From Methanoculleus marisnigri JR1 (GTDB lineage Archaea; Halobacteriota; Methanomicrobia; Methanomicrobiales; Methanoculleaceae): a DNA stretch of 64,000 bases. Position 1 is the stretch's first letter, and each line of letters starts with the position of its first letter. The stretch spans positions 2,412,695-2,476,694 of the forward strand of contig NC_009051.1 in assembly GCF_000015825.1 (NCBI RefSeq). The letters run 5' to 3'. The translations under genes and the position numbers were made by a program. Positions 1-64,000 of this stretch are shown one piece after another. The notes under the pieces were generated by a model that saw only the letters and a list, made by a program, of their open reading frames with translations, was not told the DNA's origin and made no database searches.

Positions 1-53
1 CCGGGATCATCGAGCGGCTGCGGGCTATCTCGCCGCTCCGGGGGGAGGCGTGA
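1..53 (+). CDS. 3' end of an upstream gene, product unknown
   Basis: The window opens inside a reading frame whose last 16 codons are visible and end with TGA at 51-53. The tail reads GIIERLRAISPLRGEA. The next ORF begins with ATG at 54, immediately after this stop codon, so the two genes are probably cotranscribed. Too little is present to name the product; its position before a phosphohexomutase hints at sugar-nucleotide metabolism, but that is only inference. Confidence 0.6.
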   Translation, partial: GIIERLRAISPLRGEA

Positions 54-1388
54 ATGACCGGGATCTTTCGGGCCTACGACATCCGGGGGCGCTACCCGGA
101 CGAGCTCGATGAGGCGACGGCGAAGAAGATCGGGAACGCATTTGTAGCCCTTCTTGCGGCGGAGCGGATCGTCGTCGGGCGGGACATGCGCCCATCCTCG
201 GAGCCGCTTTCGCGGGCGTTCATCCGGGGTGCGGTCGAAGCCGGGGCGGAGGTTGCGGATATCGGGATGGCGAGCACGCCGCTCCTCAACTACGCGATCG
301 CTGCCGGGGGGTTCGACGGCGGGGCGATGGTGACGGCCTCCCACCTGCCCGGAGAGATGAACGGGTTCAAGCTCGCCCGCGAGAACGCCGTCCCCCTCTC
401 CGGCGACCGCGACTTGCCGCTCCTCGAAACACGAACCGGGGAGGAGGAGGTCGCCCGCGCCGGGGGGTCGTGCCGCGGGACCGGGATGCTGGACGCCTAC
501 ATCGGGACGATGGCCGGGTTCGTCCGGGCGCCGAAGCCGCTCACGGTCGTCGTGGACGCGGGGAACGGGATGGCCGGCCCGGAGGTCCCCCGGCTCTTCG
601 ACCGGATCCCTGCGTGGCGGCTTGTGCCGATGTACCTCGAGCCCGACGGCCGGTTCCCCCACCACCACGCAAACCCGCTCGACCCGGAGACCACCCGGGA
701 ACTGCAGGAACGGGTCGTGGCCGAGGGCGCGGATATGGGGGTGGCGTTCGACGGCGACGGCGACCGGTGCGGGCTCATCGACGAGCGGGGCGAGCGCGTC
801 CGGGAAGACCTGGTGACCGGGCTTATCGCGGAGTTCCTGCTTGAAGAGAACCCGGGGGCGACGATCCTCTACGATCTCCGGTCGAGCCGGGCGGTCCGCG
901 AGGCGATCGAGCGGGCCGGGGGCCGGGGCGTCCGCTCGAGGGTTGGCCACGCCTTCATCAAGGCCGCGATGCGCGAGGAGGACGCCCTCTTTGCCGGGGA
1001 ACTCTCCGGGCACTACTACTACCGGGACATGGGGTTTTCCGACAACGGGCTTCTCACGCTGGTCATGGCTGCAAACATCCTCGCCGCGAGCGGTCGGACG
1101 CTCTCCGAGCTCATCAGGCCTCTCGACCGCTACCCCTCGACGGGGGAGATCAACCTCGCGGTGCGCGACCCCGCGGCGGTGCTCGCGGTGCTTGCGGCGC
1201 GCTACCGGGACGCGGAGCTTGACCGGCTCGACGGGCTGACGGCGACCTATCCCGACTGGTGGTTCAACATCCGCCGCTCCCACACCGAGCCGGTGGTGCG
1301 GCTGAACATCGAGGCGGACACGAGGAGCCTCCTCGACGAGAAGGAGCGGGAGGTGCTCGCGGCCATCCGGGAGGCCGAAGGTGCGTAA
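54..1388 (+). CDS. manB: Phosphomannomutase/phosphoglucomutase
   Basis: A 444-residue alpha-D-phosphohexomutase, the usual length for the family, which interconverts hexose 6-phosphate and hexose 1-phosphate in the cytoplasm to feed sugar-nucleotide synthesis. All four signature loops are visible in order: the phosphoserine loop TASHLPGEMNGFK (about residues 95-107), the metal loop FDGDGDR (about 233-239), the sugar loop GELSGH (about 318-323) and the C-terminal phosphate loop RRSHTEP (about 408-414). The ATG directly follows the stop of the preceding gene. The phosphoserine loop has Leu-Pro where many members have Asn-Pro, as in several archaeal members. Mannose versus glucose preference cannot be read from sequence. 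Confidence 0.93.
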   Translation: MTGIFRAYDIRGRYPDELDEATAKKIGNAFVALLAAERIVVGRDMRPSSEPLSRAFIRGAVEAGAEVADIGMASTPLLNYAIAAGGFDGGAMVTASHLPGEMNGFKLARENAVPLSGDRDLPLLETRTGEEEVARAGGSCRGTGMLDAYIGTMAGFVRAPKPLTVVVDAGNGMAGPEVPRLFDRIPAWRLVPMYLEPDGRFPHHHANPLDPETTRELQERVVAEGADMGVAFDGDGDRCGLIDERGERVREDLVTGLIAEFLLEENPGATILYDLRSSRAVREAIERAGGRGVRSRVGHAFIKAAMREEDALFAGELSGHYYYRDMGFSDNGLLTLVMAANILAASGRTLSELIRPLDRYPSTGEINLAVRDPAAVLAVLAARYRDAELDRLDGLTATYPDWWFNIRRSHTEPVVRLNIEADTRSLLDEKEREVLAAIREAEGA

Positions 1389-1430
1389 GGACCGGCCCGG
1401 CACGGAACGAGGGGCGGCGCGAACTGCCTA

Positions 1431-1516
1431 CTCACGCGAAGGCGCGAAGGCGCGAACCCCCCCGGGTTTCTTGAGCCCGGGCCGTCGCGCTTCGCGTTCT
1501 TCGCGGCTTCGCGTGT
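1431..1516. repeat. Inverted-repeat intergenic element, copy 1
   Basis: The left arm (1431-1456) is built of CGCGAAGG-type units and is imperfectly complementary to the right arm (1491-1516), which ends CTTCGCGTG. An inner CCCGGG/GCCCGGG hairpin sits between them. A related element with the same arms lies at 50523-50696. No transposase is present, so this looks like a non-autonomous or REP/MITE-like sequence. Confidence 0.6.
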
Positions 1517-1536
1517 GGCCGAAGAAATGTAAAGCA

Positions 1537-1567
1537 GGAAGCCCCCCTTCAGGGCGGGGTGGTTCAC
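1537..1567 (+). mobile_element. Solitary remnant of an IS200/IS605 right end (TnpB guide-RNA-like hairpin)
   Basis: The segment GGAAGCCCCCC-TTCAG-GGCGGGG followed by TGGTTCAC has the form common at right ends of IS200/IS605 (IS1341-type) elements: a GC-rich hairpin followed by a GGTTCAC-like terminus. In active elements this end forms the 3' scaffold of the TnpB-associated RNA. The hairpin carries one C-C mismatch, consistent with decay, and no tnpA or tnpB lies beside it. The identification is by pattern and not by comparison. Confidence 0.45.
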
Positions 1568-1743
1568 CAGCGCTGTCATTCCCGGATTCTGTGGATCGGA
1601 CGTTTGTTCCCGGGCGGTCGCGGATCGGGATCGCAGCGCCGCCGGCATGCCCCACGAAAAAGAGCCGTTCGATTCTTCACCGCCCAAGAAGGCGCCGTTA
1701 ATCCATTGCTTCGACGGGAAGAAGACGATGGCCGGTGGCCGCA

Positions 1744-1753
1744 ACTTATAAGT
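1744..1753 (+). promoter_or_regulatory. TATA-like box upstream of the ATP-cone gene
   Basis: ACTTATAAGT is a good archaeal box A. It would start a transcript near 1775-1780, giving a leader of about 120 bases before the ATG at 1900. Confidence 0.45.
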
Positions 1754-1899
1754 ACCCGATATCCCACTGTTGCCCGGCAGGCTGCAGCTTGCAACCGAAA
1801 CGGGGCCGGGCGGAGCTCCCGGAAACCATTATCCGGGGTGCAACGGGCACCCGGGCCTCGAGCGGGAAGAGAGAACGGGTAATTGATGTGGTGATGAAA

Positions 1900-2187
1900 A
1901 TGGCAGGACAGCAGATGGAGTCCCGGCCCTGGCAGCAGACCATGGTCCGGAAGACCAACAACCAGGAAGAGCAGTTCAACCCTGACAAGATCAGGAGGTC
2001 GGTGCAGAACGCCGGAGCAAACCAGCAACTGGCGGACGAGATCACCCAGCAGATCCAGGGGAGCACGCACAGCGGGATGACGACCACCGAGATCGACAAC
2101 AGTGTCCAGGATATCCTCAAGCAGAAGGATATGGACGCCTACAACAACTGGATGCGGTGGAAAGAGCAGCACCAGAAGATGCAGTAA
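1900..2187 (+). CDS. Stand-alone ATP-cone domain protein
   Basis: A 95-residue protein that consists almost entirely of an ATP-cone-like domain. The pattern runs MVRKTNNQEEQFNPDKIRRS (about residues 16-35), then a helical Gln-rich stretch, TTTEIDNSVQDIL, and a closing Ala-Tyr-Asn-Asn-Trp segment. ATP cones normally sit at the N-terminus of ribonucleotide reductases or NrdR, where they sense ATP and dATP. Here no catalytic domain or zinc ribbon is attached and no reductase gene is adjacent. ATG 1900 is chosen because GGTGAT lies just before it; ATG 1894 is possible, and the frame stays open further upstream without similarity. Domain assignment is by motif; function is unknown. Confidence 0.7.
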   Translation: MAGQQMESRPWQQTMVRKTNNQEEQFNPDKIRRSVQNAGANQQLADEITQQIQGSTHSGMTTTEIDNSVQDILKQKDMDAYNNWMRWKEQHQKMQ

Positions 2188-2342
2188 GGAGTTTCCCGGA
2201 GCATTCTGCAGGCAGTCCCGCATACTCCAGGTGCCGGATGTCCGTCCACGTGTTTGGACGGCGGATTTCTGGACGTTACGCCTGTCGGGTATGCTGACGC
2301 CCTGCAGAACGCGCACAATGTTTTTATGATCAAAGAACAATA

Positions 2343-2350
2343 TTTATATG
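2343..2350 (+). promoter_or_regulatory. TATA box for the tRNA gene
   Basis: TTTATATG within an AT-rich stretch (about 2318-2350) is the only good box A upstream of the tRNA. It predicts a leader of roughly 55-60 bases before the mature 5' end. Confidence 0.45.
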
Positions 2351-2430
2351 CAGTGAGATTCCGGGAATACCCCGGAGATCTGAACTGAATGCGCCGTTTC
2401 CGAATTCAGGTCGGCTGCACCACAATTCTC

Positions 2431-2505
2431 GGGCCCGTAGCTTAGTCCGGTCAGAGCGCCCGGCTCATAACCGGGCGGTCGTGGGTTCGAATCCCTCCGG
2501 GCCCA
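2431..2505 (+). tRNA. tRNA with anticodon CAT (elongator Met, or Ile2 with modified C34)
   Basis: A complete cloverleaf: acceptor arms GGGCCCG (2431-2437) and CGGGCCC (2498-2504) with discriminator A2505, D-arm with GGTC, anticodon stem CCCGG/CCGGG enclosing the loop CTCATAA, and T-loop GGTTCGAATCC. The anticodon is CAT. The first pair is G1-C72, whereas archaeal initiator tRNA normally has A1-U72, so this is not the initiator. Elongator Met and agmatidine-modified Ile2 cannot be separated by eye. CCA is not encoded. Confidence 0.95.
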
Positions 2506-2649
2506 TGTTTTACAGGTACTCCGTGAGAAAACGCTTACGTGAAGGGCCGGTTCTGCGAAGCAGTTCCACGAATGAGGGCTTATCCAATGCATCGCAGGAA
2601 AACCCGTTAGAAAGGCCTATTTACCGGGACGTGAGAGTTTCCTGGGACT

Positions 2650-3213
2650 ATGATCGAATGGGCCGTCATCCTTTTGCTGTTTCTTGCTGTTTTGGTTCTA
2701 TTTTACAAATACTCCAGGATCCAGGGTCAGGTCGAGCGAAAAGCACGCGAGATATTCGAATCCTGGCGCCAGAGAGAACGAGAAGATATCGAGAACTGGA
2801 AAGAACAGGAGCTCAAACGCCTTTCGGACGAAAAAGCAAAGATCCTGTTTGAGACGTGGAGACAGGACGAAGAGGGGAACATCCGCACCGATGCCATCAA
2901 GCGCAGCCAGTCGGTGACCCGGGGGAGGGTCACGGAGTGCCTCATCCCGTATTTCCCGGACTTCCCCTACAATCCAAAGGATGCACGGTTTTTGGGGACT
3001 CCAGTCGATCTCATCATCTTTGACGGGTTGTCCGACGCCGACGAGGTGCAGAACGTAGTGTTCGTCGAGATCAAAACGGGTAAAGCCGCCAACCTGAGTA
3101 AACGGGAACGTGCCGTCAGGGAGTGCATCAAAGCCGGGCGGGTGCAGTATTTCACCATCCACCAGTCGTTTGATGAAAGCGCCAATCAACTGCGCGATAT
3201 GGGAATGAACTAG
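2650..3213 (+). CDS. Membrane-anchored endonuclease related to archaeal Holliday junction resolvase
   Basis: A 187-residue protein with an N-terminal membrane segment (about residues 4-19), a charged helical or coiled-coil stretch (about 27-90) and a C-terminal nuclease-like domain. The domain contains RGRVTECLIPYFPDFPYNP, then PVDLIIFDG and VFVEIKTGKA, which fit the spaced E/D...D...ExK core of the restriction-endonuclease fold. This matches the group described as endonucleases related to archaeal Holliday junction resolvases. The true resolvase Hjc has no membrane anchor, so the DNA target and role are unknown. No operon partner is close. Confidence 0.75.
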   Translation: MIEWAVILLLFLAVLVLFYKYSRIQGQVERKAREIFESWRQREREDIENWKEQELKRLSDEKAKILFETWRQDEEGNIRTDAIKRSQSVTRGRVTECLIPYFPDFPYNPKDARFLGTPVDLIIFDGLSDADEVQNVVFVEIKTGKAANLSKRERAVRECIKAGRVQYFTIHQSFDESANQLRDMGMN

Positions 3214-3271
3214 TCATCCACTGCCGGATCGGGTTTTGAACCGTCCCAAAAAAGGTACAGGGCGTATGCCC

Positions 3272-3649
3272 TCATCCCGGCGCCGGATCGAAGGAGGCGT
3301 CCTCGTCATCCGGGCACCCCTCCTCCCGCCGGCGATCGCACCCGACGATCCGGATCGTCTTCCCGTGCACCAGGGCGTCGGCGACCTTCGTCCGCGCCTC
3401 GTGGAGGTCGCGCCAGAGGGTCTTTCGGGAGACGCCGAGGGCGGCGGCGGCCTCCTCCTGCTCGAGTCCCTGGAGGTCGACGAGCCGCAGGGCCTCCACC
3501 TCCTCGGGGAGGACGACGACAAACTCGTCGGGTCCCCCGCAGAGCGGGCCGAAACACCGGAACGCCCCCTGGTCCCCGATCATCCGGCGAACCCGGGGCC
3601 GGCCCCGCTGGCGGCGGCCACGCCCCTCGCCGGGTTCTCTCTCGTTCAT
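3272..3649 (-). CDS. DUF134 (UPF0251) family HTH protein
   Basis: A 125-residue protein with a basic N-terminus rich in Arg and Gly-Arg-Pro, a central segment (LPEEVEALRLVDLQGLEQEE) leading into the sigma-region-4-like helix-turn-helix AAAALGVSRKTLWRDL (about residues 74-89), and an acidic tail. This is the layout of the DUF134 family of presumed DNA-binding proteins. The start at 3649 is supported by GGAGATC a few bases upstream; an in-frame extension to 3709 lacks such support. It lies downstream of, and probably in an operon with, the DUF5320 protein at 3719-3904. Such pairs are often found with NifX/NifB-type iron-molybdenum-cofactor proteins, although none is present here. Confidence 0.85.
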   Translation of the reverse strand: MNEREPGEGRGRRQRGRPRVRRMIGDQGAFRCFGPLCGGPDEFVVVLPEEVEALRLVDLQGLEQEEAAAALGVSRKTLWRDLHEARTKVADALVHGKTIRIVGCDRRREEGCPDDEDASFDPAPG

Positions 3650-3718
3650 GCTACCGATCTCCTGAGTAGAGATCGGTCTCCGGTACAGATAGTGCCTTCG
3701 CTCCGGCACCGGCCGCTA

Positions 3719-3904
3719 TCACCGGCCGCCGCGACGAAAACCGCGGCCGCACCCCCACGGGATGCCGCCCCGGCCGATACCGCGAAGCACCGGCGTGGAA
3801 GATTCGCCTTCCGCCACAGACGTCCCGGGCAGGACGCACCGGCCCCGACGGCCACCCGTCATCGGGCCACGGCCGGCCGGGCCGGTTCCATCAAATCCTG
3901 GCAT
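3719..3904 (-). CDS. DUF5320-type Gly/Arg-rich small protein
   Basis: A 61-residue protein whose start MPGFDGTGPAGRGPMTGG is the hallmark of the DUF5320 family, followed by a Gly/Arg-rich stretch. The family often neighbours DUF134 and dinitrogenase iron-molybdenum-cofactor-type genes. A strong GAGGTGAT ribosome binding site sits just upstream of ATG 3904, and an AT-rich box A lies at about 3938-3952 on the same strand. The gene is therefore the first of a two-gene unit with the DUF134 protein. Molecular function is unknown. Confidence 0.8.
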   Translation of the reverse strand: MPGFDGTGPAGRGPMTGGRRGRCVLPGTSVAEGESSTPVLRGIGRGGIPWGCGRGFRRGGR

Positions 3905-3937
3905 GGTGTATCACCTCGATTATTACTCATATGTGTA

Positions 3938-3952
3938 AAAATATATTAAAAT
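3938..3952 (-). promoter_or_regulatory. TATA box of the DUF5320-DUF134 unit
   Basis: On the minus strand the sequence reads TTTAATATATTTTTA, a strong box A in otherwise GC-rich DNA. It predicts transcription from about 3915-3920 and a short leader carrying the GAGGTGAT site. Confidence 0.6.
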
Positions 3953-3995
3953 ATTCAATGCGGCAGATCCGGTGTTCCGGGATGTGGCGGTCGAG

Positions 3996-4190
3996 TCGTG
4001 GTCTAGCTGATTGTGACGCCGCCTGATCAGGGCGACGCCTTAACCGCCTAGACCAGTGTGCCTACCCGCCCTGAACGCCGCATATACAGCCCGGCCGCCG
4101 TTCCACACCGATCTACTACGCCCCTCGAGCCTCGTGATCTAGCTAAAACCCTCGCCCTTCCACGGCGACGTCGTAACCACCTGGACCACA
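3996..4190. repeat. Two diverged tRNA-arm-like repeats (3996-4057 and 4132-4190)
   Basis: Both copies begin TCGTGRTCTAGCT and end in (T)AACCRCCTRGACCA on the plus strand, with a different anticodon-arm-like hairpin between. On the minus strand each reads like the 5' part of a tRNA: D-arm GGTCYAGGYGGTTA, then a 5-bp stem TCGCC/GGCGR around a 7-base loop (CTGATCA in copy 1, GTGGAAG in copy 2). No acceptor stem or proper T-arm can be drawn, so these are not working tRNA genes. They look like decayed tRNA-derived sequences. Confidence 0.5.
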
Positions 4191-4205
4191 GTATCCCGGG
4201 GCAAC

Positions 4206-4212
4206 CTATATC
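4206..4212 (+). promoter_or_regulatory. TATA box for the SulP transporter
   Basis: CTATATC lies 29 bases before ATG 4238, the spacing expected for a leaderless or nearly leaderless transcript. The same AACCTATATC block recurs before the DUF3821 gene (25184-25193). Confidence 0.6.
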
Positions 4213-4237
4213 CCGCACCCCGCACCCACAACCGGGC

Positions 4238-5887
4238 ATGCCCGCCGGTGAGACAAACTGGAGGAGGAGCCTCCCGGCCGACCTCGCCGCCGGGGCTACC
4301 ACCGCCCTCGTCGGCATCCCGCAGGGGATGGGGTTCGCCCTCGTCGCCGGGGTCAACCCCGTCTACGGCCTCTATACCGCCGCATTCTCGACCGCGATCG
4401 GGGCGCTCCTCACCGGTTCCTCCTACCTCAAGGTGATGCTCTCGAACGTCCTCGCGGTCTCGATCTACTCCGTCCTCGCCCCCGTCCCCGAGGCCGACGT
4501 CCCGGCCACCCTCTTCGTGCTGACTATCCTCGTCGGGGCCTTCCAGCTCGGGTTCGGGCTCCTCCGGGCAGGCAGCCTGACCCGGTTCATCTCCACCGCC
4601 GTCCTCACCGGGTTCGTCACCGGCGCGGCGCTCCTCATCGTCCTCGGCCAGCTCGGGAACCTCACCGGCTACCGGCTCCCGCGGGAGGCGATCCAGGTCC
4701 TCGCCATCCCCGAGTTGCTCCTCCACGCAGGCGAGATCCAGCCGCAGGCGCTCTTCGTCGGCCTCCTCACCATCAGTCTCGCCCTCGCCCTTCAGCGGGT
4801 GCCGCGCCTCACTTCCTTCTCGCTCCTCCTCCCGGTCATCATCGCGGCCCTCCTCGTCCGGACCGCATTCCCGGGGGTCGCGCTCGTCGGCGACATCGCC
4901 GCCATCCCCGCCGGCCTCCCGGCCCCCGTTGTCCCCGACCTCGCCCTCGCGCCCGGCCTCCTCATCCCGGCGCTCGCCCTCGCCATCATCGGGCTCGTGA
5001 TGGCCGTCGGGGTCACCGAGACGACCCCCGAGCCGGACGGCAGCATCGCCGACGTGAACCGGGACTTCTCCGGGCAGGGGATCACGAACATCCTCACGAG
5101 TTTCCTCCAGTGCGCCCCGTCGGCCGGCTCCCTCTCGGCGACGGCGCTCAACGTCGCCGCCGGGGCAGAGACGCGGGCGGCAAACCTCATCTCGGGCATC
5201 CTCGTCGGGGCGGTCATCGTTGTCGCGGGCCCGCTCGCGGAACAGATCCCGCTCCCGGCTCTCGCCGGGATCCTGATCCTCATCGGGGCCGAGCTCATGA
5301 ACCAGCCCCACGTAATCGCCTGCATCTGGAGATATTCCCGCCCCGGGCGCTGGGCGATGCTCGCCACGTTCATCTCCACCCAGGTCCTCCCGCTCCAGTA
5401 CAGCATCTACATCGGCGTCCTCCTCTCGCTTGCCATTTACCTGGTCACCTCCACCCGGGAGGCGACCGTGGTCCGCCTCGCCCCGGTCGAGGGGGGGATG
5501 TTCCGGGAAGAACCGGCGCCCGAACGACTTTTGGACGACAGCATCACCGTCCTCTCGGTCTCCGGGAGCGTCTACTTCGCCACCCTCCGTGCCATCGAGC
5601 GGTCGCTCCCGTCCCCGGGAGGGGCAGAGAGCGCCGTCGTCATCCTTGCCCTCCCCCGAAGGGTCGAGGCAGGAACCGGGCTCTTTCGGATGCTGACACG
5701 CTACGCCCGGAAGGTCACGGCCGGTGGGAACCGGCTCATCCTCGCCGAAGTCAATCCCCGGCTCCTTGCAGGACTTGAAGAAGGGGGCGTCGTCGAGGCC
5801 ATCGGCCCCGGGAACATCTTCCCCGCGACACCGGTCATCGGCGAGTCGCTCCGGGCCGCTATCCGGGCGGCGAAGGCCGGAACGTGA
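4238..5887 (+). CDS. SulP family inorganic anion transporter
   Basis: A 549-residue membrane protein with the SulP layout: an N-terminal LPADLAAGATTALVGIPQGM motif in the first helix region, about ten to twelve hydrophobic helices, and a C-terminal cytoplasmic STAS domain (roughly residues 430-540). The family carries sulfate, bicarbonate or related anions by symport or exchange; the substrate cannot be read here. The frame stays open upstream to 4058, but that extension crosses the tRNA-like repeats and has no transporter similarity. The ATG at 4238 fits the TATA box at 4206. The next gene begins 48 bases downstream. Confidence 0.88.
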   Translation: MPAGETNWRRSLPADLAAGATTALVGIPQGMGFALVAGVNPVYGLYTAAFSTAIGALLTGSSYLKVMLSNVLAVSIYSVLAPVPEADVPATLFVLTILVGAFQLGFGLLRAGSLTRFISTAVLTGFVTGAALLIVLGQLGNLTGYRLPREAIQVLAIPELLLHAGEIQPQALFVGLLTISLALALQRVPRLTSFSLLLPVIIAALLVRTAFPGVALVGDIAAIPAGLPAPVVPDLALAPGLLIPALALAIIGLVMAVGVTETTPEPDGSIADVNRDFSGQGITNILTSFLQCAPSAGSLSATALNVAAGAETRAANLISGILVGAVIVVAGPLAEQIPLPALAGILILIGAELMNQPHVIACIWRYSRPGRWAMLATFISTQVLPLQYSIYIGVLLSLAIYLVTSTREATVVRLAPVEGGMFREEPAPERLLDDSITVLSVSGSVYFATLRAIERSLPSPGGAESAVVILALPRRVEAGTGLFRMLTRYARKVTAGGNRLILAEVNPRLLAGLEEGGVVEAIGPGNIFPATPVIGESLRAAIRAAKAGT

Positions 5888-5935
5888 TAACCCCGCCGGA
5901 AAACTCTTTCTCTGTGGAGCGCCCATACCGTTCCT

Positions 5936-6961
5936 GTGAACATCGCCGGGAACCTCCCTCCCCCTGCCCGCATCGCGATCGTCGGGGCGGCGGTCGTCAT
6001 CGTGCTCGCGGGGATACGGGTGGCCACACCGATCCTCGGCCCGCTCCTCGTCGCCGCCTTCTTCGCCATGATCACTGCTCCCGCCATGAAATGGTTGACC
6101 CGGCGGAGAGTTCCCCCGCTCCTCGCCGCCGCAACGGTGGTCGCGGGGCTGATCGGGATCTTCGCCGGAATGATCATCTTCCTCGGTGCGGCCTTTACCG
6201 GGTTTATCCGAACTCTTCCGCAGTACCAGGCGAGCCTCGAAGCCCATGCGGCCGTCCTCGCCGATTACGGCATAGATATCGGCAGGTTCACGATATGGGA
6301 CTACATCGACCAGGGGTTCATCCTCCAGCAGGCGACCGAACTTGCCCGGCAGATCGGGAACATCGCCGTCGATGCCTTCCTCGTCTTCGTCGGAATCGGG
6401 TTCCTTCTCCTGGAGGCACCCCGTCTTGCGGCCGTTCTCGCGCGCCACCTGGGACCGGAGAGCGCCCCCTACCGGCACCTATCCCAATCGGGCAAGATCC
6501 TGATCGACTACGTGGTGGTCAGGACGAAGGTGAACCTGATCACCGGCGTCGGTACCGGACTCTTTCTCACCCTCCTCGGGGTCGACTTCGCGGTGCTCTG
6601 GGGGTTCATCGCCTTCGTCCTGAGTTACGTCCCCTACATAGGCCTGGTCGTGGCCGCGATCCCCCCCACCCTCCTCGCGCTCATCGAGTTCGGGCCGGCC
6701 GGGGCGGTTGCCGTCATCGCTGCCGTCGCCCTCATCGACGCCGCTGCAGAAAACCTCTTCCTCCCCCGGATAGCCGGGCGGGAACTCAACCTCTCGCCGT
6801 TCGTCGTCCTCTTCTCCGTCATCTTCTGGGGATTCATCCTCGGTGCGGTCGGTATCTTTCTCGCCATACCGCTGACGATCGCGGTGAAACTCTTCCTCGA
6901 GAGTTGGGAAGAGACCCGGTGGATCGGGGAGATGATGGGCAACGGAGACTGGGAGGGGTAG
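5936..6961 (+). CDS. AI-2E family (PF01594) membrane transporter
   Basis: A 341-residue membrane protein with about eight hydrophobic segments, the length and arrangement of the AI-2E family. The conserved C-terminal half is visible, including the loop VLSYVPYIG (about residues 230-238) and the closing segment FWGFILGAVGIFLAIPLTIA. Members have been linked to export of small molecules or Na+/H+ antiport, so the family name should not be taken as proof of autoinducer transport in an archaeon. It starts with GTG at 5936, shortly after the SulP gene, and may be cotranscribed with it. Confidence 0.85.
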   Translation: MNIAGNLPPPARIAIVGAAVVIVLAGIRVATPILGPLLVAAFFAMITAPAMKWLTRRRVPPLLAAATVVAGLIGIFAGMIIFLGAAFTGFIRTLPQYQASLEAHAAVLADYGIDIGRFTIWDYIDQGFILQQATELARQIGNIAVDAFLVFVGIGFLLLEAPRLAAVLARHLGPESAPYRHLSQSGKILIDYVVVRTKVNLITGVGTGLFLTLLGVDFAVLWGFIAFVLSYVPYIGLVVAAIPPTLLALIEFGPAGAVAVIAAVALIDAAAENLFLPRIAGRELNLSPFVVLFSVIFWGFILGAVGIFLAIPLTIAVKLFLESWEETRWIGEMMGNGDWEG

Positions 6962-7005
6962 CGGCGGCACAAGATGTTTACGAGACGACGACCAACCCGT
7001 GATCC

Positions 7006-7620
7006 ATGAAGAGACCAGCCGGGCTCTACCTCGCCTACCTCTTCCAGTTCCTCATCGCCGCGAACGTCCTCCTCGCGCTCTCGCTCGGCGAATACTCGCA
7101 GGTCTTCGGCGGCGTCGTCGCGTTCTGCCTGACCCTGGTTCCCGCCGTCGTCACCCACAGGTGGAACATCACGCTCCCCTGGCAGGTCAACCTCCTCATC
7201 GTTCTCTCGCTCTACCTCCACATCGCCGGCGAGATCCGGGGGTTCTACATGCTCTACTACCCCTACTACGACAAGATCGCCCACCTCATCTCCGGGATAA
7301 CCGTCTCGGTGCTCGCTTTCGTCATCGTCCTGCTGCTCGACCGGTTCAGCAGGTTGAACCTCTCCCGGTTGATGATCGTCGGGTTCGTCGTCATCGCCGC
7401 GATGGCGATGGAAGGGTTCTGGGAGATCTACGAATGGCTCTTCGACACCTTCCTCGGGACAAACCTCCAGTACGGGCTCGACGACACCATGCTCGATATG
7501 ATCTTCGTCCTCATCGGCGCGGTCGTCGTCGCGCTCGCCGGGAACCGTTACCTCCCACGGTTCTCAAAGGAGGAGATCACCGGCAGGCTGGTGATCCCGG
7601 AAGAGTCCCCGGCCGAATGA
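7006..7620 (+). CDS. YjdF/DUF2238-like integral membrane protein
   Basis: A 204-residue protein with five or six membrane helices. The pattern YYPYYDKIAHLISGITVS in the middle and MEGFWEIYEWLFDTFLG followed by DDTMLDMIFVLIGA resembles YjdF/DUF2238 proteins, which carry similar Asp/His and Glu/Trp motifs within helices. No enzymatic role is established for the family. The gene lies 45 bases after the AI-2E family gene on the same strand and 43 bases before the SpoIIAA-like gene. The start is the ATG at 7006; the ribosome binding site is weak. Confidence 0.65.
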   Translation: MKRPAGLYLAYLFQFLIAANVLLALSLGEYSQVFGGVVAFCLTLVPAVVTHRWNITLPWQVNLLIVLSLYLHIAGEIRGFYMLYYPYYDKIAHLISGITVSVLAFVIVLLLDRFSRLNLSRLMIVGFVVIAAMAMEGFWEIYEWLFDTFLGTNLQYGLDDTMLDMIFVLIGAVVVALAGNRYLPRFSKEEITGRLVIPEESPAE

Positions 7621-7662
7621 CGACCGGAACCTTTTTCTCATCCGCCCCGGAGAGGGGGCGGC

Positions 7663-8046
7663 ATGCTCGAAGGGATGGCAACAGGTGCGGAAAACGTCGT
7701 CGGGTTCCGGTTCGACGGCGAGATGACGGCAGGAGATTACGACGTGACGCTGATTCCGGCGCTCGAGGACGCAAAGAGAAGCCACCCGGTTCTCCGGATA
7801 CTCTTTCATATCGTGAGCTTCCACGGCTGGAAGCCGCACGGCTACTGGGAGAAGCTCAAGGACTGGCCGGGGATGGAGAAGGTCGACCGGATCGCGATCG
7901 TCGGCGGGGAGAAGTGGGAAGAGTGGATGAACCACCTGCCGGGACTCTTCACGGGCTTTACGGGTATCGACGTCCGCTATTTCACCGAAGGCCACCTGGA
8001 CACCGCCATCGGCTGGCTTCGGGAGCCGATACCCGCCGAACTGTAG
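7663..8046 (+). CDS. SpoIIAA-like (STAS/DUF3478) protein, paralogue 1
   Basis: A 127-residue soluble protein. FRFDGEMTAGDYDVTLIPAL near the N-terminus, ILFHIVSFHGW in the middle, and KVDRIAIVGGEKWEEWMN (about residues 77-94) followed by VRYF are the features of SpoIIAA-like proteins with a STAS/Sec14-like fold. The group is thought to bind lipid or act in regulation, but activity is unproven. A close paralogue lies at 10569-10964, with the PHP and cardiolipin synthase genes between them. An unusual ACCTTTTTCTCATCC block upstream has a counterpart near the paralogue. Confidence 0.82.
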   Translation: MLEGMATGAENVVGFRFDGEMTAGDYDVTLIPALEDAKRSHPVLRILFHIVSFHGWKPHGYWEKLKDWPGMEKVDRIAIVGGEKWEEWMNHLPGLFTGFTGIDVRYFTEGHLDTAIGWLREPIPAEL

Positions 8047-8135
8047 GTGAGATAGGCGCCGTTGTGGCCCGTTCCCGGAGAAGAGGCAACCTTTTTTCAT
8101 CCCGGGACACCTACCGGTGATCAGACAGAACCCCC

Positions 8136-9002
8136 ATGCGGTATTATAAAGACATCATATTCCAGAAACCTCTGCCTGAAGAGATCCGGCATCTCGGGCT
8201 GCTCCCGGCGGACCTTCACTTTCATACCCGGCACTCCGACTCCCCCACCCGCGTGCGGGACGCGCTGAAACTCGCGGCACGGCGGGGGATCGGGCTTGCG
8301 ATCACCGACCATAACCAGGTCGGCGGCGTCTCCGAGGCAGAGCGGCAGGGGATCCGGGTTCCCCTCGTCCCCGGGATCGAGGTCAGCGCCAACGACGGCC
8401 CGCACATCCTGCTCTACTTTTACTCGGCGTCCGATCTGCGGGACTTCTACCGGCGCCATGTCGAGAGAAATCGGAGGAACGGCCCGTTCACCGCGATACA
8501 CCTCGATACTTCCGAGATCCTCGACCGCCGGGAGGGCTACACCTGCATCGCCGCCGAGGCGCACCCCTGCGGCTACGCCTTCCTGAACCGGGGGGTCGAG
8601 CGGTGCGTCGCCGGTGAGTGCATCGGCGAAGAAGTCTTCTCGCGCCTCGACGCCCTCGAGGTGATCTGCGGCGGGATGGCCCGGAGCCACAACCTGAAGG
8701 CGGCCGGGCTCGCCGCCGCCCACGGTCTCGGGCGGACCGGCGGAACCGACGGCCACCTCCTCTTCGAACTCGGGGGGGTCGTCACCTGCGCCGAGGCCGA
8801 TACCGTCGAAGAGCTCCTGGACGCCATCCGGGCAAAAAAGACCGTCATCATCGGGCACGAGCGACCGCTCTACGAGAAGGCGGTGATGGGAACCGCGGTC
8901 CTCCCGCACCACCTCCCCTACACCGTCCCCATCCTCCAGGCCCGCTGGGAGCAGGGCCTCCCCCGGATCAGGAAGTTCGTCGAGGGCCGGCTGAACCGGT
9001 GA
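8136..9002 (+). CDS. PHP domain phosphoesterase-like protein
   Basis: A 288-residue protein with the metal-binding motifs of the PHP superfamily: DLHFHTRHSDS (about residues 26-36), ITDHN (about 56-60), GIEVSA (about 79-84), an internal EAHP, and GGTDGH close to the C-terminal half (about 205-210). PHP proteins hydrolyse phosphoester bonds of nucleotides, histidinol phosphate or other small molecules using a trinuclear metal site. The specific substrate is not clear. The next gene, cardiolipin synthase, converges with it and stops 7 bases beyond the PHP stop codon. Confidence 0.85.
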   Translation: MRYYKDIIFQKPLPEEIRHLGLLPADLHFHTRHSDSPTRVRDALKLAARRGIGLAITDHNQVGGVSEAERQGIRVPLVPGIEVSANDGPHILLYFYSASDLRDFYRRHVERNRRNGPFTAIHLDTSEILDRREGYTCIAAEAHPCGYAFLNRGVERCVAGECIGEEVFSRLDALEVICGGMARSHNLKAAGLAAAHGLGRTGGTDGHLLFELGGVVTCAEADTVEELLDAIRAKKTVIIGHERPLYEKAVMGTAVLPHHLPYTVPILQARWEQGLPRIRKFVEGRLNR

Positions 9003-9008
9003 GAGAGA

Positions 9009-10442
9009 TCACCCGAGCGGCGAGAAGAGGCGGGAGACCGACTCCTTCACCCGGACGGCGAGGGAGCGCGCCAGGTAGTTTTCCGGCGTGATCTCGGTGC
9101 AGACGGCGAGATCCTCCTCGAACGCCCGCACAAGATCGGCCCCGACGGCAGCGTCGTAGAAGAACGCGTTCGCCTCGAAATTCAGCCGGAAACTCCGGAC
9201 GTCCCAGTTCGCGCTCCCGACCGAGCCCGCCTTCCCGTCGACGACGATCGTCTTCGCGTGGAGGAACCCCCCGTCGTAGGTGTAGGCCCGCACCCCGGCA
9301 TCCAGCAGGTCACCGATGAACGAGAGGGTCGCCCAGTAGACGAACGGGTGATCGGGCTTGCAGGGGATCATGATCCGGACGTCGACCCCGGAGAGCGCCG
9401 CGAGGCGCAGGGCATCGGCGACGCTCTCGTCCGGTATGAAGTAGGGTGTCTGGATGCAGATCGATTCCCGGGCGGAGTTGATCAGTTTGAGATACCCCTC
9501 CTTTATCGGGTTCCACCGGGTATCCGGGCCGCCGGAGACGATCTGGACGGGCGTCGCGCCGGGAGTGCTCTCCTGGGGGAAGTAGCAGGTCTCGATGCCC
9601 GGGTACTCGCCGGTCACGTAGTTCCAGTCGAGGAAGAACCGGAGCTGGAGCATCCGGACGGCTTCTCCCGTGATCCGGACGGCGGTATCGCGCCAGCAGC
9701 CGAGCGGCCCCTTCCCGAGATAGTCGTCCCCGATGTTGAACCCGCCGATGAACCCCACGGTCCCGTCGATGACGGCGATCTTTCGGTGATTGCGGTAGTT
9801 GATCCGATAAACCGAGGGAAAGAAGACACCGATCTTCCCGCCCACGTCCTCCAGTTCAAAGAACGCCTTCCGCGACCCGCCACCGGCCCGGGAACCCATC
9901 GCGTCGAAGAGGAGGCGGACCTCGACGCCCTCCCGTGCCTTCTCTGCAAGGGCGCGGACAACCGCCCGCCCGAGTTCGTCGTCGTTGATGACGAAATACT
10001 CCAGGTGGATGCTATGGCGTGCTCCCCGGATCGCGGCAAAGAGCGCGTCGAACTTATCCTCGCCCCGGGTGTAGACGTCGACCCGGTTCCCCTCGGTCAG
10101 GTAGGCCCGGTTGTTCCGGAGGAGGAGGAAGATCGCATCGCGGAACTCCTCCGCCGCCGGGGTGGCGAACCGGTGATGGTTGCCGGCGAGTGCCCGGTGC
10201 TGTCTTTCGAAGACCCCCTGGAGAAAACAGCGGTCCTCGTGCTCCTTGACGACGAACATCCTCTGCCGGGTGTAGTTCTGCCCGAAGAAGAGGTAGAGAG
10301 CGAACCCGACGGGGGGCAGCAGGAAGAGAACAACCAGCCAGGCCGTCGTTGCTGTCGGGTTCCTCCGCTCGAAGAAGACTATCGTGACGGCGAAGACGAC
10401 GTTGAGCGCCAGGATGAACCCTATCGAGAGCAACAGTTCCAC
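9009..10442 (-). CDS. cls: Cardiolipin synthase-like phospholipase D superfamily enzyme
   Basis: A 477-residue membrane enzyme with two N-terminal hydrophobic segments (about residues 3-20 and 34-54), then two PLD domains. The first HKD motif is NHRKIAVIDG (about residues 219-228) followed by GGFNIGDDYLG; the second is HAKTIVVDG (about 396-404) followed by GSANWDVRS. Length and layout match bacterial cardiolipin synthases, which join two phospholipid head groups. In archaea the product would be an archaeal cardiolipin analogue (glycerophosphate-bridged dimer). ATG 10442 begins a clear transmembrane segment. Confidence 0.9.
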   Translation of the reverse strand: MELLLSIGFILALNVVFAVTIVFFERRNPTATTAWLVVLFLLPPVGFALYLFFGQNYTRQRMFVVKEHEDRCFLQGVFERQHRALAGNHHRFATPAAEEFRDAIFLLLRNNRAYLTEGNRVDVYTRGEDKFDALFAAIRGARHSIHLEYFVINDDELGRAVVRALAEKAREGVEVRLLFDAMGSRAGGGSRKAFFELEDVGGKIGVFFPSVYRINYRNHRKIAVIDGTVGFIGGFNIGDDYLGKGPLGCWRDTAVRITGEAVRMLQLRFFLDWNYVTGEYPGIETCYFPQESTPGATPVQIVSGGPDTRWNPIKEGYLKLINSARESICIQTPYFIPDESVADALRLAALSGVDVRIMIPCKPDHPFVYWATLSFIGDLLDAGVRAYTYDGGFLHAKTIVVDGKAGSVGSANWDVRSFRLNFEANAFFYDAAVGADLVRAFEEDLAVCTEITPENYLARSLAVRVKESVSRLFSPLG

Positions 10443-10568
10443 TCAAGAGACCCCCTGCCGGAACAGGGCGTTCCCGTCTATCTCCCCGCAGAGGTATATA
10501 CATACCCGCCGGGATATCACCGGCGGTCAGCCATACCTTTTTTTCTTCGGAGGGCTATAGGAGCACCC

Positions 10569-10964
10569 ATGCTTGACCGGATGAAGGAAAGTTCGGGAAG
10601 TGTTCTCGGGTTCCGGTTCGACGGAAAGTTGAGCGAGAGCGATTACGCCACCGTTCTGATCCCGGAACTGGAACGAGCAATAGAGGAACATCAGAACGTC
10701 CGGATCCTCTTGAAGATCGAGGGATTCCGGAGCTGGAGGCCGGGGGAGGGCTGGGATGCCTTCAAACAGTGGCCCGGGATGGAGCAGGTCGACCGGATCG
10801 CCGTCGTCGGCGGAGAGCGGTGGCGGGAATGGATGAACCACCTGCCGGGGCTCTTTGTCGGGTTTGACGGGGTCGACGTGCGCTACTTCCCGGAGACCCG
10901 CCTCCGGGACGCCTGGGGCTGGCTTCGCGAAGGGCTCGTAGTCACGGCGCCGCGGGCGGCGTGA
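10569..10964 (+). CDS. SpoIIAA-like (STAS/DUF3478) protein, paralogue 2
   Basis: A 131-residue paralogue of the protein at 7663-8046, with the same landmarks: FRFDGKLSESDYATVLIPEL, VDRIAVVGGERWREWMN and HLPGLFVGFDGVDVRYF. The ATG at 10569 is preceded by GGAG at a normal spacing; the frame is open far upstream but only because it runs antisense to cls. The two genes are more like each other than like general STAS proteins, which suggests local duplication with intervening insertion or rearrangement. Function is unproven. Confidence 0.82.
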   Translation: MLDRMKESSGSVLGFRFDGKLSESDYATVLIPELERAIEEHQNVRILLKIEGFRSWRPGEGWDAFKQWPGMEQVDRIAVVGGERWREWMNHLPGLFVGFDGVDVRYFPETRLRDAWGWLREGLVVTAPRAA

Positions 10965-10970
10965 AACGCC

Positions 10971-10976
10971 TATATA
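10971..10976 (+). promoter_or_regulatory. TATA box for the zinc-finger methyltransferase gene
   Basis: TATATA begins six bases after the preceding stop codon and 28 bases before ATG 10999, as expected for a leaderless transcript. Confidence 0.65.
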
Positions 10977-10998
10977 CCGCGGGCTCCAACGCATCGAT

Positions 10999-12024
10999 AT
11001 GCATTGTCCGGTCTGCGGGCACGACTGCGTCACGGACGCCCGCACACTTTTTGCAGAACTTCCCGGTCGATTCGCCCCGTGCCCAGACTGCATGGGGCTC
11101 GTCTACGACAAGAGGAGTCCTCCACCCGATATCGATACGGCCGAACCCTGCCCCTCCTGCGGGAAGCGGTTCATCGACGAAGTCTTCGCCCACATATACC
11201 GGATGATGGCCGCAGAAGGGGATCTCGCCGGGACCGAACCCCTTGCGGCCGCCGGAACGCCGCTCGTCCATCCCGGGTATGCCATGCGTTCCGCCCCCTA
11301 CCTCCCGCCCGATTCACTCGTCCTCCTCACCCGGTCGGCCGGGGAGCGTGCCGCCGCCCGTCTGGTCGCCGAGGTCCCGGAGGTCCGGGGAGTCGTCAGG
11401 ACGGGTGCCGGAGCACCGGGACTCAGCGACACCGACGCGGAGCCCGCCGAGCATACCCTCCTTGCCGGGTGCGACGTCCGGGCCGACGTCTTCCCGACCC
11501 GCGCGGGACCTATCATCGTCTACAAACAGCAGTCTGTCCTGCACGTCGAGTTCCCCCGGGGCCGGGACGAGAAGATCCTCTCGATTGAGCGCGAGATAGG
11601 ACGGCACCGCCCCCGGACGTTCGTCGACACCTGCTCAGGCGCCGGCACCCTCGGCCTCGCCGCCGCCCGGGCGGGCGTTCCCCATGTGATTGCGAACGAC
11701 GCCTGGTACGCGGCTGCTTTCTGGACCGCCTGCAACTTCGGGGTGAACCGGGAGGTTCTCGGTATCGGGGAGGTGGCAATGCACCGGTCATACGACGACC
11801 TCCGCCGCCGACCGGTCGCGCGGGACCCTGTTCTGGTCGCCACCGCCGCCGGAGCGCAGGAGATCGAGGTCTACCAGGGCGATCTGCGGCTGCTTCCGGC
11901 CGTCCTCCCACCCCGGATAGACCTTACCGCCCTTGACCTCTTCGATAAGGCGGACGGACGCAAGGTCGAGGAGATCACCCGGGTCTGGCAGGTTCGGGTG
12001 GGCGGAGCTATTTTTATCCCATAG
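10999..12024 (+). CDS. Zinc-ribbon protein with a methyltransferase-like domain
   Basis: A 341-residue protein. Three cysteine pairs lie in the first 55 residues (CPVC, CPDC, CPSC), suggesting one or two zinc-binding knuckles. The middle has no recognised motif. From about residue 205 the sequence TFVDTCSGAGTLGLAAARAG resembles the SAM-binding motif I of class I methyltransferases, followed by VIANDAWYAAAFWTACNFGVN. The later part has a LTALDLFDKADG segment in the place of a catalytic loop. It may be a methyltransferase for RNA, protein or small molecule; no target is evident. The start is fixed by the TATA box 28 bases upstream. Its last codons contain the probable SRP RNA promoter. Confidence 0.7.
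   Translation: MHCPVCGHDCVTDARTLFAELPGRFAPCPDCMGLVYDKRSPPPDIDTAEPCPSCGKRFIDEVFAHIYRMMAAEGDLAGTEPLAAAGTPLVHPGYAMRSAPYLPPDSLVLLTRSAGERAAARLVAEVPEVRGVVRTGAGAPGLSDTDAEPAEHTLLAGCDVRADVFPTRAGPIIVYKQQSVLHVEFPRGRDEKILSIEREIGRHRPRTFVDTCSGAGTLGLAAARAGVPHVIANDAWYAAAFWTACNFGVNREVLGIGEVAMHRSYDDLRRRPVARDPVLVATAAGAQEIEVYQGDLRLLPAVLPPRIDLTALDLFDKADGRKVEEITRVWQVRVGGAIFIP
12010..12018 (+). promoter_or_regulatory. TATA box of the SRP RNA gene, inside the end of the preceding gene
   Basis: TATTTTTAT sits in the final codons (Ala-Ile-Phe-Ile-Pro) of the upstream gene. Its centre is about 25 bases before G12039, the first base of the predicted RNA helix. A second TATA-like block at 12032-12037 would start too far into the RNA. 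Confidence 0.5.
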
Positions 12025-12038
12025 ACTCCAGTATATAC

Positions 12039-12344
12039 GGGGACTAGCCTGGGTGGCTCGGCGTCACCTGTTACCCGAAACCGCCGTCAGCGGGGGGCGA
12101 AGTCTGAGGAAGGCCGCAGCGGCCTGCAGGATCCTCTGCGTCCCGACGGAGAAGCCTCGTCCCATGAGGTCGGCGGAAAGGGATCAATGCCCCGGAGGGG
12201 GCGGCGACCTTTTGCCGCGGGTACCGGTTCAGGCCCGGAAGGGAGCAGACTTACCGTGGACGTTCGGCGCCCATGGGGTTGCGGGGTGGAGGAGGGATGC
12301 AGCGGTGAATGCTTGTGCGCACGGTCGACCAAGGACGTGTCCCC
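12039..12344 (+). ncRNA. ffs: Archaeal 7S RNA (signal recognition particle RNA)
   Basis: About 306 bases with no coding character and clear SRP RNA landmarks. GGGGAC at 12039-12044 pairs with GTCCCC at 12339-12344, forming the archaeal helix 1 that closes the molecule. The Alu-domain loops appear as GGCTCGGCGTCACCTG followed by CCGAAACCGCCG (about 12054-12086). Helix 8, the SRP54 site, appears as GGTTCAGG, CCGGAAGGGAGCA and GACTTACC (about 12226-12255). The length matches archaeal SRP RNAs. In the cell it forms the scaffold for SRP19 and SRP54 in membrane targeting. Confidence 0.93.
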
Positions 12345-12357
12345 AACGGCGATTTCC

Positions 12358-13311
12358 ATGGCAAAAGTAACGATTCTCGGGGCTACAGGGAACGTCGGCA
12401 TATTTGCGGCCCATACCATATCCGAGATCCCGTACGTCAGCGATATGCTGCTCGTCGGGAGGCCCGGACGCGAAGATTTTCTCGCGGGCTGCTGCCGTGA
12501 CTTATCCGACTCGTTTGCTGCACGAGGCACCGACATCCGGCTCTCGTACAGTACGAGCATTCTCGACGCAAAAGACTCGGATGTCGTAATCTGTACGGCA
12601 GGCGTACCACGCCGGCCAGGACAGGACAGGAACGACCTGGCCTTTGAGAACGCAAAGATCATCGCCGAGACCGCCGAGACGATCGGTCGGTCATCGCCCG
12701 ATGCCATTCTCTTTCTCGTAACGAATCCCGTCGACGTCATGACCGCCGTCGCTCTGAAATATTCGGAGTTCCAGCCGAGACAGATCTTCGGCCTCGGGAC
12801 GCATCTCGACTCGATGCGCTTGAAATCCCTGATCGCGCACTACTTCCGGGTCCACGTCAGCGAGGTGCATACCCGTATCATCGGCGAGCATGGCGACAGC
12901 ATGGTTCCGCTCTGGTCGGCGACGACGATCGGCGGCATCCGGATAAGCAACCTGCCCACCTTCTCGGGACTGCCCGCGCAGGAGATGATCGAGACCGTCA
13001 GAACGAGCGGCGAGGCGATCATCAGGGATAAGGGCTCTACCGTCTACGGGCCGGGAGAAGCGATTGCAACCCTGGTAAAGACGATCCTCGGGGACGAGAA
13101 CCGTATCCTCACCGTCTCAAGTTACATCAAAAGCGAGATCCACGGGATCGGCGACGTCTGCATCGGCGTACCCGCCCGTATCAACCGGGACGGCGTCTTT
13201 CCGGTTCCGCTCAGCCTCGAAGAGAACGAAGTCGCCGGGTTCCGCGAGTCGGTCAAGAAGATCCGCAAGGTCACTGCCGACGTGATGGAACGGCTCGAAG
13301 AAGTTCGTTAG
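12358..13311 (+). CDS. mdh: Malate dehydrogenase (LDH-like family)
   Basis: A 317-residue dehydrogenase interconverting malate and oxaloacetate. The nucleotide-binding loop is GATGNVG (residues 8-14), the substrate-specificity loop is AGVPRRPGQDRNDL, in which Arg occupies the position that separates malate from lactate enzymes, and the catalytic His lies in IIGEHGDSM (about residue 178). The GxTGNVG loop resembles other methanogen malate dehydrogenases. The start ATG at 12358 begins only 14 bases after the SRP RNA end; a longer open frame reaching back to 12187 lies wholly in the RNA gene and is rejected. No separate promoter is visible. Cofactor preference cannot be set with certainty. Confidence 0.9.
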   Translation: MAKVTILGATGNVGIFAAHTISEIPYVSDMLLVGRPGREDFLAGCCRDLSDSFAARGTDIRLSYSTSILDAKDSDVVICTAGVPRRPGQDRNDLAFENAKIIAETAETIGRSSPDAILFLVTNPVDVMTAVALKYSEFQPRQIFGLGTHLDSMRLKSLIAHYFRVHVSEVHTRIIGEHGDSMVPLWSATTIGGIRISNLPTFSGLPAQEMIETVRTSGEAIIRDKGSTVYGPGEAIATLVKTILGDENRILTVSSYIKSEIHGIGDVCIGVPARINRDGVFPVPLSLEENEVAGFRESVKKIRKVTADVMERLEEVR

Positions 13312-13336
13312 GAAAAGTGGGTATCGAAAGTCCCAC

Positions 13337-13591
13337 TTACACAAGAGTGGATTCGACGATCTCGGCGCTTGCGACGCCTTCTATCTTCTGGAGCGCTGCT
13401 TCGACCTCATCGGGAGCCCCGGCTTTGTCGGGGACGACTACGGCGGCTTTCAACGCCACGAGACCGAAGCCGATCGGCTCTTCCTGAATATCGTCGACCG
13501 GGACGGCCGCCCTGACCGCCGCTTTGAGCGCTTCACGGTCGACTTCCGGGGATTCCGGCATTATCTTCACGATTATGGCTACGTTTCCCAT
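13337..13591 (-). CDS. ef1b: Translation elongation factor aEF-1beta
   Basis: An 84-residue protein, the usual size of the archaeal elongation factor 1-beta, which exchanges GDP for GTP on aEF-1alpha. Recognisable stretches are MGNVAIIVKIMPESPEVD at the start, DIQEEPIGFGLVALKAAVVV in the middle and SAEIVESTLV at the end. It begins two bases after the stop of the zinc-ribbon gene, so the pair is translationally linked. The open frame extends upstream, but that part overlaps the neighbour in another frame. Confidence 0.92.
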   Translation of the reverse strand: MGNVAIIVKIMPESPEVDREALKAAVRAAVPVDDIQEEPIGFGLVALKAAVVVPDKAGAPDEVEAALQKIEGVASAEIVESTLV

Positions 13592-13593
13592 GG

Positions 13594-13758
13594 TTATGGC
13601 CCCTGGAATCCGCACTTCGGGCACGTATACCCTATGCTCTGCTCTCTGCACCGGTAGCATCGGCTGATCTCGTGCGCGCACACCGGGCACGGGAACCAGG
13701 TGGAACCTTCCTCGGCCAGTGTGGCGTTGCAGGAGGTACATCGGTCTCTCGTTGTCAT
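13594..13758 (-). CDS. Small zinc-ribbon protein associated with aEF-1beta
   Basis: A 54-residue protein with four CxxC pairs: CTSC, CPVC, CYRC and CPKC, enough for two zinc ribbons. It matches the short archaeal Zn-ribbon RNA-binding-like proteins regularly encoded just upstream of aEF-1beta. The start ATG 13758 has GAGG a short distance before it, while an in-frame extension to 13803 is less likely. Probable role is in translation or RNA binding, inferred from the conserved neighbour. Confidence 0.85.
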   Translation of the reverse strand: MTTRDRCTSCNATLAEEGSTWFPCPVCAHEISRCYRCREQSIGYTCPKCGFQGP

Positions 13759-13803
13759 CGTTACTTCCTCGAATGTTAACTTATCATATCGCCGCCGCAA
13801 CAA

Positions 13804-14406
13804 TTAAAATCTCGGATCGACGAGCGTCCCGACGACTGCCTCATCCCGGAGCGCCCGGCGAACCCGGTCGTCGTGCCTGCCGTTCACCACCCGGGCCACG
13901 AGGTTGTTATCGAAGACGAACCGGATGAACGCGGGATCGACATCGTCGGAGGTGATGGAAGGGTCCTCGACCCTTGAGAGGAGCCTGCGGCGGTGATGGA
14001 TGCCGTCGACCGATTTCAGGAGAAGCAGGTCGGCCGAGAGCTCGCGAGCAACCCAGGCGGCGATGGTGTCGGAGGTGACGTTCCAGGAATGGGGGAGGGG
14101 ATCGATCTCGCGGAGAGCGCAGTAGGGGAGGAGGACCGTCACCTCCGCGGGAAGCGCGAGGGCGGAGGTCGCCGGGATGCCGTGCGAGGCGATGTACCAC
14201 GAAAACTGCTCCATGCCGGCGATCGCCATCCAGTGGGCGGCGTCCTCGGAGACGTCGAGCCGCCGGACGAGGTCGGCGAACTTCCCGCCGCCGGGTACGA
14301 TCAGCACCGGGCGGCCGGCCTCCCTGAAAATCTCGAGCAGGGGGACAACCCGGTCGAAAAGGCTCCCCCCGACCTTGACGACCAGCGGGGATGCGGGCGA
14401 ATTCAT
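13804..14406 (-). CDS. mfnE: MfnE-type kinase of methanofuran biosynthesis
   Basis: A 200-residue amino-acid-kinase-fold protein with KVGGSLFDRV (about residues 11-20), VPGGGKFADLVRR (about 37-49), DAAHWMAIAGMEQ, IDPLPHSWNVTSDTIAAW and a C-terminal VVNGRHDDRV. These segments match the archaeal group that includes MfnE, which phosphorylates 5-(aminomethyl)-3-furanmethanol phosphate to the diphosphate used for methanofuran. Methanofuran carries formyl groups in the first step of CO2-dependent methanogenesis. It has also been labelled a uridylate kinase-like protein. It lies upstream of the zinc-ribbon and aEF-1beta genes on the same strand. Confidence 0.82.
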   Translation of the reverse strand: MNSPASPLVVKVGGSLFDRVVPLLEIFREAGRPVLIVPGGGKFADLVRRLDVSEDAAHWMAIAGMEQFSWYIASHGIPATSALALPAEVTVLLPYCALREIDPLPHSWNVTSDTIAAWVARELSADLLLLKSVDGIHHRRRLLSRVEDPSITSDDVDPAFIRFVFDNNLVARVVNGRHDDRVRRALRDEAVVGTLVDPRF

Positions 14407-14446
14407 ATCGCTCTGCTATTAAACCGGAGATGACATAACCCTGCGT

Positions 14447-16123
14447 ATGCGCCGGATCGCCGCCGTCATACTACTCCTCTGCCTCCTTGCCGGCACGGCC
14501 GGCGGTATTCAGATCGTCGAGTTCTGCCCGGACCCCTACCAGCCTGGCGATCCCGACGAGTATCTGGTGCTTGAGGGGACGGGGATCCTCGACGGCTACG
14601 TCCTCTCGGACGGCGAGGGCGGCTACCGGTTCCCGCCGGGAACGCGGATCGATGGACGGCTGACGGTGGCAAGGAGCGGGCCGGCGTTCGAGCAGTCGCA
14701 CGGCTATCTTCCCGACTTCGAGATCGAGGAGCGGACGCCGGCCGTGCCGGACGTGATCCCGAACGGGAACCTCCTGATGGCAAACCGGGCGGACGAACTC
14801 CTCCTCTACCGGGGGACCACCCTCGTCCAGCAGATCGCCTGGCCCGGCGACGTCTGCGCCCGGGAGGGGCAGATTCACTACTTCGAGGACGGTGCCTGGG
14901 ACCCGCGCCCGCTCTCCATCGGCCAGTCCCGCCTTAAGCCCCAAACATTCGAGGGCGTCGCGGTGACCGCGTTCGTCGCCCCGGACTGCTCCTACGAGAT
15001 CTTCTCGGCGGCCGTCGCGGAGGCGGAGCGCGAGATCCTGGTGAATGTCTACGAGTTCACCGACGAAAAGATGGCAAACGACCTCATCTGCGCCCTTGAT
15101 AGAGGCGTAGCCGTGACCGTTCTCCTCGAGGGCGGGCCGGTGGGCGGCGTCTCACCGGAGGGGCGCGCGGTCGCGGGTGCCCTCAACCGGAGCGGTATCC
15201 CGGTCCTTTCGATGACGACGACCGATGCCGGCCATGCGAAATACCGCTACGACCATGCCAAGTATCTCGTCATCGACGGGAGCACCGTCCTGCTCGGGAG
15301 CGAGAACTTCAAGCCCGGCGGCTATCCGGCGGCGGGGTTGCAGGGCAACCGCGGGTGGGGGGTCCTCCTGAAAGACCCCGAACTCACGGCCTACTTCCGC
15401 GAGGTCTTCCTCTTCGATGCGGCGGGCGGCGACATCGTCCCGCTCGGGGGCACGGCTGCCGAACTCTACACGCCCTGGGCGCCCGATTATACGGTCGAGT
15501 TCGCCCCCTGCCATGCGGAGGGGGCGCGGGTAACCCCGGTCGTATCCCCGGATACGAGCGTCCTCATCCTCGGGCTGATCGAGGGGGCAGAGGAGAGCAT
15601 CGCGATCGAGCAGGCCTACATCACGAACGAGACTCCCTGCGACTTCAACCCCTACCTCGCAGCCGCGATCGACGCCTCCCGGCGGGGCGTCGCGGTGCGG
15701 GTGCTTCTCGATGCCGCCTGGTTCAACACCGAAGGCGACGCGGACAACGACGAGATGGCCGCGATCATCAACCGGCTTGCCGCGGCAGAAGGGCTGCCAC
15801 TCGAAGCAAGGCTCGCCGACCTCGAAGCGAACAACCTCGACAAGATCCACAACAAGGGCGTGATCGTCGACGGAACGAAGGTGCTCGTCAGCAGCATCAA
15901 CTGGAATGCCAACTCACCGGCGTTCAACCGGGAAGCGGGGGTGATCGTCGAACACCCGGATATCGCCGTGTACTACCTCGCCGTCTTTGAAGACGACTGG
16001 GATGCTTCGGACAGGAGTAAAGCGAGCAGCGCTCCGGAAACCGACCGGCTCAAAATAGCGGCGGCGGCGTGCATACTCGCCGCGCTGGCGGGACTCTACC
16101 TCTACCGGCGGAGGCGCACGTGA
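14447..16123 (+). CDS. Exported, membrane-anchored phospholipase D-like protein
   Basis: A 558-residue protein with an N-terminal signal sequence (about residues 1-20), a beta-rich N-terminal domain resembling lamin-tail domains (IQIVEFCPDPYQPGDPDEYL, about 21-40), two PLD domains and a C-terminal membrane helix followed by RRRRT. The HKD motifs are DHAKYLVIDG (about 268-277) with GSENF and KIHNKGVIVDG (about 466-476) with SSINWN. Topology suggests an extracellular enzyme tethered to the membrane. Substrates could be phosphodiesters in lipid or DNA; none is evident. CTATTAAAC (14416-14424) lies about 27 bases upstream, fitting a leaderless start. Confidence 0.82.
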   Translation: MRRIAAVILLLCLLAGTAGGIQIVEFCPDPYQPGDPDEYLVLEGTGILDGYVLSDGEGGYRFPPGTRIDGRLTVARSGPAFEQSHGYLPDFEIEERTPAVPDVIPNGNLLMANRADELLLYRGTTLVQQIAWPGDVCAREGQIHYFEDGAWDPRPLSIGQSRLKPQTFEGVAVTAFVAPDCSYEIFSAAVAEAEREILVNVYEFTDEKMANDLICALDRGVAVTVLLEGGPVGGVSPEGRAVAGALNRSGIPVLSMTTTDAGHAKYRYDHAKYLVIDGSTVLLGSENFKPGGYPAAGLQGNRGWGVLLKDPELTAYFREVFLFDAAGGDIVPLGGTAAELYTPWAPDYTVEFAPCHAEGARVTPVVSPDTSVLILGLIEGAEESIAIEQAYITNETPCDFNPYLAAAIDASRRGVAVRVLLDAAWFNTEGDADNDEMAAIINRLAAAEGLPLEARLADLEANNLDKIHNKGVIVDGTKVLVSSINWNANSPAFNREAGVIVEHPDIAVYYLAVFEDDWDASDRSKASSAPETDRLKIAAAACILAALAGLYLYRRRRT

Positions 16124-16127
16124 TACG

Positions 16128-16445
16128 TCATCGTTTGCCGGCAAGATCGGCGGAGCGGCAGACGTCGCAGATGGTGATCGTCCCTTCGCCCGAGGCGACG
16201 GCGGAGACCCATCGTTCGATGACCGATTCAAGGTTGTCGGGGAGATCTTCCCGGTTAAATCCGCGCTTCCGGCTCATGTACTGGGATATAGCGGCCCTGC
16301 TGATCCCGAGACGCTTCGAGGCCTCGCTCTGGCTGATCCCGCGCTCGTTCACCAGGCGGTAGACCATCTCGGCACGCATCTGGGGGAGCAGTCTCCGTGC
16401 AAGAGTGTCGCACCGCATGATGTCGCAGGAGGAAGGCTCGGTCAT
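16128..16445 (-). CDS. Helix-turn-helix transcriptional regulator with C-terminal CxxC
   Basis: A 105-residue protein. The central region ISQSEASKRLGISRAAISQYMSRKRG (split here as ISQSEASKRLG and ISRAAISQYMSRKRG, about residues 36-61) is a typical HTH. The C-terminus carries ICDVC (about 92-96), a possible metal or redox site. Small archaeal regulators with this layout are common. Its start overlaps the stop of the upstream winged-HTH gene by four bases (ATGA), so both are in one transcript. Target genes are unknown. Confidence 0.78.
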   Translation of the reverse strand: MTEPSSCDIMRCDTLARRLLPQMRAEMVYRLVNERGISQSEASKRLGISRAAISQYMSRKRGFNREDLPDNLESVIERWVSAVASGEGTITICDVCRSADLAGKR

Positions 16446-16675
16446 TGCGCAGACACCATCTGGGAGTCTTTGTACTCGTAGAGGATCTGCCGGGCATCCC
16501 TGAAGTTGAACTTCTCCACGATCATATCGTTGTCTTTGAGTCGTTTTAAAGCATACCGGACGGTGCGGGGGGCAAGGCTGCTGAGGCGGACGAGCTCCTT
16601 GTGGGTCAGGGCACCCCCGCCCTCTAAAAGCAGGAGGATCTTTCTCGAGGAGGGGGGAAGGTTCACATCATCCAT
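16442..16675 (-). CDS. Winged-helix transcriptional regulator
   Basis: A 77-residue protein that is almost all a winged helix-turn-helix: LPPSSRKILLLLEGGGALTH, then ELVRLSSLAPRTVRYALKRL (about residues 27-46) and a wing ending FRDARQILYEY. This resembles MarR/ArsR-like archaeal regulators. It starts at 16675, with a TATA-like box about 25 bases upstream on the minus strand. Between that box and the start lies GTTAAC repeated about a 3-base spacer (16684-16698), a plausible autoregulatory operator. The next gene on the strand encodes a second regulator. Confidence 0.82.
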   Translation of the reverse strand: MDDVNLPPSSRKILLLLEGGGALTHKELVRLSSLAPRTVRYALKRLKDNDMIVEKFNFRDARQILYEYKDSQMVSAQ

Positions 16676-16683
16676 ACAGGGTA

Positions 16684-16698
16684 GTTAACGCTGTTAAC
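16684..16698. promoter_or_regulatory. GTTAAC-N3-GTTAAC operator candidate
   Basis: Two palindromic GTTAAC hexamers separated by GCT sit between the TATA-like box (about 16695-16705, minus) and the start of the winged-HTH gene. The divergent OB-fold gene begins at 16747, so binding here could affect both directions. Confidence 0.45.
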
Positions 16699-16746
16699 AT
16701 ATCAAACTGACGGAAGTTATTAGTCCGGACGTCGATAGGCTTTATC

Positions 16747-17112
16747 ATGCTGGAACGGCAGGAGAAAGCGGCACTTGCCGTCCTCGTATGCGTCGTCGGG
16801 ATCGTGCTTGCGGCGCACGTCCTCTTCGACGCCGTCGGACGATCGCTGGTGGCGGAGCCGTATTCGCCGGAGGTCCCTGACGGGGCGCTGGTTCTCCTCG
16901 AGGGAAGCATCGAGGAGATCACAAAGACCGCGACCGGCGGACACCTGATCCTCACCGTCAACGGCACCGCGGTCTTCCTGCCGGAGAACGTGGCTGCCGG
17001 GCTCGAACTCCACGAAAACGAGACCGTAACCCTATACGGGATCGTTCAGACCTATCGCGGGAAACGGGAGGTGGCGGTGGCCTCCTCCGGGGACATCCGG
17101 GTGCTGAAATGA
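16747..17112 (+). CDS. Membrane-anchored OB-fold-like protein
   Basis: A 121-residue protein with one N-terminal membrane helix (about residues 8-28) and an extracytoplasmic beta-rich domain. VLLEGSIEEITKTATGGHLI, LTVNGTAVFLPENV and ETVTLYGIVQTYRGKREVAV are arranged like a small OB-fold nucleic-acid-binding domain. Whether it binds nucleic acid outside the membrane is unknown. It is transcribed away from the two regulator genes and ends one base before the convergent gene at 17114. Confidence 0.65.
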   Translation: MLERQEKAALAVLVCVVGIVLAAHVLFDAVGRSLVAEPYSPEVPDGALVLLEGSIEEITKTATGGHLILTVNGTAVFLPENVAAGLELHENETVTLYGIVQTYRGKREVAVASSGDIRVLK

Positions 17113-17113
17113 A

Positions 17114-17329
17114 CTACTTCGTCTTCGTGTAGAAGATATCGGCGTCGTCGCCATCTCCGAAGAGGGGCTGCCCCCGCCGGGACTTCCCGCGGCCCTCTTC
17201 CTTCTTCGCGGTCTCCCGTTCGGGCTCCCGGCAAGCAGGGGCCGGGGTCTCGTCGGGCTTCTTCTTCCGTCCCCCCTCCACGCCACTCCCGGAAGGGAGG
17301 TCTCCGTCGTTGATCCGCACGCTCGGCAT
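17114..17329 (-). CDS. Small charged hypothetical protein
   Basis: A 71-residue polar protein rich in Glu, Lys, Arg, Pro and Gly, likely disordered, ending in GDDADIFYTKTK. I recognise no family. A CATATACC block on the minus strand lies about 25 bases before ATG 17329, which supports expression, and the gene abuts the convergent OB-fold-like gene without overlap. It could still be a chance ORF in GC-rich DNA. Confidence 0.45.
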   Translation of the reverse strand: MPSVRINDGDLPSGSGVEGGRKKKPDETPAPACREPERETAKKEEGRGKSRRGQPLFGDGDDADIFYTKTK

Positions 17330-17671
17330 ACAGGATAATCACCCTGCCCGGTATATGACACCTCTGGATCGCCCGGCGGCCATGTGCGGTTTTCCCGGTA
17401 TAACGCGCTTCATCTCCGCCTCCGACAGGGTCCGAACACCGGGAGGGAGAGGGAAACGAGATAAGATCGGTTTTCACCCCACGGCGGGCCGCCGCGCGGA
17501 TATCGCACGGCAAAACTGCCCGGAAAGAATTTTCCCTTCCGGGAGAGATACTCAACCATCGCGAGAACAACAGTAATTCGGACCGAACGGGGCGGCGAGC
17601 CGGGATGGAGCAGCACGGAGGATTATCCGCTCTCCGCGGTCCCGGACGAGGCGCGGCGTGGATTCTGGCCG

Positions 17672-18916
17672 ATGACACTGGTGCTGCTCGGATTCACCTT
17701 CTTCTCCGCCACGATGTGGGGCGGCGCGACCATCGGGGTTGCGTTCCCGTTCTGGCCCGATCTCGCTCTGGTCATCCTCCTCGGGAGCGCGATACTCGCG
17801 TTCTATGTCGCCGGCCTCGGGTACGTCGGCTTCAGGAGCGGCCTTTCCACCGTCCTCTCCGCGCGGTTCGCCTTCGGGGACGCGGGGAGCCGATGGCCCG
17901 ACATCCTCCTCGGGCTCACTCAGGTCGGATGGTATGCCTGGGGAACCGCGACGATCACGATCGTCCTTGCCCGCCTGCTGGACCTTGATCCGGGGTGGAA
18001 AGCGCCCCTGATGCTCGTCTTCGGGTTCGTCTTCTGCCTGACGGCGTATATCGGCTACCGCGGGATTGCAGCCCTCTCGTGGATCTCGGTTCCGGCGATG
18101 CTCCTCCTCATCGCCGCAAGCGCCTCGGTCGCCCTCAGGGACGCCGGGAGTGCGGCCGATCTCCTCCCGCCGGGCACCGTGGAGGCGCTTACGGTCGCCG
18201 AAGCGCTCACGATCGTCGTCGGCACCTTCGTCTCCGGCGGCACCCAGGTCGCGAACTGGACCCGCTTCTCCGGGTCGGCGCGCACCGCCGTCGGTTCTAC
18301 GTTCCTCGCCTTCTTCTTCGGGAACGGACTGATGGTCGCCGTCGGGGCCTTCGGTGCCGCCGTCTACGGCCTCTCCGACATCGTCGAGGTTCTGGCGGTT
18401 CAGGGTCTTCTTTCCGCCGGCATCCTGATGCTCTTCTTGAACATCTGGACGACCCAGGACAACACCATCTACAACTTCTCGGTTGCCGGCTGCCACTTCT
18501 TCAGGACAGAACGCCGAAGGCTGGTCACCTTCGCCGGCGCCGCTGCAGGGACAGCCCTCGCGCTCCTCGGGATGTACAACTGGTTGATCCCCTACATGAC
18601 CCTCCTCGGAACGTTCATCCCTCCGCTCGGCGGGGTGATCATGGCCGACTTCTTCGTCCGCCACCGGGGACGCTACCCCGCACCCGGGGAGGAGGCCGTC
18701 CCCCGGTTCAACCTGCAGGGGATCGCGGCGTATGCTGTCGGCTCTCTCGCCGCCCTCCTGGTTCCGGGCATCCCCCCGGTGAACGGCATCGTCGCCGCGT
18801 TCCTCGCCTACGCCTGTCTCGTCCGGCTCCCGGCTCACATAAACCGCTCGAACCGGTCGCGGGAGACCCGGCAGATGGGGCAGGTCTCGGGCGGCTCGTT
18901 CCGGGCGCAGAGGTAG
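17672..18916 (+). CDS. codB: Cytosine permease-like NCS1 transporter; N-terminus uncertain
   Basis: A 414-residue membrane protein with about twelve helices. [20 protein letters not shown] opens helix 1, and helix 6 carries a Gly-Gly-Thr-Gln-Val-Ala-Asn-Trp segment; together these resemble CodB-type cytosine/purine permeases. The in-frame sequence before ATG 17672 also looks conserved (DYPLSAVPDEARRGFWP), although no ATG, GTG or TTG start lies in frame upstream of it. An ATG with a nearby purine-rich site exists at 17605 in another frame, so a frameshift or unusual start is possible. The last 82 bases overlap the end of the convergent FTR gene, and the transporter's tail after about residue 390 is probably not conserved. 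Confidence 0.8.
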
Positions 18917-19347
18917 CCGCAGACCCGGCACCGCCAGACCGGGTAGTTCAGGGTCCCCGGTGCGCGGCCCACCAAGGCGCGCTCCTCTCTCTGCCGCTTG
19001 CGCTCCGCAGGCCCCGGCCGGCGTTCCGGGACGGGGGCGGCGGCACGCTTCCCCCTCTCCACGTCGGCGGTGACGTAGAGCGCGCAGTAGCAGGCCCCGT
19101 AATCGGCGAGATCGGGGTCCCGGTAGTCGCAGGGGCAGATGATGTCAAGGTCGTCGTCCCGGTCTCCCGAAGCAAGCCTGCAGGGGCAGGAGATGTAACC
19201 GTACCGCTCCCGGTTCGCGAGCAGACCCCGGACCAGGTCGCGGGTGAACTCCCGGTCGGGATTGAGGTGGTATCCGCCGGCCTCCACCTCGACTTCGAGG
19301 TCGCGCATGAGCCGGTCCACCTCGCCGTCACTCACTGTGCCGGGCAC
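18835..19347 (-). CDS. Ferredoxin-thioredoxin reductase catalytic domain fused to rubredoxin
   Basis: A 170-residue redox protein with two domains. The N-terminal part has the FTR catalytic pattern: [12 protein letters not shown], then [15 protein letters not shown] and ACYCALYV, which supplies the [4Fe-4S] ligands and active-site disulfide (about residues 53-90). A charged linker follows. The C-terminal part (about 137-170) is rubredoxin-like: [10 protein letters not shown], then [16 protein letters not shown], giving four iron ligands. Fusion would allow electrons to flow from a one-electron carrier to a disulfide reductase in one polypeptide. It overlaps the glutaredoxin stop by 20 bases (or starts at GTG 19335 instead) and is likely in its operon. 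Confidence 0.87.
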
Positions 19348-19624
19348 CGACCGCCTCCCGGATCTCCTCTTCCCTGAACCCCACGATCACCTTCGCCTCG
19401 TCGATGACGACCGTCGGAAACGAGACCTGGGGGTTCCAGCGTTCGACCTCCCTGACCACATGATCGCGCTCCTCCCCCGCAAGCAGATCCACGTAGACGT
19501 ACGAGAACCCGACGCCGAGGTCGGTGAGAAGTTCCTTCGTCCGAGCACACCAACCGCAGGTGCTCAGGGCGTAAAGCACCACTCTGCCGCGGTCGACTCC
19601 AGGCACGCGCTGCATCTCTACCAA
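19328..19624 (-). CDS. Glutaredoxin-like protein
   Basis: A 98-residue thioredoxin-fold protein. [19 protein letters not shown] (about residues 15-33) contains the CGWC active site, and FPTVVIDE provides the cis-Pro (about 69-76), followed by [10 protein letters not shown]. The family reduces disulfides or handles Fe-S clusters. A GGAGG lies about 7 bases before TTG 19624, supporting that start; ATG 19615 is the alternative. The next gene encodes an FTR-rubredoxin fusion, which suggests that this protein could be its partner or substrate in a local thiol redox chain. Confidence 0.88.
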
Positions 19625-19691
19625 ACAACTTCCTCCGTCTCACCCCGCTACGGGGGCCAGAGGTAAGTATCTTGCCCCGGAACGGGGAGGG

Positions 19692-21371
19692 TCAGGAGGA
19701 AGCGGGCTTGAAGAGCAGGAACAGGCCGGCGCCGTTCCCGGAGATCGCAAGCGTCGCTCCCGAGAGCCCGAACTTCCGCCGGTAGAACCGGAGTTTCCGG
19801 GGAGACAGGAGGGCAGAGCCCTCGATCAGGAGCCCGGCGGCCGCCCCCTCCCGCCGGAGGGCGAGCCGGATCTCCCGGGCGCCGGCGGCCGCCATATCCT
19901 CGAGGACGCCGACGACCTCGTCGCAGAATCGTTCCCGGTCGACCAGCACCGGCGGGAAAGATCCTTCGGCGTCCACAACGAGGTCGGCGTCCACAACGAG
20001 GTCGGCGTCCACAACGAGGTCGGCGTCCTCCAGGAGCGGGAGGTAGGCGAGGCGAGAGACGAGCTCCACCCGGTACGCCACCGGGTCGTCCGCCGCCTCG
20101 ATGAACGCCTCGTCCGAGAACGGAGGTGTCGAGACGCCGGCGACGAGATCGCGGAGCATCGACGGGGCGTCCACGGTGGAGAGGCAGCCGGCGTCCCGGT
20201 AGCCGAAGACCGTGTTCATGAAGTCGGTGAGCAAGCGGTCGGCCCGGCGGAGGAGCGCTGCGTCGACGACGTGGTTCAGCCGATCGCCTGCAAAGTGAGT
20301 CTCGATCCGCTGGATCGCCTGAACGGCTTTGAGAACGAGCTGGACCTCAAGCCTCCTTCCGGCGTTGAACTCGTCGGCAAACCGTGAAAAATCTTCGAGA
20401 ACCCCGTCAATCCGGTCGGACTCCAGAAGTTCCTGGTAGCGCCGGGCCTCTTCGTCCTCACCGAGATCGTCGAGGCGGTAGGCGAGGGCATAAAGCCGCC
20501 CTGAAACCGCCGCAAAGACCCGGTTGGCCTCCTGGAGCAGGTCGACGGCGTGCTCCAGGGAGTCGTCGAGCCGGCTTCGGTCGAAGGGGCCTATGCTGGC
20601 GAGCTCCGCAACATCTCTCTCGAGCCGGTCGAGGAGTGCCGGCATCGCCGTAGCCAGGAGATCCCTGCCGTGGCCCGGACAGCAGAGGCTCACCGGTTCG
20701 TGAGCAAATATCCACCGGACCCTTCCTGCGGTCTCGAGCAGCGCCGGCTGATCCCAGCCGGCAAGCCCGGCGATCCCGGGGCTCGCGGAGAAGAGGAGGT
20801 CACCTATAAAGAGGTATTCACCAAGCCGGATGCAGATGCTGTCGGGCGTGTGCCCGGGGGTGTGGTAGACCGTAAGGATATCTCCGGAACGGAGCGGTAT
20901 CTGCTGGCGATGGAGGACGAAACCGTCGTCCGTCTCCAGGGTCTCGCGGTCGCGGGCGGCAAGAAGGGGCAGGGCGACCGGGAGCGGCTCGATCTCCCAC
21001 CCCATCAGTTCCGCAACCGTCCGGACGGCGTCGCCGGCCTCGAGAGACCGGGCGCCCGTCTCCTCTGCGGCAATGCTGAGATCCGGGAGGGCCCGGAACC
21101 GGGGGTTCCGGATGGCCTGGAAACAGTGGTCGGCGTGGCAGTGGGTGAGGAAGAGGAGAATCGGACGAGGTGCCTCCAAAAGAAGGTCGCCCACCAGTTC
21201 GAGGATCCGCTCCATCTGTCCGGCGTCGGCCCCGGTATCGATGAGCAGGATCTCGCCGGGTGTCCGGATAAGGTAGGCGTTCGAACAGGTGACGTCCGGT
21301 TTTCGGAGGAAGGGGTAGATCTCGGCACCGGCGGTGCCCGGCACCGGCTGCCATTGTTGGTCTTCGAGCAT
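19692..21371 (-). CDS. Metallo-beta-lactamase-fold protein with long C-terminal extension
   Basis: A 559-residue protein. Residues about 30-230 form a metallo-beta-lactamase domain: LLIDTGADAGQ, the metal motif THCHADHC, HTPGHTPDSICI, IGDLLF and CCPGHGRD. The C-terminal 300 residues form a helical region and then a small beta-rich end (LRREGAAAGLLIEGSA, ISGNGAGLFLLFK) that may be a degenerate GHKL-type ATPase fold, although the ATP motifs are missing. Between them is an exact threefold 18-bp repeat encoding DLVVDA units. The hydrolytic substrate is unknown. It is divergent from the exported protein at 21527. Confidence 0.72.
   Translation of the reverse strand: MLEDQQWQPVPGTAGAEIYPFLRKPDVTCSNAYLIRTPGEILLIDTGADAGQMERILELVGDLLLEAPRPILLFLTHCHADHCFQAIRNPRFRALPDLSIAAEETGARSLEAGDAVRTVAELMGWEIEPLPVALPLLAARDRETLETDDGFVLHRQQIPLRSGDILTVYHTPGHTPDSICIRLGEYLFIGDLLFSASPGIAGLAGWDQPALLETAGRVRWIFAHEPVSLCCPGHGRDLLATAMPALLDRLERDVAELASIGPFDRSRLDDSLEHAVDLLQEANRVFAAVSGRLYALAYRLDDLGEDEEARRYQELLESDRIDGVLEDFSRFADEFNAGRRLEVQLVLKAVQAIQRIETHFAGDRLNHVVDAALLRRADRLLTDFMNTVFGYRDAGCLSTVDAPSMLRDLVAGVSTPPFSDEAFIEAADDPVAYRVELVSRLAYLPLLEDADLVVDADLVVDADLVVDAEGSFPPVLVDRERFCDEVVGVLEDMAAAGAREIRLALRREGAAAGLLIEGSALLSPRKLRFYRRKFGLSGATLAISGNGAGLFLLFKPASS
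19968..20028. repeat. Exact 18-bp tandem repeat inside the metallo-beta-lactamase-fold gene
   Basis: GGCGTCCACAACGAGGTC occurs three times in perfect tandem (19968-19985, 19986-20003 and 20004-20021) and then as a 7-base partial copy. It keeps the reading frame, adding six residues per unit (DLVVDA). Identity at every base points to a recent expansion and likely copy-number variation. Confidence 0.9.
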
Positions 21372-21526
21372 GTCTGTACCTGCAAGGATAACTGACCAGT
21401 GTTGGACTGCAGGGGAGAAAAAACAGGCTGTTTTTCCCTGGAAAAGGGATCATTCGGCCCGGATACCCGGACCCGAGTAGGTTCTTATCCTGCCGTGCAG
21501 GAAGGGGAGATGAGGTGAAACGAGGC

Positions 21527-22087
21527 ATGGGTATCAAGGGACTTGCCGGAATCGCAGCCGCGCTCGTGCTCGTGGCATGGGTCTGCGGCACTGCCGCCGC
21601 ACAGCAGACGGGTATCGACGAGATCAGGACTGTCGCCGCCAACGAGACGGTCACCGTCGGCGGGACGACGAACCTCGCCCCCGGGAACCGCCTGCTCGTT
21701 ACGGTGACGCCGGTCGGGTTCGGGCCGACGAACAAGTCCGCCCCCCAAGGGACGGGAGGGACATCGGGAACGGCCGTTGTAGAGGAGGGAGACGCCGCCA
21801 ACACCTGGTCGTTCGAGATCGACACGACCGGGTTCGAGCCCGGGGAGTACACCGTGACCGTGGACTGGATCGAGGGCGACGCCACCGCAAGCACCACCTT
21901 CACCGTCGTCGAGGCGGCGGGGGTGACCCCGACACCGACAGGAACCCCGGCCGCCACCACGCCGTCGACGACGGCGGCGACGACGGCGGCGACGACGAGC
22001 CCCACGCCGACCGCGGCAGGATCCGTTCTCCCGGCGGCGGCGACCCTTGCGGCAGGGCTGGCCGGCTACCTGGTGCGGCGGCGGTAG
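21527..22087 (+). CDS. Exported surface protein with PT-rich linker and C-terminal anchor
   Basis: A 186-residue protein with a signal sequence (about residues 1-25), a beta-sandwich-like domain of about 100 residues (IDEIRTVAANETVTVGGTTN to TFTVVEAAG), a Thr/Pro-rich linker and a C-terminal hydrophobic helix followed by VRRR. This is the usual plan for cell-surface proteins in Methanomicrobiales, some with a processed C-terminal anchor. ATG 21527 has GAGGTGA before it; GTG 21515 is possible. It shares the plan, but not clear domain identity, with the DUF3821 protein at 25219. Confidence 0.72.
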   Translation: MGIKGLAGIAAALVLVAWVCGTAAAQQTGIDEIRTVAANETVTVGGTTNLAPGNRLLVTVTPVGFGPTNKSAPQGTGGTSGTAVVEEGDAANTWSFEIDTTGFEPGEYTVTVDWIEGDATASTTFTVVEAAGVTPTPTGTPAATTPSTTAATTAATTSPTPTAAGSVLPAAATLAAGLAGYLVRRR

Positions 22088-22108
22088 GGGGGATGCCCCC
22101 TTCGAACC

Positions 22109-23464
22109 CTACCGCCGGTCCACGATCCGCTTCGGCCGGCCGGGCGCCCGGTGGAGTTCGAGCCCGCCCGGCGACGTGACGCCGCAGAGGATCTGGAGAG
22201 AGCCGTCCTCGTATGCCCCCGAAAGCGCCGGAACCGACCGCAGGAGGGCGGCAAGGAACGTCTCTTCGATCTCGTCCGCATCGACGTTGGCGGGATCGAA
22301 GCACTCCACGCTCACCCGGAGAACGGTCTCCCCCGCCTCGTCGCCGCCGTAGATGAACGCCTCGTACTCCCCGTTCAGGCGGGCCATGTTCCCGGGCGCA
22401 AAGACCGCCGCCTCCACGTCCACGCGGTTGAGCGCGATATCCCCGATCCGGACCGTCTCCGCCTCGCGCCGGGGGGAGGCGATCCGCATGTGCGTCCGCC
22501 CGCACCCGCACCGCTCCCGGGAGACGACCGAGCAGGTATCCTCCGTATCGTAGTTGATGAGGAGCGTCCCCGCCCTCTTGCCCGGAGCAAGGAGCGTCGT
22601 ATAGACCAGCCGCCCGGTCTCGCCGTCATGGACGAACCGGTTCATCCCGGGGTCGTAGAGGTCGAAGTGAACCAGATCCTCGGGGACATGGAGCCCTGCC
22701 TGGCGGGTGCACTCGCCGCACATCGTCCCCTCGGTGCTCCCGTAGGAGTTGTAGACCGGACATCCCCAGACCTCCTCCAGGTAGCGCCTCGATTCCGGGG
22801 CGAAACTCTCGCCCCCGACGACGAGGCGCTTCACGCCCGCGTCCTGTGGCGGGTGGCCTTCCGCCTCCATCCTGCGGGCGAGCCGCAGAAGCTTGAAGAC
22901 GCTCCCGATCAGCGCCGTCGGGCGGTACTGTTCCATCACCCTGACCGGGAAGGTGCACTTCCCCTCCGGGACGATCGCCATCCCGATGTCGCGGGCGGCG
23001 AGGGTCATGGTGTTCGCGCCGACGTTCATCCCGTAGGAGGCGCAGACCACCACCCGGTCGCCGGCCTCGAACCCCTGCGAGACAAAGAGCCGGGCGTACT
23101 TCTCCGCATACCGCTCCCAGTCCTCCCAGGTGAGGAAGAAACTCTTCGGGATACCGCTCGTCCCGGAGGTCTCGTTGACCGTGAAGACCGCTTCCCAGGG
23201 AACACTCTTGAAGCAGAACTCCTGCTCGTGCGGGGGCTGGTATCGCCGGATCGTCGCCCCGGAGATGATGGGCAGATCGCGGAGATCCTCGTGCTCCCGG
23301 ATAGCCTCCGGGCGGATGTTGTGCCGCTCGAACCACCGGCGGTAGAAGGGCGAATGCTCCACTGCATACCGGACGGTCAGGCGAATCCGCTCTTCGATCA
23401 GCGCGTCGAGATCCGATCTCGCAAGCGTCTCGACCGCCGGGTCATGATATCTGTTGCCTGTCAT
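22109..23464 (-). CDS. F390-synthetase/phenylacetate-CoA-ligase-like adenylating enzyme
   Basis: A 451-residue member of the PaaK-type AMP-forming family. The ATP loop TSGTSGIPKSFFLTWEDW (about residues 97-115), YNSYGSTEG (about 239-247) and the TGRLVYTTL region are visible. In methanogens this group includes coenzyme F390 synthetase, which adenylates F420 in response to oxidation, but close paralogues of unknown substrate are common. No paa genes are nearby, so an F420-related or other methanogen role is more likely than phenylacetate degradation. A minus-strand CCTATTTTATCC lies about 27 bases upstream, fitting a leaderless transcript. Confidence 0.75.
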   Translation of the reverse strand: MTGNRYHDPAVETLARSDLDALIEERIRLTVRYAVEHSPFYRRWFERHNIRPEAIREHEDLRDLPIISGATIRRYQPPHEQEFCFKSVPWEAVFTVNETSGTSGIPKSFFLTWEDWERYAEKYARLFVSQGFEAGDRVVVCASYGMNVGANTMTLAARDIGMAIVPEGKCTFPVRVMEQYRPTALIGSVFKLLRLARRMEAEGHPPQDAGVKRLVVGGESFAPESRRYLEEVWGCPVYNSYGSTEGTMCGECTRQAGLHVPEDLVHFDLYDPGMNRFVHDGETGRLVYTTLLAPGKRAGTLLINYDTEDTCSVVSRERCGCGRTHMRIASPRREAETVRIGDIALNRVDVEAAVFAPGNMARLNGEYEAFIYGGDEAGETVLRVSVECFDPANVDADEIEETFLAALLRSVPALSGAYEDGSLQILCGVTSPGGLELHRAPGRPKRIVDRR

Positions 23465-23506
23465 CCGGCCGGGATAGACGCAGGGGATAAAATAGGTGCC
23501 GGGGGA

Positions 23507-25015
23507 TCAGAGTGCCCAGGCGGGAATGTCCAGGGGAACCCCGAGTGCCCAGAGGACGATCGTGTAGAGGCAGACCATCCAGAGCGCCACGCCGATGAGG
23601 TCGAGCGCCCAGCCGGACCGGAGCAGGTCTCTTGCGGAGATGTAGCCGCTCCCGTAGGCGACGGCGTTCGGCGGGGTGGCGACCGGGAGCATGAACGCCA
23701 TGGATGCGCAGACCGCGGCGGTCATCATCAGGACGATCGGGTTTAAGCCCATGCTGACGGCCGTGACCGCCATGATCGGCATCAGAACGGCGGCCATGGC
23801 CGTGTTCGAGGCGATCTCCGATGCAAACGAGACTCCCAGCGCCACGATGAGGATCAGGAGGATGACCGGGAGCCCGTGGATGAGCGTGAGGGACTCGACG
23901 ATCGTCGTGGCAAGCCCGCTCGCGAGGAACCCGTTCGAGAGAGCGATGCCGCCGCCGAAGAGGAGGAGGATGCCCCAGGGGATCTTCACCGCCCACTCCC
24001 ATTCCATCGTAAAGATGCCCTTCTTCGCGTCGACCGGGAGGACGAAGAGGAGGAGGGCACCGAAGATCGCGATGGTGGAGTCCTTGATCCCGGGGAAGAT
24101 CATGTCCAGACCGGGGATGACGAACCCGCCGATCTCTTTCGTCTGCGCAAATACCCATGCGAGGGCGGTCAGGGTAAAGACGATCAGCGTCCACCGCTCC
24201 CCGGTGGAGATCGAACCGAGTTTCTCGAGCTCCTCGCGGATGATCCCTTTGGCGCTCGGGAGGGTCGACCCCATCCGGCGGTACGGGACTTCAATGAGCC
24301 AGAGCCAGGCAATGACGAGGAATACGGCGGCGAACGGGACACCGAACTTCATCCAGGTGAAGAAATCGATGGTGGGCGCGTCGGGAAAGATCGTCGCGAG
24401 CTGGGAGATGAAGATCCCGTTCGGGGGCGTGCCGATGATCGTGGCGATCCCCCCGATGCTCGCGGCGTAGGGGATGGAAAGGAGGAGACACCGGGCGAGA
24501 GCCTGCTCTTTCCCGTCGAGATTCTCAAGGGCTTTGTCGGTCCCGGGAATGATCGTCAGGATGATCGCGACCGCGATCGGGATCATCATCATCGCTGTTG
24601 CGGTGTTCGAGATCCACATCGAGAGGAACGCGGTGGCGACCATGAACCCGAGCACCAGGCGGCGCGGGCTCGTCCCCACGAGACGTATGATATGCAGCGC
24701 GATACGCCGGTGCAGACCCCACCGCTGCATCGACATCGCGATGATGAAACCCCCGAGGAAGAGGAAGATCACCTCGTTACCGTACGATTCCGCCACCTTC
24801 ACCGGCGAGAGAACCCCGAGCACCGGAAAGAGAACCAGCGGAAGCAGGGCGGTCGCCTCAAGGGGGATGACGCCCGTGACCCAGAACAGGACCATCAGGA
24901 TGGTCACTGCCGCGACGGCTTTGGCCTCGGGCGCGAGGACGGTGGGGTCGACGGGAATCGCCAGAACCACAAAGAAGACGAGGAGTGATGCGATGATGAA
25001 GGCGACCCTGCTCAT
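23507..25015 (-). CDS. DASS/SLC13 family sodium:anion symporter
   Basis: A 502-residue transporter with about eleven helices. The duplicated Ser-Asn-Thr motifs of the family are present: WISNTATAMMMIPIA (about residue 126) and EIASNTAMAAVLMPIMA in the C-terminal half, with GTPPNGIFI between. The family imports dicarboxylates, sulfate or related anions with sodium. The start is set at ATG 25015 because a strong TATA box lies at 25035-25044 on the minus strand; the in-frame ATG at 25048 would be upstream of that box. Substrate is not determinable. Confidence 0.87.
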   Translation of the reverse strand: MSRVAFIIASLLVFFVVLAIPVDPTVLAPEAKAVAAVTILMVLFWVTGVIPLEATALLPLVLFPVLGVLSPVKVAESYGNEVIFLFLGGFIIAMSMQRWGLHRRIALHIIRLVGTSPRRLVLGFMVATAFLSMWISNTATAMMMIPIAVAIILTIIPGTDKALENLDGKEQALARCLLLSIPYAASIGGIATIIGTPPNGIFISQLATIFPDAPTIDFFTWMKFGVPFAAVFLVIAWLWLIEVPYRRMGSTLPSAKGIIREELEKLGSISTGERWTLIVFTLTALAWVFAQTKEIGGFVIPGLDMIFPGIKDSTIAIFGALLLFVLPVDAKKGIFTMEWEWAVKIPWGILLLFGGGIALSNGFLASGLATTIVESLTLIHGLPVILLILIVALGVSFASEIASNTAMAAVLMPIMAVTAVSMGLNPIVLMMTAAVCASMAFMLPVATPPNAVAYGSGYISARDLLRSGWALDLIGVALWMVCLYTIVLWALGVPLDIPAWAL

Positions 25016-25034
25016 TATCAGAAATTGGGGAAGA

Positions 25035-25044
25035 GAATATTTAA
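25035..25044 (-). promoter_or_regulatory. TATA box of the DASS transporter
   Basis: On the minus strand the sequence is CTTAAATATT, about 25 bases before ATG 25015. This promoter decides the start codon and implies a leaderless transcript. Confidence 0.65.
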
Positions 25045-25185
25045 GCATAAGGAATCGAATTGCAGGGAGTTTAAGGGATTATTCACGAATTTGAGCGACT
25101 TGAACGCCGCTTAGACGTGACAGGCCGATCCGGGCGCGGCCGGAACCCGTCCCGCCGGAGAGAAGCCGTCGCGCCGCCATACCAA

Positions 25186-25193
25186 CCTATATC
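25186..25193 (+). promoter_or_regulatory. TATA box of the DUF3821 surface protein
   Basis: CCTATATC lies about 29 bases before ATG 25219. The AACCTATATC block matches that of the SulP gene at 4203-4212. Confidence 0.6.
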
Positions 25194-25218
25194 AGCAGAA
25201 TCAGCCATACGAGATACC

Positions 25219-26223
25219 ATGGCACCAGAGTGGATCCGCAGGCGAGGCCTCGTCATCCTCCTCGCCATCTGCATCATTGCCCTTTGTGTGGGGCAGGCCG
25301 GAGCCCGCGGCCCGACGATCCGCGATATCCAGCCTTATGACACGATCTTTATCTACGAAGAGGGGCTCGACCTCTCGCAGCTGAGGAACGCGACCACGGA
25401 TAACCCCGTCACGGAACTGCGGCGATACCAGGACGACAACCCCGACCGGGGGGTCACGAGGAGCATCCCGGTCGCCGACGACACCAACTTTGAAGTGCAG
25501 GAGATCTACCTGCAGGAGGACTACGGGACATACTACGCCTACAACCCCGAGGACGGGACGTCGGCGCAGGTCATGATCCGCGAACCGAGGCTCTTCCTCG
25601 ACGTGGTGCTCGCGAACCCCCACCACAACGAACCCCTGGAAGGGCTGACCGTCTCCCCGAACACCCGGATCGCGTTCAGGGTGTCCTCTCCCGACGTCGG
25701 GGCGTTCTACCAGGCGGGCGGCGTCTACCCGGCGACGATTGATATCGTGCTCACCACACCGGGCGGCGCCGAGACCACCGTCATCGGAGGACGCAACTTC
25801 GCGGGGTTAAACGTCAGTTCGACCCGGTTCTACACCGACGACCCCGGCTGGCCGGGCGCAGTCCGGCTCGGCGACCTCGGTGAGCCGGGGACCTACTCCG
25901 TCAGGGCAGTATGGAGGACGCCTTCGGGGTTCGACGCCTACGCTCCAGACTCCGAGCGGGTGACGTTCGCGGTAGCAAACCGCGTCGGGGTGGATACGAC
26001 CGCGACGCCGACGCCCACCGCAACCGTGACGGCCACGCCGACGGCAACACCAACGGAGATGACCGTGCCCACGACCGAACCAACGGCAACGGAGACGGCA
26101 ACACCGGTCACAACCGCGACGACGGAGCCGACGACCCCGACACCGACCGCAGCGCCGCTCCCGGCCGCCCTGGCCGTAGCAGCGGCCGGGTTCGTCCTGA
26201 CGCTCGCCGGCAGGCGAAGGTAA
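25219..26223 (+). CDS. DUF3821 domain exported surface protein
   Basis: A 334-residue protein with a signal sequence (about residues 7-29), a DUF3821 domain beginning TIRDIQPYDTIFIYEEGLDL, a second beta domain (LFLDVVLANPHHNEPLEGLT onward) and a long Thr/Pro/Ala/Glu linker, ending in a hydrophobic helix and AGRRR. These are hallmarks of Methanomicrobiales cell-envelope proteins. The ATG at 25219 is fixed by the promoter. The long linker is built from TPTATPT-like repeats and probably spans the cell wall or S-layer. Exact function is unknown. Confidence 0.82.
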   Translation: MAPEWIRRRGLVILLAICIIALCVGQAGARGPTIRDIQPYDTIFIYEEGLDLSQLRNATTDNPVTELRRYQDDNPDRGVTRSIPVADDTNFEVQEIYLQEDYGTYYAYNPEDGTSAQVMIREPRLFLDVVLANPHHNEPLEGLTVSPNTRIAFRVSSPDVGAFYQAGGVYPATIDIVLTTPGGAETTVIGGRNFAGLNVSSTRFYTDDPGWPGAVRLGDLGEPGTYSVRAVWRTPSGFDAYAPDSERVTFAVANRVGVDTTATPTPTATVTATPTATPTEMTVPTTEPTATETATPVTTATTEPTTPTPTAAPLPAALAVAAAGFVLTLAGRRR

Positions 26224-26230
26224 AGAGAGA

Positions 26231-26542
26231 TCAACAGAACCGGCAGCCGCACCCGCCGTCAGCGTCCCTGATCCGGCGGAGGGCTGCAGCCGCCCATCTT
26301 GTGACACCCGGATCGGCGTCCTCGAGCGCCTGCACGAGCGCCGGGACCGCTCCCGCATCCCCGATCATCCCGAGGGTGTAGGCCGCCCACATCCGGAGGC
26401 GGGGATCGGGATCGTCGAGCGCAGGAAGAAGGGGCGGAAGGGCGGCCGGACCGAGGGCGGCGAGGTTCGCCGCCGCTGCCATCCGGTCGGCGGTTCCACC
26501 GTCGCGGAGAGTCCGGATTAGCGCCCCGGCATCCACCGTCAC
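26231..26542 (-). CDS. Small HEAT-repeat protein with C-terminal cysteines
   Basis: A 103-residue protein with about three HEAT-like helix pairs: DRMAAAANLAALGPAALPPL, RLRMWAAYTLGMIGDAGAVP and GVTRWAAAALRRIRDA. It ends in GGCGCRFC, a possible metal or disulfide site. HEAT repeats are protein-binding scaffolds, in archaea often linked to regulation. The start overlaps the stop of the STAS gene by four bases (GTGA), so they are cotranscribed; the scaffold could bind the STAS protein or its partner. That role is inference. Confidence 0.78.
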   Translation of the reverse strand: MTVDAGALIRTLRDGGTADRMAAAANLAALGPAALPPLLPALDDPDPRLRMWAAYTLGMIGDAGAVPALVQALEDADPGVTRWAAAALRRIRDADGGCGCRFC

Positions 26543-26907
26543 GGAGACGTGCTCTCCTCTTCTCTCTTCTCTTCGTCGCCCGCGGCCAGGATCTCGTCGA
26601 GACCCACGTAGATCGGGAAGACCTCGTGGACGCCCGCCATCAGGAAGACCTTGTAGACATCGGGCTGGACCGCGCAGAGCGCCATCTCTCCGTCCACCCT
26701 TCTGAGATCACGAAACTTGCCGAGCAGCACCCTGAGACCGCTGCTGCTCATGTAGGCCGCCTTCTCCAGGTTCACAAGCACCCGTTTTCCGCCCCGCGCC
26801 AGCACTCCGGCAATTACCGTATCCAGGCGTTTTGCCGATTCCGCATCGATTCTGCCGTCAACGGATACGACTGCCGTATCGTCCCGCTCACTGACCGTTA
26901 CGTCCAT
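26539..26907 (-). CDS. STAS domain protein (anti-anti-sigma factor-like)
   Basis: A 122-residue single STAS domain. VTVSERDDTAVVSVDGRIDA at the N-terminus leads to VLVNLEKAAYMSSSGLRVLL (about residues 53-72), containing the Ser/Ser pair that RsbW-like kinases phosphorylate in bacterial anti-anti-sigma factors. It resembles the STAS protein at 33002 and could share its partners. The start ATG 26907 follows the shortest open frame giving a complete domain; the frame runs upstream to 26967. It is the first gene of a pair with the HEAT protein. Confidence 0.85.
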   Translation of the reverse strand: MDVTVSERDDTAVVSVDGRIDAESAKRLDTVIAGVLARGGKRVLVNLEKAAYMSSSGLRVLLGKFRDLRRVDGEMALCAVQPDVYKVFLMAGVHEVFPIYVGLDEILAAGDEEKREEESTSP

Positions 26908-27010
26908 GGTTGTTTTTCTGTGCGAGAGGAGAAAAATCGCGCGTTTCTCACCGGGCGCATACAGCACTTACGCTATACTCACGTGACGCTTCGCTTTTCC
27001 AAAAAAGAGG

Positions 27011-28198
27011 TCAGTGGGTCTGCCGGTAGTAGTCCCAGGCGTCGACTGCGGTGCCGTTTGCAAAGATACAGACACCGTACTCGCTGCCGTCGGGGTTCTT
27101 CCGGATCTCGTAGGTGTGGCCCTGCTCCTTACACCAGACCGCGGCCGGGTTCGCGAGGCCGACGGTTTCACTGCACCGGGCGCAGGCCCACGGGATGTCA
27201 ACGATCTCGATAGGGGTTCCCCACTGCTGGATCGTCGCGGTATCCCGGGCTATCTCCCCGACGAAGGTAAGGCGCATTCCGTCGACGCGGTAGGTCTCGT
27301 CGAGATCGAGCGGAAGATAACGTTCGCCGTCGTCGGCGACGATCCCGTAGAACCCGCCCTCGAGGTCGACGAACGTGACCGTCCCGGTCTTTGCGACGTA
27401 GGTCGCGTTCCCTGCCGTATCGATGGCGATGACCTCGACCGGGGTGCCCCACTGCTGGATGGTCATGGTGTTCTCCTTGATCCGGGCAACGAACGTCACG
27501 TTCGCCCCGTCCGTCTGCCAGGCTTCGTCGAGACCGAGCGGGAGGTAGTGCCTGCCGTCGTCGGCGACGAGGCCGTAGAACCCACCCTCGAGATCGATGT
27601 AGGTGACCGTGGCGTTCCCGGAGACGAGCAGGACGCCTTCAACCAGTTCGATCGACCGGATCTCCACAGGAGTTCCCCACATCCCAATCCCCGCGACGTC
27701 ATCCTGCACGTCGGCGCTGAACTGCACTAAAAGACCGTCCTGCCGGTACTCCGCCGGGAGGTTTCCGGGCAGGAATTTCCTGCCGTCGTCGGTGACGAGG
27801 CCGTAGAACCCGCCCTCGAGGTCGATGTAGGTGACCGTAGCGTTCGCCGCGACCGTCCGGCGGGTGTCGCCCGCCGCGATCTCGACTATCTCGACCGGCG
27901 TCCCCCACTGCTGGATGGTTGCCGTCTCGTTCATGATATTGACGGCGAACGCGACACGGAGGCCGTCCTGCCGGCATTCAGTCGGGAGGTCGGCGGGGAG
28001 GTAACGTTCGCCGTCATCGGCGACGATCCCGTAGAACCCACCTTCAAGATCGACGAACGTGATCGTGCCGTTCCCGGAGATGCGCTCGGCCGGCTCGTCC
28101 TCTCCCCCGGCAGCCATGCACCCGCATGCAACGACAGCCCCGAAGAGAACGAGGAAAATAACCAGATAGCTCGGATAGGATCCCGTCATAGGCTTCAA
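27011..28198 (-). CDS. Lipoprotein with four tandem repeats and a DUF333-like C-terminus
   Basis: A 395-residue exported protein. The N-terminal hydrophobic segment ends VVACGC (about residues 22-27), a possible lipobox. Four repeats of roughly 75 residues follow, each with T(I/V)T(F/Y)(V/I)DLEGGFYG, then V(A/T)DDGR or DDGER, YLP or FLP, a middle DG motif and a final WGTP(V/I)EI. The C-terminal 60 residues resemble DUF333: GLANPAAVWCKEQGHTYEI, then GSEYGVCIFANG. The repeats look like OB or beta-sandwich domains. The binding target is not known. It stands alone between a STAS/HEAT pair and the DUF2207 gene. Confidence 0.72.
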   Translation of the reverse strand: MKPMTGSYPSYLVIFLVLFGAVVACGCMAAGGEDEPAERISGNGTITFVDLEGGFYGIVADDGERYLPADLPTECRQDGLRVAFAVNIMNETATIQQWGTPVEIVEIAAGDTRRTVAANATVTYIDLEGGFYGLVTDDGRKFLPGNLPAEYRQDGLLVQFSADVQDDVAGIGMWGTPVEIRSIELVEGVLLVSGNATVTYIDLEGGFYGLVADDGRHYLPLGLDEAWQTDGANVTFVARIKENTMTIQQWGTPVEVIAIDTAGNATYVAKTGTVTFVDLEGGFYGIVADDGERYLPLDLDETYRVDGMRLTFVGEIARDTATIQQWGTPIEIVDIPWACARCSETVGLANPAAVWCKEQGHTYEIRKNPDGSEYGVCIFANGTAVDAWDYYRQTH

Positions 28199-28309
28199 CA
28201 GGGATACATTACGCCGGGGGAGGTAAGTAGGTTTCTTTAACTACGAAGGAATTCGGACTTATTTGACGGGAGGGCCATGTATCGGGTAAAAAAGGATCGA
28301 AGAAGAGCG

Positions 28310-30136
28310 TCAGCGCCCCCCGACGCCACCGCCGCCAAAGCCGCCGCCGCCGCCGAACGACCCGCCCCCACCGAACCCGCCGCTGCCGCCGCCACTCGAC
28401 GGCGGGGAGTAGAGGACGATCGGGGCAAAGATCACCGGCATGTTCGAGTAGAGCGGCACCCCGACATCCGGGATGTTGATATGCAGGTTCTTCATCGCCT
28501 GCTCCACCTTATCCCCGATGCCGAGCGCCGTCCCGTAGACCAGCCACTCTCCCCACATCGAGAGGTCGGCAGGGGAGTACTGCCGGATCAGCGCGAGATC
28601 CGAGAGGAAGTAGGAGAACGCGTCCCACTCGAGTTTCTCCTTGTAATGGTCGCCTTTCCAGAACCCAAACAGCGTCGAGGGGAAGATGGCCGCGATCCCG
28701 ACCTGGACCGCGGCGATGAAGGCGAGGGTGCCGGCCGGGATCAGGAGATTGGCCGCGCCCGGCGCGAGGATGAACGCGAGGATGGATAGCCCGCAGGGGA
28801 TGGCGCCGAGGAAGACGAGCGGGAGGATCATCGTCCGCCCGTCCTTGATGTACCGGTGGGCGAGCGAAGTGTCCACGTCCCGGGTCAGGCCGGCAAGCGA
28901 CTGCTGGTACTGCACGATCCGGTGCTGGTATCCGGGGCTCCTCCGGGCGGTCCGGGCGAACTCCTCGAGTTCGGCGGTGTCCACGACGTGATCGTCGGCG
29001 ATGTTTCCAAGGAAATTGAGCACCCGCTGCTCGTAAGGATCGCTCGACACCCCCGAGACGATCCTGACCGTGACGCCTTTGCCGTCCGGCTTTTCGGTCA
29101 CCACGATCTTCTTCTGCCGGTGAAGATCGAGGATCGTCGCGTAGAACCCGTTCTCGTCGTAATCAAGTGCGTCGCCCTTGAAGAGGAGGTTCACCTGCCA
29201 GGGTTTGAGCGCGGTGTTCGGCGTGAAACTCAGGTACTCCGGCACCGTGAACGGTTTTTCCCTGCCGTAGCGGAGGTAGACGCCGAGGAGGATGAACGGC
29301 ATCGCGAGGACGAGGACGGTCGCAAGGCCATAGAGGATCTTCGCCGCCGCATACAGGATCGGGGGCCAGCGGTTGGCGTCGGCTGCCTGCTGCCGCACGT
29401 CCGGGACGTACCCGGGGAACCCATCGATCTCTTCCATGAACGCCGGATCGAGAACCATCTCGATATTCAGCGCATCGTCCTGCGGGGCGGCCCCCGTGAC
29501 GACGACGGACTCCGCCGTCCGCTCGACCTCAAGGGTCGGGGGATGCGTGTAGACCTCCTCGATCTGCCCGGCGAACGGCAGCGTGACCCGGAGGTTGCGG
29601 AAGGAGACGTGCTCGTCCACGAGTTTCAGATTCAGGTGCGCCCATTCCTCGTCGTACTCGATCGGCGGCCGGACGATGTAGCGGTACTCCACCGTATAGG
29701 TGCCCGGGGCGAAGTAGTCGGGGTTGTAGAGGCCCACTTCGCTATCGAACGCAAGATTCCGGATCGCCGCGATATCCGAGGTGGTCGGGCTCCCCGCGGC
29801 CGGGCGCACCTCACCCCAGTGATCTTTGACATAGCCGATGGTTCCGGGCGGAGCAGCCATCCCGGCAAACTCGATATGCGGCCGATCGATTGCGGAAAAA
29901 GCAAGCGGTGCGTCCCAGTACCGGAAGAGCATCCGGTACTCGCCTGCGGCGCGGACGTCGTAGGTGTAGCGCTCGACCAGGGTTCCGTTCTCGCAGAAGA
30001 CGGCTTCATACTGCTCGACCTCAAGATTCCCCCGGAAGAGGGCAGGGAGCGCATTCGCTCCGACGACCGCCAGCACCCCGATAACCAGGGTGACGGCGAG
30101 GAGGGTGAGTATCTGTTGCCGCTCGGTTATCCGCAT
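28310..30136 (-). CDS. DUF2207 membrane protein with Gly-rich C-terminus
   Basis: A 608-residue protein with an N-terminal helix (about residues 9-30), a large extracytoplasmic beta-rich domain (to about 265), several membrane helices with cytoplasmic segments, and a C-terminal tail of GGGG and FGGGG runs. That is the layout of DUF2207 proteins, often next to LemA genes as here. The role of the LemA/DUF2207 pair is not established; it has been tied to envelope or membrane remodelling. The gene begins six bases after the LemA stop, so it belongs to the same transcript. Confidence 0.87.
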   Translation of the reverse strand: MRITERQQILTLLAVTLVIGVLAVVGANALPALFRGNLEVEQYEAVFCENGTLVERYTYDVRAAGEYRMLFRYWDAPLAFSAIDRPHIEFAGMAAPPGTIGYVKDHWGEVRPAAGSPTTSDIAAIRNLAFDSEVGLYNPDYFAPGTYTVEYRYIVRPPIEYDEEWAHLNLKLVDEHVSFRNLRVTLPFAGQIEEVYTHPPTLEVERTAESVVVTGAAPQDDALNIEMVLDPAFMEEIDGFPGYVPDVRQQAADANRWPPILYAAAKILYGLATVLVLAMPFILLGVYLRYGREKPFTVPEYLSFTPNTALKPWQVNLLFKGDALDYDENGFYATILDLHRQKKIVVTEKPDGKGVTVRIVSGVSSDPYEQRVLNFLGNIADDHVVDTAELEEFARTARRSPGYQHRIVQYQQSLAGLTRDVDTSLAHRYIKDGRTMILPLVFLGAIPCGLSILAFILAPGAANLLIPAGTLAFIAAVQVGIAAIFPSTLFGFWKGDHYKEKLEWDAFSYFLSDLALIRQYSPADLSMWGEWLVYGTALGIGDKVEQAMKNLHINIPDVGVPLYSNMPVIFAPIVLYSPPSSGGGSGGFGGGGSFGGGGGFGGGGVGGR

Positions 30137-30142
30137 GGTCTA

Positions 30143-30718
30143 TCAGAACGATATCGTCGGGACCCGCTCGATCTCCTCGCCGAACTCCAGGTACTCGAGC
30201 TTCGTAAAGCCCATGACGCCGGCGATCAGGTTCGAGGGAACCGTGTCGGTCATGGTGTTGTACTGCTGGGCGATGTTGTTGTAGGTGTAGCGGTGCCGGG
30301 CGATCTCGTCCTCGACACCCTGGACCGCGCCCATCAGGTTCTGCACCGTCTGGGAGGTCTTGAGATCGGGGTAGTTCTCTGCGACCGCGAGCAGCCGCCC
30401 GAGAACCGAGCGCGATTCGCGCTCGAGTTCGTTCAGGTCACCCGGGCCGGCGCTGCCGATGCGCGCCCGCATCTCGGTCACCCCGGTCAGGGTCTCCTTC
30501 TCGAAGGCCGCGTAGCTCTTCACCGCGCCGAGGAGCTGCTCGATCATGTCCAGCCGCTTCTTCATCGCGACCTTCACCTGCCCGACCGTCGCTTCGGCGG
30601 AGTTTTTGAGGGAGAAGAACCGGTTGTAGATGCCGATTGCTGCCGCCGCGACGCCGATGACGATCAACACCACGACGACGATAAGGACAATGGAAATGAT
30701 GTCCAACGTTGTCACCAC
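30143..30718 (-). CDS. lemA: LemA family protein
   Basis: A 191-residue protein with one N-terminal membrane helix (about residues 6-28), followed by a helical domain. The LemA signature is present: YNRFFSLKNSAEATVGQVKV (about 31-50), KKRLDMIEQLLG, then ENYPDLKTSQTVQNLM (about 118-133) and RYTYNNIAQQYN. A TATA-like box at 30740-30747 (minus) lies about 25 bases before GTG 30718, so a leaderless GTG start is likely; a second GTG at 30715 is possible. It is the first gene of the pair with DUF2207. Confidence 0.9.
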   Translation of the reverse strand: MVTTLDIISIVLIVVVVLIVIGVAAAAIGIYNRFFSLKNSAEATVGQVKVAMKKRLDMIEQLLGAVKSYAAFEKETLTGVTEMRARIGSAGPGDLNELERESRSVLGRLLAVAENYPDLKTSQTVQNLMGAVQGVEDEIARHRYTYNNIAQQYNTMTDTVPSNLIAGVMGFTKLEYLEFGEEIERVPTISF

Positions 30719-30739
30719 TACTCTATGTACCCCGCGGCG

Positions 30740-30747
30740 TATTTAAG
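30740..30747 (-). promoter_or_regulatory. TATA box of the lemA-DUF2207 operon
   Basis: On the minus strand it reads CTTAAATA and lies about 25 bases before GTG 30718. Confidence 0.55.
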
Positions 30748-30843
30748 AGGTGACCCCTGAGACAGCAAAAATGAAAGGGAAGCCGCAGAAACCGAAAGAC
30801 CAGGCGGGATTCTCCACACCGACCGCGGTTTCCGGGACGGCCG

Positions 30844-32520
30844 CTACTCCGCAACCTCTTCCCCGGAACTCACCATCGCCACCACGTTGCCGTCCGCGTC
30901 CCGCAGAAGGGCGTTGTGCCAGAGGATCGGCCGCTCCCGCCCGTCCCGCGTGACGACCGGACTCTCCTCGAACGGCGGAGGTTCGACGCCGCAGGCCACG
31001 AGACGGTTGAAGTTCTGCGCGAGCCGGTCGCGCAGCCGCTCGGGAACGACCGTCGCAAACCAGTTCTTTCCCGCAAGATCTCCCTCGGCGTATCCCAGGG
31101 TTTCGCTCGCCTTCCGGTTGACGAGGTCGATGGTGCCGTCCGCCCCGATCACCGCGATCATCACGCCTGCCGCCTCCAGGTATCCCTGCGCCCGGTCGCG
31201 CTCGGCGATCAGGAGAATCTCCGCGGCGGCGCGATCGGTGACGTCCTCGGCGATCCCGAGCATGTATTTCAGCATGCCCCTTGAACTGAAGATCGGGATC
31301 TTCTTCATGGAGAGCGTCCGCCCGCCCTCTGTCCGGATCTCCTTCTCAAGGGCGGCCGCCCGCTCCACGAGTTCCCGGTCGCCGTCGGCAAAGAATGTCG
31401 CCATCTCCGGCGGGAAGATCTCCGCGGCCCGTTTTCCCGCCATCTCCTCCTGTGTCATCCCGAGGAACGTCTCGGCGGCCTTATTCGAGAAGACAAACGT
31501 GTTTTCTTCCACTTCCCGGACAAAGACCATGCTCGGGATGTTGTTGACCACCGAGTAGAGGAACGACTTCCACTGGGCTACCCTTTTTGCGGCACGCGTC
31601 CGCTCGGTGACGTCGCGGCAGACCATCCGGTAACCGGTGAAGTCGCCGATCACGTCGTAAACCGGCGTCCCGCTCACCTCGAGAACGACGGGGCTTCCGT
31701 CCCGGTGGAGCATCGTCCATTCGAAGAGGACTCGCGGTCTCGGCTCGGCTAAAAGTGCGGAAAACTGTTCCCTGACGGGTTCCGCCTTCTCCGGGGCCAT
31801 GAAGTCGCAGGGGGTCTTTCGGAGCATCTCTTCGGGCGCGTAGCCGAGGATCTCCCGGCTTTTGGGGCTGACGTAGGTGAACGTGCAGGCTTCGTCGACG
31901 TTCAGGATCAGGTCGCTGATGTTCTCGACGAGGCTTCTAAAGAGGAGCTCGCTCTCGCGCAGAGCCTCTTCCGCCCGCCGTCCCTCGGTGATCTCCTCGA
32001 GGATGATGGTGACGCCCGGCGCCCCGTCGTTGAAGACAGTGGGGAGAAACTTGATCCTGAAGAAGAGTTCCTCGTCCTGCCGCAGAAACCGGAGTTCTTC
32101 GGTGACCTCGCGGCCGTTCAGGGCGTCGGTGATCCGGCTCCGTATCAGCGGGTGGTCGAACGCGGCGAGCGGCGACGCCTCGATGGAGTTCCCGATGATA
32201 TCGTCTCGCTCCCTCCCCGCAAACGAACAGACGGCGTCGTTTGCCTGGACGATCCGACGATCCCGGTCGAGCACCAGCACGAGATCCGACGAGAAGTTGA
32301 GCATGGCGGCGATGGGAACCCTCTGCGAGAGGTAGAAGACTTTGGCCTTCCCGTAGGTCTCCATCTCCACCTGGCCCGATACCAGGAGGACGTCGAGGTA
32401 CCGGGAGACGGTGTTCCGGTTGATCCCGACGGCTGCGGCAAGATCGGAGACCGACATGCCGCGCGGATGCTCTTTCAGGGCTCGCAGCAGGAGAGAGAGT
32501 GCGTCGGTAGTGGGATCCAT
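30844..32520 (-). CDS. HTH-PAS regulator with multiple PAS domains
   Basis: A 558-residue protein. The N-terminus is a helix-turn-helix (MSVSDLAAAVGINRNTVSRY, about residues 22-41), followed by four PAS-like domains starting near residues 77, 190, 315 and 440. Motifs include DDIIGNSIEASPL, EILGYAPEEMLRKTP and ASETLGYAEGDLAGKNWF. No histidine-kinase, GGDEF or other output domain follows. Thus DNA binding itself may be the output and the PAS domains the sensors. Start ATG 32520 is backed by a TATA box at 32546-32552 (minus); TTG 32526 is a poorer candidate. A similar protein lies at 40451. Confidence 0.82.
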   Translation of the reverse strand: MDPTTDALSLLLRALKEHPRGMSVSDLAAAVGINRNTVSRYLDVLLVSGQVEMETYGKAKVFYLSQRVPIAAMLNFSSDLVLVLDRDRRIVQANDAVCSFAGRERDDIIGNSIEASPLAAFDHPLIRSRITDALNGREVTEELRFLRQDEELFFRIKFLPTVFNDGAPGVTIILEEITEGRRAEEALRESELLFRSLVENISDLILNVDEACTFTYVSPKSREILGYAPEEMLRKTPCDFMAPEKAEPVREQFSALLAEPRPRVLFEWTMLHRDGSPVVLEVSGTPVYDVIGDFTGYRMVCRDVTERTRAAKRVAQWKSFLYSVVNNIPSMVFVREVEENTFVFSNKAAETFLGMTQEEMAGKRAAEIFPPEMATFFADGDRELVERAAALEKEIRTEGGRTLSMKKIPIFSSRGMLKYMLGIAEDVTDRAAAEILLIAERDRAQGYLEAAGVMIAVIGADGTIDLVNRKASETLGYAEGDLAGKNWFATVVPERLRDRLAQNFNRLVACGVEPPPFEESPVVTRDGRERPILWHNALLRDADGNVVAMVSSGEEVAE

Positions 32521-32526
32521 GTGCAA

Positions 32527-33001
32527 ACAGTGTTTCGTGCCGGGGGATATAGGGTTTTGCAGTGCTGCATGCTATGTCGCTACATGCAACGCCACACCAC
32601 AATGCAAGGCAATAACAGAAAAGAATATATACCAGACAGATCAACACATGATCCCCAGAGTCGAGAGACGGGGAATCTCTCCGACAATCCGGACCGCACA
32701 GGCACGGCGGGCCGGGCCGGCGCAGGAACGGCTGGGATCGGTGAACGGAACATTCACCACGCTGACTGCATCAACGTCACGATGCACCGGGAGACCCGGT
32801 GCACACAGGCACACCTCTCTAAACACTCATACCGGCACGGTGGACGCGGCGCCGGAGCGGGCGGCACAACCGCTCCGGGACCCGCCGCAGACACCGCATG
32901 GTTATCACACACCCTACAATACTTCTTTTTTGCTCTCTCAGCAAGACGCCCGAAAACAGAGAGCAACATCTATCTCCCATCAGAACAAAAAAAACTATTA
33001 A
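32527..33001. other. Long intergenic region with promoter and inverted repeats
   Basis: No supported gene. The left end holds the minus-strand TATA box (32546-32552) of the HTH-PAS gene and, just beyond it, TGCATG and CATGCA arms separated by 11 bases, plus nearby GCAGTGCTGC and TTGCATTG-like units that could be an operator. The right half is unusually poor in structure apart from CACCGGGAGACCCGGTG (near 32785-32803) and ends in a run of A before ATG 33002. Confidence 0.5.
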
Positions 33002-33358
33002 ATGAGCGGGCACTTCGAGATCACCGAGGAAAAGGCCGGCACCGTCGATATCGTCACGATGAAAGGGCGGCTGGACGCCGGCTCTTCGGAGACGGCACAG
33101 GAGCGGATCAACAGGGTGCTCGACGCCGGAGGGAGGAACCTCCTCGTCAACCTCTGCGACCTCGACTATATCAGCAGCTCCGGGCTCCGGGTGCTGCTTG
33201 CCACGCTGAAGCGGCTGAAGACCAACGGCGGGGCGCTCCGGATTGCCTGCGCACAGCCGCAGATCCTCGAGGTCTTCACCATGGCGGGGTTCCACCGGAT
33301 CTTTTCGCTCTCTCCCGACGAGGCAACTGCGCTTGCCGGTTTTCCGGCGGGATCCTGA
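33002..33358 (+). CDS. STAS anti-anti-sigma factor-like protein (RsbV-type)
   Basis: A 118-residue STAS domain. GTVDIVTMKGRLDAGSSETA opens it, and LLVNLCDLDYISSSGLRVLL (about residues 47-66) contains the phosphorylatable Ser cluster that in Bacillus RsbV is the target of the RsbW kinase. It precedes a PP2C-type phosphatase and an RsbW-like kinase on the same strand, so it is very probably the regulated partner of both. Classical sigma factors do not exist in archaea, so the released partner must act on something else. A weak TATA-like block (near 32970) suits a leaderless start. Confidence 0.88.
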   Translation: MSGHFEITEEKAGTVDIVTMKGRLDAGSSETAQERINRVLDAGGRNLLVNLCDLDYISSSGLRVLLATLKRLKTNGGALRIACAQPQILEVFTMAGFHRIFSLSPDEATALAGFPAGS

Positions 33359-33383
33359 TCGGCAACACGGGTGGTAGACCGGC

Positions 33384-34751
33384 ATGGCGTTCTCCGGCTT
33401 CGGCGATATGTTCTTCGTGCTCCTGCAGATGATCTGCGTCATCGTAGTGGTCGCCTACCTGATCACGCGGACGAAATCGTTTACGCAGGTGCTCGACGGC
33501 ATATTCACCTGGAAAGGCCAGGCGATACTCATCCTCCTCTTCGGGGCGCTCTCCATCTACGGCACCGAGAGCGGCATCACCATCCTCGGCGCCACGGCAA
33601 ACGTCCGCGACCTCGGGCCGATGGTCGGCGGGCTCGCCTGCGGCCCGGTGGTGGGGCTCGGCGCCGGGCTGATCGGCGCGGCGTATCGCTTCTCTCTCGC
33701 GGGGTTCACCGCCGTCCCGTGCGCGACCGCGACCGTCCTCGCGGGGCTCTTCGGGGGGCTGATCTTCCTCTTTGCCGGTCGTAAATTCATCGGGATGCAC
33801 GGCGCAGTCCTCTTCGCCGTCGGGATGGAGGCGTTCCACATGGGGCTCACCCTTCTCCTCTGTCGGCCGTTCGACCAGGCGCTCGAGGTCGTCGAGGGGG
33901 TGGCCGTTCCGATGATCATCGCCAATGCCACCGGGGTCTTCATCTTCGCGTTCATCATCGGGAATCTGATCGCCGAGCGGCAGACGAAGGATGAGCGCGA
34001 CTCCTTCCTCTCGGAACTCGAGCGTAAAAAGGCCGAACTGAAGATCGCGCACGATATCCAGATGAGTTTCCTCCCCGAACGGCTGCCGGAAGTTCCGGGC
34101 TTCGAACTCGCCGCCCTCTCGCTCCCGGCAAAGGAGGTCGGCGGGGACTTCTACGACGCGATCCCCCTTCCCGGCGGCCGGACAGCCTTTGTCATAGCCG
34201 ACGTCTCGGGAAAAGGCGTCCCGGCGGCGCTCTTTATGGCGCTCTCGCGGACGGTGCTGCGGGCGAACTCGCTGATCCCGCGGAGTGCCCGCGACGCCGT
34301 CACCGAGGCCAATATGCTGATAGCCGAGGACGCGAAGTCCGGGATGTTCGTCACCCTCTTCTACGCGGTCGCCGACCCGGGCAAGAAGACACTCACCTAC
34401 GTCAACGCGGGGCACAACCCGCCGCTCCTCTTCCGGCCGGGCAGCGGCCGGCCCACAGGGCTGAAAGGAACCGGGATCATCCTCGGGGTCATGCCGGAGG
34501 CCGAGTACGGCGAGGAGACGATCCATCTTGTGAGCGGCGACCTCGTCCTCCTCTACACCGACGGCGTCACCGAGGCGATCAACCCCGATGAAGAGCAGTT
34601 CGGGGAGGAGCGGCTGATAGAGACCGTCTCGGCCTCTCTTGACCTGCCGCCGGCCGAGATCGTCGAGAGAGTCCGCGACGCGGTCATGGCGTTCTCGGGC
34701 GACGAGCCGCAGTTCGATGACCTGACCCTCATGATTCTCCGGGTGGTCTGA
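33384..34751 (+). CDS. Membrane sensor with 5TM and SpoIIE-like phosphatase (RsbU-type)
   Basis: A 455-residue protein. The first 200 residues contain about six helices with the 5TMR-LYT-like pattern NVRDLGPMVGGLACGPVVGL and AAYRFSLAGFTAVPC; after a linker helix comes a PP2C/SpoIIE phosphatase domain (about residues 215-455). Metal and core motifs are VGGDFYDAI, FVIADVSGKGVPAALFM, VNAGHNPPLL, YTDGVTEA and FDDLTLMILRVV. It would dephosphorylate the STAS protein upstream in response to a membrane or ligand signal. Its stop codon overlaps the start of the kinase gene by one base. Confidence 0.88.
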   Translation: MAFSGFGDMFFVLLQMICVIVVVAYLITRTKSFTQVLDGIFTWKGQAILILLFGALSIYGTESGITILGATANVRDLGPMVGGLACGPVVGLGAGLIGAAYRFSLAGFTAVPCATATVLAGLFGGLIFLFAGRKFIGMHGAVLFAVGMEAFHMGLTLLLCRPFDQALEVVEGVAVPMIIANATGVFIFAFIIGNLIAERQTKDERDSFLSELERKKAELKIAHDIQMSFLPERLPEVPGFELAALSLPAKEVGGDFYDAIPLPGGRTAFVIADVSGKGVPAALFMALSRTVLRANSLIPRSARDAVTEANMLIAEDAKSGMFVTLFYAVADPGKKTLTYVNAGHNPPLLFRPGSGRPTGLKGTGIILGVMPEAEYGEETIHLVSGDLVLLYTDGVTEAINPDEEQFGEERLIETVSASLDLPPAEIVERVRDAVMAFSGDEPQFDDLTLMILRVV

Positions 34752-35158
34752 TGGCGGAACTCACCGTGCGGGCGGATCTATCGGCGCTCGAAGCGATTGC
34801 GGACTTTCTCGCGGAGACACTCGCCGGGTGCGGCGACGAACTCGTCTTTGCAATCCAGCTCGCCGTCGACGAAGCCTGCAGTAACATCATCCTCTACGGG
34901 TATGGCGGGGAGCCGGGATCGATCTCGATCGCCTGCACCGCAGACGAAGACGCCGTCCACGTGACGATCACCGACGACGGGGTTGCATTCGATCCGCTCA
35001 CCGCCCCGCCGCCGCCCCTCGATGTCCCCGTGGAAGAGCGGCCGATCGGGGGGCTCGGTGTTCACTTCATCCGGACGGTGACGGACAGCGTAACCTACGC
35101 CCGCGAAGGTGAGAAGAACATTCTCTCGATGGAGAAGAAGCGACCGGCGTCAGGATGA
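34751..35158 (+). CDS. Anti-sigma-factor-type Ser/Thr kinase (RsbW-like)
   Basis: A 135-residue GHKL-type ATPase. The N box is AVDEACSNIILYGYG (about residues 37-51), the G1 box is ITDDGVAFDPL (about 76-86) and the G2 region is IGGLGVHFIRTVTDSVTY (about 98-115). This is the domain of bacterial RsbW and SpoIIAB, which bind a client and phosphorylate the STAS partner. It starts at the ATG overlapping the phosphatase stop codon, so translation is coupled. Its client in an archaeon is unknown; candidates could be transcription factors or a HTH-PAS protein. Confidence 0.88.
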   Translation: MAELTVRADLSALEAIADFLAETLAGCGDELVFAIQLAVDEACSNIILYGYGGEPGSISIACTADEDAVHVTITDDGVAFDPLTAPPPPLDVPVEERPIGGLGVHFIRTVTDSVTYAREGEKNILSMEKKRPASG

Positions 35159-35989
35159 CGCCGTAAGGAACGACCCGAGCGCCCGGGGCAGATCTTCTTT
35201 TTTCGTGACCACGGCCGCGGACTCTTCGAGCATCAGGTTGACCCGCTCGTGGTGGCCGACGACCCGGAAATCGGTGCGGAGCGCGACGACTCGCTTCCCG
35301 AGAGCATACGCGTACCCCATCTCCCACGAGGTTCCCGAATCGGCGTCCGCGCCGTCGATGACCGCGACGACGGCATCGACATCCCGGAGCGCCGCGGCGT
35401 GCTGCGCGAAGATGTCCCGGTGCTCCTCCCGGCTCCGGGTGCGGCTCGTGTCCCCCACCTCCTGGGGGAGGTAGACGTCGAAGAGGTGCGCTTCGAGGAG
35501 TTCCTGGAGCGCGAGGTTGTAGGTCACCTCAGCCTCCGAAAAGAGCGGGGCGGCGAGGTAGACCCGGTAGCGGGCGAACTCCTTCACGTCGATCGCCGGG
35601 ATGTCCGGGAACCTGGCGAGAAACACCCCGCGTCCGGGCTGTCTTTCCGACGAGTAGTAGGTGGCGTTCACCCCGCAGGTGGGAGAGGAGTCCACCCCGA
35701 CGATCGCGAGCGGCGGCTCCCCCCGCGCCCGTATCGCGTCACGGACCTCTGATTCGAGCCGGTCGAGGAGGGCGGCAAACTCATCGGTCGCGAACCTATC
35801 GAGGAACGAGCCCGGTTCGCGGTCGGGACCGAGGTAGATCGTCTCCGGGCAGGGGAGCGGGACAACCTCGATCGAGAAGCGCCGGCAGCGCTCCAGGGCG
35901 CGCCCAAAGCAGCGAATGTCCTCATCGGTCGTTATCCCGCGGGCGCGGCACGCGGGGTTCTGTATGCAGGGAGCGACGAGCACGTACAT
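35150..35989 (-). CDS. Nucleoside 2-deoxyribosyltransferase-like domain with Cys-rich N-terminal domain
   Basis: A 279-residue protein with two parts. Residues about 135-279 resemble nucleoside 2-deoxyribosyltransferases: RVYLAAPLFSEAEVTYNLAL, the region VDAVVAVIDGADADSGTSWE and YAYALGKRVVALRTD. The N-terminal part has PCIQNPACRARG, VPLPCPETIYLG and GVDSSPTCGVN, reminiscent of DUF523/TudS-like cysteine motifs, where cysteines may hold an Fe-S cluster. The fusion suggests base salvage or modified-base removal, but this is inference. The 3' end overlaps the convergent RsbW-like gene by nine bases. Confidence 0.72.
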   Translation of the reverse strand: MYVLVAPCIQNPACRARGITTDEDIRCFGRALERCRRFSIEVVPLPCPETIYLGPDREPGSFLDRFATDEFAALLDRLESEVRDAIRARGEPPLAIVGVDSSPTCGVNATYYSSERQPGRGVFLARFPDIPAIDVKEFARYRVYLAAPLFSEAEVTYNLALQELLEAHLFDVYLPQEVGDTSRTRSREEHRDIFAQHAAALRDVDAVVAVIDGADADSGTSWEMGYAYALGKRVVALRTDFRVVGHHERVNLMLEESAAVVTKKEDLPRALGSFLTASS

Positions 35990-36024
35990 TGATAGTACCT
36001 CGACGGCGTACCATAACTAGACAG

Positions 36025-36516
36025 ATGATACCGCTCTACGCCTACCGGGACGACACCTGCGATCCCCGGAAATGCACGGTGAAGAAACTCGCCCGGCGCG
36101 GGCTTCTCCGGATCGTCCCGAGCATCGCGAAGATCCCCCGTCAGACCCTCCTCCTCGACCCGACGGCGGAGAGAGCGGTATCTCCCGCCGACCGGGACCT
36201 CCCCTCGATAACGGCGCTCGACTGCTCCTGGGAGGTCCTCGATACCGGGGCCGTCGCCTCCTGGCGCAACCGCCGGGCGCTCCCCTTCCTCGTGGCCGCA
36301 AACCCGGTGAACTTCGGCCGGCCGTTCCGGCTCACCTCAGTGGAGGCGATGGCCGCGGCGCTCTACATCATCGGCGAGAAAGAGCAGGCACATGACGTTC
36401 TCGCCCCGTTCGGGTGGGGGCTCCGGTTCCTCGAGGTGAACGCCGACCCCCTCGAGGACTACTCGCGGGCAAAGGACAGCGCCGAGGTCGTCGCTCTCCA
36501 GGCGCTGTATATGTAG
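36025..36516 (+). CDS. tsr3: Tsr3 rRNA aminocarboxypropyltransferase (DUF367)
   Basis: A 163-residue SPOUT-like enzyme that transfers an aminocarboxypropyl group from SAM to small-subunit rRNA. The family is recognisable by DDTCDPRKCTVKKLARRG (about residues 8-25), ALDCSWEVLD (about 64-73), FLVAANPVNFGRPFRLTSVE (about 87-106) and the C-terminal FGWGLRFLEVN. ATG 36025 gives a domain start that agrees with family length; the in-frame extension to 35989 overlaps the divergent gene's start. No RNA partner lies nearby. Confidence 0.9.
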   Translation: MIPLYAYRDDTCDPRKCTVKKLARRGLLRIVPSIAKIPRQTLLLDPTAERAVSPADRDLPSITALDCSWEVLDTGAVASWRNRRALPFLVAANPVNFGRPFRLTSVEAMAAALYIIGEKEQAHDVLAPFGWGLRFLEVNADPLEDYSRAKDSAEVVALQALYM

Positions 36517-36976
36517 CCGGACTGCCAGCGACCGTCTGAACGTAGAAGCCCACGTAAAGCGACTGCGGGCGAGAGCATGGAACAGGAAGGTTCCCTCCGG
36601 TTACGCGTACCGGAATGGAAAAGAGCGCACACCGATGCTCAAGGGGGTGCAGGGGGTGGATTCCCACCCGACCGCCCAAACGCGGCAAATACCGCACGCG
36701 ACGAGTGAGTGCGAGCACCTCCCACCGGGACGTGCTCCACTCGCGTCTACAGTTCTCTCATGTCACCGGGGTAATAGTTCCCCAAGATATTAGATGATGC
36801 ATGCGATATTTATACAATTCTATTTTATATCGCCGATCAACCCCCGTTTTCGCCCTAATTTGCCGAACAACATTCAAAAGGCCGGGTATTTTCCCGCAGG
36901 ATTATTGCGTCACGGCTCCTGAATTGAAAAAAACGAGAAAATGACGGCGTAATGAAAAGACAGTCGTTTTTTGCCG
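36517..36976. other. Long intergenic region, AT-rich right half, no clear gene
   Basis: From 36517 to about 36710 the sequence is GC-rich and reads open in more than one frame, with a faint likeness to a TnpB C-terminus that I do not accept. From 36770 to 36960 it is AT-rich, with TTTATAC and TTTTATA blocks (about 36806-36832). The AT-rich part could hold promoters or simply be spacer. The gene downstream is on the minus strand and ends at 36977, so any promoter here would have no visible target. Confidence 0.45.
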
Positions 36977-37669
36977 TCAGACGGGTGGCTTACACCAGAA
37001 GAGGCGCGCCATGGTTCTCGCGTCCTCGAGCATGGCATGATCGTTGTTGAAGAAGATATACGCCCGTTCCGGGCCGATACCGGCAATCCGATCCCGGATG
37101 GCGGCGAGTTCACCCTCCGCATAGTCGTGCCGGTACCAGCCTTCCCGCCCGTGCATTCTGAGGTAGACGACGTCGCCGGAAAATGTCCGCTCCCGGAACA
37201 CGGGAGAGTCGACCGAGACCGGGACGGCCGTTTCCTGCAGCCTCCGGCACGCCTCGTCGTCGCCGAGCACCGCAGGATTCCTGATCTCTATGGCACACCG
37301 GCGTCCAAGATCGACCGCCTTGATGAATGCGACAATTCGGTCGACGTCCGCGAACGCCGGCGGGGCCTGGAAAAGGTAGAAGTCGACGAGATCGTCGAGC
37401 GGGAGAAACCTCTCCAGGAATCGTTCCCAGACGGGGACGGCCTTCTCGTTGAACCGGTGCCGGTGGGTGACCGACCGGTTCACCTTGACGCTCCACCGCA
37501 GTCCCGACCCTGCAGCGGCCCATGAACAAACGGATTTCTCCGACGGGAACCCGTAGAAGCTCGCGTTCAACTCGATGGCGTCGAGACCCGAATGCTCGAC
37601 GAACCACGCAAGGCTCCTCCCCCGGTTCCACGCGTACGACCAGCCGCTCGTGCCGACATGAACCTCCAT
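36977..37669 (-). CDS. DUF72 (YecE-like) TIM-barrel protein
   Basis: A 230-residue protein with the DUF72 hallmarks: VGTSGWSYAWNRG near the start (about residues 5-17), IELNASFYGFPSE (about 32-44), VKVNRSVTHRHRF (about 62-74), FYLFQAPPAFAD and the C-terminal AYIFFNNDHAML. The family is a TIM barrel of unknown reaction; its fold resembles sugar-phosphate isomerases. The start is ATG 37669; a much longer open frame running to 39148 covers a different gene in antisense and is rejected. It is divergent from the Cache lipoprotein. Confidence 0.87.
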   Translation of the reverse strand: MEVHVGTSGWSYAWNRGRSLAWFVEHSGLDAIELNASFYGFPSEKSVCSWAAAGSGLRWSVKVNRSVTHRHRFNEKAVPVWERFLERFLPLDDLVDFYLFQAPPAFADVDRIVAFIKAVDLGRRCAIEIRNPAVLGDDEACRRLQETAVPVSVDSPVFRERTFSGDVVYLRMHGREGWYRHDYAEGELAAIRDRIAGIGPERAYIFFNNDHAMLEDARTMARLFWCKPPV

Positions 37670-37787
37670 GCCGGGGGACTTCGGCGGGCGGGCAATACAA
37701 TCTTTCCGGCCGCAGCCGAAGGCGCTCCGGAGACTGCAAGGGCTGCTATCGAATCCCTTTTCACGATCAATCCTGCGAAAATCCAGC

Positions 37788-37796
37788 ATATTTAAT
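37788..37796 (+). promoter_or_regulatory. TATA box of the Cache lipoprotein
   Basis: ATATTTAAT lies about 27 bases before ATG 37820. No ribosome binding site precedes the ATG, so the transcript is probably leaderless. Confidence 0.65.
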
Positions 37797-37819
37797 AACA
37801 CTTTCAGATAATTTCGATT

Positions 37820-39475
37820 ATGCGAATAACTGCAGTAATTGCCGCCCTTCTCATCACCGTCGCGGTGCTTGGGGCAGGCTGTGCGGAAGAGAACCAGCCC
37901 TCTTCGGGGGAGACCGGGGAGTCGCTTCTTCAGGATGCCGTCGCCGGAATAAACGGCGAACTGGAGGCAGTAAAGGCCTCGGCAGGCGAGAGCGCCCGGG
38001 TGCTCGGCGCGGCCGGGCTCACGAACGCCGCCGGGAAGGAGGCGGTGCGGCAGGCGATGCTGAACCACCCCTATACGGAATCGACCCTGGTGGTGACGAA
38101 AGACGGCATCGTGGTCATGGCCGTGCCCGATAACTATGCCGGCACGGTGAACAGCGATATCTCGTCCCACCCGGAGACAGGGCGGGCGGTTCGGGAACAG
38201 GTGCCGCTCGTAAGCGAGGTCTTCCCCCTTGAAGAGGGGTACGCCGGAGTTGCCCAGAGTTATCCGGTCTTTGGGAAGGATAGAGAGTACCTCGGGTTCG
38301 TGAGTATCGCCTACCGTCCCGACGCCCTCATCGGCCGGGTGGTCGCGCCTCTGGCGAACGGCACCCCGTACGACGTCTGGGTGACGCAGACCGACGGTCG
38401 CGTGATCTACGACACGACTCCCGAAGAGATCGGAAAGAACCTCTTCTCGGACCTCAAATACCAGTCCCCGGCACTCCAGGAGGCGTTCTCCCGTATCGTT
38501 GCCGAGCCGTCCGGGTCGCTTGATTACTCGTTCTGGGACCGGAACTGGGAGCGGAACGTGACGAAAGAAGCAGTATGGGACACCGCCGGCATCGACAGTG
38601 CGGAGTGGCGCGTCGTCGTCACGCGGAGCCAGGATGCGGGAGAGCAGCAGGGCGCAATAAGCGAGAGGCCGCCTGCGGCGGATGCCGCCGACGAGATGAA
38701 GGCTTTTGTTGCCGAGGCGGCCCTCTATGCACGTGAGCACGGGCGCAACGACACGATTGCCGCGTTCAACGACCCGGACGGTGAGTTCGTCAGGGGCGAG
38801 CTCTACATCTTCGCCTACGATACGAACGGCACCGTCCTTGCACTTCCTTTCCAGCAAGGGTTCGTCGGCACGAACCGCAGCGAGGTGCACGACTCGAGCG
38901 GTGTGGCCTATATCTCCGGCATGAGCAGGATTGCGACGGAAGGTGGCGGCAGCATCAACTACGTCTACCCGAACCCGGCGCAGGGGTATGCCGAAGAGCT
39001 CAAACTCAGTTACGTCCTCCCCGTGGACGAGACCTGGTTCGTCGGTTCGGGCATTTACATCCCGGAGGTCGGAACCGAGTTCGATATGAGTGTCAGGGAG
39101 GCGCTCGTGCAGCGGGTGAAGGCTGCACGGGACTACGCGCAGGAGCACGGAAGAGAGGCGGCGTGCGCCGCGTTCAACGATCTCTCCGGTGACTTTGCCG
39201 ACGGCGGAGAGTATATCTTTGCCTATAAAACGGACGGAACGACACTCGCCCTCCCTTACCAGCCGGAATATGTCGGGGAGAACCGCTTCGACCTCGAAGA
39301 CCGGTACGGTGTCAGGGTGATCCTGCTCGAGATCGCCGCCGCAGAGAGCGGGGGCGGGTTCGTCTACATCACCTACTACAACCCGGACACCGGGCTTGAC
39401 GAACTCAAACTCTGCTACGTGGCCCCGGTTGACGAAGAGTGGTTCGTCGGCTCCGGCGTATACGCCGGGGCGTAA
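37820..39475 (+). CDS. Lipoprotein with tandem Cache-type sensor domains
   Basis: A 551-residue exported protein. The N-terminal hydrophobic stretch ends LGAGC (about residues 17-21), a lipobox-like sequence. After it come a double-Cache-like region (about 35-280), and then two similar domains of about 120 residues, each with AREHGR or AQEHGREAACAAFND, an EYIFAYKTDG or LYIFAYDTNG segment, and VDETWFVGSGIYIPE or VDEEWFVGSGVYAGA, as in single Cache_2 domains. There is no signalling output, so it may be a solute-binding lipoprotein that works with a membrane receptor. The two C-terminal domains look like an internal duplication. Confidence 0.78.
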   Translation: MRITAVIAALLITVAVLGAGCAEENQPSSGETGESLLQDAVAGINGELEAVKASAGESARVLGAAGLTNAAGKEAVRQAMLNHPYTESTLVVTKDGIVVMAVPDNYAGTVNSDISSHPETGRAVREQVPLVSEVFPLEEGYAGVAQSYPVFGKDREYLGFVSIAYRPDALIGRVVAPLANGTPYDVWVTQTDGRVIYDTTPEEIGKNLFSDLKYQSPALQEAFSRIVAEPSGSLDYSFWDRNWERNVTKEAVWDTAGIDSAEWRVVVTRSQDAGEQQGAISERPPAADAADEMKAFVAEAALYAREHGRNDTIAAFNDPDGEFVRGELYIFAYDTNGTVLALPFQQGFVGTNRSEVHDSSGVAYISGMSRIATEGGGSINYVYPNPAQGYAEELKLSYVLPVDETWFVGSGIYIPEVGTEFDMSVREALVQRVKAARDYAQEHGREAACAAFNDLSGDFADGGEYIFAYKTDGTTLALPYQPEYVGENRFDLEDRYGVRVILLEIAAAESGGGFVYITYYNPDTGLDELKLCYVAPVDEEWFVGSGVYAGA

Positions 39476-39502
39476 CCGGAACCATCCTTTTTTCCAGGCT
39501 GC

Positions 39503-40240
39503 TCAATAAAACCCGGGCACCAGGACGTAGAGCGCCCAGCCCATGTGCTCGCGGCCGTAGCCGAAGTACTCGTCCTGGAGGCGGTGGAGGTAGTCGATCA
39601 TGAAGTCGCGCCCGGGATGATCGGGATGACTGCCAAGCCAGGAGATGACCGACTGCCAGATCCCCGACTCGTAGCGGTCCCAGTCGTCCGCGCCCGACCG
39701 GACGACGGCGGCGACGTCGAGCCCGGCCTCCCGCACGGCGCCGAGGATCTCGTACTCGGTCAGGACATCGGGCCACTCCCGGGCGAATTCCGGCGGGGTG
39801 CGGTCGGACCGCCAGCAGCGGTCGCCGATGACGATGGTCCCCTCGTCGTGGACGAGATCGAGAAGAGCGTCGAGCGTCGCTGCAAACCCGCCCCGGATGT
39901 GGGATGCGCCGATCGCTATCGCGCAGTCGAACGGCTCGTCGGGGACGTAACTGCGGGCGTCCATGCACCGGACGGAAAGCCGGTCACCAAGCCCCGCGGC
40001 CCGGAGCGTCTCTTCCGCCCGGGTGCAGGCGTCCTCGCGGGTCTCTATCCCGAGGCCGGATATCCCGTATTCGCGCCCCCAGAGGGCGAGTATCGTCCCG
40101 TTCCCGCACCCGACCTCCACGACGCGGGAGCCCTCCCGGAGCCCCGCCGCCTGCCCGGCGGCGAGCACCTTCTCGGCCGAGGTGGGGTTCATGATCGCGA
40201 GCGTTCCCTGCGTTATGCTGACGAGTTCATCGTTCTCCAT
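39503..40240 (-). CDS. SAM-dependent methyltransferase
   Basis: A 245-residue class I methyltransferase. Motif I VVEVGCGNGTILALWG (about residues 39-54) is followed by IETREDACTRAEE (motif II), then CMDARSYVPDEPFDCAIAIG and IVIGDRCWRSDRTPPEF. The layout resembles small-molecule or menaquinone-type UbiE-like methyltransferases. The product cannot be named. Start ATG 40240 has GGAGG about 10 bases upstream; the open frame extends to 40447 without recognisable sequence. Confidence 0.82.
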   Translation of the reverse strand: MENDELVSITQGTLAIMNPTSAEKVLAAGQAAGLREGSRVVEVGCGNGTILALWGREYGISGLGIETREDACTRAEETLRAAGLGDRLSVRCMDARSYVPDEPFDCAIAIGASHIRGGFAATLDALLDLVHDEGTIVIGDRCWRSDRTPPEFAREWPDVLTEYEILGAVREAGLDVAAVVRSGADDWDRYESGIWQSVISWLGSHPDHPGRDFMIDYLHRLQDEYFGYGREHMGWALYVLVPGFY

Positions 40241-40412
40241 GATTGGCGTTCCTCCGGGCGCCTGGCCTGTCGTACAGGATACGCCCTCCCCGCTTAAATC
40301 CCTGCACCCCGGTCGGACCTTCGCCCTGCCGCCTCTGTTTCCCGGGCGCCGCCCGACGCCGGAGGAACGGGCCCGATCCGCTGTCGATACGGCCCTGCCG
40401 CAATGGAGGAGG

Positions 40413-40422
40413 TAATATATAC
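40413..40422 (+). promoter_or_regulatory. TATA box of the second HTH-PAS gene
   Basis: TAATATATAC lies about 33 bases before ATG 40451, which suggests a short leader of perhaps 5-10 bases. Confidence 0.6.
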
Positions 40423-40450
40423 CTGCAGAAGAGTACCGCGCCAACACGGA

Positions 40451-42331
40451 ATGCAGCCGGAGCAGGACATCCCGGGGAGAACCCTACGAACTCTCAAATT
40501 CCGGCCGAAGGGCATGACGATCACCGAGATCGCGAAGGCCCTCGGGGCAAACCGGAACTCGGTCTCGAAGCACCTTGAGGTGATGCAGGCGGCAGGCCAG
40601 GTCGAGGCCCGGCTCGTCGGCAACGCCAAGGTCTATTCCGTCACGCAACGCATACCCCTCTCGGCGTTCCTCTGCTTTACGAAGAACCTGATCCTGGTTC
40701 TCGATGCCGACCTCACGGTCGTCCAGACCAACGACCAGTGCCTCGGGGGATTCGGGCGCCCAAAAGCGGAAATCGTGGGCCGAAACATCCGCGATGCCGA
40801 TCTCCCCGTCGTCTCCTCCCCCGAGGCCCTTGCCGTCGTCGAGAGTCTCGATCGGGAGCAGGTGATCGCCGACATCTCCCACCGGTGGGATGACGGCAGC
40901 GAGTCTTTCTACCAGATGCAGGCGATCCCGACGACGTTCGAGGACGGAGAGAAGGGGTGTACCATCGTCCTCGAGGATATCACCGAGCGGAAACAGTATA
41001 TCCGGAACACGATGTTCCTCGCCCGAACGGCGATCGACCTCGTCGATCTGCCGCCGGGCAACATCTACCAGTACATCATCGATCGGCTTACGGAACTCGC
41101 GCCGGGAACGTTTGCTTACTTCTTCTCCTACGATGAAGCCGACCGGCAGTTCGTCATGCGGGCGGTCGCGGGCGACGGATTCCGGGAAGCGTTCACGGAA
41201 CTCCTGGGACGGGACCCCGTCGGCCTGACCCTCCCCGTCGCCCGGGCCTTCGATGCCCCCTTCAACCAGACCCCGGGGTCGATGCGCAGCCTCCAGGAGT
41301 ATGTCCTCCGCCCCGAACTATCCTCGTGGTCGTTCTACGACCTCTGCTTTGGGGGGATCCCGGAAGAGGCCTGCGAGGCGATCCTTACCCAGTTCGGTAT
41401 TGCGAAACTGTACACCATGGGGCTGGTCTGGCGGGAGGAGATCTTCGGCATCACGGGCATCTTCCTCCCACCGGGAAGAGAACTTGAGAACCGCGAGACG
41501 ATCGAGTCGTTCATCCGGCAGGCATCCATCGCCCTCGCCCGGCGGCAGACCGCCGAGCGGCTCCGGCAGAGCGAGGAACGGTTCCGGGGGATGGTCGATT
41601 CGTCTCCCTTCGGGGTCGCGCTCATCGACCGCGAGAGGCGGTTCGTCTACGTCAACCGGAGGTTCGTGGAGATCTTCGGCTACGGTCCGGACGAAGCACC
41701 CACGGTCACAGAGTGGACCCGGCTGATCTTTCCGGACGAAGGTCGCCGGCAGGAGGCCATCGGTGCCTGGCGATCGGATCTCGAGCGCTCGGTCCCGGGC
41801 CAGGTCAGGCCCCGGACGTTTACTGTCCGATGCCGGGACGGGACGAAAAAGACGGTTCTTTCACGCTTCGTAACACTTTGCGACGGGACAGAGTATTCGA
41901 CCTGCGAGGATATCACCGAAGAGACGCGGGCCTACCACCTCCTCGTCGCGGACATCGCCGACCTGCGGCGGCGGGAGCAGGAACTCCTCATCAAAGACCA
42001 CGCGATAGCCTCCACCCGGCAGGCGGTCGCGCTCCTCGCCCCGGACGGGGTGGTGACCTACGCGAACGCCACTTACCTCGCCCTCTGGGGCTACCCGACC
42101 GAAGGAGCGGTGCAGGGCTCGCACTTCTCCCGGTTCTGGGTACGGCCGGACGAGATCCTGGACGTCATCCGGACAGTCATCGAAGGCCGGTCCTGGCACG
42201 GTGAACAGACCGGCATCCGGAGTGACGGTGCAACGTTCCGGGTGGATCTCCTCGGGACGCCGATCGTCAGCCACGACGGCAGGGTGCTCGGGGTGATGAT
42301 GGCAGCGACGTTCCGGAGGAACGGAGCTTGA
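40451..42331 (+). CDS. HTH-PAS/GAF-type regulator, second copy
   Basis: A 626-residue protein with an N-terminal helix-turn-helix (MTITEIAKALGANRNSVSKH, about residues 22-41), then a PAS domain (about 60-170), a GAF-like region (about 180-360) and two more PAS-like domains. PAS features include QTNDQCLGGFGRPKAEIVG and NRRFVEIFGYGPDEAP. No kinase or cyclase output is present. The N-terminal 150 residues resemble those of the protein at 30844-32520, including the linker KVYSVTQRIPLSAFLCF versus KVFYLSQRVPIAAMLNF, so the two are paralogues. Confidence 0.82.
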   Translation: MQPEQDIPGRTLRTLKFRPKGMTITEIAKALGANRNSVSKHLEVMQAAGQVEARLVGNAKVYSVTQRIPLSAFLCFTKNLILVLDADLTVVQTNDQCLGGFGRPKAEIVGRNIRDADLPVVSSPEALAVVESLDREQVIADISHRWDDGSESFYQMQAIPTTFEDGEKGCTIVLEDITERKQYIRNTMFLARTAIDLVDLPPGNIYQYIIDRLTELAPGTFAYFFSYDEADRQFVMRAVAGDGFREAFTELLGRDPVGLTLPVARAFDAPFNQTPGSMRSLQEYVLRPELSSWSFYDLCFGGIPEEACEAILTQFGIAKLYTMGLVWREEIFGITGIFLPPGRELENRETIESFIRQASIALARRQTAERLRQSEERFRGMVDSSPFGVALIDRERRFVYVNRRFVEIFGYGPDEAPTVTEWTRLIFPDEGRRQEAIGAWRSDLERSVPGQVRPRTFTVRCRDGTKKTVLSRFVTLCDGTEYSTCEDITEETRAYHLLVADIADLRRREQELLIKDHAIASTRQAVALLAPDGVVTYANATYLALWGYPTEGAVQGSHFSRFWVRPDEILDVIRTVIEGRSWHGEQTGIRSDGATFRVDLLGTPIVSHDGRVLGVMMAATFRRNGA

Positions 42332-42350
42332 GAAAACGCGAAGCGTTTTC
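42332..42350 (+). terminator. Perfect hairpin just after the HTH-PAS gene
   Basis: GAAAACGC-GAA-GCGTTTTC begins one base after the stop codon. The 8-bp stem and short loop could end or protect the transcript, though a T-run does not follow directly. Confidence 0.45.
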
Positions 42351-42400
42351 GATGGCGACGGGCCGAAGGGCCGGAGTTCAAGCACCGCCACCCTCGAAGG

Positions 42401-42408
42401 TATAAAAA
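42401..42408 (+). promoter_or_regulatory. TATA box upstream of the HEAT protein
   Basis: TATAAAAA within AGGTATAAAAACCT is the best box A here. It predicts a leader of about 85 bases before ATG 42514. GTACCG-TTCCG-CGGTAC (42422-42438) forms a hairpin at the predicted start. A second, weaker box is at 42463-42470. Confidence 0.5.
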
Positions 42409-42513
42409 CCTATGCCCGGCAGTACCGTTCCGCGGTACCGCACGGCGATTCTGGTTCGTAAAGGTTTATTGTAGTCCCGGGACACCCCGCATCCGCACAG
42501 AGGAGGTGCAGAG

Positions 42514-43014
42514 ATGCAGAAGACCATCGAGAGGAGAGAGGTACGGGAGGAAGGCAACGCGGAGATCCGGGAGCTGATATACGCCATGCTCAACGGCGAC
42601 ACCTACACCAGCCTGCAGGCGATCGGCGCCCTCGGGGCAATGGGGGCTCCGGTGGTCGAGCCGCTGGTGCGGACGCTGCTTACCGTCGACAGCGACGCAC
42701 GGTGGAGCGTGGCGATGGCGCTCGCCCGGGCCGGAACTGAAGCGGTGGAGCCTCTGGTCGGGGTGGTGCTCGTCGCGGACGACGGGATCAAGAATCCGGC
42801 AATCTGGGCGCTTGCCGAGATCGGCGACCGGCGGGCGGTCGACCCGCTGGTCGGCACCCTCCGGACCAGCCGGTCCGAGTGCTGCCGCGCCCTGACCGCC
42901 GCGGCCCTGCTGAAACTGGGGGACCCGGCCGGGATCGCCGAGGTGGAGAAAACGTTCGAGCAGTCGGGCGAGGGGTTCGCGGGCCTTGTCATGGAGGCCT
43001 TCGAGGGGACATGA
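42514..43014 (+). CDS. HEAT-repeat protein
   Basis: A 166-residue helical protein made of about four HEAT repeats. Examples are YTSLQAIGALGAMGAPVVEP, RWSVAMALARAGTEAVEPLV and NPAIWALAEIGDRRAVDPLV, with a last repeat around CRALTAAALLKLGDPAGIAE. A strong purine-rich site (AGAGGAGGTG) lies a few bases before ATG 42514. It is a likely protein-binding scaffold; no enzymatic residues or partner are evident. Confidence 0.83.
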   Translation: MQKTIERREVREEGNAEIRELIYAMLNGDTYTSLQAIGALGAMGAPVVEPLVRTLLTVDSDARWSVAMALARAGTEAVEPLVGVVLVADDGIKNPAIWALAEIGDRRAVDPLVGTLRTSRSECCRALTAAALLKLGDPAGIAEVEKTFEQSGEGFAGLVMEAFEGT

Positions 43015-43105
43015 GGTTCCCCTCCGGATACACTTTTTTTTTGGCCGCCTCCGGGGGCGGCGTTGATGGGTAACTTCTAATAGAGCCCACAAACAAGAGA
43101 TCAGT

Positions 43106-43771
43106 ATGCAAGGGCGCCATATCCTGGTCCTGATCCTCCTTGCGGCCGCCGTCATCGCCGGAGGCTGCACGGCAGAGGAGGATATCGCTGACGCGCAACC
43201 GGTCTCCCCGACACCGGCGCCGACGGAGGCGCAGGCGGTGGGAGGGAGCCTGCCGGTTCCCACGCCTCCCGTGCCTGTTCGCGGGGAGGGCGGACCGCAG
43301 AGCGTGGGGTTCGTCGACCCCGCGACCTATCATCTCTCGGTGACCCCGACGCCCACGGCGACGATGGTGAAACCGCCAAACGATATCCGCATATCCGAGA
43401 AGATGGTGGAGTATGCGGTGGTCTCCTGCGATGGCGGCCTTTACGGGCGCCGTGTTCTCACCACCGAGGTTTACCATATCCCGTTCCCCTACTGGGAAGC
43501 CACCGTGAGCGCAACGGCGGCGACCGAATACCCCTGGCTCGTGGTGGAGATCCGCGATCCCGACGACCCGAACCGGCTCGTCGAGGAGATCCGGCACTTC
43601 CGGGGCGATATACTCGAGGTCGAGAGCAACGCTACAAGAAACAACCCCGTAGAAAAGGAGAAGACGTTCGTCATCCAGGAAGGCTACGACGACTACTACT
43701 TCGTCACCCGCTCGGAGTCGCTGGAATCCTTCAAGATCGTCATCTCCGTCCCGGAGAAGTACCTCGTCTAG
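43106..43771 (+). CDS. Putative lipoprotein
   Basis: A 221-residue exported protein. The hydrophobic N-terminus ends VIAGGC (about residues 16-21), a lipobox-like site, and a Pro/Thr-rich spacer follows (about 28-95). The C-terminal domain (about 95-221) contains IRISEKMVEYAVVSCDGG and PWLVVEIRDPDDPNRLVEEI, with no recognised family. Proteins of this plan are common in methanogen envelopes. Its TAG stop overlaps the TAG stop of the convergent gene (the two share CTAG at 43768-43771). Confidence 0.68.
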   Translation: MQGRHILVLILLAAAVIAGGCTAEEDIADAQPVSPTPAPTEAQAVGGSLPVPTPPVPVRGEGGPQSVGFVDPATYHLSVTPTPTATMVKPPNDIRISEKMVEYAVVSCDGGLYGRRVLTTEVYHIPFPYWEATVSATAATEYPWLVVEIRDPDDPNRLVEEIRHFRGDILEVESNATRNNPVEKEKTFVIQEGYDDYYFVTRSESLESFKIVISVPEKYLV

Positions 43772-44397
43772 GCGGGAGGAACTTCCGTCCCCTCTTCTAC
43801 GGCGCGGAGTTCGCGGTCGTAATCGGTGATCGCGGTGTTGTACTCCCGCCAGGCCCTGTCCGCTTCTCCGATGTTCCGGTTTGCCGCGGAGTAATCACGC
43901 ATCTCGTAGGCGCCCGCGGCCGACGACCAGAACGTGAACGCGCGGTTCAGGTTGTCGAGCGCCCGGACGTAGGCCGACCGCGCTCCGGCGTAGGCGCCCG
44001 GGACGGTATCGGCTGCGACAATCTGGCGGTGATAAGCCGTAACGGCCCTGCCGTAGTTCGCGATTGCCGCGAACTCCCGCACATGGGCGTCACATTCTGC
44101 AACCGAGAGGTCGTTTGTGGGGATACGCATATGCGAGGTGATCTTCCCGGAGACCAGGAAGAGGTCGGCCTCCGATGCCGAGACGTGGCTGTGAAACGCC
44201 GCAATCTGCTGATCTTCGGAGTAGTTGAGAAGGATCGCCCCCCCGATGAAGGCGACCACCACCACGAAGACCGCCGTCCCGGCGGCCGCGAGCGCCTTCT
44301 CCCGGGTGACGGCGATCTTCGGAAGTTTCGGGATCTTCAGGTCCGGGAGCTTCGGGATCTTCCGGCCGCCGGATGGTTCGGGGCTATCGCGATCCAT
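43768..44397 (-). CDS. Membrane-anchored helical protein in a transglutaminase operon
   Basis: A 209-residue protein with a short basic N-terminal region in which KIPKLP occurs twice (about residues 13-26), then one membrane helix (about 36-60) and an extracytoplasmic helical domain. Features include DQQIAAFHSHVSASEADLFL, RAVTAYHRQIVAADTVPGAY and GEADRAWREYNTAITDYDRE. No family is recognised. It starts five bases after the stop of the transglutaminase-like gene, so the two are cotranscribed and may form a surface-facing complex. Confidence 0.7.
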   Translation of the reverse strand: MDRDSPEPSGGRKIPKLPDLKIPKLPKIAVTREKALAAAGTAVFVVVVAFIGGAILLNYSEDQQIAAFHSHVSASEADLFLVSGKITSHMRIPTNDLSVAECDAHVREFAAIANYGRAVTAYHRQIVAADTVPGAYAGARSAYVRALDNLNRAFTFWSSAAGAYEMRDYSAANRNIGEADRAWREYNTAITDYDRELRAVEEGTEVPPA

Positions 44398-44402
44398 GCC
44401 TC

Positions 44403-45362
44403 TCACGCCCCCCCCGCCGGCAGACCGACGGGACGGATCCGGTACTCCCCCGGCTCGGGGACGTAGCGGAGCGGGATGATCTGCGGGGTCTCCGACTGCA
44501 CGCTCGGGATACCCGTGCCGGAAATGTCCCCGATGGGGTGCGGTCTTCCCCAGATCGTCGTCGAGCCGGCCGAGACGTTCCCCCAATCAAAATCCGTTCC
44601 CTCGACGTAGTAATAGTGCTGTCCCTCATACATGAAGTATCTCGGCGTGTATCTCGCGTAGTAGGGGTCGAACTCGTTCATCCGGATGCCGAGGGCCATG
44701 TGATTCGAATATCGGAGCAGCACCGTATCGTAGCCGAGGGCGTCGAGGAGCCCCCCCATCAGGATGGTCGCATCCTCGCAGTCCCCCCTTCCGTCGACGA
44801 GCATCTCGACGGGGTACTTCGGATACTCGACGCCGTCCTTCATGTACATGGCGTGACGGGGGAGGACGCCCTCGGTGTAAGAGGTCGCGTTGTCGTCGAG
44901 CTCATAGGGGATTTGCTGGACGAAGAAGACGAGGTTCATCAGCCGGAAGTAGCCCTCGTCCGGGTTGGCGGTCGGGGGCGCGATCCGGCGGGCGAGATCC
45001 TCGAGGAGCGGCCGGTCGGCTTCCGCGAGCGCATACCTCCCCCAGGAATTAAAGTCGCTGAACCGCGGGGTTCCCCGGTGCGCGAGGAAGAGCGCCTCCG
45101 GGACTCCGACCTCCGTCGTCCGGACGCCGCCGTCGATCCCCGTCCATCGGAAATTCCGGGTGTAGACCTCACCGTCGTCCGCGAGCGGCGTCGGCGTCGG
45201 TACCGGCGCGGGCGGGACGTATACGGGCGGGTCGCCGGCCGGCACCGAACCGCGAGAGACGAGGCCGATCGGCTCCCCGAGGAGAGCGGGTTTCACTACG
45301 AGGGCGAAGAACAGGATCACGACCGCACCCGCGAGAACCGGGACAACGTCCTTCCACTCCAT
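44403..45362 (-). CDS. Membrane-anchored transglutaminase-like cysteine peptidase
   Basis: A 319-residue protein with one N-terminal membrane helix (about residues 8-27), a Pro-rich segment and a transglutaminase/papain-like fold. The catalytic triad appears as Cys in GRGDCEDATIL (about 194), His in SNHMALGIRM (about 220) and Asp in YYYVEGTDFDW (about 258). The family cleaves or modifies proteins, here probably outside the membrane. It is the first gene of a pair with the helical protein that follows. The region before its start contains CCGTTAAAAAACGTTAAC. Confidence 0.85.
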   Translation of the reverse strand: MEWKDVVPVLAGAVVILFFALVVKPALLGEPIGLVSRGSVPAGDPPVYVPPAPVPTPTPLADDGEVYTRNFRWTGIDGGVRTTEVGVPEALFLAHRGTPRFSDFNSWGRYALAEADRPLLEDLARRIAPPTANPDEGYFRLMNLVFFVQQIPYELDDNATSYTEGVLPRHAMYMKDGVEYPKYPVEMLVDGRGDCEDATILMGGLLDALGYDTVLLRYSNHMALGIRMNEFDPYYARYTPRYFMYEGQHYYYVEGTDFDWGNVSAGSTTIWGRPHPIGDISGTGIPSVQSETPQIIPLRYVPEPGEYRIRPVGLPAGGA

Positions 45363-45559
45363 AGCAGAACCAGCAACGGCCTCCGGTAGAGATGTTTGCT
45401 ATCTACCGTTAAAAAACGTTAACTGTTGTTCTCGGGTTGCGGATCATTCCGAAACAGCTTAATACGAGAATAAAATGCAGACGGGGAGCGGGAGTCTTCC
45501 TGCCGGAACCGCTCAGCGGGAGAGACGCCGCCTCTTCCCCTTCCGCTGGCGGCTCGGTA

Positions 45560-47785
45560 TCACCTCATCCTGGGCGCGGGGCCCGGAGGGCAGACCCCCT
45601 CGAGTCCGGCCAGCTGCTCTCCCGGCCCGGCCGCATACCTGCAGACCGAAGGGTAGTACCGGGTGACGTATTCCTTGAGCATCCGGAGAGAGCAGTACTG
45701 CGGGGCGATGCTCTTTATCGACTCCCTCATCATCCGAACCCACTTGTGAGGGACATCATCCATCGTCCGCGAGTAGTAGAGCGGCGCAACCTCGTTCTCG
45801 ATGAGGTCGTAGATCGTCTCCGCATCAGCCCGGTTATCTCCCGGGGAGGCCGCGTGGCCCTCGAAACCCCAGCCGTTCCTGCCGTTGTAACCCTCGACCC
45901 ACCAGCCGTCGAGGACCGAGAGGTTCAGGACCCCGTTCATCCCTGCCTTCATGCCGCTCGTGCCGCTCGCCTCCATGAGCGGGACGGGGGTGTTCATCCA
46001 GACGTCGACGCCGTGAACCATGTAGCGTGCAACCTGCTCGCCGTAGTCCTCGATAAACGCTATCCGGCCGCCGAACCGGGGATCCTGCGAATACTGGTAG
46101 ATCTTTTGCAGGATCCGCTTACCCCGATCGTCGGCCGGGTGGGCCTTCCCGGCGAAGATGAACTGCACCGGCCTCCAGCGGTTGTTCACGATCCGATCGA
46201 GCCGGTCCAGGTCCTCGAAGATGAGATCCGCCCGCTTGTACTCGGCGAACCGGCGGGCGAATCCGATCGTCAGCGCCGAGGTGTCGAGCATGAGCCCTTC
46301 GGCCGCGAGATTCGCGGGTTCACCCTGGTGCCCTGCCCATTTGCGGCGTTTCCGGTCCCGGATCCGGGAAAAGAGCTTCATCTTCAGCCACTGGTGCTCG
46401 CGCCAGAGTTCTTCGTCAGGGATCTCGTCGACAACCTCCCAGATGATAGGGTTGTCGTAATCCTCCCGCCAGTTCGGGTAGACCGGGTCCATGTAGCGGT
46501 CGATGAGCGCTTCGATCCGGTGGTTCAGCCACGTCGGCACGTGCACGCCGTTCGTGACGGCGTCGATCGGCACTTCCTCGGGAGGAAGGTCGGGCCAGAG
46601 GGGCTGCCACATCTCCCGGGCGACCTCGCCGTGCTTTTTGGAGACACCGTTGTGGAACCGGCTCATCCGGAGCGCAAAAGCGGTCATGTTGAACCCGGCG
46701 CCCGGGTTGTGAGGATCGTCGCCGAGCGCCATGAACTCGTCCCAGGCGAGGTCGAGCGACGGGCAGTAACTCCGGAAGTACTTCGCCATCAGATCCTCGG
46801 GGAAGACGTCGTGGGCGGCCGGGACGGGGGTGTGGGTGGTGAAGACCGAGGTGCCGCGGACCTGCTCGCGCGCTTCGTCGGGCGGCATCCCGGCCACGAG
46901 CCGCTCACGGAGCCGCTCGAGGAGGGAAAACGCAGAATGCCCTTCGTTTAGGTGCATCGCCGAGTACTCCACGCCGAGAGTATGGAGAACCTTCCTCCCG
47001 CCGATGCCGAGCACCAGTTCCTGCCGGAGCCGGCACTCAAGCTCTTTTAAGTAAAGGCGGTGCGAAATGTTCCGGTTCTCGGGGAGGTTCTCGTCGATAT
47101 GGGTGTCGAGGAGGTAGAGGGGAACCCGTCCCACCTGCACCTTCCAGACCGCGACGTAGATGGGGGGATCGATCAGGGGCACCTGCACCACGAGCTGCTT
47201 CCCGTCGTCGCCCATCACCCGGAGAACCGGGGCGGCGTCGCGATCCAGGATCTCCGCAACGTTCTTCTGCCACCCGTCAGCCTCGATGTGCTGGTGGAGA
47301 TAGCCTTCGGCGTACATAAACCCGACGGCGACCGTCGGCACGCCGAGATCGCTCGACGCCTTGACGTGGTCGCCCGCGAGGATGCCGAGCCCGCCCGCGT
47401 AGAACGGGAGCGAATGGTGCAGCCCGAACTCGCTCGAGAGGTAGGCGATCGTCAGCGGCGTCCGTGAGGGGTAGTGCTGCGCAAACCAGCTCGTTCCCGG
47501 CACCATGTACTCCCCGAACCGGTGCATGATGATGTCGTAGCGGCGGAGGTACTCCGGGTTCGCCGCCGCCCGCTCGAAGAACCGCGGTGGGGTATCGAGA
47601 AGCATTCTGACGGGGTTGTGACGGCTCATCTTCCACTCCGCCCGGTTCAGCATCTTGAAGAGCACGCTCGCCGAGGAGTGCCAGCTCCACCAGAGGTTGT
47701 ACGCGAGGTCGACCAGCCCGAATATCCGTTCCGGGACGTGAGCGAACCGGTCGTAGGGTATCTCCGTCTTCATCGCGACGGGCAT
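45560..47785 (-). CDS. glgP: Alpha-glucan (glycogen/starch) phosphorylase
   Basis: A 741-residue GT35 enzyme that releases glucose 1-phosphate from alpha-1,4-glucans, using pyridoxal phosphate. LAYNLWWSWH near the N-terminus and the region EFGLHHSLPFYAGGLGILAG (about residues 120-139) are typical of the archaeal/bacterial short type, and the PLP/active-site region is EASGTSGMKAGMNGVLNLS (about 610-628), with the conserved Lys. ATG 47785 is chosen because GTGAGG precedes it; GTG 47797 and ATG 47773 are alternatives. Together with the mutases and GAPDH in the window, it fits a storage-glucan metabolism route. Confidence 0.9.
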   Translation of the reverse strand: MPVAMKTEIPYDRFAHVPERIFGLVDLAYNLWWSWHSSASVLFKMLNRAEWKMSRHNPVRMLLDTPPRFFERAAANPEYLRRYDIIMHRFGEYMVPGTSWFAQHYPSRTPLTIAYLSSEFGLHHSLPFYAGGLGILAGDHVKASSDLGVPTVAVGFMYAEGYLHQHIEADGWQKNVAEILDRDAAPVLRVMGDDGKQLVVQVPLIDPPIYVAVWKVQVGRVPLYLLDTHIDENLPENRNISHRLYLKELECRLRQELVLGIGGRKVLHTLGVEYSAMHLNEGHSAFSLLERLRERLVAGMPPDEAREQVRGTSVFTTHTPVPAAHDVFPEDLMAKYFRSYCPSLDLAWDEFMALGDDPHNPGAGFNMTAFALRMSRFHNGVSKKHGEVAREMWQPLWPDLPPEEVPIDAVTNGVHVPTWLNHRIEALIDRYMDPVYPNWREDYDNPIIWEVVDEIPDEELWREHQWLKMKLFSRIRDRKRRKWAGHQGEPANLAAEGLMLDTSALTIGFARRFAEYKRADLIFEDLDRLDRIVNNRWRPVQFIFAGKAHPADDRGKRILQKIYQYSQDPRFGGRIAFIEDYGEQVARYMVHGVDVWMNTPVPLMEASGTSGMKAGMNGVLNLSVLDGWWVEGYNGRNGWGFEGHAASPGDNRADAETIYDLIENEVAPLYYSRTMDDVPHKWVRMMRESIKSIAPQYCSLRMLKEYVTRYYPSVCRYAAGPGEQLAGLEGVCPPGPAPRMR

Positions 47786-47842
47786 TATCTGCCTCACAAG
47801 ATAAGTGCTTCTGTCAGGAGGGGCAACGGAGCCGGAATCGGC

Positions 47843-48121
47843 TCACCGCCGCTCTTCACGCTCCATGAACTCCCGGATCTTCTTCTCCTCCCAGTCTCTG
47901 CCGAAGATCCGGCCTTCGACAAAGACGCCGAACCCATGGAGCACCACGCCAATCCCCCAGAAGAATGTCACCCAGTAGAACCAGAGCGAGTCCGGGCTGA
48001 AGAGCATGTTGATCCCGAATAGAACAAGGTTGACGGCGGTATAGAGTACGAGGTGCTCGTAGAACCCCCGGATCTCCTCGACCCGTCTCCTCGCACGGGC
48101 ATACCGTTCCTGCTCGTCCAT
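47843..48121 (-). CDS. 2TM domain membrane protein
   Basis: A 92-residue protein with two membrane helices (about residues 22-40 and 48-66), preceded by ERYARARRRVEEIRGFYEHL and followed by IFGRDWEEKKIREFMEREER. This is the 2TM domain architecture; in bacteria the domain is often attached to regulators, but here it stands alone. A minus-strand TATA box at 48147-48156 lies about 30 bases before ATG 48121, supporting a leaderless transcript. Function unknown. Confidence 0.8.
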   Translation of the reverse strand: MDEQERYARARRRVEEIRGFYEHLVLYTAVNLVLFGINMLFSPDSLWFYWVTFFWGIGVVLHGFGVFVEGRIFGRDWEEKKIREFMEREERR

Positions 48122-48146
48122 GGGATTCCGGTAACCGGCATGCAGG

Positions 48147-48156
48147 ATACTTATAC
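48147..48156 (-). promoter_or_regulatory. TATA box of the 2TM gene
   Basis: On the minus strand the block GGTATAAGTATCC includes a good box A about 30 bases before ATG 48121. Confidence 0.55.
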
Positions 48157-48173
48157 CTATCCACCCCGGTGCA

Positions 48174-48217
48174 GCGGGGAGCGGGAGGCGTACGGCGGCT
48201 GGCGGACCGCTCCCCGC
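48174..48217. other. Perfect 11-bp inverted repeat in the intergenic region
   Basis: GCGGGGAGCGG (48174-48184) pairs exactly with CCGCTCCCCGC (48207-48217) across a 22-base loop. It sits between divergent promoters of the 2TM and ABC genes. It might be a transcript-end hairpin or a binding site, but no evidence decides. Confidence 0.5.
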
Positions 48218-48374
48218 AGTCTTCTGGGGCGGTGCCGGAAAACAGCGTAACAGTAGTGATTATTTTTGCGGATACGGCCCGAAGACGGGCCGGCGAAATG
48301 GAAAGGTATTATATGCACCGTTTACCGATGTTCCTTCAAGAAGAACCCGAAGGAGCGTGTCTCGCGTGCGGCAG

Positions 48375-49091
48375 ATGATAGAGGCAACCGAACTCACGAA
48401 GAACTACGGCAACGTCACCGCGGTGAACAGGGTATCGTTCTCCGTTGCGGAAGGGGAGCTCTTCGGCCTGCTCGGGCCGAACGGCTCGGGGAAGACGACG
48501 ATGATCCGGATGCTGACCGGGCAGATTCCGCCGACCTCCGGGTCGGCCCGGGTGATGGGGCTCGATGCGGCGAAGGATCCCATCGGGGTCCGGGGGCTCG
48601 TCGGGATCATCCCCGAACAGGAGACGCCGCCGAGTTTCCTCACCGCGGAGGAGTACCTCCGTTTCGTGGCCAGCATCCGAAACCTCGACTCGGTGGACGA
48701 GCGGTGCGACCGCTGGTTCGACCTGCTGGAGTTTGGCGACAAGCGGGACGTCCTCTGCAAGGATCTCTCCCGGGGCACCCGGCAGAAACTGATGTTTGCG
48801 CAGGCGTTCCTCCACGAACCAGAGCTCGCCCTCATCGACGAGCCGCTGATCAACCTGGACCCCATCATGCAGCGGACGGTCAAAGACTTCCTGCGCGAGT
48901 ATGTCCAGGGCGGCGGGACCGTCTTCTTCTCCACCCATATCCTCGAGATCGCCGAAGAGATCTGCGACCGTATCGGGGTCATCCACAACGGCAGGATCCT
49001 TCACTCCGGCCCGGTCGAAGACCTCGTCGGATCGGGCCGGCACCTCGAGTCCTTCTTCCTCGACCTGGTCAAGGGTGATGCCGGTGCCTGA
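48375..49091 (+). CDS. ABC transporter ATP-binding protein
   Basis: A 238-residue ABC ATPase. Walker A is GPNGSGKTTM (about residues 34-43), the Q-loop is IIPEQETPP, the signature region is DLSRGTRQKLMFAQAF (a variant of LSGGQ, about 133-148), Walker B is LALIDEPL (about 154-161) and the H-loop is FFSTHI. The start is uncertain: AGGAG at 48351-48355 would better serve GTG 48366, which adds three residues. The TATA box GGTATTATATG near 48305 gives a leader of about 40 bases. Its stop overlaps the permease start by 14 bases. Confidence 0.87.
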   Translation: MIEATELTKNYGNVTAVNRVSFSVAEGELFGLLGPNGSGKTTMIRMLTGQIPPTSGSARVMGLDAAKDPIGVRGLVGIIPEQETPPSFLTAEEYLRFVASIRNLDSVDERCDRWFDLLEFGDKRDVLCKDLSRGTRQKLMFAQAFLHEPELALIDEPLINLDPIMQRTVKDFLREYVQGGGTVFFSTHILEIAEEICDRIGVIHNGRILHSGPVEDLVGSGRHLESFFLDLVKGDAGA

Positions 49092-50490
49092 CCTCTTCTG
49101 CGCGATGATGAAGGAAGAGTGGCGGATGCACTCGACGATCTTCGGGAGCCTCGGGTTCGCCCTCTTCCCGGCGGTCATTGCGGTCTTTGCCCTTCTCGGG
49201 TCGCTCACCCTCCCGCTCTTTGCAGACGTGTTTCCCTACGACGTGGTCGCGCTCTTTGCGCACGCTCTCTTCCTGCTCATGGGCGTGATGGTGGGGTCGT
49301 TCGGCCTCATGGGCCGGGAGTTCATGAACCGGCGGTTCGGGCAGGCCAGCCTGATCGCCTACGCTTCCCGGAGCCTCCCCGTCTCCGAGCGGCGGATATT
49401 CGGCGCGTTTCTCGTGAAGGATACCGTCTACTACATCCTGCTCTACGTCCTTCCCTTCGCGGCCGGGTTTGCCGTGGCGACGCCGTTCATCGGCCTCGAT
49501 CCGGGTCTGGCGGTCCTCGCGTTCGTCTCGCTCGCGCTCGCCTTCCTCCTCGGCCTCTCCGCCGTCTGCTTCCTCTCGACCCTCTACGCACGCTCTGTTA
49601 CGCTCCTCGCCGGAACTGCGACGGTGCTCGCGGTGCTCGCGCTTGCGGCGTTCCGCCTCGGGGCGATCACCGTCTCCGCCGTCCTCCCCCCGTACGCCTT
49701 CTTCCTCGACCCCGCGGTGGAACCGCTCGCGATCTCGCTCCTCCTCATCCTGGTCCCGGCAGCCGCCTCGGTGCTCTTCGTCACCGTCGACTACCCGGAC
49801 CGGACGAAACGGTTTAAAAACAGCCTCGATCCCCTCGCGGAGAGGGTCGGCACCCTCGGGAGCGCCCACTTCATCGCGAAGGACGCCCTCGACCTCCTCC
49901 GGAGCGAAGGCGGTGCCGGGAAGGTGATCTTCTCGTTCCTCCTCCCCCTCGGCCTCGTCTGGGTCTGCCTCCGGGTCCTGATCCGGTTCATCCCCGGGAT
50001 CGACCCTCTCGTCGTCTTCGCGGTTCTGCTCGGGGTGATATCGGCCACCATCTATAACTGGCTGACCGAGTTCGACTCCTTCACCTCCTACGCCTTCCTG
50101 CCGGTGGAGGTCTCGGAGGTGATCGACGCGAAACTGAAGAGTTATGCGCTTGCAAACCTCCTCCCGCTCGGAGTGCTCGTGCTCGCGGCGGCGACCTCCG
50201 GCGGGGCGGGGACGTTCTTCCCGGCACTTGCCGCGTTCGCCTCGGTCTCGGCCTACACCCTCGCGGTGACGGTCTACCTCACGGGGCTCCACCCGAACGT
50301 GATGCTCTACTCCGCCTGGGTCTTTCTCCGCTACCTGCTCGCGATAAGCCCGGCGCTCCTGCTCCTCATCTTCGCCTCGATCCTCGACCCCGCCTACGCG
50401 GCCTCAAGCCTCCTCCTCGTCGCGCCGGCGGCGCTCCTCCTCTCCCGCGGGCGGATGAAGTGGCAGGCGTGGGAGATGCCGGGGTACTGA
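49078..50490 (+). CDS. ABC transporter permease
   Basis: A 470-residue membrane protein with about eleven hydrophobic segments, starting MPVPDLFCAMMKEEWRMHST and including SLTLPLFADVFPYDVVALFA and LALAFLLGLSAVCFLSTLY. It overlaps the preceding ATPase gene by 14 bases, with AAGGGTG just before ATG 49078, so the two form one exporter unit. Substrate unknown; ABC-2-like exporters of this size move drugs, peptides or lipid. A longer open frame upstream reaches into the ATPase gene in a different frame and is ignored. Confidence 0.82.
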   Translation: MPVPDLFCAMMKEEWRMHSTIFGSLGFALFPAVIAVFALLGSLTLPLFADVFPYDVVALFAHALFLLMGVMVGSFGLMGREFMNRRFGQASLIAYASRSLPVSERRIFGAFLVKDTVYYILLYVLPFAAGFAVATPFIGLDPGLAVLAFVSLALAFLLGLSAVCFLSTLYARSVTLLAGTATVLAVLALAAFRLGAITVSAVLPPYAFFLDPAVEPLAISLLLILVPAAASVLFVTVDYPDRTKRFKNSLDPLAERVGTLGSAHFIAKDALDLLRSEGGAGKVIFSFLLPLGLVWVCLRVLIRFIPGIDPLVVFAVLLGVISATIYNWLTEFDSFTSYAFLPVEVSEVIDAKLKSYALANLLPLGVLVLAAATSGGAGTFFPALAAFASVSAYTLAVTVYLTGLHPNVMLYSAWVFLRYLLAISPALLLLIFASILDPAYAASSLLLVAPAALLLSRGRMKWQAWEMPGY

Positions 50491-50522
50491 CGCAACTGGA
50501 ATTTTTGGGGTGGGAAGAAGAT

Positions 50523-50696
50523 CTCGCGCGAAGACGCGAAGGCGCGAAGAGGGGGACGTCAACCCATATGCTGGACTTCGCGTTCTTCGCGGCTCGAAGC
50601 CTACGGCTTCTCACGCTCCCGTCCTGTGGACAGTCGCGGCTCGAAGCCTACGGCTTCTCATGCTCCGTTCCGTTGGAACGTCGCACTTCGCGTGAG
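50523..50696. repeat. Inverted-repeat intergenic element, copy 2, with nested direct repeats
   Basis: The left arm (50523-50549) uses the same CGCGAAG-type units as the element at 1431-1516, and the right end has CTTCGCGTGAG (50685-50695). Inside are two direct repeats (50589-50619 and 50636-50666), each with the hairpin GAAGCC-TAC-GGCTTC. The first is followed by GTCC-TGT-GGAC and the second by GTTCC-GTT-GGAAC: different stems in the same place, both paired. Confidence 0.65.
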
Positions 50697-50842
50697 TTAG
50701 CGGTTGAGGAATAGCGGCGAGATCCCATCTCACGCAAATTTCGCCGCGTCGCGTGAGCGACAGGGTGTGGCAGGGATAATTCCCGGCAATCTGGCCGCCA
50801 GCCCGTGAAGGGTATCTCACTTTCACCCCCCGCACGGCGCGG

Positions 50843-50851
50843 CTTTTAAAC
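50843..50851 (+). promoter_or_regulatory. TATA box of the gene at 50874
   Basis: CTTTTAAAC lies about 27 bases before ATG 50874, which suits a leaderless transcript. Confidence 0.55.
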
Positions 50852-50873
50852 CCCTCCGGGAGACTCAGGGAGT

Positions 50874-51266
50874 ATGCTAGAGAGAGCTGGCTACCTCCAG
50901 AACAGCAGGTGCGCCGCGGCCGACGAATGGGGGCGGCCCTGCCGGATCGTCGAGATCGCTCTCGACGGCAGGCGGTTCGGAGCGCGGGCCGGCGACCTCC
51001 AGCAGGCGCTCGGCGGCCGGTACCCGGCCCGGGTCAGGCTGCTTCGCGACGACTGGGGCCCGGTTCTCGGGGATACGGTCGGCCGCGCGGAGCGGTCGCG
51101 GACGGGCAAAGCGGTCGTCTTCGAGCTCGTCACCGGCGAGCGCTACACGGTGCCGGCCGCGGCGCTCCGGGCCGTCCTCGCCCGGGCTGCCGCCTTCGCC
51201 CCCGTCTCGGCAATCCTCCCCGCGGGCATCCCGGCCGCCCGGCAACAGGTTCTCGTCACCGGGTAG
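50874..51266 (+). CDS. Hypothetical protein
   Basis: A 130-residue soluble protein with SRCAAADEWGRPCRIVEIAL near the N-terminus, RVRLLRDDWGPVLGDTVGRA in the middle and a C-terminal Ala-rich region. I recognise no family. Expression is supported by the TATA box about 27 bases upstream. It ends 11 bases inside the convergent YigZ-like gene's 3' end. Confidence 0.6.
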   Translation: MLERAGYLQNSRCAAADEWGRPCRIVEIALDGRRFGARAGDLQQALGGRYPARVRLLRDDWGPVLGDTVGRAERSRTGKAVVFELVTGERYTVPAAALRAVLARAAAFAPVSAILPAGIPAARQQVLVTG

Positions 51267-51624
51267 TCCCTGCCTCGCGGATCGCCGCCTCCCCGGCGTC
51301 GCGAAACGCCCGTCCGACGTTCCCCGGACCGAGGAGGACTCCGCCGAAGATCCTCGAGACCACCAGCGCGTGGCTCTCAAGGCCGTGCTTGCGGAGCAGG
51401 GCGAGGAGGATCCTTCCCGGCCGGCCGACCTCGCCGTCGTTCCTGGACTCCTCCAGTGTTCCGCACCGGAGGGCGGCGCAGTGGTGGGCGGCCTTCCGGT
51501 AGGCCTCCCGGTGGCCGGCGAGAACCCGGGCGACGTCTTCCGATCCTTCGACCCGGTAGAGGTGAGCGTAGAACCGCGACCGCCGGACCTCGGTCGCGGC
51601 GGTGCCGAGGGGTTCTGCGGTCAC
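51256..51624 (-). CDS. YigZ/IMPACT-family protein
   Basis: A 122-residue protein matching the N-terminal UPF0029 domain: SRFYAHLYRVEGSEDV (about residues 16-31), YRKAAHHCAALRCG (about 42-55), NDGEVGRPGRILLALL (about 61-76) and ALVVSRIFGGVLLGPGNVGR (about 85-104), close to the family's NDDGEPxGTAGxP and VVRYFGGxLG motifs. It lacks the C-terminal ferredoxin-like domain of full-length YigZ. The family is linked to translation control or nucleotide handling. Its start overlaps the phosphatase stop by four bases. Confidence 0.82.
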   Translation of the reverse strand: MTAEPLGTAATEVRRSRFYAHLYRVEGSEDVARVLAGHREAYRKAAHHCAALRCGTLEESRNDGEVGRPGRILLALLRKHGLESHALVVSRIFGGVLLGPGNVGRAFRDAGEAAIREAGTTR

Positions 51625-52130
51625 GCCGCCACCCGCCTCCTTGCGTACTCGTCCCAGTGCGCCTCGAGAAAACCCCTGATCCCCCGGCCGGGTTTGTAGG
51701 GCGGGTATATCTTACGGAAGGCCTCCTCGGCGTCGGCAAACCTCTCCCTCGGCAGGACGTCGGTGTAGGCCGCAAGGTAAAGAAGCCCGATCGCCGCCGA
51801 CCGGGAGACGCCGAAACCGCAGTGGACCAGCACCTGCCGGCCCTCCGATAGGCACCGGTCGATGAAGGCGAGAGCGGCATCGACGGCTTCCTTCGGGACG
51901 TCGGCGGGATCCTTCGCATCGACCAGGTTGAGCATCAGCCGGTTCCCCCGCCGGGCGACCAGGTGCTCGGGGTGATCCGGCGGCACCGTGCCGAGCGGGG
52001 AGTAGGTGACTGCCAGGCAGTGGTAGGGGCTCCGGCAGGCGTGCACCACGCACCAGGTCTCGTGCGCCTCCACCGCGACCTCGTAGTCCTCCTGCGTCCC
52101 GATGTAGAGGTTCTGGTAGATCTCGATCAT
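51621..52130 (-). CDS. Dual-specificity protein phosphatase
   Basis: A 169-residue DSP-type protein phosphatase. IYQNLYIGTQEDYEVAVEAH at the start, VDAKDPADVPKEAVDAALAF with the general-acid Asp region and the P-loop VLVHCGFGVSRSAAIG (about residues 99-114), whose HCX5R core is intact. Such phosphatases remove phosphate from Ser/Thr/Tyr residues or other phosphoesters. It lies between the YigZ-like gene (four-base overlap) and the ROK kinase gene (9 bases upstream of its start), so the three are probably in one transcript. Confidence 0.87.
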   Translation of the reverse strand: MIEIYQNLYIGTQEDYEVAVEAHETWCVVHACRSPYHCLAVTYSPLGTVPPDHPEHLVARRGNRLMLNLVDAKDPADVPKEAVDAALAFIDRCLSEGRQVLVHCGFGVSRSAAIGLLYLAAYTDVLPRERFADAEEAFRKIYPPYKPGRGIRGFLEAHWDEYARRRVAA

Positions 52131-52139
52131 ATGCCCTCC

Positions 52140-53066
52140 TCACCGCGCCTCGAGCGCGTATGCCGCCGCCCCGAGAAGCGGCGCCTGCCCTGCGAGATCC
52201 GATACGACAAGCCGGGGAAGGGCGAGGTAGCGGTCGATGAACGGTTCCATCTGCCGGATCACGATATCTCCGTAGTACCGGGCGAGCGGTCCGTCGAAGA
52301 CGATCACCTCGGGGTTGTAGGCGACGATGACGCTGGAGACCCCCCGGGCGTTCATCTCCCCGAGCGCCTCCATGAAGGCGAGGGCGACCGGGTCCTCCGC
52401 CCTGGCCGCCGTAAAGATCGCCCGGGTTGAGGAGGGGTCGAAGGCCGCATCCCGGACGTCGGCCGCATCCCGCCACGCCGCGAAGAACCCGGGGATGTTC
52501 TTTGCAGAGGCGTAGGCCTCCCAGTGGCCGGCAAACCCGCACCCGCAGACGAGGTTGTAGCGGGTATCGACGGGGATATGCCCGATCTCCCCGGCGTTCC
52601 CGCTCATCCCGAGGAGCAGGCGGCCGTTCACCACCGCGCCCCCGCCGATGCCGGTCGAGAGGGTGATGTAGACGACGTTATCGGAGCCGCGGGCGGCGCC
52701 CGCCCATCGTTCGCCGAGGACGCCGGCCCGGGCGTCGTTGATCAGGGCGACCGGCAGCCCGAACCGCTCCCGGAGCGGTTCGACGATCTCCACGACCGGG
52801 AAGGCGATGTTTGGGGAGTCGACGACCCACCCACGGGCGGGGTCCAGCGGACCGGCCGACGCGACGCCGATGGCCGCGGCCTCCCGCCCCTGCGGCGACG
52901 CGAGGAGGGTTTCCACCCGGGCGGCGATCGCGGCGGTGATCACCTCCCCGGATGCTCCTGCAGTCGGCGTCGGGACGGCGTCGTGGGCGAGCAGGGTCGC
53001 GTCGGAGCCTACCAGGGCGGCGCGGAGGTTGGTTCCGCCGAGGTCAACGGCAATCACGGTCGTCAT
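52140..53066 (-). CDS. ROK family sugar kinase (glucokinase-like)
   Basis: A 308-residue ROK kinase. The ATP-binding loop DLGGTNLRAALV (about residues 8-19), VLGERWAGAARGSDNVVYIT (about 116-135), GIGGGAVVNGRLLLG and the metal/catalytic region EIGHIPVDTRYNLVCGCGFAGHWE (split as EIGHIPVDTRY and CGCGFAGHWEAY, about 159-185) are visible. The Cys cluster is a variant of the usual CxCGxxGC ROK zinc motif. It likely phosphorylates glucose or another hexose. ATG 53066 is favoured by GGAGTGA upstream. Confidence 0.87.
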   Translation of the reverse strand: MTTVIAVDLGGTNLRAALVGSDATLLAHDAVPTPTAGASGEVITAAIAARVETLLASPQGREAAAIGVASAGPLDPARGWVVDSPNIAFPVVEIVEPLRERFGLPVALINDARAGVLGERWAGAARGSDNVVYITLSTGIGGGAVVNGRLLLGMSGNAGEIGHIPVDTRYNLVCGCGFAGHWEAYASAKNIPGFFAAWRDAADVRDAAFDPSSTRAIFTAARAEDPVALAFMEALGEMNARGVSSVIVAYNPEVIVFDGPLARYYGDIVIRQMEPFIDRYLALPRLVVSDLAGQAPLLGAAAYALEAR

Positions 53067-53186
53067 ATGGGTCACTCCTCTGGACAGCAGGTGCTTCTCT
53101 TCTCGGATTACGCGAACCACCGGGATAAACCTTGCTTCCGGCCGGGCCGGCGGATCCGGGAGAGAGACCGCGGCTACAAAAGTAAG

Positions 53187-53194
53187 GTATATCT
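53187..53194 (+). promoter_or_regulatory. TATA box of the feo operon
   Basis: GTATATCT, just downstream of an AAGTAAG stretch, predicts initiation near 53213-53218, within the palindrome that follows. Confidence 0.6.
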
Positions 53195-53210
53195 ACTTCC
53201 CACACCAAGA

Positions 53211-53226
53211 TTTAGGTATACCTAAA
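53211..53226. promoter_or_regulatory. Perfect 16-bp palindromic operator, DtxR/MntR-type, at the feoA start
   Basis: TTTAGGTATACCTAAA equals its own reverse complement and ends one base before ATG 53228. The sequence and size match operators used by DtxR-family metal regulators in archaea and bacteria (TTAGG-centred). The predicted transcription start lies within it, so a bound repressor would block initiation. A degenerate second copy, GTAAGGTATATCTACT (53182-53197), overlaps the TATA box. The regulator is probably the DtxR-like protein at the end of the operon. Confidence 0.8.
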
Positions 53227-53227
53227 A

Positions 53228-53470
53228 ATGATCACCATGGAGAAGACGCTGCTTGAACTGGAACCGGGCATGCAGGGAGCCATCGCCCGATTTATCGGGA
53301 ATCCGGGCTTTATCCGGAAACTCAGAACCATCGGAATCAGGGAAGGCAAGAACCTCACTGTCGTCACCCGTCACCCCCTCGGCGGTCCGGTGGTGATCGA
53401 AGTGGATGGCCGGGAAGTGACGCTCGGCCGCGGAATGGCCGTAAGGGTCGTCGTGGACGTTGCCGCATGA
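53228..53470 (+). CDS. feoA: Ferrous iron transport protein A
   Basis: An 80-residue SH3-like protein, typical FeoA size. LELEPGMQGAIARFIGNPGF, KLRTIGIREGKNLTVVTRHP and the end VTLGRGMAVRVVV follow the usual FeoA layout. FeoA is thought to assist FeoB at the membrane's inner face. The start is ATG 53228; ATG 53237 is possible. The gene overlaps the start of feoB by four bases. It is the first gene of the iron operon, under the palindromic operator. Confidence 0.9.
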   Translation: MITMEKTLLELEPGMQGAIARFIGNPGFIRKLRTIGIREGKNLTVVTRHPLGGPVVIEVDGREVTLGRGMAVRVVVDVAA

Positions 53471-55182
53471 AGACCGTCGTCCTGATGGGCAACCCGAACG
53501 TCGGGAAGAGCGGGATCTTCTCGCGGCTGACCGGCACCCGGGTCATCACCTCGAACTACGCCGGGACCACCGTCGACGTCTCCCGCGGGAAGATGCATCT
53601 TCCGGACGGCCCCGCCGCGGTGATCGACGCGCCCGGCACCTACTCCCTCACCCCCACGAACCCGGCCGAAGAGGTCGCCGCGGAGATCCTCGGAGAGGCC
53701 GACGTCGTCGTCAACGTCGTCGATGCGACCAACCTGGAGAGGAACCTCTACCTGACCCTCGAGACCCTGGAGCGCGGGGTCCCGGCGACCGTCGCGCTCA
53801 ACCTCTGGGACGAGGCCGGGCACCAGGGCATCACGATCGACGTCGCCGGGCTTGAAGCGCTCCTCGGGGTGCCGGTCGTCCCGACCGTGGGCCTTTCCGG
53901 GGAGGGGATCCGGGAACTCGTGGAACGGCTCGGCGAGGCACGCCCCTCGGCGACGATACGGCCCATGAGCGAGGAGGAGCGGTGGGTGGCGGTCGGCCGG
54001 ATCACCGGAGCGGTGCAGACGATCGCCCACCGGCACCACACCCTCGCCGACCGACTCAGCGAGGCGAGCATCCGGCCGACCACCGGCCTCTTCATAGCCC
54101 TCGCGGTCATCGCCGCCGCGTTCCTGGCGGTCAGGTGGATCGGCGAAGGGCTCATAGCGTACGTCTTCGAGCCGCTCTTCGACCTCTATACCCCGATCGT
54201 CATGAGGGCGAGCGACCTCCTCGGCCCCGGGATCCTGCACGAGATCCTGATCGGGCACCTCATCGACGGCGAGATCGATTACGTCCAGTCGATGGGGCTC
54301 CTGACGACGGGGCTGTACGTTCCGTTCGCCATGATCCTCCCCTACATCGTGGCGTTCTACCTCGTCCTCTCGATCCTCGAGGATACCGGTTACCTCCCCA
54401 GGCTCGCGACGCTGGCCGACACCTTCTTCCACCGGCTCGGGATGCACGGCTACGGCATCATCCCGGTCTTCCTCGGGTTCGGGTGCAACGTGCCGGGGGC
54501 GCTCGCCACCCGGGTGCTGGAGACGAAGAAGCAGCGGTTCATCGCCGCCACCCTCATGTCGCTTGCGATCCCGTGCATGGCGCAGATCGCGATGGTCTTC
54601 GGGGTTCTCGGGCCGTTCGGCCTCCAGTACGTGGTGATGGTCTTTGTGACCCTCGCGCTCGTCTACGTCGTTGCGGGCCTGATCCTGAACCGGGTCGTGC
54701 CGGGCGAGTGCCCGGAGATATTTTTAGAGATCCCGCCCTACCGGGCGCCGGATCTGCGGGCGACCGTCACGAAGACCTGGATGCGGGTTCGGGGCTTCAT
54801 CGGGGAGGCGATCCCCTACCTCTTCCTCGGTATCCTGCTCGTCAACCTGCTCTATTCGGTCGGGTTCCTCGACCTGCTCGCGGCCGCCTTCGCCCCGGTG
54901 ATGGAGGCCTGGCTCGGTCTCCCTGCCGGAGCGGCCGTCGCGCTCCTGGTCGGGTTCCTCAGAAAGGATCTCGCGGTGGGGATGCTGGTGCCGCTCGGGA
55001 TGAGCCCGGAGCAGCTCGTGATCGCGGTGACGATGCTCACGATCTACTTCCCGTGCGTGGCGACGTTCGTGGTGCTCCTCCGTGAACTCGGGGCGCGGGG
55101 GATGCTCGCCGCCGCAGGCGTGATGGTGACGACAGCCCTCCTCGTCGGGGGCGCGCTGCGGATGATCCTGATCGGGTTTTAA
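53467..55182 (+). CDS. feoB: Ferrous iron transport protein B
   Basis: A 571-residue transporter. The N-terminal GTPase domain has G1 GNPNVGKS (about residues 8-15), G2 region NYAGTT (about 30-35), G3 DAPGTYSL (about 54-61) and G4 NLWD (about 112-115, where many FeoB have NMxD). The C-terminal part has the two Gate motifs with ILPYIVAFYLVLSILEDTGY and FLGFGCNVPGALATR. The protein is shorter than the usual 650-770 residues, as in many archaeal FeoB, because the N-terminal and spacer regions are compact. It moves Fe2+ into the cell, powered or gated by GTP. Confidence 0.92.
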   Translation: MKTVVLMGNPNVGKSGIFSRLTGTRVITSNYAGTTVDVSRGKMHLPDGPAAVIDAPGTYSLTPTNPAEEVAAEILGEADVVVNVVDATNLERNLYLTLETLERGVPATVALNLWDEAGHQGITIDVAGLEALLGVPVVPTVGLSGEGIRELVERLGEARPSATIRPMSEEERWVAVGRITGAVQTIAHRHHTLADRLSEASIRPTTGLFIALAVIAAAFLAVRWIGEGLIAYVFEPLFDLYTPIVMRASDLLGPGILHEILIGHLIDGEIDYVQSMGLLTTGLYVPFAMILPYIVAFYLVLSILEDTGYLPRLATLADTFFHRLGMHGYGIIPVFLGFGCNVPGALATRVLETKKQRFIAATLMSLAIPCMAQIAMVFGVLGPFGLQYVVMVFVTLALVYVVAGLILNRVVPGECPEIFLEIPPYRAPDLRATVTKTWMRVRGFIGEAIPYLFLGILLVNLLYSVGFLDLLAAAFAPVMEAWLGLPAGAAVALLVGFLRKDLAVGMLVPLGMSPEQLVIAVTMLTIYFPCVATFVVLLRELGARGMLAAAGVMVTTALLVGGALRMILIGF

Positions 55183-55195
55183 GGAGGAAGGAGAG

Positions 55196-55618
55196 ATGCG
55201 GAGGAAGACGACGGAAGAGTACATCGAGATCATATGCCTGCTCGAGAGACAGGAGGGGCGGGCGCAGACCGGCAGGATCGCGGAAGCGATCGACGTCAAA
55301 CCGCCATCGGTCACGGAGATGCTCCGGAAACTAGAGCAGGAGGGGCTCATCGTATACGAGTCCTACGCGGGCGCGACGCTGACCCCGGCAGGGGAAGAGA
55401 TGGCCCGCGATCTCCAGAGAAGGCACAGGACGTTTGCGGATCTGCTGGAGCTCCTGGGGGTCGAGGGAGAGACCGCGGAGACGGACGCCTGCCAGTTCGA
55501 GCATCACGTGAGCCCGGAGACGCTCGAGCGCCTCCGGCTCTTTCTCGAGTTCCTGAGCGAGAGCCCGGACGGCCAGCGGTGCCTCGCGGCGTTCGAGGAG
55601 TTCCAGAGACACGAATAG
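55196..55618 (+). CDS. DtxR family metal-dependent regulator
   Basis: A 140-residue protein with an N-terminal winged HTH (TTEEYIEIICLLERQEGRAQ and VKPPSVTEMLRKLEQEGLIV, about residues 5-55) and a dimerisation/metal-binding region (about 60-135) with Glu, His and Cys residues, such as DACQFEHHVSPE. It has no C-terminal SH3 domain, as in the short MntR/IdeR-like group. Start ATG 55196 is 13 bases after feoB and preceded by GGAGGAAGG. It would sense Fe2+ or Mn2+ and repress the operon through the palindrome at 53211. Confidence 0.9.
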   Translation: MRRKTTEEYIEIICLLERQEGRAQTGRIAEAIDVKPPSVTEMLRKLEQEGLIVYESYAGATLTPAGEEMARDLQRRHRTFADLLELLGVEGETAETDACQFEHHVSPETLERLRLFLEFLSESPDGQRCLAAFEEFQRHE

Positions 55619-55633
55619 TGAGACAGGTTCGCG

Positions 55634-55873
55634 TCAGACGTCCTCCCCCACCATCATGCAGGGAAACTTCTCCCGCGGGTACCTGCCTTCGATGGACTCG
55701 CGGACGAACCGCTCCCTCGACGGGGCTGCAAGGAGACCGTCGTAGACCTCTTTTGGAACGCCGGCGTAACGGTAGGCACCGGCGTTCTCGCAGATGACGA
55801 GGAGTGCTTTTGTCGTCGGGTCGTAACCGACGGAACGCACGGCGCCGGAGCGTCCGGCTGACTGTCGGAACAT
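55634..55873 (-). CDS. KTSC domain protein 1
   Basis: A 79-residue protein with a KTSC domain: VRSVGYDPTTKALLVICENA, YRYAGVPKEVYDGLLAAPSR and FVRESIEGRYPREKF. The domain occurs alone or at the C-terminus of lysyl-tRNA synthetase-like proteins and is of unknown function. A second such gene lies 45 bases upstream on the same strand (55919-56131), and the two may be in one transcript. They share the SIGYDP/SVGYDP, VP and Y..F landmarks, so they are paralogues. Confidence 0.8.
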   Translation of the reverse strand: MFRQSAGRSGAVRSVGYDPTTKALLVICENAGAYRYAGVPKEVYDGLLAAPSRERFVRESIEGRYPREKFPCMMVGEDV

Positions 55874-55918
55874 GCGGGCAGATTGTGGCGGGCGGAGATG
55901 ATAGCGGTTACGGGGGGT

Positions 55919-56131
55919 TCACCGGACCTTCTCGTAGGAGTAGCGCAGCCGGATGAAGTCGCCGAAATACCGCCCCTTCGACCGGGCCGCGAGCATTCCT
56001 TCGTAGACGTCGGGCGGCACGCCGACATAGTGGTAGACCCCGCCGCTATGGAACTCGACCTCCAGAACCTCGTCTTCCGGGTCGTAGCCGATCGACTTGA
56101 TACTGGTAGACTCGACGAGCTGGCGCTGCAT
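55919..56131 (-). CDS. KTSC domain protein 2
   Basis: A 70-residue KTSC domain protein: STSIKSIGYDPEDEVLEVEF at the start, VYHYVGVPPDVYEGMLAARS and YFGDFIRLRYSYEKV. The domain is complete, the canonical shape being S.I..igYd...L.V.F..G..Y.Y..VP..vy..l..a.S.G.yf...I. It is the better match of the pair. Function unknown. It lies upstream of the first KTSC gene on the same strand. Confidence 0.85.
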   Translation of the reverse strand: MQRQLVESTSIKSIGYDPEDEVLEVEFHSGGVYHYVGVPPDVYEGMLAARSKGRYFGDFIRLRYSYEKVR

Positions 56132-56199
56132 GGGCGGGAGTAAAGGGGGTTGTGGGCATAAGAGTTGCGGGGGGCATGCGCCGCGATCGGGCGGAGGGT

Positions 56200-56559
56200 C
56201 TATGCCGCCACGGTGAAGGCCGCGAACGCCGCGAGCGCGAGAAGGGTGAAAAACACGAGCACCCCGACCATCCAGACCGCCATGAAGAGAACGACCGAGG
56301 CGAAGCGCATCTCGCGGAACGGGACGACGCCGGCGTTCATCCGGCGGGCAGTCGCCCGGGCGTCGTAGATCCCGAATATCCAGACGACCACCCCGGGGAT
56401 GAGCATCACGAGAAGCCCCGCGAGCACCCCAAAAAGCACCAGGATACCCTTGCCGGTCTCTCCGTTATAGACCTGTCCGAGCCCCGGGAAGAGGAGGGAG
56501 AGACCTGCCGCAAAGACCGGGTTCTTCTCCTCCCGCACCGGGTCATCCCCTTCCGTCAT
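56200..56559 (-). CDS. TM2-like small membrane protein
   Basis: A 119-residue protein with two or three membrane helices. KNPVFAAGLSLLFPGLGQVY (about residues 11-30) followed by NGETGKGILVLFG resembles the TM2 domain start (FPGLGxxYxGxxxxG), then IFGIYDARATARRMN and a C-terminal helix. The start ATG 56559 is preferred over an in-frame upstream start at 56703. Role unknown. Confidence 0.72.
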   Translation of the reverse strand: MTEGDDPVREEKNPVFAAGLSLLFPGLGQVYNGETGKGILVLFGVLAGLLVMLIPGVVVWIFGIYDARATARRMNAGVVPFREMRFASVVLFMAVWMVGVLVFFTLLALAAFAAFTVAA

Positions 56560-56669
56560 GGTTGTACTTACCGTGCTCGCCGGGAAAAGAAGGAGGTTTC
56601 GGCTCGTCCGCCTCACGCCTCCGTCAGGCTCATAACTTCGCGAAGCTATCCCCCTCCGGGGAGACCCAC

Positions 56670-56954
56670 ATGGCACGAAGAGACGTAACATCGGAAGAAG
56701 CAAGGGCGATGGGCAAGCAGCTCGGCATCACCTGGGAGGAGTTCGACGTCGAACAGTTCCGGCGCGGTATGGTCGTGGAACTCGAGCACGGTCTCCGGGA
56801 CCCGGGGACGAACGTCACCGACGACGACCTCTTCCTGACGGCAAAGATAGCGCTTGCGCACTTAAACGAGTTTCCGGACTACTACGACCGGCTCGAGGAG
56901 ATGGAAGAAGAAGCGGAGGCCTACTGGGAGGAGCGAAAAGCGCAGGCACAATAA
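56670..56954 (+). CDS. DUF5661-like protein
   Basis: A 94-residue acidic protein, MARRDVTSEEARAMGKQLGI at the start, then ITWEEFDVEQFRRGMVVELE and HGLRDPGTNVTDDDLFLTAK, ending in a Glu-rich segment. It resembles the DUF5661 family of small proteins of unknown function, which carry a similar W..F....F..Gm..E.EHG motif. GGGGAG lies upstream of ATG 56670. The frame extends upstream without similarity. Confidence 0.75.
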   Translation: MARRDVTSEEARAMGKQLGITWEEFDVEQFRRGMVVELEHGLRDPGTNVTDDDLFLTAKIALAHLNEFPDYYDRLEEMEEEAEAYWEERKAQAQ

Positions 56955-57022
56955 CGCCTGACGATTGTGCCCGGCGGGAGCAATGCACAACAACTATTGC
57001 CTGCCCGCTGAAACGATAAACC

Positions 57023-57232
57023 ATGGATCGGAGTTCGAGGGAGAACTGGATCAGGATCCGGCAACGTCGGGCCATCGACGGAAGGGAATACTACGCCGAC
57101 CGGCTCTACGAGACCCAGCAGGCTGCAACGGCGCACGCCCAGCAACTGGAGCGGCGGGGAGATGACGTACTCGTACTCGGGACCGCCACCGAGGGCGGGC
57201 ACCGGGGCTACGCCGTCTTTGTCGAGAGATAA
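57023..57232 (+). CDS. Small hypothetical protein
   Basis: A 69-residue charged protein: MDRSSRENWIRIRQRRAIDG, AATAHAQQLERRGDDVLVLG and a C-terminal HRGYAVFVER. It may be a small alpha/beta domain like those of methanogen hypothetical proteins, but I recognise no family. Codon use is like its neighbours. It follows the DUF5661-like gene on the same strand after 68 bases. Confidence 0.55.
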   Translation: MDRSSRENWIRIRQRRAIDGREYYADRLYETQQAATAHAQQLERRGDDVLVLGTATEGGHRGYAVFVER

Positions 57233-57381
57233 GACCTCAAACAGCCGACCGGCTCTCCGGTGAAAACGGTCATTCCAAACAGGCGGGGCGACAACAGAGT
57301 GGGGGGCGAACCCCGTCCACATTCCCCATTACTCCATCACCGGGAGGGGTAATATAATCCCCGTACCGCAGGAGCTCGTGG

Positions 57382-57401
57382 ATTGAACCTCCCGGTTCAA
57401 T
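57382..57401. other. Perfect hairpin overlapping the end of the GNAT gene
   Basis: ATTGAACC-TCCC-GGTTCAAT has an 8-bp stem and overlaps the stop codon of the acetyltransferase gene (minus strand). It could mark transcript ends. A second inverted sequence, GGGG-TAATATAAT-CCCC (57346-57362), lies a few bases away. Confidence 0.4.
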
Positions 57402-57978
57402 GCTCCGGGGATCCCCGGGTTGGCGGATCATTACACCGCTCCCGCCAATCGTCGCGGAGAATCCCCCAGACCTCGACGTCCTCAAAGACCCCCCACTTCC
57501 TCGCGTGCTCCCGAAGGTGCGCCTCGTGCACCATCCCGCACTTCTCCATCACCCGGCCGGATGCGGGGTTGCGGGAGAAGTGCATGGCATGGATCCGGTG
57601 CAGCCCGAGGACACAGAACCCGTACTCGATCACCGCACGGACGGCTTCGGTGGCATACCCTTTGCCCCAGCAGGACTTCGCAACCCAGAACCCGAGTTCG
57701 CCGCGGGCATGAGCGGTCTCGATCCGAAGACGGGCACCGCCGATGAGCACTTCGTCCCGGGCAAGGGTGACGGCGAAAGCCGCGGCCTCGCCGCGTTCGG
57801 TGCCTTCGCGAAGGGAGGCGATCCAGAGCTCGGCAAGGCCGTCCGGATACGGGTAGGGGAGAAGGGTCGTCGCGGAGACGGCGTAGTCCCCGCAGAGCCG
57901 CTGCACGGCGCAGGCATCTGCCAGGGTATACGGCCGCAGGAGCAGGCGGTCGGTTATGAGGACGGGGGGCTGATCCAT
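57397..57978 (-). CDS. GNAT family N-acetyltransferase (RimJ/RimL-like)
   Basis: A 193-residue acetyltransferase. ITDRLLLRPYTLADACAVQR near the start, GELGFWVAKSCWGKGYATEA (about residues 92-111, the acetyl-CoA-binding part), VIEYGFCVLGLHRIHAMHFS and the conserved NPASGRVMEKCGM match RimJ/RimL-type enzymes that acetylate N-terminal or amino groups. The start is ATG 57978, seven bases after GGAGG; ATG 57984 is the alternative. A TATA-like ACTTATATCC lies about 30 bases upstream on the minus strand. Confidence 0.9.
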   Translation of the reverse strand: MDQPPVLITDRLLLRPYTLADACAVQRLCGDYAVSATTLLPYPYPDGLAELWIASLREGTERGEAAAFAVTLARDEVLIGGARLRIETAHARGELGFWVAKSCWGKGYATEAVRAVIEYGFCVLGLHRIHAMHFSRNPASGRVMEKCGMVHEAHLREHARKWGVFEDVEVWGILRDDWRERCNDPPTRGSPEH

Positions 57979-58225
57979 GGACATACCTCCATGGCGCCGA
58001 TTGGATATAAGTCCTGCCGCACCGCGTCCAGACCTCCGGGGAGGGGGGAGGTAGAGAACCGGCAGGAGCCGTCCCGCGATTTTTGGATCCGTACGGACCC
58101 TGCCGTGTTTATATCTTGAGGTTCCATCCGCTCCTTTTACGCGGAGTTCCGGGAATTGTCGGACCCCGGAAGAGTCCGTTTTCGATAAGAATATCTAATA
58201 TACTTCCTATTTGCAAACCAGCAAC

Positions 58226-58237
58226 CTTTATTAATTT
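58226..58237 (+). promoter_or_regulatory. TATA box of the GAPDH gene
   Basis: CTTTATTAATTT in a locally AT-rich stretch lies about 27 bases before ATG 58259. No ribosome binding site precedes the ATG, so the transcript is likely leaderless. Confidence 0.6.
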
Positions 58238-58258
58238 TTGTTCTGTATTCCATCTTGC

Positions 58259-59284
58259 ATGATCAAAGTCGCGATCAACGGGTACGGCACCATCGGCAAA
58301 CGGGTCGCCGATGCGGTCGCCGCACAGCCCGATATGGAAGTCATCGGGGTTTCCAAGACGAGCGTCTCCGCCGAGGCATACATCGCGAAAGAGCGCGGGT
58401 ACCCTCTCTACATCGCGGACCTCGGGAAGAAGCCGGCGTTCGAGAAGGCCGGGATCGAGGTCGCCGGCGACGTCGAAGCGATGCTCAAGGCCGCCGATAT
58501 CGTCGTAGACGCCACCCCCGGCGGCGTCGGCGAGAAGAACAGGCCGATCTATGAGAAACTCGGCAAGAAAGCAATCTTTCAGGGCGGCGAAGATCACGAG
58601 GTCGCCGGGTTCTCCTTCAACGCCCACGCGAACTACAACGAGGCCGAAAACCACCAGTTCGCCCGGGTCGTCTCGTGCAACTCCACCGGGCTCGTCCGGA
58701 TCATCCACGCCCTGGACCAGGCCTTCGGCGTCGCACGGGTTCGGGCGGTGATGGTCCGGCGCGGCGCGGACCCCGACGACGTGAAGCGGGGACCGATCGA
58801 TGCCATCGTCCTGAACCCGGCGTCCATCCCGAGCCACCACGGCCCTGACGTCAACACCGTCCTCCCGCACATCAACATCGTCACGCTCGCGATGATCGTC
58901 CCGACGACGTTTATGCACATGCACTCGATCCAGATGGACTTAAAGAAGGAGACCACCCGCGAGGAGGTGCTGAAGGTCTTTGAGAACCACAGCCGGATCG
59001 GGCTCGTCCGCAAGACCATGGGGATCAAGAGCAACGCCCAGCTCCGGGAGTACACCCAGGATCTCGGCCGGCCGCGGACGGATCTCTGGGAGAACGGGGT
59101 CTTCGAGGAGTCGGTCTCGATCCTCGACGGCAAAGAGTTCTACTGCTTCCAGGCGATCCACCAGGAGGCCGACGTCGTCCCCGAGAACATCGACTGCATC
59201 CGCGCCCTGATGGGAACGGTAAAGGATCCGCAGGAGTCCATCCGGATGACCAACGAAGCGCTCGGTCTCGTCGCTATCGGGTGA
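58259..59284 (+). CDS. gap: Glyceraldehyde-3-phosphate dehydrogenase, archaeal type II
   Basis: A 341-residue phosphorylating GAPDH of the archaeal type, acting in glycolysis or gluconeogenesis and using NAD(P). The Rossmann loop INGYGTIGKRV (residues 5-15), the catalytic-Cys motif VSCNSTGL (Cys about residue 140), DHEVAGFSFNAHANYN and the region NIVTLAMIVPTTFMHMHSI are typical of the archaeal form and not of the bacterial one. The start is ATG 58259, as the TATA box lies at the usual distance; the upstream GTG or ATG extension is rejected. Confidence 0.95.
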   Translation: MIKVAINGYGTIGKRVADAVAAQPDMEVIGVSKTSVSAEAYIAKERGYPLYIADLGKKPAFEKAGIEVAGDVEAMLKAADIVVDATPGGVGEKNRPIYEKLGKKAIFQGGEDHEVAGFSFNAHANYNEAENHQFARVVSCNSTGLVRIIHALDQAFGVARVRAVMVRRGADPDDVKRGPIDAIVLNPASIPSHHGPDVNTVLPHINIVTLAMIVPTTFMHMHSIQMDLKKETTREEVLKVFENHSRIGLVRKTMGIKSNAQLREYTQDLGRPRTDLWENGVFEESVSILDGKEFYCFQAIHQEADVVPENIDCIRALMGTVKDPQESIRMTNEALGLVAIG

Positions 59285-59338
59285 ACAGAGAGCGGGGGAG
59301 GAAGAAGGATTAACTCTCCGGCAGACCCACTATTTTTA

Positions 59339-60286
59339 ATGGATCCGTATGAACTGGTGACGCGGAATACGGTAGAGGTCGTCACCGACGAGGAACTGCG
59401 TGCGCTCATCGACCGTCCGGTCAGGCGGGTCTACACCGGCTACGAGCCGAGCGGGGAGATTCATCTCGGCCACATGGTGACGGTGAACAAGCTGATGGAC
59501 CTGCAGCAGGCGGGGTTCGAGGTGACGGTGCTCATCGCCGACCTCCACGCGTTCTTGAACCGCAAGGGAACGATGGAAGAGATCCGCGAGACGGCCGAGT
59601 ACAACCGCCGCTGCTTTGAGGGGCTCGGCCTCCGCGGCGCAAACTACGTCCTCGGCTCGGACGTGCAGCTCACGCCGGAGTACGAGCTTGCCGTTCTCGA
59701 ACTCTCCCAGGCGATCACCCTCAACCGGGCGAAGAGGAGCATGGACGAGGTCGGGCGGCAGATGGACAACCCGACGGTCTCGCAGATGGTCTACCCCATC
59801 ATGCAGATGGTCGATATCGCGACTCTTGGGGTGGACGCCGCCGTCGGCGGGATCGACCAGCGAAAAATTCACATGCTCGCCCGGGAACACCTTCCCTCGA
59901 TCGGGTATCCGGCGCCGGTCTGCATCCATACGCCGATCATCAACGGCCTCGACGGGAAGAAGATGTCGTCGTCGGCCGGAAACGTCATATCGGTCGCCGA
60001 CTCCGAGGAGGATATCAAAAAGAAGATGAAGAAGGCGTTCTGCCCGCCCGAGGTCGAGAACAACCCGGTGCTCGAGATCCTGCGCTACCACGTCTTCCCC
60101 CGGGCGGGTGCGGTCGCCATCCGCCGGCCCGAGAAGTTCGGCGGCGACCGTGAGTTTGCCGCCTACGAGGACCTGGAACGGGCCTACGCGGCGGGCGAGA
60201 TCCACCCGCTGGACCTCAAGAACGCCGCCGCCGCGCACCTCATCGATATCCTCGCCCCCGTACACGACTACGTCTGCAGCAGGTGA
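59339..60286 (+). CDS. tyrS: Tyrosyl-tRNA synthetase, archaeal type
   Basis: A 315-residue class I aminoacyl-tRNA synthetase, close in length to other archaeal TyrRS. The HIGH motif is HLGHM (about residues 42-46), the tyrosine-binding region has YTGYEPSGEIH and the KMSKS-like motif is KKMSSS (about 206-211), followed by KNAAAAHLIDILAP at the end. The archaeal form lacks the S4 domain of bacterial TyrRS, as does this one. It charges tRNA-Tyr. It ends seven bases before the rio1 start. Confidence 0.95.
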   Translation: MDPYELVTRNTVEVVTDEELRALIDRPVRRVYTGYEPSGEIHLGHMVTVNKLMDLQQAGFEVTVLIADLHAFLNRKGTMEEIRETAEYNRRCFEGLGLRGANYVLGSDVQLTPEYELAVLELSQAITLNRAKRSMDEVGRQMDNPTVSQMVYPIMQMVDIATLGVDAAVGGIDQRKIHMLAREHLPSIGYPAPVCIHTPIINGLDGKKMSSSAGNVISVADSEEDIKKKMKKAFCPPEVENNPVLEILRYHVFPRAGAVAIRRPEKFGGDREFAAYEDLERAYAAGEIHPLDLKNAAAAHLIDILAPVHDYVCSR

Positions 60287-60293
60287 TCCGGCC

Positions 60294-61070
60294 GTGGGTC
60301 AGAGAGACGAGCACGAGCGGTTCGACCGCAAGATCGAGGCGATGGGCGTCAGGATAAAAGACGCCAACACCGTGAAGGTACGGGACGACGTCTTCGACGA
60401 GGTCACCCTTCTCGCCCTCTACAAGCTCGTCCAGAAAAAACTGATCACGGTCATCGGCGGGCCGATCAGCACCGGAAAAGAGGCGAACGTCTTCTACGGC
60501 GAGCGCGACGGGCAGGGGCTCGCGATCAAGATCTACCGTATCCAGACCGCGAACTTCAAGGCGATGAACGAGTACCTGGCGGGGGACCGCCGGTTCTCGA
60601 GCGTCCGGGGGACGCGCAAGGGCCTCATCTTCGCCTGGACCAAAAAGGAGTTCAGCAACCTGGCCCGGGCACACGAGGCGGAGATTCCGGCCCCCGAACC
60701 ACTCGCATTCGACCGGAACATCCTCCTGATGGAGTTCCTCGGGCGTGACGAGGTGCCGTATCCCCAGATCCGGAACGCCGAGGTCGAGGATTACGGGAAG
60801 GTATACCGCGAGATTCTCGGCTACGTGGAGAAACTCTACCGGGAGGCGCGCCTGGTTCACGCCGACCTCTCCGAATACAATATCCTCTACCACGAGAAAC
60901 CATACCTGATCGATATGGGACAGGCAGTCACCCTGGATCACCCGCGGGCGTCGGTGTTTCTGGTCCGGGATATCAAGAACCTCAATCGATATTTCTCCCG
61001 CTACTGCGACGTGGTCGACGAGGAGGAGATCATCGGAACGCTCGTCGGCACCGGACGCCGGGAGCCCTGA
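60294..61070 (+). CDS. rio1: Rio1-type serine protein kinase
   Basis: A 258-residue RIO kinase, which functions in small ribosomal subunit maturation. The N-terminal GPISTGKEANVFYGE (about residues 58-72) is the RIO1 P-loop signature, LVHADLSEYNILYH (about 186-199) is the catalytic loop, and LIDMGQAV (about 204-211) is the metal loop. The start is GTG 60294, with GGTGAT at a good spacing. It is closely preceded by tyrS and followed by a KH-domain gene, the classic archaeal cluster of ribosome assembly factors. Confidence 0.93.
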   Translation: MGQRDEHERFDRKIEAMGVRIKDANTVKVRDDVFDEVTLLALYKLVQKKLITVIGGPISTGKEANVFYGERDGQGLAIKIYRIQTANFKAMNEYLAGDRRFSSVRGTRKGLIFAWTKKEFSNLARAHEAEIPAPEPLAFDRNILLMEFLGRDEVPYPQIRNAEVEDYGKVYREILGYVEKLYREARLVHADLSEYNILYHEKPYLIDMGQAVTLDHPRASVFLVRDIKNLNRYFSRYCDVVDEEEIIGTLVGTGRREP

Positions 61071-61093
61071 ACACCGGAAGGAGGGATGCAACC

Positions 61094-61636
61094 ATGACCA
61101 TACAGGAGATGAAAGTTTCAACAGCGAGGATCGGTGTACTCATCGGGAAGAGCGGGTCCACGAAGCGCGAGATCGAAGAGAAGACCGGGATAACCCTCCG
61201 GATCGACAGCGAGGAAGGGCTCGTGACGCTCGAAGGGGAGGACCCCGTCGGCGTCATGACGGCGACGAACGTCGTCTCCGCGATCAACCGGGGGTTCTCG
61301 CCGGAGCGTGCGTTCCGTCTCCTCGACGATGAAGATATGATGCTCGATATCCTCGACCTCGCCGACCTTTCGGGGACGACGCGGCAGCTCGAACGGCTCC
61401 GGGGCCGGATCATCGGGAAGTCGGGAACGTCCCGCGCCCAGATCGAGGATATGACCGCGACAGAGATCTCGGTTCACGGCAAGACCGTCGCGATCATCGG
61501 TCTCCCGGATCAGGCCGAGACCGCGAGGAAAGCAATCGAGATGCTGATCCAGGGCGTGCCGCACGAGCACGTCTACGGATTCCTCGACCGGAAGAAGAAG
61601 GAAGCCAAGCAGGCGATGCTGGAGTACTACTCGTGA
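61094..61636 (+). CDS. Pno1/Dim2-like KH domain ribosome assembly protein
   Basis: A 180-residue protein with two KH domains. The first GXXG loop is IGKSGSTKREIEE (about residues 17-29) and the second is IGKSGTSRAQIEDMT (about 107-121). It ends in a helical tail with RKKKEAKQAMLEYY. Archaeal Pno1/Dim2-like proteins bind pre-rRNA and help assemble the small subunit with Rio1, whose gene is just upstream. GGAAGGAGGG lies a few bases before ATG 61094. Confidence 0.92.
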   Translation: MTIQEMKVSTARIGVLIGKSGSTKREIEEKTGITLRIDSEEGLVTLEGEDPVGVMTATNVVSAINRGFSPERAFRLLDDEDMMLDILDLADLSGTTRQLERLRGRIIGKSGTSRAQIEDMTATEISVHGKTVAIIGLPDQAETARKAIEMLIQGVPHEHVYGFLDRKKKEAKQAMLEYYS

Positions 61637-61712
61637 TGCGGCCGGGTCGGACCGACCCCGCCCATGACGATACGGAAGATATGCGGTTTGCAGTGGAAAT
61701 GAAGGGGTACAC

Positions 61713-63851
61713 ATGGAGATAGCCGACCTCCCCGTCCCGCCGGACCTCGCGGCCGGCTACGCACGCCGCGGGATCACGGAACTCTACCCGCCGCAGGCCG
61801 CCTGCGTCGAAGCGGGCCTTTTTTCGGGAAAGAACCTCCTCGTCGCCATCCCCACCGCGAGCGGCAAGACTCTGGTCGCCGAGATGGCGATGCACCACCA
61901 GGTGGCGAGGGGCGGCAAGTGCCTCTACATCGTCCCTCTCCGGGCGCTCGCGAGCGAGAAGTTCGAGGAGTTCTCGGGGAAGGGCCTCCGTGTCGGGATC
62001 GCGACCGGCGACTTCGATCGAAGAGACGAGTATCTCGGGAGAAACGACATCATCGTCGCGACGAGCGAAAAGGTGGACTCGCTCCTGCGGAACCGGACGC
62101 CGTGGCTCGCGGAGATCAGCCTGCTCGTCGTCGACGAGGTCCACCTGATCGACGACCCCTCCAGGGGGGCGACGGTCGAGATGGTGATCGCGAAACTCCG
62201 CCACAAGAACCCCGGGATGCAGATCATCGCCCTCTCGGCGACCATCGGGAACCCTGCCGACCTCGCCGGATGGCTGGATGCCGAACTCGTCGAGAGCGAG
62301 TGGCGGCCGGTCGATCTCCGGGAGGGGGTCTTCTTCGAAGACGGCATCAGGTTTGCCGACAGCGTCCGGGAGGTTGAGCGAAAGAGCAAGTACGAGGACC
62401 TGGATCTCGTCCTCGACACGGTCACGGAGGGCGGGCAGTGCCTGGTCTTCGTCAGCTCGAGGAAGAACGCCGAAGCGTTCGCGAAACGCGCGGCATCGGG
62501 CTTAAAGATCGCAAACCCCATCCTCGCCGGCTACGCCGATAAGATACGGTCGAGCGCCTCGACCGATATGGGAAAGATCCTCGCCGCCTGCGTCGCCCAG
62601 GGAGCGGCGTTCCACCACGCCGGGCTCTCGCGGGAGGAGCGCCAGCTCGTCGAGGCGGGGTTCCGCGAGGGGCAGATCAAGGTCATCTCCTCCACCCCGA
62701 CGCTTGCGGCCGGCTTGAACCTCCCCGCCCGGCGGGTGATTGTCCGCGACTACCTCCGGTTCAACGCCGGGGAGGGGATGATGCCGATCCCGGTCCGGGA
62801 GTACCGGCAGATGGCCGGGCGGGCCGGGCGGCCGCGCCTCGACCCCTACGGCGAGGCCGTCCTGATCGCGAAGTCCGAGGAGATGGTCGACGAGCTCTTC
62901 GACTACTACATTGAGGCGATGGCAGAAGACGTCCGGAGCCGGTGCGCGGAAGAGGCGGTCCTCTGCACCCATATCCTCTCGCTCATCGCGACCGGCTTCG
63001 CCCGCGAACGCGGGGAGGTGCTCGGGTTCATGGACGGGACGTTCTACGCCCACCAGGGCGAGAGCCCGCGTGCACTGAAACGGGCGGTCGACCGGGTGCT
63101 CGAGTTCCTGCGGGAAGCGGAGATGATCACCGAGGTGGGGGAGTGGCTCGAGGCCACGGAGTACGGGTCGCTCGTCTCCCGGCTCTACATCGATCCCCGG
63201 AGCGCCGAGGTGATCGTGAACGCGATGACGCGCCAGAAGGAGTACACCGATATCGGCTTCCTCCACCTCCTCTGCGCGACGCCGGACATGCCGACGCTCT
63301 TTGTCCGCAAAAACGACATGTACGCCCTCGACCGGTTCCTCGCCGACCACCGGGACGAACTCTGGATGGAGATCCCCTGGGACGCGGACGAGGGGTTCGA
63401 CCGGAGCCTCAAGACCGCGCTCCTCCTCGCCGACTGGGGGGACGAGGTGGGCGAAGACGTCATCTGCGAACGATACAGCGTCGGGCCGGGCGACGTCTAC
63501 GGGATGGTGGAGAGCGTCGCCTGGCTGGTTCACGCGAGCCGGCACCTCGCCGGGCTCTTCGCCCCGCACCTCAAGGCCCCCATCGAGGAGATGGAACTCC
63601 GGACCAAGCACGGTATCAAGAAGGAGCTCCTGCCGCTCATCAGGATCCGGGGGATTGGCCGGGTCCGGGCCCGCCGGCTCTTCAACAACGGTATCGACTC
63701 GATCGAGGCGCTCCGGGAGGCGGGGCCGGAGAAGGTCGGGAAGGTTCTCGGGCAGGGGATCGCCGCACAGGTCTTCGAGCAGCTCGATGGTGTCCGGGAC
63801 GAGATCGGGGGTGTCGGCGAGGAGCAGTCGACCCTCTCCCGGTTCGGGTGA
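61713..63851 (+). CDS. hel308: Hel308-type Ski2-like DNA helicase
   Basis: A 712-residue superfamily 2 helicase that acts 3'-5' on forked DNA in replication restart. The motifs are visible: Q-motif LYPPQAA, Walker [15 protein letters not shown] (about residues 45-58), [13 protein letters not shown] (Ia), Walker [11 protein letters not shown] (about 138-147), SATIGN (III), [28 protein letters not shown] and [12 protein letters not shown] (VI, about 365-376). The C-terminal part contains an HhH segment with [18 protein letters not shown]. The end EQSTLSRFG could be the RPA-interaction tail. TGA at 63849-63851 is followed closely by cgi121. Confidence 0.94.
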
Positions 63852-63858
63852 ATGAACA

Positions 63859-64000
63859 ATGGCAGAACCAGAGATAGCATGCGAAGTCTACCGGGCGGTC
63901 TTTACGATCGAGGACAAGATCGGGTTTTTAAACGAGATCCGGAGGATCGCCGACGAATTTGAGACGCACATCATCCTCTTCGACGCCGACCGCCTGACGG
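63859..64000 (+). CDS. cgi121: KEOPS complex subunit Cgi121, 5' part
   Basis: The visible 47 codons start MAEPEIACEVYRAVFTIEDK and go on to ADEFETHIILFDADRLTG before the window ends. The form THIILFDADRL matches archaeal Cgi121, which helps the KEOPS complex make the t6A modification of tRNA. It begins seven bases after the hel308 stop, in the same direction, so the two are likely cotranscribed. The gene continues beyond the window, so its end and length are not known. Confidence 0.8.
   Translation, partial: MAEPEIACEVYRAVFTIEDKIGFLNEIRRIADEFETHIILFDADRLT

Follow-up and report, generated by a model that had tools for sequence, protein, structure and literature searches.

A STAS–phosphatase–kinase cassette in Methanoculleus marisnigri and its linkage to an MBL-fold protein

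The cassette and its active sites

Three adjacent genes of Methanoculleus marisnigri JR1, all on the forward strand, encode a complete STAS–phosphatase–kinase cassette. The window, i.e., the whole stretch of DNA analyzed here and the reference for all coordinates, comprises 64,000 nucleotides. First in line is an RsbV/SpoIIAA-like STAS protein of 118 aa (33002-33358, +; PF01740, E=4e-21), followed after 25 bp by a membrane SpoIIE/RsbU-type PP2C phosphatase of 455 aa (33384-34751, +; PF07228, E=3e-54; PF07694, E=1e-40), in which residues 32-193 make up a LytS/BtsS-type 5TM sensor (5TM-5TMR_LYT). The third gene encodes an RsbW/SpoIIAB-like GHKL serine kinase of 135 aa (34751-35158, +; HATPase_c_2, PF13581, E=1e-29) and shares a single base with the phosphatase gene in a TGA/ATG overlap. 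The STAS, SpoIIE, 5TM-5TMR_LYT, and HATPase_c_2 matches all lie far over the Pfam cut-offs.

The key residues of all three proteins are intact. In the STAS protein, the predicted phospho-acceptor Ser59 (33176-33178, +; motif YISSSG) aligns with the phosphorylated Ser58 of SpoIIAA, its nearest solved relative, and all 152 related STAS domains compared have a Ser at this position. The kinase, whose best solved relatives are SpoIIAB and RsbW, retains Glu41 and Asn45 of the N-box and Asp75 of the G1 box (invariant in 96/96 homologues), and the phosphatase retains D255, D258, D273, D393, D445, and D446, with the metal-binding Asp residues invariant in 86/86 homologues. The first-pass annotation had proposed this very set from the letters alone, namely a STAS protein with the Ser cluster, an RsbU/SpoIIE-like phosphatase with a membrane sensor, and a kinase with intact N and G1 boxes whose gene overlaps its neighbor by one base, and the domain matches and alignments bear it out. 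The intact active sites make the chemistry of a partner switch highly likely, in which the kinase would phosphorylate the STAS protein and the phosphatase would reverse this.

At the level of narrower family models, the proteins miss the NCBIfam equivalog cut-offs (54.6 against 114.75 for spore_II_AA, 48 against 145 for RsbW, and 38.9 against 135 for spIIAB); the STAS protein passes the superfamily model TIGR00377. Within the genome searched, a single contig of 2,478,101 bp, there is no second SpoIIE gene, and no protein other than the kinase is a free-standing HATPase_c_2; the other matches to that domain are embedded in long frames, of which those that were read are histidine kinases. The genome has two free STAS proteins; a further, weak match (about 5534-5824, +) lies in a 611-aa frame that is probably a SulP-type transporter.

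Prior work and the missing sigma factor

The three genes were described in 2009 as Memar_2467 (anti-anti-sigma), Memar_2468 (serine phosphatase), and Memar_2469 (anti-sigma), together with Mlab_1450-1452 (Anderson et al. 2009, PMC2686161). The same paper noted that archaea are without sigma factors, saw no way to read the target from the genome, and gave no client; the genome paper of M. marisnigri JR1 repeats this point. Both the cassette and the puzzle of its missing sigma factor have thus been known since 2009, and the core of the first-pass annotation with them. Added here are a linked MBL-fold protein and a second STAS adaptor, from which a possible solution of the puzzle emerges, as well as occurrences outside the order.

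A profile search of the whole genome yielded no Sigma70_r2 match over the cut-off (best E=0.35), and so the sigma client that defines a strict anti-sigma/anti-anti-sigma system was not found with this model. The output must therefore differ from that of the bacterial systems, as had been anticipated from the sequence.

The sensor domain of the phosphatase

The sensor shares its 5TM-5TMR_LYT fold with Escherichia coli BtsS, a LytS-type pyruvate receptor (PMC10653868), but is coupled to a phosphatase instead of a histidine kinase. Three of the four pyruvate-site residues of BtsS are kept: Arg75, Arg102, and Cys113 of the phosphatase correspond to Arg72, Arg99, and Cys110, while Ala116 replaces Ser113. 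The same holds more widely, with equivalents of Arg72, Arg99, and Cys110 in 52 of 53 archaeal phosphatases and an Ala at the Ser113 position in 45 of them. In BtsS, the S113A exchange abolished the response (PMC10653868). Since three of the four residues are kept, a small carboxylate is the likely ligand, although it need not be pyruvate; it is also possible that the family keeps these residues for structural reasons.

Conservation and spread

Of 199 Methanomicrobiales genomes, 139 have SpoIIE domains and 121 have the kinase. The STAS and kinase genes lie beside the phosphatase gene in 33 of the 36 fetched loci with a phosphatase frame of 450-485 residues, and the genes thus stay adjacent in relatives, a point on which the first-pass reading had been made to depend. 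At some loci the phosphatase or the STAS gene is present twice. Anderson et al. (2009, PMC2686161) had considered the proteins to be confined to Methanomicrobiales, a restriction that is superseded by occurrences in other families of the Halobacteriota, including a Methanothrix harundinacea record, where the genes are likewise adjacent.

An MBL-fold protein linked to the cassette

The partner most strongly linked to the cassette, overlooked in the first-pass annotation and found by comparing the neighborhoods of relatives, is an MBL-fold protein of 559 aa (19692-21371, -; PF00753, E=9e-16), which we propose as the client. It consists of a metallo-hydrolase domain (about residues 1-255) followed by a C-terminal domain that weakly resembles a degenerate histidine kinase. 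The metal ligands H77, H79, D81, H82, H174, D191, and H234 (HxHxDH, His, Asp, His) are all invariant among 33 homologues. Its structure model is confident (pLDDT 88.9), and a Foldseek search with it returned GloB and metallo-beta-lactamases, matching the MBL part alone. The C-terminal half has no Pfam match; against histidine kinases it gave weak hhalign probabilities of 53-60% (E about 1e-4) with a profile of 11 own-genome sequences that is imperfect because at least one of them is in the wrong frame, and against the kinase of the cassette it gave about 3-4%.

The kinase and the MBL-fold protein tend to occur together: of the 199 Methanomicrobiales genomes, 95 have both, 75 neither, 26 the kinase only, and 3 the MBL-fold protein only (Fisher p=3e-28, without correction for relatedness). 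The two genes are at most 6 kb apart in 46 genomes, several genera have STAS-MBL operons, and in Methanolinea the MBL-fold protein is fused to a STAS domain at its C-terminal side.

Full-length homologues were also seen at eight loci in bacterial metagenome-assembled genomes (hosts being Omnitrophota, Geobacter, Desulfoluna, Smithella, Syntrophus, Lentisphaerae, and Euphemobacter), where contamination is possible. Mostly, no STAS or kinase gene was detected near them, the Omnitrophota homologue alone having a STAS neighbor. Given these mostly solitary bacterial proteins and the 26 kinase-only genomes, the MBL-fold protein is not needed for every such switch. Near the MBL gene in M. marisnigri lies a gene for a 414-aa membrane protein (17672-18916, +) that looks by sequence appearance like an NCS1 nucleobase permease; it is kept in the Methanoculleus genome G068, and pieces of just 28-34 aa were found in the fetched stretches of G028 and G058.

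STAS2 and the other neighbors

The second free STAS protein, STAS2 (26539-26907, -; 122 aa; PF01740, E=1e-18), is also RsbV-like and carries the motif YMSSSG. Its gene overlaps that of a HEAT-repeat protein (26231-26542, -), and the pair is conserved together through Methanoculleus. HTH-PAS protein 1 (30844-32526, -) is encoded divergently from the cassette, and a second HTH-PAS gene lies close by. The first-pass annotation had seen all of these correctly and had counted them as candidate members of the network.

Of these, STAS2 does belong to it. In five Methanoculleus genomes without STAS2 and the cassette (G028, G058, G068, G112, and G151), the HEAT protein is kept at 76-84% identity and HTH-PAS1 at 88-96%, so neither is a required member; we reject both as obligate parts of the module. 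HTH-PAS2 is likewise seen in at least two of these genomes (G112 and G068), the position of its gene in G028 and G058 falling outside the fetched stretch, where weak matches are to HTH-PAS1. In G004 and G010, the HEAT gene was also not found in the fetched stretch. STAS2 itself is accessory, because G092 has lost it yet keeps the cassette and the MBL-fold protein, along with the HEAT protein. A further neighbor (27011-28198, -) has four similar internal repeats (GNGTITFVDLEGGFYG...) plus a DUF333 domain.

Natural deletions in Methanoculleus

In G028, G058, G068, and G112, the cassette, STAS2, and the MBL gene are gone from three separate sites. Between these sites the genomes keep the genes for the HEAT protein, the DUF333-repeat protein, DUF2207, LemA, and HTH-PAS1, a nucleoside deoxyribosyltransferase-like gene, a TSR3-like gene, and others. 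Remnants of 18-46 aa of STAS2, the kinase, or the MBL-fold protein in some of them point to decay, and whole-genome searches show that the lost genes have not moved elsewhere. For G112, whose contig starts before the MBL site, the loss of the MBL gene rests on such a whole-genome search.

A single ancestral loss does not explain this pattern, as one clade of the four genomes is rejected (p-AU 8e-6). On the tree of kept genes, presence of the cassette changes at least seven times, and joint loss of the cassette, STAS2, and the MBL gene took place about five to seven independent times. The MBL gene goes with the cassette in 5 of 5 supported independent pairs, a number with which a sign test cannot reach p<0.05, and the HEAT gene in 1 of 4. 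Repeated joint loss thus gives good support for placing the MBL-fold protein and STAS2 in the same pathway as the cassette.

Other partners in relatives

Elsewhere the module has different neighbors. Outside the order, and in a few families within it, a xanthine/uracil permease with a GHKL-like tail adjoins the cassette; the tail matches HATPase_c_2 at E=0.01 and the kinase of the cassette with an hhalign probability of 96%. Such permeases stand beside the cassette or its phosphatase. At one locus the permease gene follows the phosphatase gene in a stretch that showed neither a kinase nor a STAS gene. The M. marisnigri genome has no GHKL-tailed permease and just a distant permease of 462 aa. 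At another locus, a MATE transporter carries a HATPase_c_2 domain. Fusions also involve the kinase: at five loci of one genus it forms the C-terminal domain of an 800-1000-aa protein, the N-terminal part of which matches Cthe_2159 in one case, where the kinase is thus fused to a Cthe_2159-type protein, and has no such match in another.

A family of about 435 aa, seen at 11 loci, combines a STAS domain with a domain of 310 aa and, in several families, adjoins the kinase or a HAMP-SpoIIE phosphatase. The 310-aa domain has no Pfam match and a predicted acetolactate decarboxylase fold (Foldseek E=2e-10), with an HxH motif that is not invariant; a scan of viral_contigs for the family found nothing. 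Since the motif varies and M. marisnigri is without the domain, it cannot be the client here, and it was ruled out as such. The idea that STAS2 is a remnant of this protein finds no support in the STAS tree.

Proposed mechanism and alternatives

In our preferred reading, the module is a partner switch that works without a sigma factor and, in M. marisnigri, most likely acts on the MBL-fold protein (probability roughly 0.55). The kinase would phosphorylate Ser59 of the cassette's STAS protein and probably also the matching Ser of STAS2. Binding of a small, possibly pyruvate-like carboxylate to the 5TM sensor would lead the membrane phosphatase to remove the phosphate, and the unphosphorylated STAS protein would then bind its partner. 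A STAS adaptor would thereby control the metallo-hydrolase via its kinase-like C-terminal domain, and in relatives the same module may be wired to other outputs, such as the nucleobase permease with its GHKL-like tail. That the cassette goes together with a second adaptor and an enzyme predicted to depend on metal suggests that the switch controls an enzyme, not transcription. More tentatively, and at rather less than even odds, archaeal partner switching might have one core (STAS protein, kinase, and 5TM phosphatase) that directly controls exchangeable enzyme or transporter clients (the MBL-fold protein in Methanoculleus, the permease in Methanothrix and others), with STAS docking onto a degenerate kinase-like domain.

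That the MBL-fold protein is the switched client is our best single guess, held slightly above an even chance. The main rival places the same protein at the input, where the hydrolase would make or remove the signal, or sense metal or redox state, and so feed a switch with another protein as its true client. The direction is not fixed by joint loss, a C-terminal STAS fusion to the MBL resembles RsbR-type sensor-STAS proteins, and the loci with two phosphatases or two STAS genes fit this arrangement too; RsbQ, which acts upstream of RsbP, is a precedent for pairing a hydrolase with a phosphatase. The phosphatase of M. marisnigri, however, already has its own sensor domain, the MBL pairs with STAS, i.e., the part that meets the client, rather than with the phosphatase domain, and the solitary bacterial homologues suggest a stand-alone function. 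An input role is unlikely, though to be taken seriously.

Control of transcription, with the kinase sequestering TFB, an HTH-PAS regulator, or another archaeal transcription factor, appears improbable. Most studied RsbW-type kinases do hold a sigma factor, and two HTH-PAS genes are close, HTH-PAS1 being divergent from the cassette in Methanoculleus; yet HTH-PAS1 persists intact in genomes that lost the module, HTH-PAS2 does so in at least two, and in several lineages outside Methanoculleus the proteins encoded beside the module or fused to it look like enzymes or are transporters. We see very little chance that STAS2 has the HEAT protein as its client and that the pair forms the output arm: their overlapping, jointly conserved genes invite the idea, but the HEAT gene outlives STAS2 both in the five genomes without the cassette and in G092, which retains cassette and MBL. 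Finally, several losses in Methanoculleus make the cassette dispensable, as a non-functional relic of horizontal transfer would be, but none of its catalytic residues varies among the 86-152 homologues compared from different families, and intact copies are widespread, which leaves that explanation scarcely credible.

Comparison with known systems and significance

The cassette resembles the Bacillus SpoIIAA/SpoIIAB/SpoIIE and RsbV/RsbW/RsbU switches in its combination of a STAS protein, a GHKL kinase, and a PP2C phosphatase, its adjacent genes, and its active-site residues, and differs from them in the absence of a detected sigma client, the sub-equivalog scores, the LytS-type membrane sensor, and the link to the MBL-fold protein. 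Compared with the RsbR/RsbS/RsbT stressosome, the genome has only two free STAS proteins and one free kinase. A closer parallel for the proposed output is the SiaA/SiaB/SiaC/SiaD system of Pseudomonas aeruginosa, where a phosphorylation-controlled adaptor acts on an enzyme instead of a sigma factor: SiaC binds and activates the cyclase SiaD (PMC8457831, PMC7647112). SiaD is a diguanylate cyclase, whereas the enzyme in M. marisnigri is a predicted metallo-hydrolase.

Since 2009 it has been asked what role an anti-sigma system could play in cells that have no sigma factors. With a linked MBL partner, a second adaptor, and a candidate class of ligand, the puzzle is reduced to simple binding and kinase assays. 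If the proposed reading is true, partner switching would be a general way of controlling proteins and not a sigma-factor device.
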